From Halichondria panicea (Eukaryota; Porifera; Demospongiae; Suberitida; Halichondriidae), in NCBI RefSeq assembly GCF_963675165.1, contig NC_087388.1, positions 4,841,047 to 4,905,046 on the forward strand: a stretch of DNA of 64,000 nt. Direction: 5' to 3'. The position numbers were made by a program, and so were the translations under genes. This document shows positions 1 through 64,000 of the stretch, piece by piece (the stretch's first letter is position 1; every line of letters starts with the position of its first letter). Under the pieces are notes generated by a model. That model did not search any database. It worked only from the letters and a program-made list of their open reading frames with translations, and had not been told where the DNA came from.

Positions 1-1810
1 TACTTACATGGACTTTTGGCATCGATCGTTTTTAACATCAATCATGGGTGTCGATCATCAATTCATTATACCCCATGCACGCTTTATGATTCTAGATTCT
101 GGCATACCCAAAAATGATCAGTGGACCAAAGTGGCCAACTTGAATTTAGCACTGTGACCACAGAATCTGAAATTAGCTTTTGGCTATCAGCTCAGCTTTC
201 AGCTATCAGCTTTTAGTCAGTACAGTGGACCTAAGTGACCAACATGAATTTAGCACTGTGACCACAGAATCTAGCTTTTGGCTTATCAGCTATCAGTGAA
301 TCAGATCAGATCATCATGCTGAATTTTGCATAAAAATTAACTTTTCGCAAGCAGCAAAGTAAATCAGCTAAAGCTATAGCAGGCTATCAGCTATCTAGCT
401 ATCAGCTCTCTGCATGGCTATCTCACTGGCCAGTCAGTCCCACATCTAGTCTGGCCACGCCCTCCTCAATTAAAATGAGGCTGCTAATAATTATTACTGC
501 TAGGATTTTAACCTAATCATGTGACTTTAAATTTTTTATGCATCCATGCATGACATATAATTATAATAAACCATAACTCAGATAAATTATTATAATCAGT
601 AACTACCAAGTATTGTAATTTAGGGTGACAGGTTCTTAGTGAATCTGGACAAGGTTAGTATGGCACCTTGAAGGGAATGCTTATTGCCACACATCAGTTT
701 GGTCTATATAAAATAGATATTTTCCGTGATTTAAGGTTGTTCCTGGGAAATAAATTTAAAGGGTGAATTTGCTCACTACAACATAACCCTAACCCTAACC
801 CTCAATCAATGCTCGACAGTGGGGACAGGAGGAGCGTAAAATCAAATCACCTATATATGGATTATATTATGTGTGACCTGTGTGACCTACGGCGATAGGT
901 GGTTTGATTTAGGTTCCTCCTGTCCCCACTCTCGAGTACTGGGACATGCAGTGTGGTGGAGCAAATTCACCCTTTACACGCCCTTATTTCCATGCAAGGA
1001 TCAACCTTAGGGTGGTCAAACAAACAACAAACATTATACAGTTAGCATGCAGGTTAAACTATTAAATATGTTGGAAGATATCTATATACACCAAACTGAT
1101 GTGTGACAATAAGCATTCCCTTCAAGATGCCATACTTAACTTTATCCAGATTCACTAAGAACCTGTCTGCCCTAGATTACGATACTTGGTAATTACTAAT
1201 TAATTAATAAGTTATGGATTGATTTTTGATATAATTATTATGTCATGGATGCATAAAAAAATTAGAAAATCCTAGCAGTAATGTTAGCAGCCTCATTAAT
1301 TTGGGAGGGTGTGGTCAAACTAGATGTGGGACTGGCCAGCGAGATATATAGCCATGTATAGAGAGCTGATAGCTAGCTATATAGCTACAGCCTTAGCTGA
1401 TTTAATTTGCTGCTTGCGAAAAGTTAATTTCTATGCAAAATTCAGCGTGATGATCTGATCTGGTTCACTGATAGCTGATAAGCCAAAAGCTGAAAGCTGA
1501 GCTGATATAATTTTATAGTCAAAATCTAATTTCATATACGCATTAGATTCTGTGGTCACAGTGCTAAATTCAACTTGGCCACTTAGGTCCACTGTATACT
1601 GACTGAAAGCTGAGCTGATAAGCCAAAAGCTGAAAGCTAAGCTGATAGCCAAAAGCTAATTTCAGATTCTGTGGTCACAGTGCTAAATTCAAGTTGGCCA
1701 CTTTGGTCCACTGATCAAAAATGTTCATCATGAATTGATTACTAGCTATTAGTAGCTTTATTAGTAGCCTTGGCACACCTCCACCGAGGCATCAGCACCA
1801 GCAGTACTTT
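1..1810 (+). repeat. Split copy of a dispersed repeat family (host of the foldback element)
   Basis: Bases 1-116 and 1724-1810 are two halves of one dispersed repeat. They match the parts near 58884-59073 and, reversed, 30937-31140: a block reading about GGCATCAATCGTTTTTAAC, and a block about CACCTCCACCGAGGCATCAG. The copy is separated by the foldback transposon at 117-1715. No gene was seen in 1-1851; the first exon(s) of chitin synthase could lie here or before the window. Confidence 0.6.
117..1715. mobile_element. 1.6 kb foldback (long inverted-repeat) transposon with 8-bp target duplication
   Basis: The two arms (about 117-800 and 955-1715) are reverse complements with mismatches and small gaps. 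The ends read ATCAGTGGACC and GGTCCACTGAT, and CAAAAATG is present directly on both sides (109-116 and 1716-1723), giving a clean 8-bp target duplication. The centre has a second nested inverted repeat (about 820-842 against 916-935) and three CCCTAA-type units at about 785-803. No transposase ORF is visible, so it is non-autonomous. An 8-bp duplication fits hAT-type transposition, but the ends are not decisive. Confidence 0.85.
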
Positions 1811-1851
1811 CATTTTATTTATGACTTGCTTCCACACATGCATATATACAG

Positions 1852-4800
1852 GGTGCACTGGTCTCTATTGTTGAAGTCTGGGTAATGTGTACTGTTATTT
1901 TCTTGGGAATCTCTGTCCTTCCACCTGGATTAAATCTTTTTTTGCTCAATGGAGTTTGTGTTTTGCAGGTGATATTGGACATTTCTACAATTTTAATTGA
2001 AGCACTACGGCGAAGGATAATGAAAAACGGGTCCGGTTATGATCAAAAGCTACGTAATTTTGCTGCAGATGATAAGCAGCAGAAATCAGGCTCGTTAAAT
2101 GAGGGCCAAGATACAGAACAACAAATGGTACAACAAAGGAAATCAAAAAACGGATACTCAAACATTTCTGGTGACGATCCGGAGCAACAGAAATTGTGCT
2201 GGACAACAAGAATCTTAGCCTTCGGGAATTATATCTTGATTGTCGCTTTGTTGATTGTTCTTCAAGTTACTGTAGTACTTTTGGTATTTCTAGAAGAAAA
2301 ATATTGGAAAGGAAAATATTGGAAAGCATTTACTAGTTTGCTGATGGGAATGATATTTTTTACCTTCTTTGGGTCAAGAAATGCTCCGCAAAACTGGATG
2401 TCACAACTAGCATGCATTTTAACTTACCAACAAGCTGACCAAAAACATTCAAAGTCAAGGACGATGTACAAATCAAGTAAGTGTGTTTAGTTTTAAACCT
2501 ATGATTTTATAGCTAGGAGGCTAGCTCGGGTGTGCAGTTCACTAGGTATTTTGGTGCTGTGTATAATTATGCGGTTCTGTCGCGAGGATAATGGAAGTGT
2601 TTATCCATGGCCAGTAGCTATATAAAGTAATTATTGCAATCTGTGCCAAACCAAATGGCCTGTATATCGAGGTGACTGAGAGGCAGAATAGCGGGAGTCT
2701 GTGTAGATTTTATCAGTTATTGGTGACCATAGAAATTACTACATGCACATGACTAACGTGACTTCCTGTATATGTCATGGGTTTGGAATTTGCACACTGA
2801 CCAATCCAAGTGTGGGTAATATATAATCCCTCCAGAACCATGTACATCTATACCACAACCATATACATTCTATTATACTCTTGGTATGATCTACCGTATA
2901 GCAGGTAATTTTCGGGGGACAAAATATTCGTGGTTCAGCAATATTGAGACATTTCGTGGGTAATATTTTCATTGTTGGAGCTTGCACTGCAGGTAAAGGT
3001 AGGCAAGATCACTTCATTCATGGGTAAAATATTCGTGGTCAGACCTTTAACCACGAAAACCACGAATATTTTGCCCCACGAAAATTACCTGCTATACGGT
3101 AGATCATTAAATTACCCTATACGGTATTCGGCTGTATTAGCATGCACCATGCAGAACTTAATTGTGTATACTTTACTTGATAATATAAAAGTAAGCCGAA
3201 TTAAGTTCTTGTTGTATGTTTACACGTTTTTGTGAGCTAATATACAACCAGTATATACTGACAAGCAACACGGCAGTGACGATTGTGCATTTTACATTTT
3301 GCAGGTCTCATCAATGCAACAGTTTGTTTGATATGCTACCCGTTGTTTGCTTACTTGATATTCCGAAACATGACTCACCACAAAATAGATCCTTGGTGTT
3401 CAGAGTGCACAAATCTTCAGGGTATAACACTTGTTCCTTTTCTGATTCATATTTTCACCACTTATGGTGCATACTGGATTGCGTGGTTTGCTAGTGCAAT
3501 GGCACTGAGGAGGAGTATTTTTGTTGCTTTGATTTTCTCTACTCCAGTATCTATTGCTGCATACTATGGAAGTGCTGCGAGGAAGGTAGCTGCCCCATTC
3601 TTCTTTTTGAATATCACTGAACACAGCGACATTGCTTTTATTCATGACCCAACAATTCAACCTTGGTACATTTTTGGCATGGTTTTTGGTTCTCTCGTTT
3701 GGATTGTTTTCACATTTGCGTTGATCGTGCACTGTTGTAGATATAAAGGTAAGATAATGGCCTTAGACGAGGAAATGTTTATGACGCCGTACTATGATAG
3801 CATTTTCTTCCAACAACATCTTTTTCTCAATATGAAGACTCAAGCAACTATACCAAACCCTGAAATTCAAGAAGCAACTAGCAAACTGAAAATGTATATA
3901 TGTTTACCAATGTACAAGGAGAGTGCTGAAGAAATGAAAACACTGCTGGAATCTGTCAAGGGATTTGCACTTACTGCAGCAAAAAAGGGTGATGGAAACG
4001 AGTACGAATGCCATATTGTATTCGACAATGGTGTCCAAAATACAAAAACGACAAAATTCTCAAGCCAACTTTTAGAACTAATTAAAGAAACAACTGAAAA
4101 AGATTGCGCCGATGCAAAATATGAGACAGAATATGGTTGGTGCTGTAGATGGGAGCCAGGGTTCGGTGATATTCCGCTCATTGTCCATCTCAAAGATCCC
4201 ACTAAGGTGCGGAACAAGAAACGATGGAGCCAAGTGCTGTACATGAAGCTCATAATCGAACACTACAAATCGATGGAGAATGCTTATATCCTCACAACAG
4301 ATGGTGATGTCAGCTTTGACTATCAATCTGTTGATTGTCTGATTGATAGAATGAAGTCTGATAACAAGGTTGGTTGTGTGTGTGCTCGGACCCACCCAAA
4401 AGGATCGGGGATTCTTTACTGGTATCAGAAATTCGACTATGCTATCGGACACTGGCTTCAGAAATCAGCAGAAGATGTTCTAGGCTGTGTGCTGTGCTGC
4501 CCAGGCTGCTTCAGTTTGTTCAGGTGCACAGCTCTCAAAGAGGTACTTGATGAATATTCCAAGCCGGCCGAGAGTGGAATAGAATTTTTAAGGAGAAATA
4601 TGGGAGAAGATCGATGGCTGTGTACAATGCTAGTTGAGAAGGGTCACAGGCTTGTTTACTGTGCTATATCTTCAGTTAAGACTTCCTGTCCTGAATCATT
4701 CGCTCAGTTTTTCGCTCAGCGAAGAAGATGGATACCTTCAACTATTGCCAATATAGCTAGCTTGATCTCAAAACGCTCAGTTATAACAAAACAAAGCGAC

Positions 4801-7055
4801 TACATATCTTCTCTCTTTATTTTGTACCAAATTCTGAACATTGTATCAACTGCAATTTCTCCAGCAACTGTAGTGTTTATGATTTCCAATGGACTAAAAT
4901 CGGCATACGGGTTGTCTGAAACTGCAAACCAGGCGCTTATTGCATTTGTGATAATTCTTGGCATTGTTTTTGGACTGATCTGTCTGTTTAGCCCTGACAA
5001 AACACAAATGGACATAGCTAAAATACTCACGCTGGTTTTTATAGCCTTTATGATTCTTGTATTGGTTGGTCTAGTCAAAGAAATTATTCACCTCATACCC
5101 CATTACCACCCAAACAATCCAGCACTTCTTAATTGTACAAGTGTCATGAACAATACTCAAAAGAATGGAGACTGTATCACTCACTATGTACCACCAGTAA
5201 GCTTGATCTATTTGGCATTCTTCACGGCAATTTTTGCACTCACGACAATTTTCCACTTCTCTGAATGGACAAATATCTTCCACGGCCTGACATTTTTTAT
5301 TGCATTGCCAACAGGGTACTTTCTACTTCCTATCTATTGCGCTGCTAATTTGAAAAACCAGAGCTGGGGTACACGAGAGGAGAGAGCCAAAGAAGACAAA
5401 GGGTTGATTGATCTGATAAAGGACGGTTGGAGTTACATGAAATGCTGTAGATCAAGAACGCATTCTGATTTGGAAGCTAGCAAAGGTACATACAACAATT
5501 AATAGTTTTACACACTGCATGTATTCAAAATATCAAGAGTGTGGTAGCAACTACTATACACACCTTTTTTAAGTACATTGTTGTCATGCATGTCACAAAT
5601 ACTACGCACTGTGTTGTTTGACATTACCATGTATGGCTAAGGCATGCATGCAGGCTCACAATCAGAAATTCTACTACATCGCCATGTACTTACAATATAC
5701 ATGTAATTAACCATGCACATCGTTTTCTTGAGTGTGGTTTTAGAGCCACTTGAGATGCGAGTGTTTTACACACATGTATGACCAAGGGCGTAAATGACTC
5801 TGAGTCAGACAACAATTGTTTGTTGTATGGGCTGTATAATTATAGTATAGTTGCTATATATACATGCAACTTCATGCACACTCATAACTTGAATAACACT
5901 GTCATATTTTTATCCAGTAGGCGATTCCAATCAGAAAGTAGATGACAGCTCAAGGTCTACTTCAACAAGTAAGAATACGGTTTTAGATTGAGTATTTTTG
6001 CTCACGTAAAGCTCTCCAAATGTAATTTTTTCAATGCAGTTGAACTTGTGGAGAGTCATAAAAATCAAGCGGAGGTAGATTTCTGGAAGAAAGCAAGTGT
6101 CATTGACATACTTCGTAAGCAGAACGCTGACAAGAAGAGAGGTGAGGAAACTCCATCAGCTACCGTATAGCAGGTATATTTCAAGGGTATAAATTTTCGC
6201 GGATGAACCTCTACAAAGGATTTCGTGGATTTTATTTTCGTGGTCTGAGTTCCAGCCTTTTGGTGCATGCGCACATCAACATGCTGCTGTACCTCCACAC
6301 CGTTAGCCTCGAATCCATAATACTGAACACGCCTACTATTCAATAAAGATATAAATTTTCGTGGGTATAAATTTTCGCGATACAGGCTCAATCCGCGAAA
6401 ACCGCGAACATTTATACCCTCGAAATATACCCGCTATACGGATCCAGTTTTTGATTCGGAAGCTAGCCAAAGTGATTGCATGCCATTCATACAGCATACA
6501 AATAATGTGCTCGATTACAGAGTATATCAGCCATGCATATAATTATATAGCTGTATTCCAATTATTTATCTATCATTGAACGAGTGGATGGATAGTAGTT
6601 AATAGAAAGTGCCTGACCATTGCATGTATATAAAGACATGCTATAGCTCCAAAAGTGATTACAGCATTATATATTATGCAGTTATACCAGAAGAGAAGAA
6701 AATTGAAGAATCACTCTCTACCTTACGTAACACATCACTTGCAGCCTTGCTTGTGGTAAATCTGTTGTGGATACTACTTCTTTACACTATTGAGTTCGTA
6801 GAGATACATGGCTACATTGAACCATTCGGAGTGAAGACGCTCGAGCTTGTATTTCTTTCGCTGTACGCCCTGCTACTTTTCATCCAATTTGCCGCGATGA
6901 TTATTCACCGAATCATCACTTTGGTACACTACATTGGAACTTTTTCAAAGGGTACAGAGGGCGAAGACACGAGTGAAAGTTCTTCTGAGGGATGTAAGGT
7001 GGCCTGTCGGAGCTGTATTGATACTTCTGAGTGGTTCTTAAATAAGACTTGGTAG
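1852..7055 (+). CDS. CHS: Chitin synthase (animal type), 5' end uncertain
   Basis: Membrane-embedded GT2 enzyme polymerising UDP-GlcNAc into chitin. Exons read as 1852-2476, 3305-5485, 5918-5968, 6040-6141 and 6691-7055; all introns are GT-AG and the phases agree, giving about 1,107 aa. N-terminal membrane helices come first, then the catalytic domain: CLPMYKE (about residue 408), the DGDVSF acidic motif (541), YQKFDYAIGHWLQK, GEDRW (643), QRRRW (680) and SWGTRE (about 895). These are the signature blocks of metazoan chitin synthases. More membrane helices follow, and the last exon carries the conserved LRNTSLAALL region. The first exon listed opens at an acceptor AG (1850-1851) and no initiator exon was identified; the ATG at 1885 lies inside a helix and is probably not the start. 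Reading through the donor at 5486 would stop at 5502 and lose the conserved C-terminus. Confidence 0.93.
2894..3099. mobile_element. MITE in chitin synthase intron 1 (CCGTATAGC family)
   Basis: Terminal inverted repeats begin CCGTATAGCAGGTAATTTTC and end with the reverse complement. A TA lies on each side (2892-2893, 3100-3101), as expected for Tc1/mariner-type insertion. The interior has repeated AATATTCGTGG motifs. Relatives occur at 6163-6441, 17381-17929, 17528-17690 (truncated), 14407-14550 (truncated), 17033-17270 and 24020-25340 (interrupted). Confidence 0.85.
6163..6441. mobile_element. MITE in the last chitin synthase intron (CCGTATAGC family)
   Basis: The ends CCGTATAGCAGGTATATTTC and GAAATATACCCGCTATACGG are inverted repeats. 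The element begins 21 bases after the exon-4 donor (6142), so the intron is mostly this element. The interior has further inverted blocks (TATAAATTTTCG near 6196 and 6350-6380). It does not touch coding sequence if the donor at 6142 is used. Confidence 0.8.
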
Positions 7056-7337
7056 ATATAATTATCCGAGGCTGTGCAGCTAAATAAGTACCTATTATTG
7101 GACAGTTAAAACATTGAGCAGTGTGTCTTATTATAGCAACTCGTGCATAAATTAGTAAAATTATCGTTTGTGCGAATGAACAGATGTTATAATTATTATA
7201 GCAACTTGTACACATAGATATTATTTGATAATGCTGATACTATATATGATTATATCATTATGTTCAATCAGTACAGAGCCAACATAGACACACAACAGTT
7301 CTTAATTCAGTTCTCTTTCAGACTACACGTACACGAG

Positions 7338-7391
7338 TAGCCTCGATCCCAGCCCCTCTTAGCTTTTTCCTGCGGCCTGGAATCGAGGCTA
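7338..7391. mobile_element. 54-bp hairpin micro-transposon with perfect 9-bp target duplication
   Basis: TAGCCTCGATCCCAG at the left end is matched by CTGGAATCGAGGCTA at the right end (14 of 15 inverted bases). GTACACGAG is repeated directly on both flanks (7329-7337 and 7392-7400). The whole element is 54 bp. Same family as 44048-44082, 44116-44153, 24089-25177 and 52072-52272; a lone left end sits at about 11480. Confidence 0.88.
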
Positions 7392-7467
7392 GTACACGAG
7401 GTACCTCACCAAACTAACCAATCCATGCAGGCTTACAGGCTGGCATGATGTCACAAAACGTAATATA

Positions 7468-7659
7468 CAATGGAACCCCTCTATAACGAACACCTTTGAA
7501 GAACAATGTTTTTGCCTTTATACAGAGGTGGCCTTTATACAGAGGTGGCCTTTGTAGAGGTTGTTTTTTACACAAACTGTTCATTTGGGACCTAGGTGCC
7601 TGGCCGTTATATAGCAACTGGCCTTTATTCTGATGTGGTTGTTAACAGAGGTTCCACTG
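7468..7659. mobile_element. TA-flanked MITE, mariner/pogo-like ends
   Basis: CAATGGAACCCCTCT at the left and AGAGGTTCCACTG at the right form inverted repeats, with TA on each flank. The interior has short direct repeats (CCTTTATACAGAGGTGG). About 192 bp with no coding capacity. Confidence 0.75.
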
Positions 7660-8587
7660 TAAATACATTTACTCAACATAAGGGAAATTCATTTACTTCA
7701 AATAGCACACAATGTTCCAGTCTCTTACACAGCTTATATATATATAGCTGCATGTGGTCTAGTGTGAACAGACCACAAAACCACAACACACTTGAATGAC
7801 AACTGTTCTGCATTGTGAGCTATATAGCTGTTACACGTACAAGCAGAGAGACTAACCACTATCAATATCTTAGAGGAATATACGATACGATTCTTGTATG
7901 CTACAACATTAATAACAAAGAAAGAATGATGCTAATAAAATTCATCTTTAACTTTGAGAAATGCAATAAAGTGGTTCTAATAATCAATAATTTTCACCTG
8001 CATGGTTGATCAATAAACTGAAACTTAACTTACAATGTTTGATGTTTAGTGTATTGTTGATAGCATGATGTCCAGGTTGTGCATGTGTGTTGTTGAGTGC
8101 AATTTCCTGGAAACTGTAATTTTCTAAGAATTTAGACACACCCCTAACTTTAAGTTGTCATGAATAACAAACATCATTACAGCTGCTATAGGTTTCTGGG
8201 ATATGATAATGCACAAGTATATTATTGATCCTTGAACCGCTGTATAGGCTGATTATTAGCCGTATACACAGACACACAAATACACTATCTATAATTACAC
8301 CATATACCTTGCTTACACATGCGCACCGAGGCATAATTATTATCATATAGGCATGCAGTACGTAGCAAGACGAGATGTAAGAGCAAGTACTGCACACAGC
8401 ATATATACTTTATATATAATAGGCCTTTGTCTATATTAGTTTAGTCTACACTATAAAAATGATGTGTGGTTTTCACCAAGTGTGTGACTATTCGATGGAA
8501 AATATCAGCAGGAAAAACGCACATTTTCCATAGTCAAAAACCACACATAATTTTTACAGTACATAAAATTAATAATAGTTAGACATG

Positions 8588-8710
8588 CACTGTTTAGGAA
8601 GTTTCTACATGATTTAGAAGCCCAAAGGGATGGTTGTAGTATCCCGAATGTAGTGAGGGTTGTACTAGCCCTGAGGGCTTCTAAATCATGTGGAAACATC
8701 CTAAACAGTG
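8588..8710. repeat. Hairpin repeat, second copy at 49780-49910
   Basis: CACTGTTTAGGAAGTTTC and its reverse complement bound a 123-bp hairpin whose inner arms match at TTTAGAAGCCC/GGGCTTCTAAA. The hairpin and its right flank (to about 8835) recur in the opposite order near 49660-49910. Confidence 0.7.
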
Positions 8711-9236
8711 TCTATAAGCACTTTAGATCAATAGCAACCATGAGTCTCTAGCCAATCAGATTTGAATGTTCTTCTAATCTTTGCTACATGATTTTCTAAG
8801 TGAAGTATACATTTTCTAAGTAAGTACATGATGTTCTGAGTTGGATAGAATACCGCCTTTAGCCAATCAGATTGCAGTATTAATTTATGCACGGCTATAA
8901 TTATAGTCATTATTGATGCATGCTAAAGTGGTATAGTACAGATTGTCTCCGCATCTCACCATGTTTGTGGAATATGCATGTGTATATTTTTTCACATAGA
9001 ATTAAGTGCCAGTGTATTATTGAAGTTTCTTGGAATCAAGTTTCAGTCTTGCATGCATATTTCTAAGAAACACTCAAGTGATTTCTAAGAATTGATGAAT
9101 GCCATAATTTTACTGAATATGTGCAGGATTGTGTTTTGCACATGCTGTTCATAATAATATCGCCAATGATTATAATGCCCTATGGCTATGAATATCATAC
9201 AAGATTCTTTGTTGTGTCTTCAAGTCCTTTGATCCA

Positions 9237-9266
9237 GTTAGCAGATATTCCTCCTACTATTCTAAC
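9237..9266 (+). promoter_or_regulatory. Conserved upstream block of the membrane-protein family, copy 1
   Basis: GTTAGCAGATATTCC...TATTCTAAC, about 100 bp before the start of gene A. The same 30-base block occurs at 14369-14398, 16983-17012 and 23980-24009. Retention may only reflect common descent of the duplicated unit; a regulatory role is inference. Confidence 0.45.
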
Positions 9267-9302
9267 CCGCTGCATATGTAATTATGCATGGTCATGCACT
9301 CT

Positions 9303-9309
9303 TTGTATA
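9303..9309 (+). promoter_or_regulatory. Possible TATA box of gene A
   Basis: TATAAAAG about 60 bases before the ATG at 9369. The homologous site ahead of gene B reads TTAAAAC (about 17291), so the two near-identical genes may differ in core promoter strength. Confidence 0.35.
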
Positions 9310-9368
9310 AAAGTGTGTCCCTCTTACTAGGTGCATGCGCATTCAGTTTGAAATAAGTTGTATAAAGC

Positions 9369-11234
9369 ATGGCGAGTAACAAGAAATTCACAATTGAGAC
9401 AGGCTCCTCAGCTGTCTACAATCCGACAAAGACGATTACTGGTTTGCCTGGAGTCTCCCCTACCTCACCCACCTCTTTAACACCTAGTTCTTATTGTAAG
9501 GCATCAGATGAGGGAGTGATCACTGAAAAACATCTACTAAAGCCTCCTGATGCAAAAATTAAAGTGGACTCTACTCCTAACTCATCGATACCCCGTCCTA
9601 TAGTCGTTCAGTCCAAGCCTACTGTAAATCATGATGATGAGCGTCACACTGGCACCGTCGAGCAGAATATTTATGCTCAGATGCTGGAAGACATTTGCGA
9701 TAATATGCCAACTGGGGTGGGTACAAACGTAGAATATACCCCTTACGGTGGTGAAAAATTGTTGGATGGTGCATATACACTTGATTTTCATGGCATACAG
9801 GATATAAAGAAAAAACCAAAAGTTGCTGACATTGAACAGTTAGATATTATGAAAACCCTTCTAAAGCTCGCCCGCAGAAGAGGATTTCGCACGTTACAAA
9901 TACTTTTGTTTCCTAAAAAGGTTGACAAATTCTGGACAATTCTTAAAAATGTTTGGATTATTAGTGAGCTTCTTTTTCTTTTTATAGGCCTTGGTTTTTC
10001 AATACATGATGTGACTACAACAGATTCTGTTGCACTGTACTCTTGGATTGAGCTGGGATTTGCTAGTCTCGGGTGCTTACTGGCTACAGTGGATGCAGTT
10101 GCCTCTTTATGGCCGTGTCAAGTGTGCTGCAATGCTTTTGGAAATGTTTGTGATCGATGCCATTTTCTTAAATCGTGCTTGAACACTGGTCGGATTTTGC
10201 TCACTGAGCTTATAATAACTCCCCTTATAATCTGTGATCTATTTGGTCTTTTCATTGAGCAAGATTACAACTGTGAAAATGAAAATCAATGCGTTAAATT
10301 CGCTCACTTCGTACTAGATGTTGTAGGTGCCATAGCTTTTCTTTATGTTGTTCGCATCTTCGTTCTTGTTGCCACAGTCAAAAGCATATACAAAATTCAG
10401 TCTCCCAAAGAAGGTAGCGAAGAAAAAGAAAGTGTGCCTACTAGACCTCAGGTTGAGAAACGTGCATTCAAGTTTACTGTCTTCCTTGTTATACATACGG
10501 CTCTTCAATTGTTTGCTCATTTCATCATGATTGTTGCCATTGGTGCACAAATACGCTACGAAAACGACGACCTTTTCACACAGTCTGACAGCAGTTGTGG
10601 AAATTACTGTGTGAGCGGTATAATTCTTTATATGACTATTGCTGCTTGTATCTTGCCCATTCTTGGACTCTTTAGCTACTTTGTATACACTAACTTTTGG
10701 TTTCAAGAATGTCCAATCTCTGTTCTTGTTGACTTTTTGCAAGTGATTGTAGCACCTGGTGGAAAGGATATTATCGAAATGAAAAAAAACAAGAAAATAG
10801 ACGAAACCCCTTTGCTAAAAATAATAAACTCTATAAGCAACAACGTGCAGAATGATTTCAATGGACTTGTACAGACAAGCTTAGCGACAAAAATGTGGTA
10901 CCCATTCAGGAATTCAACATGTGTAGCTTTCTGCCTCTTTTATGCGGCTTGTCAGTTGGCTTTTTATATAGCTGCTGGATTTGGGTATGTCAGTGTGAGT
11001 CACATCGCCGACAGTCAATGGCTGTTTGGTTTCACTATCTTCGGAGGAGTTTACCTATTGTTGATTAACATTTACGTCTTCATTATTGCTGCCTATTGGT
11101 TCACTATCATAGTAATCTTGACGACTTTACAGGTGATTGAAATATTGATATATCTCGCTTGGTGTTTATGCGTGACATGTGACATTCTTAACAATCCTTG
11201 TAAATATTTGCAACAGCAAATGACTCGCAGATAG
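9369..11234 (+). CDS. Multipass membrane protein of unrecognised family, member A (621 aa)
   Basis: Single-exon ORF with no family I recognise. Residues 1-190 are hydrophilic and probably cytoplasmic: Ser/Thr/Pro-rich, then an acidic stretch with EQNIYAQMLEDICDNMP, then a basic stretch with KKKPKVAD and LARRRGFR. About eight or nine hydrophobic segments follow. Between segments 2 and 3 lies a cysteine-rich loop, CxxCC(x7)CxxC(x5)C. Motifs shared with B and D include LTELIxTPLxxxDxF and LPxxGxFSYFxxxNFW. The start is set by the ATG in a MASNKK context whose homologues in B and C have lost that codon. It stands alone with its own upstream block, between chitin synthase and copy B. A channel, transporter or receptor is possible; nothing in the sequence decides. 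Confidence 0.85.
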   Translation: MASNKKFTIETGSSAVYNPTKTITGLPGVSPTSPTSLTPSSYCKASDEGVITEKHLLKPPDAKIKVDSTPNSSIPRPIVVQSKPTVNHDDERHTGTVEQNIYAQMLEDICDNMPTGVGTNVEYTPYGGEKLLDGAYTLDFHGIQDIKKKPKVADIEQLDIMKTLLKLARRRGFRTLQILLFPKKVDKFWTILKNVWIISELLFLFIGLGFSIHDVTTTDSVALYSWIELGFASLGCLLATVDAVASLWPCQVCCNAFGNVCDRCHFLKSCLNTGRILLTELIITPLIICDLFGLFIEQDYNCENENQCVKFAHFVLDVVGAIAFLYVVRIFVLVATVKSIYKIQSPKEGSEEKESVPTRPQVEKRAFKFTVFLVIHTALQLFAHFIMIVAIGAQIRYENDDLFTQSDSSCGNYCVSGIILYMTIAACILPILGLFSYFVYTNFWFQECPISVLVDFLQVIVAPGGKDIIEMKKNKKIDETPLLKIINSISNNVQNDFNGLVQTSLATKMWYPFRNSTCVAFCLFYAACQLAFYIAAGFGYVSVSHIADSQWLFGFTIFGGVYLLLINIYVFIIAAYWFTIIVILTTLQVIEILIYLAWCLCVTCDILNNPCKYLQQQMTRR

Positions 11235-12635
11235 CCTATTATATATAGTATAACTTATTGTATAGTGTGTTCAGTTATTTATTTTTGTAACAGTCGCAGC
11301 TTACCACAGTAATTTAAATGGCTGTAACTTAGATTTTAGATTTTATAAAACCGTGTAGTTTCGTTAGTTTGACTGCTTTATTCGATACTTTTTTGAGTCC
11401 CATCCAATTGTAGTATATATCACATTGCAAGTGTGTTAATTATGTGTGATATTGCTGTGATAATTGTTGCTATGGTATTAGCCTCGATTCCAGCTAAGAA
11501 GAAGAAAGGCGGCCTGGTATACTTTGCATGTGCATGTGCGAAATAATTTCCAAATTGTTAATTTGTAAGTATTACATTTCATCATACAAATTGTAAATAA
11601 ATGGACAAGTGCACCAATTAAGGAAGACCATGACATTGTGGTTAGTGGTAAAATGTTCATGACCACAATGGCAGCCTATTTAAAGTAGAATGATTGCGCT
11701 GCAACAGTGTTGATAATAGCTCTGTTTAGCAAGGAGACAGTTCACAGTTTCTAGGTAACACATTGAAGGCTGTTGCAGTCCCTTCAGAATCTTTTATAGC
11801 ATCATCTGTTTGCACAAACTTTCTATTCAACTTATAAGTTAGCCTTGCACTAAAGTGCTAGCTTTTTGTTACCTACAACAGTCAAAAAAGAGCTGTAAAG
11901 CAGCTAGCTAGCTATTTAGTAGCCATTGCTCTTGCAGAAACGCCCCTTATTCCTATGGATCTAATGCGCATGCGCGCTAATCACGTGTGAGAAATTCCCC
12001 ACATCTCTGTCCACATCCTAGCAGAATCAATCTTCTTCTTTCTTGCTTCCTTGAGGTCCTGGTAAGCCACAAAACACTTACCATATACAATAGATAACAT
12101 GTGTATAAGTCTTACAGTTATAGATATTAACACTTTCTTCTAACAGACTGCTTGTTATATAGATATATACTACTTTTAAGACGTGCACACACCCAAACAC
12201 AAACAGGCACATGCACACGCTCTCCCACACACACAAAACATGCAAGCACATGTTGCCTGCTCTATTATCAATTTTGTCATCAATTTCCAATGTTATTATT
12301 TCCAACTTATTTCAAATGTATGGAATTTGTTCCTTGTCAAATATTACGAATGCGAAACATTTATTTCAAGGACATAAGCCAAAGCAGGACTCAGTCATCT
12401 TTGCACAATATTTCTATGTAGTGAGGCAGGGCCGTAAGAACCAGAATTTCCCCCTCCCGGACACACCCCCTACGGCGCTTTGCCCCCATTCTGCTCCCCC
12501 ACCTAAAACATCTTCTTACGGCCCTGTGAGGTAACAGGGACTACGACTTCTTTACCCACTCGCATACAGGATGTGAAAGCTTAACTCCTGCATGCATAGC
12601 TTATCCCTCTGAGAAGCAACCCTATATACTTTTCT
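11235..12635. other. Spacer downstream of gene A: dispersed repeats
   Basis: No gene seen. A lone left end of the TAGCCTCG hairpin family lies at about 11480-11526. A dispersed repeat at about 11755-12090 also occurs at 37630-37970, including a shared CCTGGTAAGCCACAAAACAC. A small MITE lies at 12427-12526. The ORFs at 12150-12530 are (CA)n-rich, low-complexity readings. Confidence 0.55.
12427..12526. mobile_element. 100-bp MITE with CAGGGCCGTAAGAA ends
   Basis: Left end CAGGGCCGTAAGAA, right end TTCTTACGGCCCTG, a 14-bp inverted repeat. TGAGG occurs on both flanks, so a short or partly decayed target duplication is likely. The interior is C-rich on this strand. Confidence 0.75.
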
Positions 12636-13583
12636 TTGGTGGGAGTCATGTGTTCAGAAGCCTGGCATGTTGAAAATACAGAGGGTCACCATTTCATAGA
12701 GCTGTCATACTTTTGGTTACTACCTCCCCCACAATCTGTACACATTGGAGATGTTCACAGGTGTACAAGCTCTTCATTGTATATACCAGCTCCACTACAG
12801 GGCTCGTTATAATGATTCAGAAGCAATACCATATAATTATAGGCTTCTTTGCGTGGGCACTAATCATACATATAGCTTTGAGCCAAAGTTGTGAGATATA
12901 ATTATAGTCTAAGGCCTACTTTCTAAACCAGACCTCACACCAAACCTATACACACAGTCCCAAAACATTAAACGATAGAAGGGAATGTATTTTTTAGGCG
13001 TTAAAGGTAATTTATCATAGAATTGGTGGGATGACAATCTCCTTGACACATGGCATAATTCTGTGTTATAGTGTTGACAGTTATGTGGCCATTATAATTA
13101 TGATGTTACTTGTGGCCGAAACGTAAATGATGTGGTCTATGCTGTGCGCATGAATTACACTGAAAAGAGTAATGGGCTGTTATTTTAGAATACACAAATA
13201 GACAATTGGTAATGTGCATGTCTTGCATTATCGACCATTATGGTTTATATACTGTACCCACACTAGAAACCTCTCTTCTGGTGCTGTCCCTGGGAAAGCC
13301 CCTCAAAATTGCTGCTGAAACCTTGCCAAATCAGTGGTCTGATAATGTGCATGGCCAAGTTTATATAGCTTCTATATATGCATATAATTATAAGCTGCAT
13401 GATAATTATATATGTGCATTTAGATGTCTAAATCTGGGGAACTTAGCTAGCAGAGTAGGACCCACACCTAACACAGTAGTGTAAGCAAGTTTGTCTATAG
13501 TGATACATTGAAGGTTGGTTAGCTATAATTATAATTAGTATTGCATTGTCCTGCACAAAAAATGTCTATGGTATTATATATAT

Positions 13584-14179
13584 CAGGAGCACATTACAGA
13601 AGGAGCGTCTAACTGTGCATGGGTTCGGAAATCGCATCTCGTGTGCTTTCCTAAACGCCGCATTGCCTTATAAGAAAAGTGTGCAAGTACTGTGTACATA
13701 AATTACAGACAGTGGTCAGCCTGTGAATATCATTATAAAGGGATTTTGTATGTAGTGCAGCAGCAGGAGAGCTAGGTTGAGCCAGAAAGAGCTAAAATGA
13801 ATAGCTAGATCTTTGATGGATGTTGGTATACATCATGGAAGAGACTATCATCGGTGAGGTACAGAAAGTTCTAAAATAGGAGCATATCCCAGAGAAAGTT
13901 TGCTAGACTTAGACTAACACATACTAGGCGTTTTGTTTTTGCAGTATAGGGAGTCTTACTGGGGTTCTTAGAAGAGAGAGCTTACTACCAGGCCTATAGC
14001 TAGCTAGCTAGCTGTAGCTTTTCACTTTTATTGACCTATGCTTGGTAAAAGTGCACCGTCAGCTCAATTAGCACTAGCCCGCAGACCCACTTAGTGGTTT
14101 TGCATATAAGGTCATGCTTTGCAAACTTCCACGAGATGCGATTCCCGAGGTAAGACGCTCCTTCTGTAATGTGCTCCTG
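13584..14179. mobile_element. 596-bp non-autonomous DNA transposon, CAGGAGCAC ends, 7-bp TSD
   Basis: Starts CAGGAGCACATTACAGAAGG and ends with its reverse complement. TATATAT flanks both sides (13577-13583, 14180-14186). The subterminal region CGCATCTCGTG is also inverted. An antiparallel full copy is at 44350-44953. The empty site is seen in the tandem spacer copy near 16735-16745. Confidence 0.88.
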
Positions 14180-14368
14180 TATATATATAGGTACCTTTTT
14201 GCTTGCCTATAGTTTATTAGTAAGTGCCATTGTGTTTGATGAAGTTTTATGGAGTCAGTGTTGCACTTCTAAATTCAGGGAGAGAATGATGAATTAAATG
14301 TCATTCTTTTATTGAAGGTGTGTTTACTATTATTTTGCTGTACATACACAATTGTTCTTTTCAAGTCT

Positions 14369-14398
14369 GTTAGCAGACATTCCGCCAACTATTCTAAC
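14369..14398 (+). promoter_or_regulatory. Conserved upstream block, orphan copy 2
   Basis: GTTAGCAGACATTCC...TATTCTAAC, near-identical to the block ahead of gene A. No membrane-family ORF follows. A truncated CCGTATAGC-family MITE and then the chitin synthase exon fragment come next, so a gene copy has been lost or never moved here. Confidence 0.4.
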
Positions 14399-14663
14399 AT
14401 GTTGCATACCGTATAGCGGGAAATTTTTGCAAGTGCAGATGTTTGCTAAATGGCTCGAGAGCCCCAGAAGAAAAATCTGCTGTTGCAATAATTTGTATTC
14501 AAACAATACTTTGCATGTGCAAACGTATACCCCTTTATACTGGTCAAATTGTTGTAAATTTTACAACAACAATCTGGGAGGGAGCGTGCTATCAACTTGT
14601 GAATGTTGCATGATATTGGATTCTGTGGCAGATTGGATAGTATCATGAGAATGTGATTATCCT

Positions 14664-14913
14664 TGATACTATTGAGTTTGTAGAGATACATGACTACATT
14701 GAACCATTTGGAGTGAAGATGCTCGAGCTTGTCTTTCTTTCCTTGTATGCTCTGCTACTATTCATCCAATTTGTGGCGATGATTATTCACCGAATCATCA
14801 CTATGGTACACTACATTGGAACACTTTCGAAGCGTACCGAGCAGAATAGAGTAGATAAGAATATGTTTAACTGTCATAACTGTCTCGATACTGTAGAGTT
14901 GTTCATAAATTAG
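14664..14913 (+). pseudogene. Duplicated last exon of chitin synthase (fragment)
   Basis: Encodes a near-copy of the chitin synthase C-terminal helices, with TIEFVEIHDYIEPFGVK and FLSLYALLLFIQF, ending in TAG at 14911-14913. It corresponds to bases from about 6784 of the real gene, so it lacks the start of that exon and any splice acceptor. Downstream residues diverge (LSKRTEQNRVDK). No other chitin synthase exon is nearby. It marks a segmental duplication joining the chitin synthase 3' end to the membrane-gene array. Read as a non-functional relic, although the frame is open. Confidence 0.85.
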
Positions 14914-15517
14914 ATAAGGATCGAGGTACAACTTTTAGCTGTTTTAATATTATAGTGCATTAGTTATGTCAATTTCGAATTCATCTTTGAAGAACCATTA
15001 ATAGGTGCATGTGCTGCATGTGTGTGTGTGTTGTGCATGTGCATATGCATTTTCCTTAGAACAATTATAGGTATATGTCAATATAAGAACCTATACTAAC
15101 ACAGGTGTGCATGGCATTATGTACATGTACACACAGGGTTTTGTATATACCCTAGAGTAGTATACGGAGGTTTTAAATTGATATTTAGTAGTATATGGTA
15201 GTATGTATAAGCACGTACATCACGATACAAATGCATATTTTTAGTTTTGTGTGGTGTGGTGTTTTGTGAGCAGATGTGCTGCATGTGTATTTTTCTTGGA
15301 CCATTATATTGCATGGTAAGAACGGTAACAACCTATATAACGGGTATTATCACATGGACAACAGTACCAACTCTTATATATATGTATATATATATATATA
15401 TTTATATATACACATCATAAAGTTATATCTACTACACTATATCAGAGGTATCGCCATGGGGGTGGCAAAGGGGGAAATCCCCCCCCCTTTTCTGGTTCTC
15501 TACTAGTCATGTGCACG
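14914..15517. other. AT-rich spacer with TA microsatellite
   Basis: Nothing coding. TATATA run at about 15378-15412, TG/CA-rich patches near 15010-15040 and a C-run at 15479-15487. Confidence 0.6.
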
Positions 15518-15653
15518 TGTAGAAGCATGGCATGTTGAAAATACAGAGGGCCACCATAATGTAATTCACAGAGTTGTCTGGTTACTATCTCCCCACAATC
15601 TGTACACAATTGTGGTTGTGCTCACAGCTGTACAAGCTCTCGTACCAGCTCCG

Positions 15654-15701
15654 TTATGGCTCGTTATAATGTTGTAGCTACAACATTATAACGAGCCATA
15701 A
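15654..15701. repeat. Perfect 48-bp palindrome without spacer
   Basis: TTATGGCTCGTTATAATGTT is followed by GTAG|CTAC and then the exact reverse complement; the arms are 24 bases each. The matching site in spacer copy 1 (about 12800) has GGCTCGTTATAATG but no inverted half, so this arose after the duplication. Confidence 0.9.
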
Positions 15702-16982
15702 GGCTTGTATATATAGTGAAGCAATACCATAACTATAATTATAGTCAACACTAATTATACAGCTTTGAGCCGAGGTTGTGCATGGGATCATTTCAATAGT
15801 TGCCCTAGCTAGCTTTGTTGCTGGTCCTATAATCTAAGCCTGACCTCATACCAATTAAAACTCACACACAGAGCCTAACTTGTCATTGTTGCTGCTGTAT
15901 TTTTTAACTATAATTATGTATACCGTAGCTATAACTGGAAAACTTGGCGGTTGTATTTGGTGGGCATATGAGCCTTTTGCGGAACTGACTTAATTGGCGT
16001 GGGTATACTGCTGCAATGACATCTCCACTGGAAAACTTGACGGTTTTAAATTTGGCGATATGGATCTTTGTTAAAATCTGCCAAATTGCCAAACTAACTC
16101 ACTAAATTTTTCAGTTTTATACAGTGTAAAGATGGATGCAAGGGAATGTAGTATATATTGGCGTTAAAGGTTATAGAATTAGTACTTGACATGGCATAAT
16201 TAGTTGACAGTCAGCCATTAAAAGTGTGTGATGTTACTTGCTGTGGAATGTTAATATGATGTGGTCTATATATATGTTGTGTGTGCGTGGTTTAACACTG
16301 AGCAAAATAATGCAGGAATACAGGCAATGAAGAATAATAGGCTCTGTTATTTTTAGAATACAGGAATAGAATTGGCAATGTCTTGCATATAATCTACCAT
16401 GATGGTTTATACATTACCCACACTATATAAACCTCTCTCCTGGTGCTGTCCCCGGGAAGGTCCCTACTGTAACCTTGCCAAATGGTCTGATAATGGTGTG
16501 CATGGTCAACTTTATATAGCTTCTATATAAATTATGCATATAATAAGCTGATATGCATAATTATATACGTCTTCTAAATCTATAGAATTTAGTACTAGCG
16601 GAATAGGACCCACATACAGTGACGCCAAACACAGCAGTGCAAGCAAGTTTATAGGCGCCTTAATTTGTCTAGTGCTAAAAAGGTTGGTTAGCGTATAATT
16701 ATAGTATTGCATTGTCTCCTGCACGATATTGGTATTATTATAGGTGCCTATAATTTATTAGTCAAGTGCCATTAAGTTTTGTGGAATCAGTATTGCATGG
16801 TTAATTCTAAGTATAGCCTCATTCCCATGCAGGCCGATTTGTCTCTAAAATAACGCTAGGTCAACAAGCCTCGACCTGGGAATGAGGGAAAGAATGATTA
16901 TATAGTGCCATTTATTAAAGATGTGTTTTGCTATATATATTTGCTGTACATATACAATTGTTAATTGTTTTCAAGTCTGCAT

Positions 16983-17012
16983 GTTAGCAGACATTCCGCC
17001 CACTATTCTAAT
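16983..17012 (+). promoter_or_regulatory. Conserved upstream block, copy 3 (ahead of gene B)
   Basis: GTTAGCAGACATTCC...TATTCTAA. A MITE and the nested insertions at 17381-17929 now separate it from the coding start of B by about 980 bp, against about 100 bp in gene A. Confidence 0.4.
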
Positions 17013-17380
17013 ATAACATGTTGCATGCATATACCGTAATAGCGTGAAATTTTTGGAAGTACTAAATGGCTCGAGAGTCGAGAGCCTCCACAAGAAATTT
17101 CCGCTCTTGTAATATTTGCGTTCATTGTAAAAAACAATACAAGCTTTGCATGTGCAAAATAATGTATGAACCCGGTGCATGGGAGTTTCTTCCAATTTTA
17201 ATTTTGCGTTAACTGCTTTGCTCTCAAAAATTTGCTCTGCATAAAAATTTCCCGCTATATATATATACGATATCATATACAAGGTCATTTGTTAAAACTG
17301 TGTCCCTCTTACTATGATGTGCACGTGCATTAAGCAATGCTTGCCGAGTAACAAGCCATTCACAAATGAAGGTACCAATA

Positions 17381-17929
17381 CCGTATACAGTGCCTGTAAC
17401 CTAGAGAGTAGAATACCACACATTTGTGAATTTTGGTACATAAATATGAATATTTTGACATGTTTTTGTTGTAGCTCTACACAATTATGGTATCAGCATC
17501 ATTTCTTAGAAATGTTCCAATCTCAACGTATAGCCGGTAATTTTCAGGGGAGAAAACATTCGTGGTTGAGCAATATTCAATCACTTCGTGGAAAATATTT
17601 TCGTGGTTGCTGCTTGCACTGCAGGTAAAGGTAGGCAAGGTCACTTCATTCGTGGGTAAAATATTCGTGATCTGACCTCTAACCACGACTCTACTCACAC
17701 ATTTGTAGTATTCAGGTTACAGGCACTGTAGCGGGTAATTTTCGGGGGACAAAATATTCGTGGTCCAGCAATATTGAGACATTTCGTGAGTAATATTTTC
17801 GTGGTTGGAGCTTGCACTGTAGGTAAAGGTAAGCAAGGTCGCTTCATTCGTGGGTAAAATATTCGTGGTCAGACCTTCAACCACGAAAACTACGAATATT
17901 TTACCCCACGAAAATTAACCGCTATACGG
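17381..17929. mobile_element. CCGTATAGC-family MITE inserted in the former N-terminal coding region of gene B
   Basis: The outer element runs from CCGTATA to CTATACGG with TA on each side (17379-17380, 17930-17931). Its left terminal repeat is split by another element at 17388-17728. The flanks match the start of gene A: CGAGTAACAAG before and GGAGTCTCCCCTA after. The insertion therefore sits inside what was the N-terminal coding sequence. Confidence 0.82.
17388..17728. mobile_element. Nested TA-flanked element with CAGTGCCTGTAACCT ends
   Basis: Inverted ends CAGTGCCTGTAACCT and AGGTTACAGGCACTG, with TA at 17386-17387 and 17729-17730, inside the left end of the outer MITE. It itself carries a truncated CCGTATAGC-type segment (about 17528-17690). 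A diverged relative is seen at about 50990-51130 (TTTCTTAGAAATGTTCCAAT shared). Confidence 0.78.
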
Positions 17930-17994
17930 TACTGAATTTTCTGGAGTCTCCCCTATCTCACCCACTTCTTTCACATCTAGTTTATTGCGAGGTA

Positions 17995-19614
17995 ATGGAT
18001 GAAGAAGTGGCCCAGGTCCCTGATGATGAGAATTACAGTACCGTCGAGCAGGATATTTATGCTCAGATTCTGGAAGACATTTGCGATAATATGCCAACTG
18101 AAGTAGATACAGATGTGGAATATGCCCCTTATGGCGGTGAACGGTTGTTGGATGGTGCATATACGCTTGACTTTCATGGCATGGCTGATATAAAGAAAAA
18201 ACCAAAAGTTGCTGACATTAAGCATTTACATATTATGAAAACCTTTCTAAAGCTCGCCCGCAGAAGAGGATTTCGCATGTTACAGATGCTTTTGTTTCCT
18301 AAAAGAGTTGACAAATTCTGGACAATTCTTAAAAATGTTTGGATTATTAGCGAGCTTCTTTTTCTCTTTACAGGCCTTGGTCTATCAATATACGATATAA
18401 CTACAACAGATTCCGAGTCTGTTGCACTGTACTCTTGGATTGAGCTGGGATTTGCTAGTCTCGGGTGCTTACTGGCTACAGTGGATGCAGTTGCCTCTTT
18501 ATGGCCGTGTCAAGTGTGCTGCAATGCTTTTGGAAATGTTTGTGATCGATGCCATTTTCTTAAATCGTGCTTGAACACTGGTCGGATTTTGCTCACTGAG
18601 CTTATAATAACTCCCCTTATAATCTGTGATCTATTTGGTCTTTTCATCGAGCAAGATTACAAGTGTGAAAATGAAAATCAATGTGTAAAGTTTGCTCACT
18701 TTGTAATAGATGTTGTTGCTACCATCCTTTTTCTTTATATTGTTCGCATCTTTGTTCTTGTTGCCACAGTCAAAAGTATATACAAAATTCAGTCGCCCAA
18801 AGAAGGTAGCGTAGAGAAAGGAAGTGTGCCTACTAGACCTCAGGTTGAGAAACGTGCATTCAAGTTTACTGTCTTCCTTGTTATACACACGGCTCTTCAA
18901 TTACTTGCTCATTTCATCATGATTGTTGCCATTGGTGCACAAATACGCTACGAAAATAACCACCTTTACATTCAGTCTGTCAGCAGTTGTCCCGGAAATT
19001 ACTGTATAAGTGGTTTCCTTATTTACATGTCTACTGCTGCTTGTATCTTGCCCATTCTTGGACTCTTCAGCTACTTTGTATACACTAACTTTTGGTTTCA
19101 AGAATGTCCAATCTCTGTTCTTGTTGACTTTTTGCACGTGATTGTAGCACCTGGTGGAAAGGATATTATCGAAATGAAGGAAAACAAGAAAATAGATAAA
19201 AATGCTTTGGTAAGAACAATAAACTCCATAAGCAACAACGTGCAGAATAATTTCAAGGAACTTGTACAGACAAGCTTTAAGACAAAACTTTTATACCCAT
19301 TCAGGAATTCAACGTGTGTAGTTTTCTGCCTCTTTTATGCGGCTTGTCAGTTGGCTTTTTACATAGTTGCTGGATATGGGTATGTCAGTGTGAGTCACAT
19401 CCTCGACAGTCCATGGCTGTTTGGTTTCACTATTTTCGGAGGAGTATATCTATTGTTGATTAACATTTACGTCTTCATTATTGCTGCCTATTGGTTCATT
19501 ATCATAGTAACCTTGACGACTTTACAGGTGCTTGAAATATTGATATATCTCGCTTATTGTTTTTGCGTGACATGTGACATTCTTAACAATCCTTGTAAAT
19601 ATTTACAATCGTAA
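17995..19614 (+). CDS. Multipass membrane protein of unrecognised family, member B (539 aa, shortened N-terminus)
   Basis: Near-twin of A from the EQDIYAQILEDICDNMP region to the C-terminus, with the same eight or nine hydrophobic segments and the cysteine loop CxxCC(x7)CxxC(x5)C. The ancestral start codon is gone (the homologous ATGGCGAGT reads TTGCCGAGT at about 17341), a nested transposon pair interrupts the N-terminal region, and a 2-base deletion shifts the remaining part. The first usable in-frame ATG is 17995. Relative to A about 80 residues of the N-terminal region are missing. A 230-base tract (18418-18647) is identical to A, though the flanks differ by roughly a tenth. The open frame suggests it is, or recently was, functional. 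Function unknown. Confidence 0.8.
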   Translation: MDEEVAQVPDDENYSTVEQDIYAQILEDICDNMPTEVDTDVEYAPYGGERLLDGAYTLDFHGMADIKKKPKVADIKHLHIMKTFLKLARRRGFRMLQMLLFPKRVDKFWTILKNVWIISELLFLFTGLGLSIYDITTTDSESVALYSWIELGFASLGCLLATVDAVASLWPCQVCCNAFGNVCDRCHFLKSCLNTGRILLTELIITPLIICDLFGLFIEQDYKCENENQCVKFAHFVIDVVATILFLYIVRIFVLVATVKSIYKIQSPKEGSVEKGSVPTRPQVEKRAFKFTVFLVIHTALQLLAHFIMIVAIGAQIRYENNHLYIQSVSSCPGNYCISGFLIYMSTAACILPILGLFSYFVYTNFWFQECPISVLVDFLHVIVAPGGKDIIEMKENKKIDKNALVRTINSISNNVQNNFKELVQTSFKTKLLYPFRNSTCVVFCLFYAACQLAFYIVAGYGYVSVSHILDSPWLFGFTIFGGVYLLLINIYVFIIAAYWFIIIVTLTTLQVLEILIYLAYCFCVTCDILNNPCKYLQS

Positions 19615-20832
19615 CTGGACTCATAGGTAGACTATATCAGTATAACTTATCGTTTATTGAGTGTTCATGCAGTTTGTTAATTTGTATACCAGTCCTAAGC
19701 AGTAATTGTAGCTTACCACAGCCATGTAAGTGGTGCTGTGAGTTAGAATTTAATTTTTGTAAAAGAGTGTCTTTTTAAATTTATTGTGGATCGATTGCAA
19801 TTAGTAAGAATTTAAACAGTGTAGTTTCAAATTATTTTATTATGGATCGACTGCATGGTTAGAATTTCATTTTTGTAAAACAGTGTAGATTCAATATTTG
19901 TAGTTGTTCTGATTGTTGGTTGATACTCCAATTAAATGTTGATCATTACATGAATAACGTGACAGCATCACAGGTATATGCATGCACAACACAAGTAATC
20001 CTTATACGATGCTTGAATCAGACGTATAAGCTATCACTGCATGTAGCCAGAATAGTTGCCATTGGTAATGCAGCTAGATATAATAGGTTGACAATATATT
20101 TAAATCAATATTCTTGTGGTCCTAAACTCAAACACGTTATAAGGTATACTATAATTATACTCACTATAGTTATAATAATTATAGCTGTATTATGCATGGC
20201 GGCTATAAAAATTTGGGCACAAAACAATTTGCAAAAGGATCACATGCATGCAGGATCCGCAATATATGCCACTATAACTACGACTCACATGCATGATCAG
20301 GTGGGGAGACGTGAAGGAGTTGAGCGATGATGGTCTTTTCATAATGCAGAGAAAGCAATGCAATCGCCAAACTGAAAACTGAAGGGCAGATCACATCCAT
20401 GCACTGTACTTTTTGATGATGCCGAAGATCTGAAACTATAATTTTATGTGTGCATGTGTGTGTGTGTGTGTGCGTTATAAGGCGAAATCATGCACGTAAT
20501 ACTGTTCTATTCAGCTATATAACACAGTGGCGTAGGAAGATTTTTTGCAAGGGGGGCTCAGAGTAGTCTGGCCACGCCCTCCCCAAAACTTAGCAAAGAC
20601 TGAAAGAGGCTGGAATTCGAGACTAGGCTCATAGATTACTCATTATCAATAAATATCTCTGTGGTAGATCTATCACTTTGCACTTTAGACTTTCGCATTG
20701 AAATAATCACGTAATTTACAGTTTAATAGCTGCAGGGCTGCAGCCAGCATGCTGTAGCTAAGCTAACTCAACAGTTCAAGCTAAACATTTGAGTTCCAAA
20801 TCCCCAAAAATCGAAATTTAAAGAAGGAAAAC
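19615..20832. other. Spacer between B and D
   Basis: No gene supported. It has repeated TTTTTGTAAAA..GTGTAG pieces (19754-19890), a truncated CAGTGGCGTAGGAAG element (20526 onward, compare 61868-62028) and a TG run near 20455. The ORF at 19920-20330 has no family features and is probably chance. Confidence 0.5.
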
Positions 20833-22216
20833 ATGCTTTTCAATATGGATAACTGGACGAGTAGAGCACATGGATTTAACATAGCTACGCGTATACTATT
20901 GCCTATTCGTGAAATTATTAGACGGGTATGGGTTGTCATGGAGCTTGTTTTGGTAGCTCTAGATTTAATTCTTTCTGTAATAGCAATTGCAAATGGGACA
21001 GCTGCAGGATATTTAATCACTCATCTTGTGTTCATCTCAATTGCTCTATTGCTATCATTAGAAGATTTCAGGGGATTGTTTTGTGTGTTTCAATGTGCAC
21101 TAAACTGTACAGGAAGTTGCAAAGGTTGTTTGAGTTTCAAACGTAAATATGACTTTGGATGTGCAGTTTTAACAGAACTTATTTTAACACCACTACTTTT
21201 GACTGATATATTTGATGTGGTAATCGGCCAAGGATATAGAGGTGATGCTGGAACTGCAGATAAACTTGGCTTTGCAGTATTTATAATAGATGTAATGTGT
21301 ACAATCGGTTTGGTTTATTTTGCTCGGTTAGCGATATTGATATCAGCTGTAGTGACTACGGACAGACTATTCACTGCTAGTACAGTAACTCAGAAGTCTG
21401 GAAATGATGTCTCAAACTCTAGACAGTGGAGTAAACTTTTTTGTCTGCTGGGCTTTCTCATCCATACAGCAGGTCAGTTCTTGGTTCACATTTCTATGCT
21501 TGTTGCAATTGGTTTTGTGTTGATCATTGAAAATCAGCATCTTTATAATTCTGAATTTGAAAATGAAGGCTATCATACTAGTGGCTACCTGATCTATATG
21601 TGCGTTGCTGTCTGTTTTCTTCCTTTCTTTGGTCATTTCTCATACTTTATACTGGCTAACTTTTGGGCAAATGAGTTTTCGTTGTCACTTATTTGTGACT
21701 TTGTGAAGCTATTTTAGAAGTCAGAAATCTTGGATGAATTCAAACATGTAAAAATGACAAAAGAACGATTGGAGAAACTGGTTAATAAAATGGGCATACA
21801 AAACCTATTTAAAAAACATGAGAGTTTTACAAAGCAAGTGGACTCCTGGAAGGAATCATCACAGGGTAAAAGCATCTGCTGCAAGCTAGATTGTGTATCC
21901 CTATTTCAATCCATTGTTACTGATTTTTTGCTTAGTGTTCGGTTTGTTGCATTTGGTCTTCTATGTCTTTGCGTTGGTAGCCTATACTAATAATGCAGAG
22001 GCTGCTGAAGTAAATGGGATAGGCGAATATGGCTTTGCGATTCTTGCAAGTTTTCTTGTGGATGGTCTTGTCAATATGTATGTTCTTTGCCTTTCAACTT
22101 TATGGTTTTTAATACTTGTTATTATTTTGTTGCTTTCAGCTTTGTTGTGTTGTTGTGCCTGCAACTATTGCTGCTTAAGCATTTTTTGTTATTGCTTTTT
22201 CCAAAAAGAAAACTAG
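20833..22216 (+). pseudogene. Divergent member D of the membrane family, broken by one stop and one frameshift
   Basis: Aligns with A and B from just before the first hydrophobic segment to the C-terminus: RRVWVVMELVLVAL, a cysteine loop CxxxCxxxCxxxCxxC, LTELILTPLLLTDIF, and LPFFGHFSYFILANFW. It lacks the long hydrophilic N-terminal region. An in-frame TAG at 21715-21717 cuts the ORF after DFVKLF, and similarity resumes in the same frame. A second break near 21890 moves the frame before YPYFNPLLLIFCL. Protein similarity runs straight across both lesions, so an intron is unlikely. It is more diverged from A and B than they are from each other, so an older duplicate. A strain polymorphism or assembly error at either site cannot be excluded. 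Confidence 0.75.
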
Positions 22217-22386
22217 TACTTTCTAACGTAGAGTATATATAGTTTATCACTATAATTATAGCTGTGTTTCCCTTAGAGTTTTTAGTCACCCAGCACTGAG
22301 ATTCCACTTGTTGTTAATTTGCAAACAAATTTTATATTTTGTAAACTGTCTATTCTATATACATTATTTATTCTAAGTCACATGTA

Positions 22387-22719
22387 GACTGAAAACCACT
22401 CCCTTTCTCTTGAGAAAAAAGAGACTGGCAAGGTACCGTGTTGAAAGTTGTCCCGCTGGAATGGAATTAGCAAACTAGGTAATGCGTGGGTGCATATAAT
22501 TATTAACTTTAGCCTCGAAAACAGACCGCCAGTGATGTATTTATTCGAGACCGATAATACTTTGTGCAGTAATAATTATCGCGTGGGTGGTGGCACATGA
22601 CTATTTGTGACGTTTGCATTATTGTGGGAGTGTGAGATTTTTGACGTACTGGGACAACTCTCAACACGGCAGCTGGCCAGTGCCTTTCTCCCACAAGAGA
22701 AAGGGAGTGATTTCCAGTC
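22387..22719. mobile_element. 333-bp inverted-repeat element downstream of D
   Basis: Left end GACTGAAAACCACTCCCTTT, right end AAAGGGAGTGATTTCCAGTC. The arms continue inward (GTTGTCCC at about 22447, GGGACAAC at about 22650). No clear target duplication. Confidence 0.65.
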
Positions 22720-23529
22720 AAGTTGAAAAATTCCGCGTTATGATTTAACGATCGCAAATATTTTCGTGGTTGACTGTTCTGTGGTTATATTTAACAGTTT
22801 ACACTGAAGCAAGTCTGTCAAACAAGCATCAAGAGTGTTGACGGACAGAGCCTTGTAGTAACAGATGTATCTGAAGAGCTAGAGCACATCAACCATAAGT
22901 AATCTAGACGTGACGTTTTTTAAGACATTTTACTTACCTGCAGATATGCTAGTTCACACTTACTCACTTATAGTGTTTCGTAGGTATTAGTTGTGAGCTG
23001 GTATTTTAATTATGCGAATGGTCTTATAGTTGAAACATGACATAGATTTACGGTAGCACCTCGATATAATACCATGCAGCCATTTGGTTCGGCACGAATT
23101 GCTACCTATATAGTATTAGATTTACTGCACAGAAATCGCCATAAATGCCGCCACTTGCTATTCTGTATACTGGCTGCCCCAAACTAAGAACGTGGCTAGA
23201 AGCCTATGAAGCTGTTAGTTTTCGTCGCATTGCAACCGTTGAGCAGTTACAGCTGGAACAGACAGACAGACAGACACAGACACACACACAGACACACACA
23301 CACACACACAGGCGGCTTTACTGTATCCCTCGTGTGGCTAGGCCTCGAGGCGTAATAACATATACGAATGATTATTATAACATTGTCTCTGTACAAAATG
23401 ATGACTGAAGACTTTCTGATATTAATGGTATATAGGTGCCGGCCTTTTTGCTATAGTCAAGTGCCATGATTGTGTTTGATAAAGTGGAATCAGTGTTGCA
23501 TGCTTCTAAGAAGCAATACCGTATATCTT

Positions 23530-23894
23530 CTAATTTATCGGACAGCAAAAAATAATTATTTTGGAAATTGTCCGGGTATAATTGGAACAGATTTTTATAG
23601 AGCATGCAAAGTGTCCGGAACAATTAGAACAAGCAAGCAGCTGCATGCGAGCTATATAGCTAAGTTTAATAGAACAGTTTGCGACTGAATAGTTGCACTA
23701 GCTATCTAAAACTAGCTCTCAAAGCTATCTAACTGCAGCACTCTAAGTCTTACTTGCCGTCTATGAATGAAACTCAACTTTTCAAGTAATTGTCCGAACA
23801 AATTTAATATTAAAGCACTGGAGTGTCCGTTGTATTAGAAACGAAAATTGCCCAAAAGAGTGTCTGGGGTAATTAGAAGTGTCCGATAAATTAG
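23530..23894. mobile_element. 365-bp element with CTAATTTATCGGACA ends
   Basis: The left end CTAATTTATCGGACA is matched by TGTCCGATAAATTAG at the right end, and GTCCG-containing motifs recur inside. It interrupts the spacer duplication, which is continuous in the copies near 14240 and 16790. Confidence 0.7.
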
Positions 23895-23979
23895 TCGGTA
23901 ATACCATTATTTTATTGAAGATGTGTTATGCTATTATAATTATTGCTGTACATACACAATTATTGTTGTTTTCAAGTCT

Positions 23980-24009
23980 GTTAGCAGATATTCCGCCCAC
24001 TATTCTAAC
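23980..24009 (+). promoter_or_regulatory. Conserved upstream block, copy 4 (ahead of remnant C)
   Basis: GTTAGCAGATATTCC...TATTCTAAC. Now separated from the remnant coding region by a MITE and by the 1089-bp element. Confidence 0.35.
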
Positions 24010-24088
24010 ATGTTGAGCATACCGTGTAGCGGGAAATTTTTGCAAGTGCGCAGATGTTTGTTAAAATATTGGCTCGAGAGCGCCCATG

Positions 24089-25177
24089 TAGCCTCGACTC
24101 CAAGTGGGGGCCTGGTATTACTGTTGGCGCGTGGGTGGACAATTAATTTTTATTTACCGTATTTTATCTCATTGAACGTTAAAACAGTATTTTATCTTAT
24201 TGTGATAAAGAACAGAAAAAAGAAAAAGGAGAGGCTACCTCTCTGTATATACTGTAGACAGAGACAGCTAAGTAAAACATCAGCTCTGTAGATTTATTCA
24301 TTAACTTGAGGCTCGGATCGGATACACACTCAGGCGACAAGTTAATCTCATAAGAAATTAGTTAAACCTGTGGGTAAAAAATAAATGTGGATAAGTACAG
24401 TGGCTGTGACGTAACATAATGTGAGGACTACTTATTGATTTACACAATAGATTTACCATTGAAAGCACTATCCATTAATACACACTCAAGCAACAAGTCC
24501 GGATACACACTCAAGCAACAAGTCCCTCGGATTGTAAACACATTCAGGCCACAAAGTTCTCGGATCAGATACCACGTACTTACTCTGTGACCAATGTTTG
24601 GCAAATGTCACAACAATACTTCCTTCCAGAGAGAATGGCACTGAACGTCGAACAGACACACTAACACTTTGAAGATGGCTTCACTCAGAGAAACAAGAGG
24701 AGAAATCACCATCACAACACTTCTTTCATCACAACACTTCTTTCAGAGAGAGGTGCACTGGTCCTGTCAAGCTTCACATCAATCAAGAAAGGGAGTGTCT
24801 GGAAAGCAGATGGACTTAATTGCTCTGGGACTTTCCATAGCCGGTCGGTACGGTACCCACATAAACACCAGCGTACAGACACTTCAACGCCTCCAGCTGC
24901 TTGTCTTTCAAGACTAGACCTGGTTTTCCAACACAGGATAACGTGTACACGAGAGCAGAAGAGAAGCTAGCAGCCATTACACAACTTGGACTAGATTTCT
25001 TTTTTCAATGACATCATTATAAATGAAACGGATATCAATGTTTTACAACTAAATGCGGAATAAGAATACTGATAAATATACTACAATTTACGATTACCAA
25101 GATTCTTGGTAATTCTGGCGCATGCGTAAACAGTGTATACCAGGCCGCCTTTCTCAGTGGCCTGGAATCGAGGCTAT
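24089..25177. mobile_element. 1089-bp member of the TAGCCTCG hairpin family with 10-bp target duplication
   Basis: Left end TAGCCTCGACTCCA...GGCCTGGTAT. The right end inverted reads TAGCCTCGATTCCAGGCC...GGCGGCCTGGTATAC (TIR about 48 bp). AGCGCCCATG occurs directly on both sides (24079-24088 and 25178-25187), and joining the flanks gives a continuous CCGTATAGC-family MITE. The interior holds CGGATACACACTCA repeats (about 24317-24500) and no transposase ORF. A 9-10 bp duplication is typical of Mutator-like insertion; this assignment is inference. Confidence 0.82.
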
Positions 25178-25502
25178 AGCGCCCATGCTGCAGAACAAAT
25201 TTCCGCTGTTGTAATATATTATGTAAGAAACAATACAAGCTTGTATCATTACCGGTGCGTCAGAGTTTCTGCCAAATTAAATTGTTGCGTTAACTGCATT
25301 GCCCTCAAAAAATTAATGCTTTGCAAGATAATATCCCGCTATACAATGCGACGAAAACTAACAGCTTCATAGGCTTCTAGCCACAATCTCATAATTATAT
25401 TAGTTTGGGCAGCCAGTATACGGAATAGCAAGTGGCCGCATTTATGGCGATTTCTGTGCAGTAAATTTAATATGCATTCAGTTTAAACAAGCATAGCGAG
25501 TA

Positions 25503-25930
25503 ACAAGACATTCATAAATGAAGATAACAATACTGGATTGCCTGGAGTCTCCCTTACCTCACCTATCTCTTTCACAGCAAGTTCTTATTGCGAGGCAATG
25601 GATGAAGAAGTGGAAACAACTCCTAACTCATCTGTAGTTGTTCAGACAATGTTGTTAAGTCCCAGGTCACTGATGATGAGCATCACAGTACCGTCGAGCA
25701 GCTCAGATTCTGGTAAACGGTTGTTGGATGGTGCATATACGCTTGATTTTCATGGCATAGCTGATATAAAGATAAAACCAAAAGTTGCTGACATAGCATT
25801 TAGTCTAAAGCTCACTCGCAGAAGAGGATTTCGCACGTTACAATGCTTTTGTTTCCTAAAAGGGCTGACAAATTCTGGACAATTCTTAGATCATTGGTGA
25901 GCTTGTTGTTCTCTTTGTAGGCCTCGGGTT
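25503..25930 (+). pseudogene. Truncated remnant C of the membrane-protein family
   Basis: Matches the N-terminal third of gene A: ASNK, GLPGVS, SSYCEAMDEEV, LLDGAYTLDFHGIADIK, RRRGFRTLQ. The start codon is ATA in place of ATG (25503-25505). An internal deletion removes the IYAQ..CDNMP part, and a small deletion near 25842 shifts the frame, so the remaining ORF ends at 25900. Similarity continues to about 25930 at the nucleotide level and then stops abruptly before any complete membrane segment. Non-functional. Confidence 0.85.
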
Positions 25931-27078
25931 ATATAAGTCAGGGTATGTGTGTATAAGTCAATGAACTTATGCATAAGTGGATAATAATTTATTTGTATTT
26001 TGACACACAAACGGTACCCATAGGCAATGCAATAAAATATGGCACAATTATTATAATTATGTATACCGTATTACTAGAATGTTTTGCGAGCATCAAACAT
26101 TTTCGAGGGTTGATCAATTCGTTTAAATCTGCAAAACCTAATTAATGATTACTAGTAAATACACATGATCCTTTTCCAGAACGTAATAGATCTAGTTAGA
26201 TCGCAAAGGGAAAATTTAATCTGCTGATTTGGCTCATTCGCAAAGGTTTTTCACCAGCAAAATATTCTTGAATGAGCAAAAAGCAGAAATTCTAACTTAA
26301 AAATAAATTGAACTAGAATATTGTACAGAGCCAACATGAAACCCTGTGCAGAATGTCCAGGAGATGGCTGTACTTGGAGCAAATGATTAGCAATAAACTT
26401 ACTCACTCACTCACTTACTTATACTTATACTTACGTCTTAGTCAGTCAGACAAAGTGTGGAAATAGTGCAATTTTTAAAATGACAATATTAATTCATTAA
26501 AATGTTCATGGATAATAAAATGAGAGATATAAACAGAGAAAAGGCTAAATAAACTAGTCTATCTGTCCATCCACTTTCTTGATGTGGCCTTTCCCTGCAG
26601 AGATAGAACAGTTTGAACATGAGTCAAAATAAATGAAATGTTGCTAAACACGGGCAAACCCACTGCCAATCCTATATATAAAACCTACTGCTTTTAATAA
26701 TACATTGCATGGCAGAATGTAGCTGTGAGAAAGTCAATCGGCAGCGGAGCCATGCCATAGTAGATGAGTACGAGTACTCCCATTTGTCAACAAGGCGCGG
26801 CTAGCCTTTGTGGCTTCCGTGGCATATAAGGACCCAGTGGCAAACATTGCATGTGCATAGGTTACGATAATACTGCATGTGTATACAATCATGCATGTAT
26901 GATGCTAATAAAGATTAAAGCAGCTGGTTATAATTATATACACACTATATCATAATTATTGTATACAGGGAACAACAATTCAATCTTTAACCTCATGAAC
27001 TAAAGGCTATAATTATAGCAATATTATATTATTGTCTGTTGCAGTAAATTCTTTGTACATGCATTCTGTTTTTGAATG
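25931..27078. other. Intergenic region between remnant C and the receptor kinase 3' end
   Basis: No coding sequence seen. It includes an inverted-repeat element at about 26071-26270 (TTACTAGAATGTTTTG / CAAAATATTCT) related to the one in the receptor intron at 32751-32912. The rest is AT-rich. Confidence 0.55.
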
Positions 27079-30000
27079 CTATAGAGGGTGGCCTGGTGAG
27101 CCTTCTACATAGCGATTAGTGTCTTCAGTGGGTGTGGGTACATTGTCACATTCTGTAGTAAAGGGAATATAAACTAACAACATTTTTTCATACATGCACT
27201 AAGTATAGATAGGCACAATAATAATTATGATATTTGTAGCTATATAGTAGCGTACTAGTTTTTAGCTATATACACTTACTAAGCTGCTCCGCTTCTTGAA
27301 TGGTATTCAGTAACACCATACCAAACTCAGTGTAGCCAGAAATGGATGTCAGTAGCCTCTCCACAATGGCTGACAATTGTGAGAAAGTTGGCCTCTCCTC
27401 TGGATCCTCCCTCCAACACTGAGACATCAGTTCCGAACTGTGTGAGGATAATGGCCGGGGAAATGTGTACAGTCAATTCACTCAATCAAATGACATGCAG
27501 CCCTAGCTCTTCTACCCAGATTTCCAGATGCTTTCAAAGTATATGATGATCCACAGGGGAGGGTCACACATAGGCAATATTGCCTTATACAAAGGTGTGG
27601 CTTGCTTGATAACAAAACTCACTGCATACAATATATATACTGAACTCAGAGTGTATACTCACATCTCGGTGGCACAGGCTGCAGTGAGAGGTCTCTCTAG
27701 TCTCCGCCCTTCTCCCAGCAGCTGGATGAGGGAGTGTGGGTCCACCGCAGGGTAAGGGGTCTCTCCTCCACTGAAGATCTCCCACACAGTCACACCATAC
27801 GACCACTGGGCATATGGACAATTAATAATTCTGGGGATCATTATCATCTATAGAGGCCTATATACCATGTATAATCATACTGACTACTGACTCACCACAT
27901 CAGTTTTCTCTGTGAAGATGGCATCGTTGAGACTCTCCAAGGCCATCCATTTGTAGGGAAGCTTCACATTGGCTCGGTCGTTCTGTCTGAAGTAGCCACT
28001 AGCATAGACGTCCTCAGCCAGACCAAAGTCCCCCACCTTGATACTCCCTCCCGAGTCCAGCCTATAAGAATGTACAAGATGACAATCACACTAAAACAAT
28101 TATGATAATTTATATCTTTCTGTACAACAGTCCGCATGCAGTTTGTCAAGTCAATACATATAATTAGAGTGATGCTGTTACAAGCCTTTGCAATAGTTAT
28201 CTGATAATCATATATAATTATACTTGTAATTATACCCCGTGCGCTTGATAGAGTGTGAAATGGCTGATGAGAAACAAGGAGTTTAAGTATTTTGCTTGTT
28301 TCTCTGCATGCATGTACACACTGCATACAATCGATGGTTCACTCACATACAGTTTCTTGCTGCAAGGTCGCGATGGACAAAATTCTGCTCGGCCAAGTAG
28401 GCCATTCCCAGTGCTATCTGATGGCACATCTTTAGTAGCAGTTTCCTCACTTCCAGAATCTGTAGAAAATGGCAAGAGCTTCCTCACACAATGTTGGTAA
28501 GCTCACTACCATGTCCTATAATGAGACTATCCCCATAACGCTCAAATGAATACTAGCTATTGATCACTTGCTCATTTCTCAAGTATCAGTTTTACAGTTG
28601 TGTAGTGCACCTTGAACGCATGTAAAGTCTATTTGTGTTGAGTTCGACCTTCATAAAGTTGTCATAACTTTGCTATACTTCACTGAAATTCAGGAGTTTT
28701 ATATACGGTAACCATTGGATTCCTTGTTAAAAAGCACTTCTATATATATCTATATGCTGGAGAGCTGGAGAGCTTCAACCACTTAAAAGTTAGTATTTTC
28801 CATGTAGAAGTCCCAAGCATATATACAGTCCACCACATGCAGTCATAAAAAAATAAAGCCATAATTTACCACATAACTTCCGGGGGCCGAACTCAACGCA
28901 AATAGACTTTAGACACTAGTTGATAAGATCTACATGCGAAGTACATGCACATGCATGGGAAGTGGGAAGTACAATGGAAAAGTGCCTTACTATGGGATTT
29001 AGTATACCTGCAACTTACTTAGTATACCTATCTATTGTAGTCAAGCATCGAGGCAAGGTTTGCTCATGCGCACTAGTATCTAAATCCCATAGATACCTCC
29101 GAAACAGTGTCTATTGACTATAGCTATTATACAGAACATGTGTATATTATGTACTAGTAGTATGTACTAGTACAGTATGTTATTAGCACACCTTGATGAT
29201 AGTACATGCAGTGTGATCTACGAACTGTTATGGTCAAGGGAGAAAAATAATGTTAAATTGGGGGAGATCTTAGGGAGCTGGTTAAGCTGTCAAAGAATAA
29301 ATTGGGTAACTAATCCTGACCACGGTAGAGTGTAGTGTGCACCTTTAACCTCCCTCATAACTACACACACTATATAATCAACCCCACCCATCTTTTTGTT
29401 GCATATAAACAATTTAGGTTCATAATAATAACTTAGCTATGCGTACTTTACTTCCATACCTAGATACTGAGATATACTTTAGTTCAACTAGCTATACCCA
29501 CCTGATCAATCTCACAGTCATCGTCCAACTCAAGGCTGCTCCTCTCTCTCTTGAGATATCCAATGAGGCTCCCGTTGGCCATATATGGCATCACCATAGC
29601 AATGCCGGGGCCAGCATCGAGACACACCCCTATCAGGAACATGACGTGAGGATGGTCAAAGTCTTGCATCTTATTCACCTCACACACCATGCTCTGAACA
29701 TCCGACAGCGAAAACAGACCTGTATAATTATAGGGCAGACAATGACATGAAGAACTGAGGTTATAATTGTATATTTGTACCTTTTAGAGTCTTCACGGCC
29801 ACCCCTTGAATAGGTACATTGTTCCAGTCTGTCAGGACGCCCTTGTACACAATGCCAAATTCACCTGTACAGTAGTAGTGACAGCCTATAATTATTTGCA
29901 CATTTTTCTTTTACCTTGTCCTATTGCAGTACTGGAGAGCTTCAATATGGAGGCTGGTATTTTGATTGAGTCTGGGATGGACTCAGCAATCTCATCGAGC

Positions 30001-33000
30001 TCCGATTCTGTGGGTCAGTGAATATTCGGTGCAAGCTATAATATAAAACTAAACTTACTAACAAGTGCAGTATTACCATCCATAGGAAATATGTCCTCCC
30101 GTGTTCTCCTGTAACAATGAATAAGATGATTGAACAGCTATAGAATAGACTATAATTATTACGTATTAGCCACGATTTCCATTATCTGTTCATGCATAGC
30201 AATTGACACGATCTTCTTTCGAGAGTTCAGATAGAAACGAACAAAAATGATCAGCATTACACACACAATCATCACAATAACCCCCAAAACAGTCGGGATG
30301 ATGATCTCCAGTTGAACTGCAGTCACAGGACTTGTGTAGGTCAGTTGCTGGTCCAATACTTGAGAGATGTTGCGCCCAACGTTCACCTGGAGGGACAGTA
30401 ACACAATTTAGCTATTGTATATACAGTTCAATAATCACTTGAATTATGGCTGGGTTTTCCCCTCCTGGGGGATCCAAGGGGGCAGTACAGAATATAACAC
30501 TCCCTCTAACACTTGAATTACTGAGTGTCTTGGTACACTCCTCCCCTCCCACGATCACTCCTATCTCACTGGTTTCCACTGAGTCAAGATTATCACCCTG
30601 GATACACACACGGTAACAGTATAGGGTCAGTGTACTAGCTAATAATACATACCACAATGCGTATGAGCGTCTCTGTGCCACTGGTGACCTCTTGAGAACT
30701 ATTTAGTCTAAAATTAGAGGGATCTGATTGGACGCTGATAGGGAAGCGTGCTTGTGTAATGAGTGGGACATCATCAAACAGTAGGGCATAGTCCAATGGG
30801 GTCAGTGAGGTTGTTGTCAGACTAGGAGTCAAGCATGTGATGGTGGTATTGTCCACAACACTGCAGTTGCTCCTCTGTAGGGGAGGGACAGTGCATCATG
30901 TACAGTATAATATTGTTGAGGAAAGAATCTTGAATGAAAGCACCGTGGGTGCTGATGCCTCGTGGAGGTGCCACAGCTACATAAAGCTATACTAACTACT
31001 AGTTAGCTTTTATACACACATTGATTATAATTATCATTTTGCTGCATGCATGCAGAATCAAGATCATGCACTCAGGGAAACTAAAGGAGTGGGTAATGAT
31101 CGACGATGATTGTTATTAAAACGATCAATGCCAAACGTTCGAGTCTAAAATTAATGGGTGCGGTAAGTCAGCAGAGCCTTGCAGCTTTCTTCTCACTCTT
31201 GCAGCTACCAATAGCTAGCGTTCTAGTGCAGAACTAACTAGTAGCAACACTCAGTGAACAAGTTTTGCTACAGAATCTTCTGAAAAGGCTGCAATGGCAT
31301 TCCAAATAAGCAAAACTTTATTTTGCAAATCCACGAATACAAATCCAAGAAAACATGACTAGAAGCCTATAGAAACTCTCACTTGCACTTCATTGATCCT
31401 TGCTTGAGCAGCTGTAAAAGTCTACACACACAGACACACACACACACAGACACACAAACACACTAGATCTACCGTATACCTCGCCTGCGCATGTACACCG
31501 AGGCATAATAAGCTACAAGTACAAGTAGCTGCAATTAAGAATTTGTAACCATCTAAAATTACTCGCTATAGGGTAGCTTACCAGGGGAGCCAACATTGGC
31601 TGATGGTAGACTTCCAAAACAATCAGTTGTACAACGTCCAAATTCACTCCAGTAAATGTCAGTGTGATGCCTCCACTAGGAATGGTGTTGCTAGGAAACA
31701 CGACAGTCACATTAGGGTTGTTACGATAACTAAAGACCACTCCTGGATTGCTGACTCTGGCAGCATCAATGGACACTACCACCAATGCAGCGGAGGTGAG
31801 GTTTGATGCTGAGGTCCTGCAATGAATCTCTTGAGACTGGATAGACCTGCTGGGAAAAGTTTGAGCCTTGTCAATAGCTACTTAATCATCACTCACGATA
31901 CGTTGCAGACGTAGTTTGACCCACTAATCTCCAGAGAGACTCTAGTGTCCTCCTGATTACCCACGTCCAGTGCAGTCCCTATCACAACTACTGCAGTTCC
32001 CCCATCCATAGATCCAAGGGTTGGAGTCACACTGCTGACAGTAGGTTCCACTGCAGTGAAGGAGCCAACATTTACAATGGCTACTCTAGAGTTAATGGTC
32101 AGAGAGAAGTCTTTGGGCCCTCCAATTGAAAATATGGTAGTCTCACAGACAAACTGGTTCCATGGTATGTAACCAGTGATGAGGGGAGTGCAAGCCACGC
32201 CTCCTAATGTAAGAGTGGAGGTCTGAACGTCGACAAAAGTTCCTCCGAAGTCAGTGCCCATCACAGTGATTGCTGTACCACCCTCAACTGGTCCTGTGGA
32301 GGTCAGGATTATATATAGAGTGACCTGCATGCAGTTTTTTTTTATATCCTCATAATAATAGTGAGTTGTGAGTTAGCATACTAGCATGCTCATAAAACAT
32401 AATACCCAGTTTAAAAGGCTTAGTGATGCAAATATTGAATACACAACATGTTGACAATCACAGTATGTACGTAGAAATGATCTATATGCTCACTGCATTC
32501 TTACCCGACATTGGAGTGAATGAGTTGATGACAGGGGGAGGAGGAGTGTTCTCCTCAGTAATGAAAGTATTGGAGCACTCTTGCATCACCTCACAACTAC
32601 CCCCACACCACCCACATGCGAACTCTGACCCCATTCTGACCGCAACACATTCCGAATATTCACTGGCCATGTCACGACAATCATACAACGTCACTGCATG
32701 TGTATGGGTGCAGAGTGAACTAGTAGATTATCTAGACGACTATAGTGTTACTAGAATGTTTTGATGGATCCGAACTTTGCGAGGGTTGATCAAATCGCTA
32801 CGCAAAACCTATTAGTAAATACACACAATCTTTGCCAGAACGCAATAGTTAGATAGCAAGGATTTTCTGCTAATTTCATTCGCAAAAGTTTTTCACCAAC
32901 AAAATATTCTAGTAATAAGATATCTAGAAGCATATATCCAAACTCTCCAAATAATTGCGGTTGACAGATATAATGGTACCTGAGAATTGTTGCATGGTGT

Positions 33001-36000
33001 TGGTGTTGCTCAGTGTGTGGTTGATGTCATTCCCCGTCCAGGTTACCATAACAACCACAGTGACACTTCTAACACCAGGGGAAAGTGTGAGCTGTAAACG
33101 AAATCGTCAGTATGTACAATTAGTACCAATTATGCTTGCTATTATTTAATAGGGAATGTGTTTACAAGTACCTATGCTTGATCAGGAGCCGCAGCTATAC
33201 TATTTGCTGGATTAGGAGGCTACAACAAGAGAGGCCACTGTTCAAGAGCCACGTTTATTAACTCCAGATAATTTAGTTTGTCATCAAAAGTTGTTTTCAC
33301 CTGCATAAACTTGAACTCTGTCATGAGAAAGTTTTTATGAAGCACTGACAAGCTGCTACTTGAAGCTACGTACATGTACATAGCTTACGTAGCTAGCTGC
33401 TAGTATTATTTTTTTTGGCTGCCACGTGCAGAAATCCTACAGTCAAAGTTCACTGAGGCTACTATTTGAGAGCGGCTATATACTAAAACATTTTACTAGC
33501 AAGGGAGGCTACTATTTGAGTGCGGCCTTTATACAAGAGCGGCCTCTGATCGAGCATATACGGTACTTGCTGTGTGCATTATTCTACGTATATATACGAG
33601 GAATACTGACTGTGTCTGCTAACTCAGTGTTACGGATATTGCAATGCAACAAAAACAACTATAATTATATATAGCCATGCTCTTCTAGTTTGATGCCAGA
33701 AGCATTCATCAGCCCCATAATTATTGTGTGACTTCTATAATTGTATACTCTTGCTCTAATTTTGTTTCAACTTAATTGAAAATGGACATTTATTTCGTAC
33801 GCATTATGCAAACTCACTGTCCTATTCTATACACTGTAAATTTTGGAGCGAAGCAAAACATGCCGAGGCGCATTAGCACATGTACAGCGGAACTTGCAAC
33901 ATTTAATTATGTGCAAGTATTTATTGTGACAAACAGTACAAGCGATCCTCTTCATTCCACTGGATAATTCAATCAGTGTATAGCCGCATGAAGAATACTG
34001 ACTCTGTCTGTGTCTGTCCTAGCTAACTGTTACGAATATTGCAATGCCTAAGCTTCTAGCCATGTTCTCTTAGTTTTATGCAAGAAAGATGCAGCAGTCA
34101 TTGTGAGACTTGAGCTCCTCTTCCATAACACTGTATTACTTTACTAATTATTTCAATGACAAAAATAATTTCGTACACATTATACAGTCCTAGTTATTCT
34201 ACATACTCTATAAAATTCTGGAGCGAAGCAAAATGCCGAGGCGCATTAGCACATGTACAGCGGAACTTGCAACATTCATGTGCATGTTAATCAGGCACGT
34301 AATTGTGTTCAAGTATCTATTGTGACAAACAGTACAAGCGATCCTCTTCATTCCATTGGATAATTCAATCACATAAGCCAACTATCACAAAAATAGTAAA
34401 ATACTCACTTGCCCACTACTCACTGTACACAAGATGGAGCTCTCGTTCTCATACTGAGCTGTCAGACTAACTCCATTCATAAGACAATAGTACTCAAAGC
34501 CATCAGTCTAATGGAGAGGGAAACTATGGAATAATCAGATACTTGTGTCATGTGACTCACGGCGGGTATGAGGTTCCTGGTGGTCAGTCGAAAGTCCTGG
34601 GCCACCCTTACTGGTTGAGTGTACCCACCAGAGGGGGATGTGTCCAACAGGGGGCACACAGTAGTGAAGTTGTTGCCTCCAGACACCTGTACAGAGGATG
34701 TATAGAGTCACAGATCACATGACCTCACCTGTAGGAAGTGAGATACATTCTTGCAAGAAGCTGATGTTCCTCTGCACTGCTTGTTGAGGTTACACCATCC
34801 ACACAGACTATTCAGCCCAAGGCAATCCTTACAGCTGCATGTACACAATGGGTTATAATTATCATAAAGACATAATTATTGTATTCTCTCTATATAGACA
34901 ATGTTTTTGATTTGAGAACATAACTTTTATAGTCTGGCAAACATAACTATTTTTGACTAGCCTTGTCCCCAGGCTGAGTTAAAGCTGGAACCTATCTACC
35001 TGGACATAATTTTAGATGGCATACTTTCTTTGTCATTTCTCTAGCTGTATTTTCAGTGAAGTATACACGTTACAATGTTACTACTACGCAAATTACTATC
35101 GCTATAGACACACCCAGATACAATCTATCCCAGGCCTATTTGTTCGCCCATCCGATATAAAAGGACTAGCTACTCACATAAAATGATTTGTGAAAGTTGT
35201 ATTTATCTAGAAAACTAAACTTGTCCTGAATGATATATACCTTTCTACTTCTGAGCACTTGGAGCCCACAGTAGCAGCAGTAAAACAGCTGGCATTGTCC
35301 TGTGACCATCTAATGGAGAGATGAGTTTTCTGACACTGTGAACGACGAGAGCACTTGTTCTCCACTATACACCACCCACACAGTGGGCAGGGGTCATTGG
35401 TACAACTGGTACAGTTTATATGCTGGGAACACTGCTCTATGAATACTTGGAACACCTTCAGAGGGGGGAGTCCGGGGTTGATATAGGGTATAGAACATAC
35501 AAGCATTAACTCACAGAGTTTTGAGTGGTTGCTGTGATGTAGTTCAGTCCCTCTTTCCATGACAAATGATACACACCAGGTGTCACTGGAAGATTGTAGA
35601 AATAACTATTAGCATCCAGGATAGATGTACCACTGACATCATACTGTGAAAAAACAATGCCATTATTTACATGCACACTAACTGACTCAACCATCCAGCA
35701 CTTACTCCTAGTATTCTATTATCATTGTACATTGCAACAAACACAAAGGAAAACTGCTCCAGCTTCACAGCTACTGAAGCAACGGGCACAAGACTGTTTC
35801 CGAAGTAGATACGAAGTGGTGCTATTAGGTCAATGTCATCATTTGGAAGGATAAGGCCAACTGGACTGGTTGTGTCACATCTGTCCATAGTTATCTGGAA
35901 AATGAAATGTATATTATATATTATGACTGTGCATGTGAATTACTATAATAATATAACGCCAGTATATGGCATTCAAACCTGAGGCTGAGGCAGAGTATCG

Positions 36001-36929
36001 CAGCTTTCTGAGGAACCTGTTTTCCATGCTAAACCTATTTCTTCTCCAACAGTCCGTGACACAATACAAGAGTCATATTTAGCATCCATAGCTTCATTGA
36101 CAGCAGTGATATTGACTACACAAATAGAGTTAGTACCCACGCAAAGATTTATAACAGCAATGGGTCCAGATATCCCACTGAAATCCTCCACTAATGACAC
36201 TGCACACACAACAGTATTTTCAGCGATCGACTGAAAGCCACAATTAATTTGAAGTTCATACAAAGCGGTCACTCCACAGGTACTTAGGCCTCCACAATCA
36301 GGCAGGTTGCAAACACGTAACAGTCTTATAGCTCGTGCACTAACAGGATGATAGTCGACGACAACATAATAGGCAAATCCACTACTCACAAAACCACCAT
36401 ATGAATAGAATTGTCGTCCAAAGGGAATCTTAAATACCAGTTCATTACGCATATCTGATGGATTGTTTTCAGAAGATCTACTGAACTCCTCTCCAAATTG
36501 TTGCAGTACCATTCCCTGACCTATACCAGTTCCAGTTATTGCTCCAGTGTAGAAACTGTCTCCTGACGTAAATATAGCTACTCCAAATCTAATATCTCCC
36601 CGAATAGCATTACTGACTCTCCTGATAGGACCAGCACTGAGGTTGCTTGCATTGTACACAGAGCAAGAGAGATCATCTAAACACACTACCAACATCCCAG
36701 TAGAGCTCAGGGCCAGTGCTTTGCTAGCAATGATAGTAGCTCCTAGATCAACTGTCTCCTCTTGTATTAGCTGTGCATTCAGTCTATACAGGTAGTTGTC
36801 TGCAGCAATGAATGTTCTCCCAGTGGAGTCAACTTGCAGTCCTGGGTAAAATCCGGAACTAAAAAAGGAGAAAGTTTGAGAATGAACTGCTCTTTGCAAC
36901 AGAAGCAAAAATAAGAGTGACAGTAACAT
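27079..36929 (-). CDS. Receptor tyrosine kinase with Sema, three PSI and IPT domains (MET/plexin-like ectodomain)
   Basis: Cell-surface receptor of 23 exons, predicted 1,477 aa. Exons, 5' to 3': 36929-35979, 35894-35706, 35643-35515, 35455-35241, 34834-34729, 34686-34561, 34507-34409, 33091-32980, 32693-32505, 32293-31897, 31816-31582, 30874-30653, 30597-30439, 30386-30163, 30108-30077, 30007-29915, 29864-29781, 29719-29502, 28459-28347, 28061-27896, 27805-27663, 27437-27280, 27152-27079. All introns are GT-AG and the total is divisible by three. Signal peptide 1-17, Sema-like propeller to about 420, PSI about 424-470, second PSI about 495-525, third PSI about 645-690, then IPT/TIG repeats ([26 protein letters not shown]). 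Transmembrane helix about 1070-1092. Kinase: GQGEFG (1158-1163), VAVK (K1184), HRDLAARN (D1291), DFG (D1309), [19 protein letters not shown]-like TDVWSYG. All catalytic residues are present. Confidence 0.93.
30937..31510 (-). repeat. Dispersed ~570-bp repeat in receptor intron 11
   Basis: Reverse-orientation copy of the family seen at 58520-59073: from CACCGTGGGTGCTGATGCC through a CA microsatellite (about 31422-31460) to CTCGCCTGCGCATG. It accounts for most of the 707-bp intron between 30874 and 31582. Partial copies at 37438-37970, 40555-40640, 53385-53425 and at the window start. Confidence 0.75.
32751..32912. mobile_element. 162-bp TA-flanked MITE in receptor intron 8
   Basis: Ends CTAGAATGTTTTG and CAAAATATTCTAG are inverted, with TA on both sides. 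Relative at about 26071-26270. Confidence 0.75.
33597..34372. repeat. Tandem ~380-bp duplication in receptor intron 7
   Basis: The unit at 33597-33968 recurs at 33993-34372: GAATACTGACT, GGAGCGAAGCAAAA, GAGGCGCATTAGCACATGTA, AGTACAAGCGATCCTCTTCA. The last part also occurs at 42960-43080 beside the receptor pseudogene, so this intron was included in the receptor duplication. Confidence 0.8.
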
Positions 36930-39599
36930 AGCTGTTAGTCTTATACCAGACGTAAAGCGGAATGGTCTTTAACAGCATGTGTGGCCCTAAATAGCGCAGA
37001 TTAGCAGGCCGATTTGTCTCTTATAATTTTCTAGCTTTGTTCACTTGATGTCAGGAACGGAAGTTATTTAACCACACCCCTCAAATTCTTCACATAATAA
37101 TTACAACATTCATGGAGTAGCGGATGATGCCTATAGAGCTGTACTGTACGTGACAGCTCTAGAAGGCTTTCAGCTCTACTTTACTAAGTATAGACTAGAT
37201 CTACTATGAGTACATTGGTACCAGGACTCCAGTGAGCAAGCTATAGAAACAGGTGCAGGTGGTCGACAAAAACAGATCACCCATTGTTACCAAAATAAGT
37301 AATAAGTCATTCAATTGAAATTGTTATTGCAAATAATTATTAAACATGATAGGTAACCATTCAGGGCAATTGAATAATGTTCAATAGCATCCCATTATTG
37401 TTTCAAGCATTCGAAAGCAGTATTGCCATGTCAGTAGTTATGCCTCGAGGTGTAGCCGCAGGAGGGATACGGTAAAAGCTGACTGTACATGTGTGTACGT
37501 GTCTGTAACTGCTCAACGGTTGCAATGCAACGAAAACTAACGGCTTCTATAGGCTTCTAGCCACATTCTCTTGGATTTTGATTCGTGGATTAGCAAACTA
37601 AAGCTTCTTTCTCGAGTTATGGCTAGTTTGACTCACATTGAAGGTTGTTGCAGTCTCTTTAGAATCTTTCATAGCATCATCTGTCCGCACAAACTTTCTA
37701 TTCAGCATATGAGTTAGCCTTGCACTAAAAAGCGCTAGCTTTTTTTTAGCTGCAATACTCAGAAAATATCTGTTAAAACAGCTAGCTAGCTAGCAGTAGC
37801 CATTGTGAAATTGATCTCTTAATTATTCCTGTGGATGTAATGCGCATGTGCGCTCATTCCCCATGGTGAGAAAATAATATCCGATCCAGATCCTCCTGGC
37901 AGAATCATCTTTGTCTTGAGGGCCCGGTAAGCCACAAAACACTACCATATAACAATATAGATAACAATATGCATGTACACAGGTCTTTTCTTCTTAGATA
38001 TTATATACACTGAACTACAGATCCTGGAAGAATCAATTTTCTTCTTTCTTGAGGTCCTGGTAAGCCACATAACACAATAAATAACAACAATAGATGCATG
38101 TAAATAAGTCTTTTCTTCTCAGTGACTTTATATAGATAAGCTAACTTTAATATAAAATTCATTACAGAAACTAATATAACACTCTAATACTTTTGAGCGA
38201 AAGCAAAAACATGGTGAGAGGCATTAGCACAACGCCAGCTTGAATACTAGTTTGGTCAGCAGTACTTCACTTCAACATCTAGTCGAACACGTCTCCAAGA
38301 TACACGCGTACACGCAAAGTGGGCTGTCCAGCACAGTATACACATTCATGTATATGAGTTGATACTTCCCATCATTTGCTGTTTCCATTGAACCCAGCAA
38401 CATTCACTTGGATCTAGAAAACAAAGGCAACAAATTGCAGCTCTAAAGCAAGTATTCTTAACAGAGAAGTGGAGAGAACAAAATGTAGATACTCTGAGAC
38501 AGGATAAGGCACTAAGACATGCAAGTATTAATAATGTCGTCACATTTCTGCATTCTTTGATACATTTTGTAGGCTAAGGAAAAATTACTGGAATAAAACG
38601 CTCCATCTAGTCTCATCCACAAAGCAGATTTGTTTCACTACACGTTTTAATTAAATATATGAATGTACATACGTACTTTCTAAATAGGATGTCAAACAGG
38701 GAGAAAAGAGGAGAAAAAGAGGTGCAACGAATGCTCTGAATGTAAAAGAAGATAGTGGACATGCAAAGACAGTCATGCTGTTGGGGGCATAATATGTTAT
38801 AGTTGTGACACATGCACGAGTGCCACATGGGATATATTGGCTCAGTAGTGACTCAGAGGAGGTTGGACACGCGTCATAATGTTTTACGGAGGAAATGTGT
38901 GTGCATGGAGAGATATACGGAGACTTGCAGAGAACAGTAGCTATTCAGCCAAGTCAAAAGCCTGCAAGCGATTTTAGCACTCCATACTAGTAGTAAATGA
39001 TGCTAAAATACCCAGTGAAACTAGAAACTGAGTAGCATAGTCATACTAGAAGCAATGAGCCAGAAACTTAGATTACAGTAGACTCTCGCTATTCCGGCTC
39101 CCTGAAGTACGGCCACCTCGATATACCGGCCATTTGGCTTGGCACGGAATGCTAGCTATAAATTATGTTTACTGCACAAAACTCACCCTGAAGTACGGCC
39201 ACTCGCTATTCCGGTTACCGGCCAGTGCTGGCTGTCCCAAACAAGGTTTTCAATGTAATTTTATACGTATATTACGGCCAGATATGACGTTTTGGGTGTG
39301 GTTTAGCAAATAAAATTGGATTACACTTAAATTAAGAACAAAATGATTCATTATCCTACATTATCCTTGAGACAAGAATCGCAAAAGTAGTCATTAGATT
39401 CGAGGTAAGGTCGTTTTTAAGCCGCGGCTATTTCCTGAGCTACAGCCACCTCGCTATTCCGGCCAAGCTGCATGGTCCCAAGGGTGACCGGATTAACGAG
39501 AGTCTACTGTAATCACAAACATCAAGTTGTTGCTGCACTTACCTTTGTTTTTTACTCCTGTCTTGATGTAGCAGGTATAGCAATCATAGGATAACACCA
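36930..39599. other. Region upstream of the receptor kinase: repeats, no gene
   Basis: Contains a dispersed repeat (about 37438-38120, related to 58520-58890 and 11755-12090) and a TA-flanked MITE (39076-39509). No ORF with family character. The receptor promoter would lie just above 36929 on the reverse strand, but no clear TATA was found. Confidence 0.55.
39076..39509. mobile_element. 434-bp pogo/Tigger-like MITE
   Basis: Ends CAGTAGACTCTCGCTATTCC and GGATTAACGAGAGTCTACTG, with TA on both sides. The terminal sequence CAGTAGACTCTCG..ATTCCGG resembles pogo/Tigger ends. GTACGGCCAC and CTCGCTATTCCGG recur inside. Non-coding. Confidence 0.82.
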
Positions 39600-40348
39600 T
39601 AGAACAAGTCAATTCTTATCGTGATTTAGGGATAACAGTTACGCAAGATCTCTCATGGTCTCAACAGCATAGTAAAATATGTGGAAAGGCTTACATGTCA
39701 CTCAATCTTATTAGAAGAATCATTCCAACAAACTATTCAACTAATTTAAAGAAACAATTATATCTGTCTCTTGTCAGAACTCACTTAACATATTGCTCGC
39801 AGTTGTGGAGACCTAAATTAATAAAGGATATCAAGTCACTAGAAAAAGTGCAACGCAGAGCCACCAAATATATCCTTAATGATTATGTATCAGACTACAA
39901 AGCAAGACTCTGCAAATAAAGTTATTGCCCCTCATGCGATGGTTTGAACTGCAAGATATCATGTTTATTGTGAAATGTATGCAGCAGCAGTCGGATGATA
40001 TAAGAGAACTAGTATCTTTCACTTCATCCAAAACCAGGGCAGGCTGCTCAGGCCATTCCCTTCAAATTAAATTTGCTAGAAATAACTATTCAAGACACTT
40101 CTACTTCATTAGAATTGTAAAAGTATGGAATAAATTGCCGTCGAATTTAATAAATCTAGATTCATCTCTAGGAACAATCAAGAAAAAGACTTCGGACTTT
40201 TTAGTGTCAGATTTTCTAGAAAACTTTGACAGAAATAACTTATGTTCCTTTCATATGGTTTGCCCATGCTCTAAATGTCATTTAGAAAATGCTTGTCACA
40301 AATGGTGCAATCTGATTGGTTACTTGGAGGTCCTTTATTTCTCATAGA
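39600..40348 (+). pseudogene. LINE (non-LTR retrotransposon) reverse-transcriptase C-terminal fragment
   Basis: Translation gives the region after the polymerase domain typical of CR1/jockey-like LINEs: DLGITVTQDLSW, SLVRTHLTYCSQLW, LEKVQRRATKYIL, then VKVWNKLPSNLIN and a terminal cysteine cluster CPCSKCHLENACHKWC. A stop and frameshift at about 39917-39925 separate two ORFs, and the polymerase catalytic part is absent, so this is a dead 5'-truncated insertion. No poly(A) tail could be fixed with confidence. Confidence 0.85.
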
Positions 40349-41177
40349 GACCTCTCAGTCATTCAGAGGTCTTCTATGGAGGTCCATTATAATTATGTTC
40401 ACTACATGCATTTAACATTTTCTACACAATCATACATGGAATGCTTAGCAACATCTATTTTATACATGCACAAGTACACCGAAGTCATAGTAACCATGAT
40501 GCAGTGCATCATTAAAAACTAATTTTTAAAAGTCTTTGTGTTCTGCAGTGCCGCTTTGTAGCTTTTATCTCCTACCAATAGCTAGTGCTCTAGTGCAGAG
40601 CTAACTACTAAGTAGAATAGCAACTTTCTATTAACCGTTTTTGCTATGCAAGAGACGGAAACTGCCTTCAATGTGAGTTTTTTTTATGTAGACTAGCCAG
40701 AGCAAAGCTTTAATGTTGCTTGAGGTTTGTAGAAACAGAGTCTTCTTTGTGTTAATAATAGCTTAGCTTGCTTAGCACTATTCTAAATCAGTTATAGGCC
40801 TCGTCCAACGGTCACTATGGAGTTTTGAGACCCTTAGGCCCTTAGTAGCACCCTCGCTACGCTCGAGATACTACAGCCTCGGGCCTTCAGTTCTCAAAAC
40901 CCCATAGAGACCTTGGACTCAGCCTATAACCTATATTTATAGGCTCCTCTGTTAACTATTCTTATCACTCTATAGATTATATACTATACATCAGCTGCTC
41001 CAATGTTGGAGTAAGTCTGTCAGCTATTTCCTCTCACCCAATCTTTTCACTTAATTTCTTTTGTGCATAGCTGTAAAGTTCACATAATAATAATAATAAT
41101 AATAGTGTTAAACTACTACGACTCATTAACTAACAGGAGATATAATACAAGAGAGATAGACAAGCAAGAATGGGTAA

Positions 41178-41451
41178 GGCCACTCCAAGTGATACTCTGG
41201 TTTCTGGTCCACCGCCCACATCAGATTTTATTCTTGGATTTCTATCTCATTATTGGATTTCTATCCCATTATTTCTACTACGCATGCGCCTAATGGTCCA
41301 TGTGATACAAAATAGTGTGATAATGATATTCATTTGCAAAATAATGAATTCATAAGATGAAATTGATAATGACATAATGAGAAAAGCCGCCCGCCCGCAT
41401 GCGATTAGAAAAACTTCAGGACCAGAAACCAGAGTGTCACTTGGAGTGGCC
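41178..41451. mobile_element. 274-bp Tourist-like (PIF/Harbinger) MITE with TAA target duplication
   Basis: Ends GGCCACTCCAAGTGATACTC and the near-perfect reverse complement (GAGTGTCACTTGGAGTGGCC). TAA occurs on both sides (41175-41177, 41452-41454), as expected for PIF/Harbinger. Confidence 0.82.
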
Positions 41452-41474
41452 TAAAATGCTGACTCAACAGGATC

Positions 41475-42500
41475 GAAAAGGATCGGTGTCATAGGAATGA
41501 AGGACTCCCCTAAATAATGACTCCCGCGGTGTCATAAAATGTTGGGCCCCCCATGTTTAGGCCCCCCACTGTGAGATTAGGCCCCCCCCTCTTCTGCCAT
41601 CCTTTTCTGCACGATAGAACGAAGTCAAAGAGATATAATAATATGGTAAGGTTAGCTCTATTAGTTGACAAAGCATCAAAGAGACTGCATGCATGCAAAG
41701 ACTCTGTATCAAGTAGCAAAAATGTTTGCATTATTATTCTATCATGGAATTCAAAGTGAAGGAAGATTCACCTTTCAAGTTACTCATGCTTTACCTATAA
41801 GAGTTAAATGCTTTGATGCAGCTCTGCAATGTTGGATCTGCCTGTAAGACAATCAATGTTGTTGCATAGCTATCGCCATAATTATTTGCAACTTCGTGCT
41901 TACTTTCTCAACCAAATTTCAGGACAAAAAAGTATAAAGCACACAATTTCAGTGCAAAGACAACAATTCATATCTTCCTCCATGTTTTCCTATACATACA
42001 AGATGTAAATTGTTGTGGGGATGCTCCAATAGCATCACTGGCTCAGCTCTCAAGTAATGTGGAATCATAGATAGAAGTCAAGAGAGAAACTGTTGTATCA
42101 TGGTGGAATCACAATAGCAGTTTTCTTTCGGGACAAGGGTAATCTTGGACAGTCCTGACCAATTCAGGACAGTTGGCACCTATGTGCTTCGTGCTGCATG
42201 AGGCCTGATTCATAGAATGACATGGTGCAGTATAGTGGCTGTGAGACCAGCTGTACATGCATGAAATGTGTGTGTGTGAGGAGAGCTGCATTCAGTAACT
42301 GGCACTGCATAGACTGTGAAGACCATAGAAGACTGCATGTATTGGTGTATTTTGAGAATGCACTGTCACATAATGTTACCGCTGTTGCGCTGTTAATGGT
42401 GGGCCTAAAATGTTAAAATTCTAGGCCCAGGGGGGCCCAATCCCATGGGGGGGCCTAAAATTTTATGACACCGGTCACTCCTACCTTCATTCCTCTGACA
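41475..42500. mobile_element. ~1 kb non-autonomous element with GGTGTCATAAAAT inverted ends
   Basis: The left side has GGTGTCATAGGAATGAAGG then GGTGTCATAAAATGTTGGGC. The right side has the inverse, CCTAAAATTTTATGACACC followed by CTTCATTCCTCTGACATTG. C-rich and G-rich tracts (GGGCCCCCC) lie just inside both ends. Target duplication not clear. Confidence 0.65.
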
Positions 42501-44047
42501 TTGCGTTTAAGCGTATTCATGAGATTATTGATGACTGTACGGGTACATAGCGCTTTTTTCACCTCTTTTCACCGTTTTTTTATGGCTATGTACCAATAGC
42601 ACCTATAATATAGCTAAGATTGTCTAACTAAGTAGTGTCCTGGATCACATATAGCCTCAAGCATGGAAATGAAGTCTAAAATCAGCAGCAGGATTGTTAT
42701 ACTGACAGTAAGACAATCAGTTGTCTCCTCAACCATTCCCAGCCTGTGCTTTACTCGAGGCTGTCTTCCTACGTTGAAGTAGACAGCCTCGAGTAATGCC
42801 GGGGCAACACGGATGGTTATTCGAGGTCGATTTTGTTGCCAATCCCTCTTTGCTCTATCTATGATTCTAGTAATACGGTATCTCATGCATTTACAGGTAC
42901 ATTCATACATTAATTAAAGCGTGTAGTGAAACAAAATTAATGTGTTGTGTGCAAATATCTATTGTTACAAACAGTACAAGCGATCCTCTTCATTCCACAG
43001 TCACATAAGCTAACCATCACAAACTTATTAAGTATCTATTGTTACAAATGGTACAAGCGATCCTCTTCATTCCACTGGATAATTCAATTACATAAGCCAA
43101 CCATCACAAAAATAGTAAAATACTCACTTGCCCATTGCCCACTGTACACAGGATGGAGCTCTCGTTCTCATACTGAGCTGTCAGACTAACTCTATTCACA
43201 ACACAAGAGTACTCAAAGCCATGCACCCGTCTAATAGAAGGGAAACTATATAACAATCAGGTACAGAGGTCCTGGGCCACCCTCACTGGTTGAGTGTACC
43301 CACCAGATGGGGGCGTGTCCAATAGAGAGGGCACTGGCTGATTGTAGAATGAGCTGTCAGCATCCAGGGTCGATGTATTACTGACATCGTACTGTGAAAA
43401 AACAATGCCATTAACACTAACGACTCAATGACTCAACCATGCATGCACTTACTCCTAGTATCATTGAATCATCAGTTGCCACAAACACAAAGGAAAACTG
43501 CTCCACCTTCACAGCTACTGAAGCCATAAAGATTAGGCTGTCTCCAAAATTGATACGAACTGGTGCTATTAGGTCAATACCACCATTTGGGGCGAGAAGG
43601 CCGACTGGACTGGGTGTGTCACATTTGTCCACAGGTATCTGGAAAATGAAGTGCATGTGCGTGTGAATTGCTATGAAGTATAAAAATGCATGGTATACAA
43701 ACCTGAGACTGAGGCAGAGTATCGCAGCTTTCTGAGAAGACTGTTTTCTATGCTAAACCAATATCTTCTCCAACAGTGCATGACACAATACAGGAGTCAT
43801 ATTTAGCGTCCATAGCTTTATTGACAGCAGTGATGTCGACCATATGGCAAGCCGTGTGGTTCAAAAATAGAAAGCACAAAACGTACTGTTATTATGCCTA
43901 TAAACGTACGTGTTTTGGCTATAAACGTACGTGTTTTCTATAAACATACGTGTTTTCTATAAACGTACGTGTTTCATTATAAACGTACGTGTTTCATTAT
44001 AAACGTACGTGTTTCATTTTAGCTTTTTGTGCAATTCTCTCTGTCAC

Positions 44048-44082
44048 TAGCCTCGATTCCAGGCGGCCTTGAAGTGAGGCTA
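44048..44082. mobile_element. 35-bp hairpin micro-transposon with perfect 9-bp target duplication
   Basis: TAGCCTCGATTCCAGG...GAGGCTA, flanked on both sides by CTCTGTCAC (44039-44047, 44083-44091). Removing it together with one flank copy gives a plain continuous interior for the surrounding element. Confidence 0.88.
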
Positions 44083-44115
44083 CTCTGTCACTTGCTATGT
44101 GTTTCAGATATAACC

Positions 44116-44153
44116 TAGCCTCGAGACCACTAATCGGCCTGGATTCGAGGCTA
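44116..44153. mobile_element. 38-bp hairpin micro-transposon with perfect 9-bp target duplication
   Basis: TAGCCTCGAGACCA...GGATTCGAGGCTA, flanked on both sides by GATATAACC (44107-44115, 44154-44162). Lies only 33 bases after the 35-bp member. Confidence 0.88.
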
Positions 44154-44349
44154 GATATAACCGGACACGTACGTTTATAATGAAACACGTACGTACGTTT
44201 ATAGAAAACACGTACGTTTATAGAAAACACATACGTTTATAGCCAAAACACGTATATACGTTTATAGGCATAATAACAGTACGTTTTGTGCTTTCTATTT
44301 TTGAACCACACGGCTTGCCATACGACCACACAAATAGAATTAGTACTAT

Positions 44350-44953
44350 CAGGAGCACATTACAGAAGGAGCGTCTTACCTCGGGATCCACATCTCGTGG
44401 AAGTTTGCAAAGCATGACCTTATATGCAAAACCACTAAGTGGGTCTGCGGGCGAGTGCTAATTGAGCTGACGGTGCACTTTTACCAAGCATAGGTCAATA
44501 AAAGTGAAAAGTTACAGCTAGCTAGCTAGCTATAGACCTGGAAGTAAACTCTCTCTTCTAAGAACCCCAGTAAGACTCCCTACTGCAAAAACAAAACGCC
44601 TAGTATGTGTTAGTCTAAGTCTAGCAAACTTTCTCTGTACAAAGTGACTGGATATGCTCCTATTTACAGAACTTTCTGTACCTCACCAATGACAGTCTCT
44701 TCTATGATGTTACCAACATCCATCAAAGATCTAGCTATTCATTTTTAGCTCTTTCTGGCTCAACCTAGCTCTCCTGCTGCTGCACTACATACAAAATCCT
44801 TTTATAATGATATTCACAGGCTGACCGCGGTCTGTAATTTATACACAGTACTTACACACACTCTTATAAGGCAATGCGGCGTTTACGAAAGCACACGAGA
44901 TGCGATTTCCGAACCCATGCACAGTTAGACGCTCCTTCTGTAATGTGCTCCTG
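44350..44953. mobile_element. 604-bp non-autonomous transposon, CAGGAGCAC ends, 7-bp TSD
   Basis: Full-length antiparallel copy of 13584-14179, with the same ends and subterminal blocks. GTACTAT flanks both sides (44343-44349, 44954-44960). The intact receptor supplies the empty site near 36105 (TTAGTACCCACGCAAAG). Confidence 0.88.
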
Positions 44954-45744
44954 GTACTATCGAAGCAAAGATTTATCATAGCAGTGGGTCCAGATATCCC
45001 ACTAAAGTCCTCCACTAGTGACACTGCACACACAATAGTCTGTCCATTGATTGGCTGAAGGCCACAATCGAACGCCAGTTTATACAAAGCCACATGTACT
45101 TGGGCCGCCACAATCAGGCATGTTGCAAACACGTAATAGTCTTATAGCTCGTGCACTAAACAGGTTGATAGTCGACGACAACATAATAGGCAAATCCACC
45201 ACTTACAAAACCACCATATGCATAGAAGCTTCGTCCAAAGAAATCATTAACCTCAACAACCAGTTCATTGCGTGTGCCTGATGGATTGTTGTCGGAAGAT
45301 CTATTAAACCCCTCTCCGAATTGTTGCAGTACCATTCTCTGTCCTTCATCATCGTCAGTTAATGCTCCAGTGTAGAAAGTGTCTCCTGATGTAATGATAG
45401 CTGCTCCAAATTCAAGATCTCCCACTATAGCATTACTGACACTCCTGATAGGACCATGCAGCACTGAGGTTGCTTGCATTGTACACAGAGCAAGAGAGAT
45501 CCACTAAACACACCACCAATATCCCAGTAGAGCTCAGGGACAGCCCTTCCTATTCTCTTAGATCAACTCTCTCCTCTTGTATTAGCTGAGCATTCAGTCT
45601 ATACAGGTAGTTGTCTGCAGCAAGGAATGTTCTCCCAGTGGAGTCCACTTGCAGTCCTGGGAGAGTTTCAGCATAATCATAGGAGAAATATTGAGAAAGA
45701 GCTGCTCTTTGCAGCAGAAACAAAAATAAGAGTGACAATAACAT

Positions 45745-46423
45745 AGCTCTACCTCTTAGTCTATTCTAGCATGCATTGCGATTGGCCTAAATAGCTGTGT
45801 TCCCAGGCCAAGTTTTCCCTTTTATTACGGTTAGGCACCTGTTGTGCCACAAATCCGAAAATCCGAAATGCCTGGAAATGAAGAGCATTATGGGTGTGGC
45901 CATGTGGGTGTGTCTGGAATTCGTGCGTATGCGTGCGTGTTGGTGTAGTAACATCACATTCACCACCTACACAGCCAAAAATCCACAGGTCCGTTTCAGG
46001 CCGCAGAAGACGCTACAGTAAGGTACATTGTATAACAGACTAGATAACGCATTCGTATAATAATTATGTACTTGTACTCTTTATACACTACAGCTGGACC
46101 TTTTAGTTTTATTGGTCATAAGGCCACACAAACTTAATGACTTGTTTCTCAGGCCCTCCCGCTTCAATTTTTGACCCCTCATGGGCTACATGGGTCCTTT
46201 TATTTACTTTAATATGGCCATGTTTAATTACCATCTCTTCACATGGTGCCTTTCCTTTTTCTACTTTGTATGTACTTTTCTTGACATGTAAGGAGGAGTG
46301 GCCAAGTTGTGGCCGGAAGTTTTTGCCCTACCAAGAAAAAAATACTCCTCCCATCTTCGATTTTTAATAGAATATGCCTGGGGTATGTGGCCTAAACATA
46401 AAATTATTTTCCCCACACTTAGA
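45745..46423. other. Region upstream of the 46424 gene fragment
   Basis: May hold further exons of the gene below: an ATG-initiated stretch at about 45878-45984 ends in AAAATCCACAG before GTCCG, and an open stretch lies at about 46152-46360. None is recognised and splice choices are ambiguous. Confidence 0.3.
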
Positions 46424-47111
46424 ATTGGAGATGATCTAGCCCATCTACTCACCTCTCAAGAAGTGCGGCAGTATGCCTTCAATATTCACCCTCACACACT
46501 CAACTCTTCCAAGGAGATCTACCAGCATGGCACTCTGAGGAAGGTACAGTGTATATACAGTACTATTGCTCAATGCACATTACTTTCATTACAGGAACAG
46601 TCTAAGGCAGTACCATTGAAAGAAGTGACGTTCAGTTTACCAAAAGGGAAACAACACTTGGAGAACTAAGAATGGCTGGCTATGTCTTCTTCATAGGTGT
46701 AAACAGAGACACCCCGATGCTTATATACAAATCAGTTTACCTAGACGGAAAGTTGGGAAGCTTGGGAGAAAGTGTGGCCTACAGAAGAGAAAATGATGAC
46801 AAGGTAAAACACAACTAACCATTGCATTGTCATCAGTCTCCTCATTGCAGATTGCATATGGACTACTATCAACCCTTTTGAAGTTTCCTGACGACACGCA
46901 GGTAGCGGTGGTGCTGCCCTACAAGAAAGTGGGACGAATGAGCGAGCAAAATTGTGAGCTGGTGGAGACAACCAATCACTTAATAAAGATTCACCCTAAT
47001 TGCCTAATCAAGACCGTGTCAATTGTACATGACTGTAACAAGAATTGCACCATCACTACCACAGCTTCAGTCACAAAAGAAAGGGAAGAGATAAACACTG
47101 ACAAGTACTAG
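46424..47111 (+). CDS. Unrecognised multi-exon gene fragment
   Basis: Three exon-like blocks. About 46424-46541: IGDDLAHLL, HPHTLNSSKEIYQH, ending in AAG before GTACAG. About 46610-46803: the frame with TIERSDVQF, RMAGYVFFIGV, YKSVYLDGKLG. Then 46850-47111: IAYGLLSTLLKFPDD, VAVVLPYKK, stop TAG at 47109-47111. The last two join in phase across a GT-AG intron (46804-46849). The join between blocks 1 and 2 is unclear: the obvious acceptor gives a frame ending at 46669, so either an alternative acceptor or a frameshift. No signal peptide or membrane segment. It sits just ahead of the integrase relic, so origin from a transposable element is possible. Confidence 0.42.
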
Positions 47112-47284
47112 CTTCTCAGTACAACACGATTACGAACACAACCAGTACTGCATTAACAAATACTGCATGAGTTCTATTTAGTTTTTACTATTTAGTTTTT
47201 ATATCTATTGTCATTACCTCTTCAAAGATCTCAAGTGTGCCAATTATTTTCTCAATTCAGTAGCTGCATGATAGGTAACACAAC

Positions 47285-47400
47285 AGCCTGTAAAGCGCCT
47301 GTTAGATATAGAACGGCCTGTAAAGCACCTGATAGAACGGCCTGTAAAGCACCTGATAGAATGGCCTGTGAAGTACCTGTTAGAACGGCCTGTTTAGTAG
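47285..47400. repeat. Minisatellite, ~24-bp unit
   Basis: About four imperfect units around GGCCTGTAAAGCACCTGATA followed by GAAC. No coding meaning is obvious. Confidence 0.8.
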
Positions 47401-47828
47401 TGTCTACCCAACGGTCCCGTATCAGGAAGTTCACAACGTCCTGTAACGGACATGTAACGGACCTGACACGCCCCGTGGATTTTTGGCTGTGTAACCACAG
47501 CAATTAATTGTGGCATAATTTTAAACACTCAGACTCCAGTTGACTTGCTCTACATTGTATTGCTGCCAGTCTTAACCCCCTAAGCAGTACCACTGAGTCT
47601 TGAAGAGCTGCATGTCAGCCTGGTTTCCCATTACAAATGGCCAATGTGAGCTGTCAGCCTGCTGTCAATGCTGATGAGGAGGACCATGTAAGTGGCCATG
47701 CACATTGATTTAGTCAATATAATAAACTTCAGCACTCAAATTAAATAATCAGTCTTGCAGCTATAATTATAATATCTACTGAGATATGCATGGAGTGATT
47801 AATTAATATAATACCCGATTTTATAGAT

Positions 47829-48095
47829 TTCTGAATCTGAAGTTGGCCCACAGCTCGATGTACCAGATCTACAACTGGAGAGTACTGAAAATCCAGATGC
47901 CCTAACAACTGTGAGCTACAGGGAATATGATAATTCACAGTATTATATTGATATCCGCAGACTGAGATAATTATAGTCCTAAGTCATTATTATAATTATA
48001 CCGGATTTTATAGAATCTGATTTCTGAATCTGAAGCTGGCCCACAGCTCGATGTACCAGATCTACAACTGGAGAGTACTGATGGCCTAATAACTG
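47829..48095 (+). repeat. Tandem duplication containing an exon-like block
   Basis: Two copies about 185 bp apart encode ISESEVGPQLDVPDLQLEST (or EAGPQ in the second). In both, TTTTATAG precedes and GTGAGCTAC follows, which would be splice sites. An upstream piece at about 47655-47688 ending before GTAAGT may be another exon. This may be a duplicated exon of the integrase-bearing gene downstream. Confidence 0.45.
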
Positions 48096-48499
48096 TGAGC
48101 TACATACACGTATAATATATACATGCATGCACATGCATGCATCATTGTATATGCAATTATAATTAGAGTACCTATACAGTACACATGCATATATACATGT
48201 ACACGTCACTACAATTCAGATATAATTATACAGGCTGTATGATGAAGTAATGTAATAATAATTATAGGAAACAAGGTTTGGAAAGAAGAGACCTGATTGT
48301 ATATCTTCTCTTCCCGAGAACGTTTATAAGACTTTGATGTCTTTAATTGACGGGACATACATACCAATGAAGGAGAGAAATAGTATAGCCAAGAAAGCTT
48401 ACTATTATCTGTATACATATACCGAAAACATCTAGGTATAACTACAGTAGAGAATCCTCTCACATCTATCTCCGAAAAAAGGATCATTTCCACTAACAA

Positions 48500-50692
48500 A
48501 AAGTAATCGTGCTAAAGAATCAAGAGAAGTCTGATTGCATTAAGTTCTTTTTCGACCGCTCAAAAGGGGATGGCGCACGAAAGCTCAGAAAGAGAATTGC
48601 AAATGTTTTTGCAAGGTGACTGAAAGAGACATTCAAGACTACATAAACAATTGTTTAAGTAATCAGGCCGCCAAAGCTAAATTTGAGAACAAAGCTCCTC
48701 TCAAACCAGTTACATCTTTGACAGTATGCATGGGAGAGAGTTTAAATCGATTTGATGAGCATGATAGATGCACCGATCACCGTTGATGGCAAGGAGTACC
48801 AGTGGATTTATCATGTATCGATGTGTGCTCACGTTATTTGTTACTTCGCCTATGCACTGTATTCTAAAGACACCGCTGTTGTGTCCGAGCAGTTACTCCA
48901 TATTTTCTTTGACTTTGGCACGCCGTCTGTCATTCAGAGTGATAGGGGTTCCGAGTTTATGGGGGCAGTAGAAAGGGTGGCTAAACTTCTACAAGTGAAG
49001 ATGGTGCATAGTAGTGTGCGACACCCTCAGTCTCAGGGGAAGGTATTATATTAATACAGTATAATTATACACATTATGCATCTGCATGCATGCATGCACT
49101 TGTATTATTATACATCCTTTTTTGAGAGATGCATATATATAATTCGGTTCTTCTTCTGACTCAGTATGATTGTAATATTATATTATTGGCTTTTATGCAC
49201 ATGCACAGGATGAAAGATCACATCGCACCCTTCGAGACAAAATGAAATTTGATTTGCTCAAAATGAGGACGGAGTGCAGTGAGGAAGTTAAATACAACTG
49301 GGTGGAGTATCTCCCTGTCTACCAGATAATCTACAACACTGGTTTTCACAAGTCCATAGGTCTGTCCATGCATAAAAATCATAATAGACAAGATGCTCAT
49401 AGAGCATTCACCCCGTGCACTGTTTTAACGTAAATTTCGTGGGCCCGGGTAAAAAATTCGTTTAACTGTAAAACGGTGATTTTCGTGAGTATAATTAACT
49501 TCATTGCATGTGTTACGGTAAGCCACGCCTATGTTTCGTGTGAACATTTTTCGTGTAAGCCAGCTTGCATTGCCCACGAAAATAACAAATATTTTACCCC
49601 ACCTGCTATATATATACTGTATACTGCAATATGATTAGTTAGAGGTCAGGGAGTGTTATATCCAACTTATGTACTTACTTAGACAATCATGTAATTCTCA
49701 CTAGACAAACTTAGACAATCATGTAGCAAAGATTAGATAAGAACATTAGTCTAGACTCATGATTGCTATGATCTAAAATGCTTATATAGACACTGTTTAT
49801 AGGAAGTTTCCACATGGTTTAGTAGTCCTCAGGGCTAGTAGAACCCTCACTACGGTTGGGATAGTACAACCAGCCCTTTGGGCTTCTAGAACTTCCTGTA
49901 GCAAACTATAATTGGGGAATGATCATGAATTGTGAACGATCGTGAAACTATAAAGCAACGATTGTCACCTTCGAAGATTGCCTATACAAGTTTCAACTAT
50001 ATATAACTAACCTGCATGCAAATACAGCGACTGTGTCATATACCAATCCTCCATGCATGAAAGAGTCTATATAGGCTCATTTTGTGTCCATGCACATGCA
50101 TGCACCACACACCTATACACACACCAATTAATCACCTACCTATACCCCTGCATGCTGTGTGCTGCGCACGCCCGAACGGGGTAATTATTGTACAGTATTT
50201 ATACATGCACTCAAGCATGCATAATTATAATATATATATGAATTTTTATCAGGTACTTTGCCATTTGAGGTATTTTTTGGGAGAATTCCTCGTTATAACT
50301 TAAATCCATGCAACGTAGCTGATACTGCACCATCTATGTCACACAGCTGAGCACAGATTCTGATTGTGATGGTGACTTTGAGACAGAAGTAAGTCTATAT
50401 AATTATGTTCTCAACATTATGAGATACCATGCAACAAAGTATATATTACAGATATCAGTTATAAAATTATACTGCTTTCTGCTATGAACTGCAGGCTGAT
50501 GACAACGCTCATAATGTTACAGTTTCTGATGCAGCTGTAAAAGAGCATTTGGCAGTTGTAAAGGAAATTCGAAAAGAAGCAGCACTGAAATCCCAAAAGA
50601 TGGATGAGCAGATGGTGAAGAAGAAGCTCAGCAAGAACCCACCTTCTACTTATAATATTGGTGATTGTGTTTTTCTTGGTATCAAAATGTAG
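48500..50692 (+). pseudogene. Intron-containing retroviral-type integrase gene, broken (Ginger/GIN-like)
   Basis: Block order is that of integrases of Ty3/Ginger/GIN type: a linker with KFENKAPLKPV, then IDLMSMIDAPI with the first catalytic Asp, IQSDRGSEF with the second, and SQGK|DERSHRTLR with the catalytic Glu. A C-terminal KNPPSTYNIGD ends at TAG 50692. Introns with consistent phase lie at 49043-49208 and 49360-50252, and probably 50389-50494. Breaks: a frame change near 48616, a TAA at 48743-48745 just before the first Asp, and a frame change near 50340. Ginger transposons and the host gene GIN1 are the known intron-bearing relatives. No terminal repeats were identified, so element or domesticated gene remains open. 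Confidence 0.75.
49660..49910. repeat. Second copy of the 8588-8835 hairpin repeat
   Basis: TAGGAAGTTTCCACATGG...GGGCTTCTAGAACTTCCT hairpin plus the flank TTAGACAATCATGTA. It lies within the long intron between integrase blocks. Confidence 0.65.
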
Positions 50693-51498
50693 CCCATTTA
50701 TCTGTAAACTTACTACAGAAATTTGAAAGCTATAGCTATTAATTTTTCAGAAGTTATTACTCTAACCAAAAGTGTACCTGAAAACCAGTAAATCATGAAA
50801 AGTAAAACACTGTGAACATATGTAAGACCCATAAAGGGATGGTCAGGATACCTAAACCATTGAACAATTATGTGATGAAGTTTAGGACCTTAGCTGTACA
50901 AGATTACTGTTTTTTTACTCTAACCGATTACCCACTATAACAATTTGCTGTTTTGATCACCACAAACCCACCACCTTATGTTTCCATGGAAATATTTTTG
51001 AGTATGTTGTAGCTTGGCCATTTACCTACACATTGGTATCAACACCATTTCTTAGAAATGTTCCAATCGAAATATATTTACATTTAAGTACAGCTACTCA
51101 GGAATTTGTGGTAATCTGCTCTCTAAGCTGGATGCACTGTACTTGTGTGTGTGCATGACTATGTTTGTGTGCAACATTCACGCATTTAATTTATTCTAAG
51201 AATTTAGATACACCCCTATTGAAGGAATAAACACCATCATGCACATGTTGCAGAGATATGCACAGGTTTCCAATATAGCATGCACAACTTCTCAATATTA
51301 TCGCTATAATAGTTATGATTGTAACAGAAAGTAGGTCTAAACTCGAGTTCTTCAAGTTAGCAAGGAACTACATCATACATGCAGGCAATCAAAGCGACCA
51401 ATAAATTTTAATTGCATGCCGCATCAAACATTTTAAGAAGACTATATATATATGGTTAGCCCATCTGATTTTTCAATCCATACCCCTCTCCCCCTCAG
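50693..51498. other. Spacer between the integrase relic and the G-alpha relic
   Basis: No exon recognised; in particular no P-loop (GAGESGKS) or other N-terminal G-alpha exon. About 50990-51130 resembles the nested element at 17388-17728. Confidence 0.5.
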
Positions 51499-52071
51499 CT
51501 ATCTAAGGTCGTTGGACCGCCTGGGTCATCCCACCTACATCTCGTCCGAGCAGGATGTGCTCAGAACAAGAGTCAAAACCACTGGTATTGTGGAGACTTT
51601 CTTCGGCCACAGAATTCTCAACTTTATGTGAGTGGATTGGTATAGATTATGTGATGGGGGTGATTAAATATTGGGCCTGTGCAATGTCTTGATTTATATC
51701 AAGGTGGCCATGCAGATTTGAGTTGATTACTATTTCTATATAATTATGTGCTTGCATTTGTTGAGTTGGAACGTGGTTAAGTTGAACTAAGGGCGTATAT
51801 AACTGCCCATGCATGCACTTGTTCACATCTGTATACTGGATACTATTTTTACAGCATCTGATATGAAGTATGCTGAGTGCATAATTATGGTATATAGTGA
51901 GTTGCACATTCCAGTAAACATAATAAGGAGTTCATTAACCCGAGGTGTGCGGGCGGACACGGGATATGTTTGTATTCTGAGTCTGTTCACCTGGATGCCA
52001 TAGCACTGCGTTTGTAGCATGGATAGCCTTAGCATGCCTTTAGTGCCATGCCTATTCCAATAGGAAGTCTA

Positions 52072-52272
52072 TAGCCTCCTTCCAGAGGAGGTCCGACAGG
52101 CGCAGTGCAGCTCAAGTAATTAGCCTCTGATTACTCTCAGCAAAAACATACGACGTGGGCGGTGCGTGGGCAGATAATTATTGTTAATTGCCTGAGCTGC
52201 ACCGCGCCTGTCGTACCTCCTCTGGCCTCCTTCACAAGGCCTCATCTTCAGTGCGGCCTGGAATCGAAGCTA
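52072..52272. mobile_element. 201-bp member of the TAGCCTC hairpin family
   Basis: Ends TAGCCTCCTTCCAGAGG and GGCCTGGAATCGAAGCTA, with a long inner inverted repeat (AGAGGAGGTCCGACAGGCGC / GCGCCTGTCGTACCTCCTCT). Flanks GGAAGTCTA (52063-52071) and GGAAGTCCA (52273-52281) match at 8 of 9 bases. Confidence 0.75.
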
Positions 52273-55200
52273 GGAAGTCCACTGCATGCTTTATCCACTG
52301 CCTGTCTGGCCTGGGCCAGGTAACTTCCATGTTTCAGCAGTTATTTTATAGATATACAGTCTAGTCATTGTAAAAAGTTGCATATACCATTATATATGGC
52401 ATTACAAAAACTGATAAACAAAATATTAAAATAGCTATCTAATCCAACATTTTAGTACTGGGATATTATCGTACGCGTCCTATAGACTGGACATAAAAGA
52501 TGTTTCCGCCGGCATTACCCCTTACACAAGTAAAAGTGGAGAGAGCAGAGAGAGTCAGTCCAGTTAACGTTGTGTCTAGAAATGGAGAGAGGCCGCGCCG
52601 GTGATGTGTACGAGAAGAGATCAGTGTCTTGCTTCTTTATATATAGTATATGTTTCCTCAAAAGTATGTCTTGGCTTCTGAGGCATATTGCTATAGGAGA
52701 AACATCTATGAAAAGTGCTATTAAAAAACAGGTACACATGTACACATTATATAATATTACACAAAAATGCCAAATTTCTACACATTGCCAGGATCACGTA
52801 CAGTTTAGCAAAAAACAATACATGTTGGTTTAGCACATAATTATCATTCCTTAGCACTTTTACACAATTTAACTTTACCTGCACATTTTGTTTATCAGCT
52901 AGCTAGAGGGGGGACAAAAGTAATTAGCAGTAGTATTCAAGACCAATAGATACAAGATAATGGGTATTATTTTTTCAGGCACAAATGTAAATGACAAAGC
53001 CTTTAGCTTTGGTTTATGCTTGGATATAGAGCAACAACTCACACACATTTCAAAGCTTACCTCTGAAGTCTCCAGTCACAGTAGGCCCTACTGTAGGGAC
53101 AAAAAGGTAAATATACCTTGAAGGTGACAGCTGAGACACTGCATGTAGACAAAGCCATACTGTCGTTTTTTGATACACACTACTTCAGTATACTAAGAAA
53201 GCTTCATAGACACTCAGAAAGATGCATATGGTATAATTATATACTGAGGAAACTTGGAAACATAAAAGGGAGGTATTTCCCGGGCATTTCGCGGACACAA
53301 TTTAGAGGCGAGGTGCGGATGTTTATTGAGGGTAGAGATAATTATAGTGTGTGTATATAAAAGCTCGCTTTATGTTATGTAGCTTTGGCATCTCCACCGA
53401 GGCATTAGCACCCGCGGTGCTTTCATTGTATAAAGATTCCTTCGGTTGAAAATACAGTATATATAAATTATCATAGCCAACATTAAAGCCTCAATTTGAG
53501 GCCGCGTGGGCATATATTTGAGTGAAATCGCTCTTCACAATTATATGCCCACTCTCCTATTAGGCCTAAATTTCTTGCATGTATTTTCACAAGGGTAATG
53601 GCTTTGAGGGTGTGACGGCCATTGTGTTCTGTGTGTCTCTGAGTGCATACGACCTCATGCTGGCCGAGGATAAAGAAATGGTGCGTGATATACGTAGTGT
53701 GTATAATATTGTTGACCTCATGCACTAAAAGCTATAAAGATTGATCACACTACTTACTGTATTGTATACTGTACATGCTGGCATACACAACATTTGTTGT
53801 ATGTTGTATACATACTATAATTAACCCGAGGCGCGCCGCGGCGCCACAGGTTAACGGCCGGTTATAGTAGTCGGTCAGTCTGTCTGTCTGTCTGTCTGTG
53901 TATTCTGAGTCTACTCACCTGGATGCGATAGCACTGTGTTTGTGCCATGGATAGCCTCAACACAACAAGGTAGTAGTTTTAAATTTGACAGATTTTGATG
54001 TTAAAGCTTCGTTGTCGAATAAAAGCGAGCAAAAGCTAAAAATCTTGGGCAGCTAGCTAACTACACACGGCCTTTATTCGAGGCACCCTACGTATTTACA
54101 GCTGAAGTGATCCTGTACCAGGAACACTGGAAAAGGGACCCTAAAATAGAAAGCTATAATTGTGTCTGACTTGCTGTCTCTGTAGCAGACTGCTACACTA
54201 CAGGAGCCATACTTCTCTGAGACTCCAAGCTTCTTTGCTGTGATCCACAGTGCATAAGACTTATGTACCACTAAAACTCAGCATCTGTTTTATTGCTCCT
54301 GGGTTACTGTGCATGCTAGACGTACAGCTCAGTCATACATCACTACATGTAGACTGCATGCACTGCATTTATATATGGTTTCTTAATCATGCCACCAGCC
54401 AGCCGAGGGTTTGCACTTTAGTGCTCTAGTTATGTCAGCAGATACTTAATTATGAACAAAATTAATGGTGCTAATAATGATTAAAATTACCAAGAGATGC
54501 CTTTATTGTTTATTGACCTCATACACTAAAGATTGATCACACTACTGTATTGTACTGTATACATGCAGGTACACACAAAATGTGTTGTATCTCTACCATG
54601 TCAGCATGCATGCAGTTACTGTCCTGAACCATCAGGATACTTGTGTTGTACAATGCTTACCCTCCTCTCCTCCTGCCCCGTTTACAGAACCGTATGACTG
54701 AGAGTATTAAACTGTTTGACTCAATCTGCAACAACCACTAGTTTGAAGAGATATCCATTATTCTCTTCCATGAACAAGAAGGATCTATTTGCTGAGAAGA
54801 TAGTCAGGCCTTCCCTGAATATACACTGGTGAGTGCATAGGTGTGTGATTCTATGAGGGTATGTGTGTGCATGCTCTGTCTTGCTGTGTTAGTAACTCCT
54901 TATTTGGTAGCTTTATCACTCAGTGAAGTCACTCTTCAAGAGTTTTGTGTTTAGAAGCCTTGTATTTTGAAAATAGAGAAGGCCACACAGAGAAAAAAGA
55001 CGTGCTGATTTAGCACAGAAAACCGTGCTAAACGAATGTCTCCAGTTTTAGCACGTTTGCACATGTGCTAAACAACCTGATGTGCTAAACTGGCACATGT
55101 GCTGAATTCTATGTGCTGAAACAGTTGTGTTGATTGTATTGTGCTAAATTAAAAAAAAATTTTTCAAACATTAGAAACAACAATACATCAATACAGTATT

Positions 55201-55439
55201 AAAATTGTGTTAAACAAACGATGAGGATATAAAAGTGAAAGGTTTTTTTAAACATAGTTAGTTAAACATAGCAAGTCTGCACTCAGTTCATTGCAATTGT
55301 AAGATACTGCCTTTGACTTCTCAGCATCACCTGCATGCGTGAAGTAGAAAAATATGTCACATAAACCCAGTAGAATTATAACCAAGTATAAGAATAATTA
55401 AAGTGCGCATAGATTAGGTACGTACATAACATCAGTCAT

Positions 55440-56415
55440 AGCATGAACAAAGTACGGTTGTTCCACCCCCCCTCTCCACTGATAGCATTCACTAGTCTGT
55501 TGACAGGAGGTGGGGTTATTCACAGCATTGCAATGTTACTATGGGGCGAAATAAGACATCACTAACGTAAGCTTTGTTGTTTAGCCCTTACAACGAGTAT
55601 TGTCGGTGGAAGACAATTTCTCAATCTGCTCTCTATACGAGATAATTGATGGGCCAGAATATTGATGCTGCTCTATAATAGCACAACAAGAACTCATTTG
55701 CATTATTATAGTCTCGCAAACTTAATTGTGCGTAAAAACTACTATAATGAGAGTTCATTAGGAAGAGTATGCAACTCCCACTAACCGTAGGAAGCATTCT
55801 GTCTAACTTACATCACAACCACATGCTGTTGTATAAACTGTAAAATCTTAAAATTAATCTGCATGAATGGATGAATAACGTTAGTGATGATTACCATTAA
55901 TTTTATTCATTGCTTTTCCTTATCAGCATTGTTATTGTTATTGTTGTATCTCAAGTGACTGTGGTTACATGCAATAGTGAGTTTGCCTCCTGTGTACAGT
56001 CTATTGGAGTAGCGTACTCTTCCTCTTGGTCCTAGTGTTATATGAATCTTTCTGTAGCTACAATTCTTTGCTTTTGGCTCATGTACTTTTTTATGCACTC
56101 GGCATTTGTCATGGATCACAGCAAAGGCTTTTCTTATTTCGCCCCATAATAATTATAAGTTTCATTGCAATGCTGGGAATAACCCCACCTCCTGTCAACA
56201 GACTAGTGAATGCTATCAGTGGAGAGGGGGGTGGAACAACCTTACTTTGTTCATGCTATGAATGGATGAATAAACGTTAGTGATGTCTTATTTCGCCCCA
56301 TAATAACATTGCAATGCTGTGAATAGCCCCACCTCCTGTCAACAGACTAGTGAATGCTATCAGTGGAGAGGGGGGTGGAACAACCGTACTTTGTTCATGC
56401 TATGAATGGATGAAT
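55440..56415. repeat. Inverted and tandem repeat inside the 4.9 kb transposon
   Basis: A ~120-bp segment (GCATTCACTAGTCTGTTGAC, TTGCAATGTTA) at 55440-55566 recurs inverted twice, at about 56145-56278 and 56285-56415, each followed by ATGAATGGATGAATAAA. Confidence 0.8.
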
Positions 56416-58241
56416 AAAATACGAAAGTTTAATTAAACTGCGTAATATATATATAATATATATAATAACTATATCAATATAATCATAATAATATATATAA
56501 TATATCAATAGAACTGTTAGCTGAATAGGAACAGCTATACAGCTGCAAGGCCGGCACAATATACTACAGGTGGCAGTATTGACAATCGTTTTGTGCACAA
56601 GGAAATTTGGGATTTCTGTAGCAGCAATTTTTAACTTGCAAAGTGGTAAATATAAAGTCCCCATTCCGTTTACATAGTAAGTGCATAATACACTGATACA
56701 GCGCAAATTAAACACTAAAAAGGACGCTCAAGATAAGAGCTTTTTTCTGTTGTTAAATTTACTTTGGCCACCCATGCAGCTATAGTAATCATGACATTTT
56801 GCAGCTTGCTAGCTTTGCTACATGTAAGTTAGCTATAGCAGTTATGCTAAGTAGTACAGTGAATGGTGCGTTCTATTTCTTGTTAGATCTATGTAGAACT
56901 ATAGGCTAAGCATAAGTTTAGCTGGGTATAACCATAATTATTATAATTATGTTACTAGAGGATTGTCGCTTTGCATTCATAAACACAGCACACCACATTT
57001 GTAAAGTGCAATGGTATATAGCAACGGTACAGTAAAATACGCTTTTAATACAGTATCAAAACGGAAACGCTTTAAACGTACTACGTAAACGGAATGGGAT
57101 AATTTATTATATTGACCGCTATATACGTATATAGGCAGATAACTATACTTGAAAGGGAACTATACTTGAGAGGGGCTTTAAGTCAAAGTATGGTATACTG
57201 TTGCAATTGTTTTTTTGGGCGAAGCCACTATACCATTAAATTAAAACATTGTGGCAATACAGCAGCATAATAATACATACCTCTAATTGTGTCGATACTT
57301 ACAGTGGTCTGGTCATACAAGGGTGTCCAGTATAATGCTCTCTCCAACACGTGTCACTTTCAACATCATCCTGCAATATGTTTTTTCACATCAATTCTTA
57401 CAACAATAATTATAGTACCTTCAAAAAAGTACGACCACCATTTTGAAAGAACTTTAGATGTGAGAGGGAATTAGGGGAAATTTTGCGAATGGCGTGGTTT
57501 CCCTCTGGGCAGTTGGCGTCTCACAACTATAATGTACACGTGAAAAGCAGTAGATCTAGTATGTGCAATAATTATAAATGTACAATGTACAATATAATTA
57601 TATTGACACATAGCATCAAGTATATGTACAGCATATAGCTAAGTACCTAGTCTAGCTACGATACTCGAGGTGACTAGGATTGTCTCTTTGTTTGTTTTTT
57701 TGCAAAACGTATACTTGCAACGTGCAACGGTAAATTGCAACGCTTTTAATACAGTGTAAACGTACTGGCGTACTACATAAACGGAGCTTATATTGACCGC
57801 TTACTGCATCTATACAATAAAAGTGCAACGTACGCTATGACAAGTACAGTCGAAAGCGGCAGTGGTTCTTGGTCAGACATGCATGCAATGAAACTAAGTT
57901 TTATGTGTTAACGAATAGCTATAGCGCTCCGGACATTCACCGGGACCAGAGTAGTCTCACAGTAAAGAAGCCAGAACTCAAGCGTGACTGTATAAGTGCG
58001 CATTTGATGTATCAAGCTTCAAAATGAAACTGTATTTAGCTAGCTTCAATGCATGTGTACAAGGTTTAATTTATACTTCTTAGCTTTTACCCAACTAAGC
58101 TTTTTACCATTTGAAAATCTGTCAAAACAAATCACTTTTTTTGCTGAGGCTATCTATCCTAGCTAGCTGTAAACGCAGTGCCATGGCATCCAAGTGAAAA
58201 TACACACACAAACAAACACACTTACTATACCGTCTTTCTTC

Positions 58242-58519
58242 TAATTACAGCGCCGCTAAAGATTTTCAGTGGCACACAAATAGAACAAGAAAACCATAAT
58301 TCCAGTTTGGCACTTATAATAATTATTATTTAGAGTGGTGCTTAGCAACGTAGAGTACTATAGTATAGCTGTTTCCACGAGGCTATCAGATCAGTTGTAC
58401 ATGTAGCCTCGAATTAAGGATGCGTTATTTCTAATTATGTAAGCGCTAGCAACTTGGCGCTTAATTGGATAATTTATTTTGTGAATTTTGGCCCTTCAAT
58501 TAGAGTGGCGCTGTAATTA
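58242..58519. mobile_element. 278-bp MITE with TAATTACAGCGCC ends
   Basis: TAATTACAGCGCCGCT at the left is inverted at the right as AGTGGCGCTGTAATTA. It lies inside the 4.9 kb transposon, directly before the dispersed repeat at 58520. Confidence 0.75.
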
Positions 58520-59073
58520 TGCCTCGCGGTGCGCATGCGCAAGCGAGGTATACGGTAGTGTGTTTGTGTGTGTGTGTGTGTGTGTAGACTATTTCAGCTG
58601 CTCAAGGAAGTGCAAGTAAGAGTTTCTATAGGCTTCTAGTCATGTTTTCTTGGCTTGCTATTGCAAAATAAAGCTTCGTTCTCGAGTTATGCCTAGTTTT
58701 GCTTACTTGGAATGCCATTGCAGCCTTTTCAGAAGAGTCTGTAGCAAAACTCGTTCACTGAGTGTTGCTACTCTACTTAGTAGTTAGTTCTGCACTAGAA
58801 CGCTAACTATTGATAGCTGCAAGAGTGAGAAGAGAGCTGCGAGGCTCTGCTGACTTGCAGCCATTAATTTTAGACTTGAACTTTAGGCATCAATCGTTTT
58901 TAACAACAATCATGGGTCGATCACTACCCACTACTTGAGTTTCCCTGCAATTGCATGCGCAGCAAAATAATTATCATCAATCAATGTGTGTATAAAAGCT
59001 AGCTATTAGTAGTTTTATGTTATGTAGCTTTGGCACCTCCACCGAGGCATCAGCACCCGCGGTGCTTTCATGA
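58520..59073 (+). repeat. Most complete copy of the GCCTCG dispersed repeat
   Basis: Begins GCCTCGCGGTGCGCATGCGC, has a GT microsatellite (58558-58586), and ends CCACCGAGGCATCAGCACCC. The reverse-orientation copy is at 30937-31510; fragments occur throughout the window. Confidence 0.75.
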
Positions 59074-59212
59074 GAAGAAGTAAATAACTCACTTATTGTG
59101 CTATGAAACTTGGGCAATATAAGCTTCAATTGGTCTCCACTTTGTTGAGCCCCATTCAACCTTTTACTTGCTTGTCCTTCCTGCATAATTATTATATTGT
59201 AGAGTTATTATA

Positions 59213-59423
59213 CAGGGTGTCATACAGGATTTTAAAGTAGAGGGGGGAAATATAAGGCATTCTTTTAAAAAAAGTCAACTGCATGTTATTTCAATACCCT
59301 GGTTAGTATACAGGCTATGGATACTCAGTCATACACCATTACTAATACCTGAATGCAAATCATAGGGGGGGGGGGGGTTGGAGCCAGAGGGGATACTCCC
59401 CCTATGTACTGTATGACACCCTG
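59213..59423. mobile_element. TA-flanked MITE with CAGGGTGTCATACAG ends
   Basis: CAGGGTGTCATACAG and CTGTATGACACCCTG are inverted ends with TA at the left flank. It has a run of 12 G at about 59367. A second right end lies at 59447-59465 and a diverged copy at about 60724-60900. Confidence 0.7.
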
Positions 59424-60081
59424 GTAATTGTACAGATGCTCCCCTGTGTACTGTATGACACCCTGGTACAATAATTATTATACAATAGCTGTGTAATTAG
59501 ATTGTACAGCATTGTTCAGCATGTTGAGGGAAACTTACCTAGTTCCACAGTTTTGTCAAACAGCTCTCAAACCATGTCTAAACTCAATTTCTTTTCTTCT
59601 TTGCAAGAACAGCAAATAAAAAAAAGTCTTTGTTGCTAAGCTGCACATCTGTTGTACTGCATGCCCTTATTTGGTACTGAAAACTGCACACTGTGCTGAA
59701 TTAGCATGTGTACCTGTTTCAGCACACCCATTACATTTAGCACAGTCCATTTAGCACATTAATCGAACATCAAAATTACAAGCCATGAAAAAGCACACCA
59801 ATACAACACGTAGGCTATGCTATATGCCTACAAAACAGCACATGTAGTGTGCTGAATCACTGTTTAGCACACCACGGTGCTAATATAGCACACGCTCAGG
59901 GTCTAAAACAGTACACCTCTTTTCTCTGTGCACTAATTCTGGCATTTAATGAAATTCACAGTCAAAGCTTATCATGTGTGGCTTACTTTAATAGTTGTTA
60001 TCTCCCCCTCTGTGCATGTGTACACATTTCAGTGGTCCAGTGGTTAGATAGTACTCACATGCAGCTGTACCAGCTCAGCTA

Positions 60082-61001
60082 CAGGGTTTTGCAGAATTCT
60101 TGCAACAGGCCTAAACAGACACAGCATTGACTTCCATATATGGAAGTCAACTGCTGACTTATAATAATATTATAGTGTACATGTCCAGGTATATGTATAA
60201 TGAAAGATGTCTTGTGAGCCTAAGAGAGCATCAGCTTATTTATATTCACAAGATTTAATTAAGGTGGTGGATGGTACACCAGGTGGAAATGCAGGGCAAA
60301 TATTGTTGTGAAGTTGGTGTGTGCAGAACTGTTGGTATAGCTGTGTATTGACTGATCATTATCAGTTGCTTTTAGTACCATTTGGAAGTTTTTGCATTCT
60401 TCAAAATAATAACCAGACAGAAAATGGCAAAGCAAAGAAGTGAGAGGAGCATACCTTCAAGACATGCAAATTTTCAATGGTCATCCTGAAATGTTGATGA
60501 GACAGGAGCTGACAGAAGAAATTGCCAAAGGAGATTTGGTTACAATATAAGGCCTATAAAGGGCAAGGCATCTGTCTTCAAGCTTATCAATATCAGCCAA
60601 TACCACTGTTTGGACCAGGAGGGTGTCATTTATCAACTGTTCCGGTATCATTGAAAAGAGCAACAGTTCTTACAAACTTATGAATATAAGCTGATGCTCT
60701 CTGGACATATATGATTATACACATACCAGGGTGTCTGTCATACAGGATTTTGAATTAGAGGGGATTTTGAAGAGTCACCAGAACATTAAAAAAAAAGTAA
60801 ACAGTTATTTCAATACCCTACCGGCTATATGGACACTCAGTCATATGACTGAGTGGATTGGAGCCAGAGGGGAATAATCATATATCCCTGTATGCTGCAC
60901 ATACATGTACATGTACACAAAATAATTATTAGTTGACTTCCATATATGGAAGTCATTGCAATGTCTGTTTAGCCTTGTTGCAAGGATTTTGCAAAACCCT
61001 G
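60082..61001. mobile_element. 920-bp TA-flanked transposon with ~75-bp inverted ends
   Basis: CAGGGTTTTGCAGAATTCTT at the left and its inverse at the right (ATTTTGCAAAACCCTG), TA on each side (60080-60081, 61002-61003). The inner ends contain TTCCATATATGGAA. The adjacent tandem copy (about 61180-61186, GCTATAGGGCTG) is the empty site. Confidence 0.82.
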
Positions 61002-61867
61002 TACAGGGCTGTTATAATGTTTGTAGCTTTTATGTTAATTGCAGCTTATAGCCTTGTATTTTGAAAATAGAGAAGGCCACTAATTCTGGCATATCTCCCC
61101 TCTGTGCATGCATGTGTACACATTTCAGTGGTCCAGTGGTTAGATTGTGCTCACATGCAGCTGTACCAGCTCAGCTATAGGGCTGTTATAATGTTTGTAG
61201 CTTTTATGTTAATTGCAGCTTATAGCTAGGCTTTCTTGTAATTAATTAAGGCCTATACTTTCAATTTTATTGTATGACCCTAATCTAAACATGACCTCAC
61301 CAACCTCTTTTCACATCCAGGTCCCAATACTTACGATGACTGCAAGAACTGCATCAGAGTGAGGTTTGAAGATCTGAACGCCAGAAAGCCAAGAAAGAAA
61401 TATACTCTCACTTCACACGCGCTATACAGAAACAGGGAACATTTGATTTGTGTTTGATGCAGTCACAGACGTTATAATCAGAAAGCATGTTGGTTTGTAT
61501 TAGCCAGTCAATTATTATAATTATGAATCATTAACTCTTTATAATTTAGGTGCCTCTGTTCTGTTTGTCTGTCTATATGATTTGTGAATTAGTCTAATAA
61601 TTGATATTGCTGCTATACTGTATTATGTACAATTATGTAAGGATGGCAATTTTCAACATTGAGAAAGCAAATGTTCTGCATGTGTGTATGCATGTATAAT
61701 AAAATGAAGAGCTTGTAGAGTGTGTATGTATATATAATAGTGTATGCATGACAATGTATACGAGTGAGTTATACTAGTATAACACAATTTTGTTATTAAG
61801 GTTCGAACTTGATGATGTAAATGTAAAGCCTTGACATTAAGCATGCATCACTGTTCAGTAAGTAAAC

Positions 61868-62028
61868 CAGTGGCGTAGGAAGGGGGGGCTCCAGGGGCTG
61901 GAGCCCCTATCGACATGTTTCTAAGGTAGAGATGACTTATCAAGCGGCACTATGTAGATAGCCGTATTTTTTCCATTTAAAAAACTAGAGCCCCCCCCTA
62001 TATTGAGAAATTGCTTCCTACGCCACTG
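61868..62028. mobile_element. 161-bp MITE with CAGTGGCGTAGGAAG ends
   Basis: CAGTGGCGTAGGAAG and CTTCCTACGCCACTG bound the element, with G-rich and C-rich tracts just inside. The end type is common among hAT-like MITEs. No clear 8-bp duplication. Truncated relative at about 20526. Confidence 0.78.
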
Positions 62029-62939
62029 CAAACCACACAATTTGCACATGCATTTTTGTTATAATAATTATTATGTGTGAAATGTGAAACTAATAAGTCA
62101 ACAAACAACTCAGCAGAACAGAAACAAAGTGAATGTGTGTTGCATGGGTGATCCTGTCGTTCAATTGATCTGCATGATAACAACACGTTTACAGCATGTC
62201 ATTATAAGATGTATAAGCATGGCAAATCATACAAATCAGTCATGCATGGACATGCTGTATTAACCACACTACAAATTAAGTCTTCTCCATGGGGCTGTCC
62301 CGGGGAAGGTCCCTTGCTTGCCAGATAATGGTGTGTAAATTATTGTATCAGACACTTATGAGGGTGCATGCCTTCCTTTGTGGAATGCAGGTCCTAATGA
62401 CTAGCCTCAGCACACTCATTTATGAGTCTAAATGTATAATTATGGGTTTACCTAATGAGGAGTATAATAAGGTGTAACATCTAACATTCAAATTGTATAG
62501 ATACTGCTCAATTATTTCCCCATGGCAACTATAATAATTAATGTGCTACAACACTGATGCCCGCTATGTTTACTAAGTTAAAACTCCCTAAGAGAAAACT
62601 ATACATGCATGCTCCACAGATGATAATATTATACTGAATCTTTGCAACACAATATGCAGTAAAAGCTAGAGCGTTAAATGTTCCTTATATGGATTTTGTG
62701 CACATTGACTGTGGTCTGTTTTACAATAGAGTATAAGCAATGGTTTTACTACTTAAAATAGCTGTGTGTAAGGAACGCACAGTGCCCATTTATTCGTGTG
62801 TTGCAAAGATTCTGCAAGTTCTAGTATCATGTCTGGAGCATACATGTATAGAGTCTAAATCTACTACATTGCTTCATTGAAACTGAGTAATTTGGGCTTA
62901 AAAAAAGTTGAGACATTTTTCTGGGATATCCTATAGGAG

Positions 62940-62985
62940 ATGATGTCACTCACTGTATGATGTCACTCACTGTATATATTATTGG
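62940..62985 (+). promoter_or_regulatory. Tandem TGATGTCA motif and TATA-like sequence ahead of gene E
   Basis: GATGTCACTCACTGTAT is present twice in a row (about 62941-62973), followed by ATATATT. TGATGTCA resembles an ATF/CREB-type site. A likely untranslated exon ends at 63085 (AACAG before GTAATG), with acceptor at 63188. Confidence 0.35.
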
Positions 62986-63198
62986 GCCTTAGTTTTCATT
63001 TTAGTGCCTCAGCAAGAGAACATGTGCATTGCATGGCATCAATTTCTTGTCTAAAACTTGCTGCTACTATTGGATTTTGGAACAGGTAATGTTGTAGGAA
63101 AAATTAGTGCATGCATGTTAGACATAATTATAGGCTAAAAACAATGTTATGACTTGTACACATGTTTTATACATCTTCTTCAATACAGTTGAACAATT

Positions 63199-64000
63199 AT
63201 GTCTGATGTTCGTGCACTACCCCCTCCTTATCCAACCATTGTAAACGAGAATGAGCGTGCAGTTGCTGTTCGTAATGCTCCTGGTCCCATTGTGGTACCT
63301 ATCAATAATCAAGCTACTCGGCTTGGTAACGAAAAAAGCGCTATACCTCCTTCTTTTGCAGCAGCTCCGAGTGCAAATGCACCACAGTCTCATGCTTTTG
63401 CAGTTGGTGAACAAGTGTCTCAAAAACAAAATGTGAAGAGCCAAACCAAAGTTGAAAAAGTTGGTGGTGCTATTTGTATCGAAAAGGTTGATGAAGTTAC
63501 TACAGAGAAATTGCGTGAACGTTCTATAGTTGGTATGAGCAGTGAGGGACACATGGTGATAATTCACCGTACAGAGAAAGAAGTAGAAAAATTTACTGTA
63601 ATTAGACGAGAGTTAGTTTTGGAAGCTAACAACAGTAGACCCTCAGCAATTAAGAACGAACAAGATGAGGATGACGCAGCAAATGCCACTTGCGGGGAAA
63701 AAGCCATCGAAATTTGCTGCCAATCGCTTGTCTGCCATTTTGAAAACCCATTCAAAAATGCTGACAACATAGTTGAAAAGAAACAGCTGATGAATACTAC
63801 TAGACGCCGCGGCCGTGCAAAGGGGTGGACAATTTTCAAAGGAATTGTATTTCCACTTGTTAGTGATGTCTCTCGTGATTTCTGGGTCTTCTTCCAACTT
63901 TTGTTTGTTCTGGCAATGCTTAGTATGTCGATCTCAACCTTTGTACTGGCTGGAAAGAACTACAAAATATTTCACGTCATCCATTTGGCCTTCTCGTCTC
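63199..64000 (+). CDS. Member E of the multipass membrane family, 5' part (runs off the window)
   Basis: ATG at 63199 opens 267 codons without a stop to the window end. The N-terminal ~215 residues are hydrophilic, with PPPYPTIV near the start (a PPxY motif) and charged stretches; they do not resemble the N-terminus of A. They lead into VSRDFWVFFQLLFVLAML and then a second hydrophobic stretch (HVIHLAFSS), the same spacing and aromatic pattern as the start of the membrane region in A and D (DKFWTILKNVWIISELL, RRVWVVMELVLVAL). A preceding non-coding exon (to 63085) and intron (63086-63188) are likely. Membership in the family rests on this pattern and on shared upstream sequence. An unrelated membrane protein is the alternative. 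Confidence 0.65.
   Translation, partial: MSDVRALPPPYPTIVNENERAVAVRNAPGPIVVPINNQATRLGNEKSAIPPSFAAAPSANAPQSHAFAVGEQVSQKQNVKSQTKVEKVGGAICIEKVDEVTTEKLRERSIVGMSSEGHMVIIHRTEKEVEKFTVIRRELVLEANNSRPSAIKNEQDEDDAANATCGEKAIEICCQSLVCHFENPFKNADNIVEKKQLMNTTRRRGRAKGWTIFKGIVFPLVSDVSRDFWVFFQLLFVLAMLSMSISTFVLAGKNYKIFHVIHLAFSS

Follow-up and report, generated by a model that had tools for sequence, protein, structure and literature searches.

A family of very small TAGCCTC hairpin elements with 9-bp target-site duplications, and the probable loss of their centres in place

Two hairpin units and their surroundings

The window analysed here, a stretch of 64,000 nucleotides of DNA from Halichondria panicea, encodes a chitin synthase (PF03142) and carries, between positions 44039 and 44162, two short hairpins that lie side by side. 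Unit 1, a 35-bp hairpin of the form TAGCCTC...GAGGCTA on the + strand (44048-44082), is bracketed by two copies of the 9-bp sequence CTCTGTCAC (44039-44047 and 44083-44091), and unit 2, a 38-bp hairpin on the same strand (44116-44153), lies between two copies of GATATAACC (44107-44115 and 44154-44162); no strand is assigned to the duplications. The preliminary description of this DNA had placed two units with exact 9-bp direct repeats at these positions, and both are confirmed. The right end of unit 1 is a mutated copy of an end that reads GAATCGAGGCTA in most of the paralogues read. Both hairpins are predicted to be weak, at -8.8 and -9.1 kcal/mol, against -32.6 kcal/mol for a 58-bp palindrome of the same family.

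Both units are contained in a repeated inverted-repeat element (43843-44322, no strand assigned) whose outer arms, at 43843-43908 and 44257-44322, are 66 nt long and 100% complementary. This element corresponds to the other transposon in which the preliminary description had placed the pair, and further copies of it were located through the joined flanks of the window pair. The arms are built of a TATAAACGTACGTGTTTCAT minisatellite, and by eye the motif CGACCA stands just beyond both ends of the element. In three copies of the host element on contig C5 (L144-L146) both units are absent: the sequence that flanks unit 1 is present once, with one base changed in L146, and that which flanks unit 2 is also present once, stretched by extra TA. 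Both window hairpins are remnants of transposon insertions that still bear the 9-bp duplication of their landing.

The window holds two further members of the family. A third unit, of 54 bp (7338-7391, + strand), which was absent from the preliminary description, is flanked by the perfect duplication GTACACGAG at 7329-7337 and 7392-7400, and a probable long copy of 1088 bp (24089-25176, + strand) has the ends TAGCCTCGACTCCA and TGGAATCGAGGCTA, with GCGCCCA found 2 bp outside each of them. A 142-bp inverted-repeat unit with other ends (52083-52224), found in a scan that made no use of the TAGCCTC motif, has the exact 9-bp flanks GCCTCCTTC. By eye, two near-alike reading frames resembling membrane proteins (9369-11234 and 17995-19614) lie about 8.6 kb apart; a Pfam scan confined to the first of these gave no match. 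Among the 120 matches listed in the search that bears on the host, a species is named in one record alone, that of the freshwater sponge Ephydatia muelleri (37% identity).

Abundance, duplications and empty sites

The genome searched comprises 131 Mb in 39 contigs, and the statistics that follow are counts of patterns together with the stretches read. Exact TAGCCTCGANTCCA ends occur 3034 times genome-wide (1578 + 1456), while the reversed control pattern does not occur at all. Units of 28-58 bp with two perfect 14-bp ends number 203, and those of at most 40 bp with slightly looser ends number 37, with sizes of 31-40 bp; the controls for both gave zero, and units whose ends are more altered, the 35-bp unit of the window among them, escape both patterns. 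A looser search of the stretches read yielded a 28-bp unit, TAGCCTCGACTCCAGCCCCTCGAGGCTA (L018:4734-4761), shorter than all 37 counted, which represents one insertion present in several copies (L018, L046 and others recognized by eye) and whose flanking repeat is, by eye, an exact 8 bp. The motif-free scan, which sought inverted ends with an exact 9-bp direct repeat at 25-150 bp, returned 19 matches in 264 kb, 12 of them TAGCCTC...GAGGCTA units, from 21 sequences of which 20 had been preselected for such ends. Among 134 units, 111 distinct interiors were found, six of which recur at two or three independent insertions. Matches to TAGCCTCGATTCCAGGC in other collections (1 in viral_contigs, 10 in genome_contigs) are attributed to chance, as expected of a 17-mer when the collections are so large.

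Flanking duplications of 9 bp, whose genome-wide excess had been set as a test in the preliminary description, are strongly enriched: 86 units give 78 distinct flank pairs, of which 42 are perfect, whereas mismatching the pairs yields a single perfect case in 6006. All 37 units of 31-40 bp were read, and the duplication matches at 9/9 positions in 19 of them, at 8/9 or better in 26 and at 7/9 or better in 29; the shortest, of 31 bp (L116), has the perfect repeat TATACTGTG. The corresponding figures for the first 50 listed of the 203 units, a non-random sample from contigs C1 to C3, are 24, 34 and 40. A perfect duplication also accompanies 10 of 20 further units of 45-53 bp, which were taken from 46 places and selected for repeated or predicted interiors, as well as longer copies of 285, 606, 746, 770, 1355 and 1861 bp, which had been preselected by a filter requiring a match of at least 8/9. 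The length of the duplication is 9 bp in every size class of unit. Among the 42 perfect duplications, G occupies position 1 in 23 and C occupies position 9 in 23.

Two alternatives bear directly on these counts. That chance palindromes combined with assembly error account for the units, a reading that only their small size might recommend, has a negligible probability, being refuted by the 3034 exact ends against none reversed and by a match between flanks far above that of mismatched pairs. It is also very improbable that the hairpins owe their spread to template switching or replication slippage with no transposase involved, the 9-bp repeats arising from repair. One locus does resemble the outcome of fold-back copying (L148, C2:5182500-5182860): unit 1 is inverted there, and its own left flank forms a palindrome around it. 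Against slippage stand the constancy of the duplication, 9 bp long whatever the size class of the unit, the copies of 606 to 1861 bp that share the same ends and have perfect 9-bp duplications, and the precision of the empty sites.

Empty sites, a further check proposed in the preliminary description, were found for both window units and for others, in the form of paralogous copies within one genome. A 34-bp unit (L108) has at least 40 empty repeat copies that are 98% identical across the joined site, with 40 of 644 candidates scored for a query in which 16 other sites were left unscored. A 32-bp unit (L105) and a second 34-bp unit (L118) have 16 and 24 empty copies respectively, each 94-98% identical, from the same 40 scored among 249 candidates of a shared query with 6 sites unscored. 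Two longer units, of 58 and 56 bp, have empty copies with full identity across 90 and 89 bases respectively; 40 candidates out of 168 were scored here, and the matches of this query are to three joined sites. The existence of such near-identical empty copies indicates that the insertions are real and that some of them are recent. The TAGCCTC family is real, abundant and very small.

Two observations concern neighbouring or aberrant units. A second type of end, TAGTCTCGCGAGCA...TGCTCGCGAGACTA, delimits units of 67 bp (L009:5584-5650) and 407 bp (L019:8059-8465) with perfect 9-bp duplications, and perhaps represents a sister family. The 285-bp unit at L012:4261-4545 shares its duplication, GGGGGGTGC, with palindromic units of 58/59 bp at L011 and L015, some 226 additional bases either replacing or splitting its centre.

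Shortening in place and the origin of the short units

Paralogous copies of the host element allow a single insertion to be followed through several lengths. Insertion 2 measures 38 bp in the window, 47 bp in L141, 48 bp in L140 and in L143, and 61 bp in L142, always at the same 9-bp site, GATATAACC; in L147 and L149 its right end is altered and the unit is longer than the window form, and L139 is truncated at the right. The presence of at least four lengths of one insertion implies that the 38-bp unit was shortened after landing: it reached its present size in place, not by jumping at 38 bp. The proposal that units this small were still mobilised is consequently not supported for the 38-bp unit, and a transposase needing about 15 bp of terminal sequence, as had also been suggested, is consequently not demonstrated. 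By eye, the window form looks like the 47-bp form, whose centre is GATTAGTAATC, with the loop inverted and about 9 bp lost. Insertion 1 measures 35 bp in all nine occupied copies of the host element that were read, in one of which (L148) it is inverted. Among the 14 groups of multi-copy insertions that were formed, insertion 2 provides the only convincing large change of length; the mixed-length groups L028/L085, L078/L083 and L094/L110 appear to bring unrelated sites together loosely, and the members of two more differ by 1 bp.

Comparison between units points in the same direction as the most probable reading, set out below. Removal of one contiguous piece from a longer observed unit yields 23 of the 36 distinct units in the 31-40 bp range, against 11 of 1744 shuffled interiors; the other 13, for which the units read offer no exact source by a single deletion, hold at least one unexplained base, and the window's 38-bp unit has one such base. 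At the junctions of the 23 deletion products, microhomology of 0, 1, 2 and 3 bp is seen in 8, 7, 6 and 2 cases, so that eight of the junctions reach 2 bp or more. Among all the products that are possible, 6.7% would do so and 74% would have 0 bp.

The reading that we consider probable is that of a non-autonomous, cut-and-paste MITE family with 9-bp duplications, whose hairpin centres are lost in place after insertion. Elements would insert either as palindromes of about 45-60 bp or as copies of about 0.3-1.9 kb, and the centres of the hairpins would then be removed by small deletions, often at microhomologies of 1-4 bp. Such deletions may be caused by the instability of palindromes, or by aborted gap repair after excision. 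Loss would come to an end near 28-36 bp, where little remains beyond two head-to-head ends and the hairpin would be weak. Several observations weigh against this reading: a single group among the 14 offers a convincing large change of length, 13 short units lack an exact single-deletion source, the duplications of short units are no more decayed than those of long ones, the two exact end-to-end products described below lack a 9/9 duplication, and identical units of 35 and 39 bp are each found at two sites.

That the short units were themselves mobilised, a transposase joining ends 28-48 bp apart and the units landing at their present size, is an unlikely account with several observations in its favour. 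Identical units occupy distinct sites (the 45-bp and 48-bp units at three each, those of 47, 35 and 39 bp at two each), and because identical interiors (35, 39, 45, 47, 48 and 58 bp) recur at two or three unrelated sites, mobility of the short form retains some probability. The 32- and 34-bp units appear recent from the 94-98% identity of their empty copies, and the constancy of the 35-bp unit in its nine copies agrees with landing at that size. The short units also show no sign of greater age: a test based on decay of the duplication gave no gradient with unit length, perfect duplications being found in 26 of 48 units of 28-40 bp, 27 of 54 of 41-50 bp and 19 of 32 of 51-110 bp, and since the duplications of short units are no worse than those of long ones, the former do not look older. 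Set against this are the 38-bp window unit itself, a shortened form of a longer insertion, and the restriction of most of the interiors read to a single insertion, which is not the pattern of an amplified founder. Moreover, the recurrent interiors sit on microhomologies of 1-4 bp (2 and 1 bp as computed for the 35- and 39-bp units, the others by eye), so independent deletions could remake identical units, and in both the 35-bp and the 39-bp recurrent pair one member has a poor duplication. The stiffness of DNA bars ordinary double-stranded DNA from looping between ends so close, and ends 28-48 bp apart would presumably fail to meet in this manner. The general proposition that a eukaryotic transposase moves elements of 28-48 bp, which amount to little more than two back-to-back binding sites, is one that we consider unlikely; if it were true, double-stranded DNA would not simply be looped to pair the ends, which would have to meet by way of an extruded hairpin, between two neighbouring elements, or in an end-to-end complex.

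A further route to short units starts from long parents. The longer copies begin with TAGCCTCGATTCCAGGCCG or a similar sequence, followed by a stretch specific to the subfamily and then by GCCTGGTAT...CATGYGC; 240 ends of this long type are present in the genome, in discrete subfamilies, and among the 100 of the 240 that were listed the subterminal stretches resemble the interiors of short units. Within the long-copy ends, GGCCTGG is a direct repeat of part of the opposite end, and a deletion between its copies would produce a unit of about 46-54 bp in which the ends stand head to head. Exact matches to the predicted products exist at C10:2513565 and C8:4137556, a third unit, at C6:2567065, being similar to them. 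Their duplications are mixed: L160 is flanked by an exact repeat of 8 bp and L161 by none, neither of the two exact products having a 9/9 duplication, while L162 has a 9/9 match. The derivation of short units from long parents by this end-to-end deletion is therefore possible, with weak support.

As a whole, the interpretation given in the preliminary description holds for transposon insertion, for the enriched 9-bp duplications and for the empty sites, and fails for the mobility of the 38-bp unit.

The candidate mover and relation to known families

The combination of 9-bp duplications with heterogeneous interiors makes a Mutator-like transposase the likeliest mover. The genome contains 31 matches to PF10551 (MULE transposase) and 24 to PF12762 (IS1595-type transposase). 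Three of the 31 MULE loci were read, none of which has a pair of TAGCCTC ends, and by eye no PF10551 match is listed near the 100 of 240 long-type ends that were listed. Four reading frames of long copies, two from the 1861-bp copy and two from the 1088-bp copy in the window, gave no Pfam match; some frames of long copies appear helicase-like, by eye only. Duplications of 8-9 bp are also a property of Merlin elements, whose transposase is of the IS1595 type.

MITEs are usually 100 bp or more in length. The TAGCCTC units are, like them, short, numerous and non-coding, those of 31-60 bp being too short to code; they have terminal inverted repeats and a target-site duplication, and are accompanied by larger relatives with the same ends. 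The duplication has the fixed length expected of MITEs, here 9 bp, and empty sites are found at related loci, here paralogous copies. Copies with the same ends reach 1861 bp, the four frames scanned in such long copies having no Pfam match. The differences lie in the size of the units, 28-60 bp, in interiors that are mostly private to an insertion where amplification of a founder would be expected (111 distinct sequences in 134 units), and in the one insertion that changed length after landing. With respect to MULEs, the 9-bp duplication falls within their 8-10 bp, while their long inverted repeats, usually of more than 100 bp, have no counterpart, the longest similar arms, those of the 1355-bp copy, measuring about 68 bp by eye.

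Muta1 of Aedes aegypti, a MULE, has duplications of 8 or 9 bp and non-autonomous relatives with heterogeneous interiors (PMC5225508); it shares with the TAGCCTC family 9-bp duplications and non-autonomous copies with common ends and differing interiors. The same paper reports inverted repeats of less than 60 bp in two of 14 MULE families. Novel MITE-like families of Anopheles gambiae (PMC3212995) are likewise palindromic, and related families share ends and not interiors, but those elements measure 430-1678 nt. Sequences eliminated in Blepharisma (PMC9942856) include palindromic MITE-like units and a main MITE whose diverged copies are shorter than the young ones; they differ in being mostly TA-bound and removed during development, the main MITE being derived from Pogo and hundreds of bp long. 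In another superfamily, PMC10288884 reports excision to be more frequent the smaller the element, the shortest one tested being 430 bp, and no mobility test below 100 bp was met in those portions of the literature examined. Literature on the smallest MITEs, 9-bp duplications, palindromic MITEs, sponges and gap repair, among other subjects, held no recognized description of the TAGCCTC family, and a search by end sequences returned two papers that, judged from the listing, concern soybean.

Repeat finders that ignore units this short would miss the family. It seems to display both stages of the life of a transposon, fresh insertion and collapse of the hairpin centre, at the smallest scale, and its natural gradation in length, between 1.9 kb and about 30 bp with ends and scars intact, bears on the minimum size of a mobile element and on the decay of palindromes in an animal-like genome.
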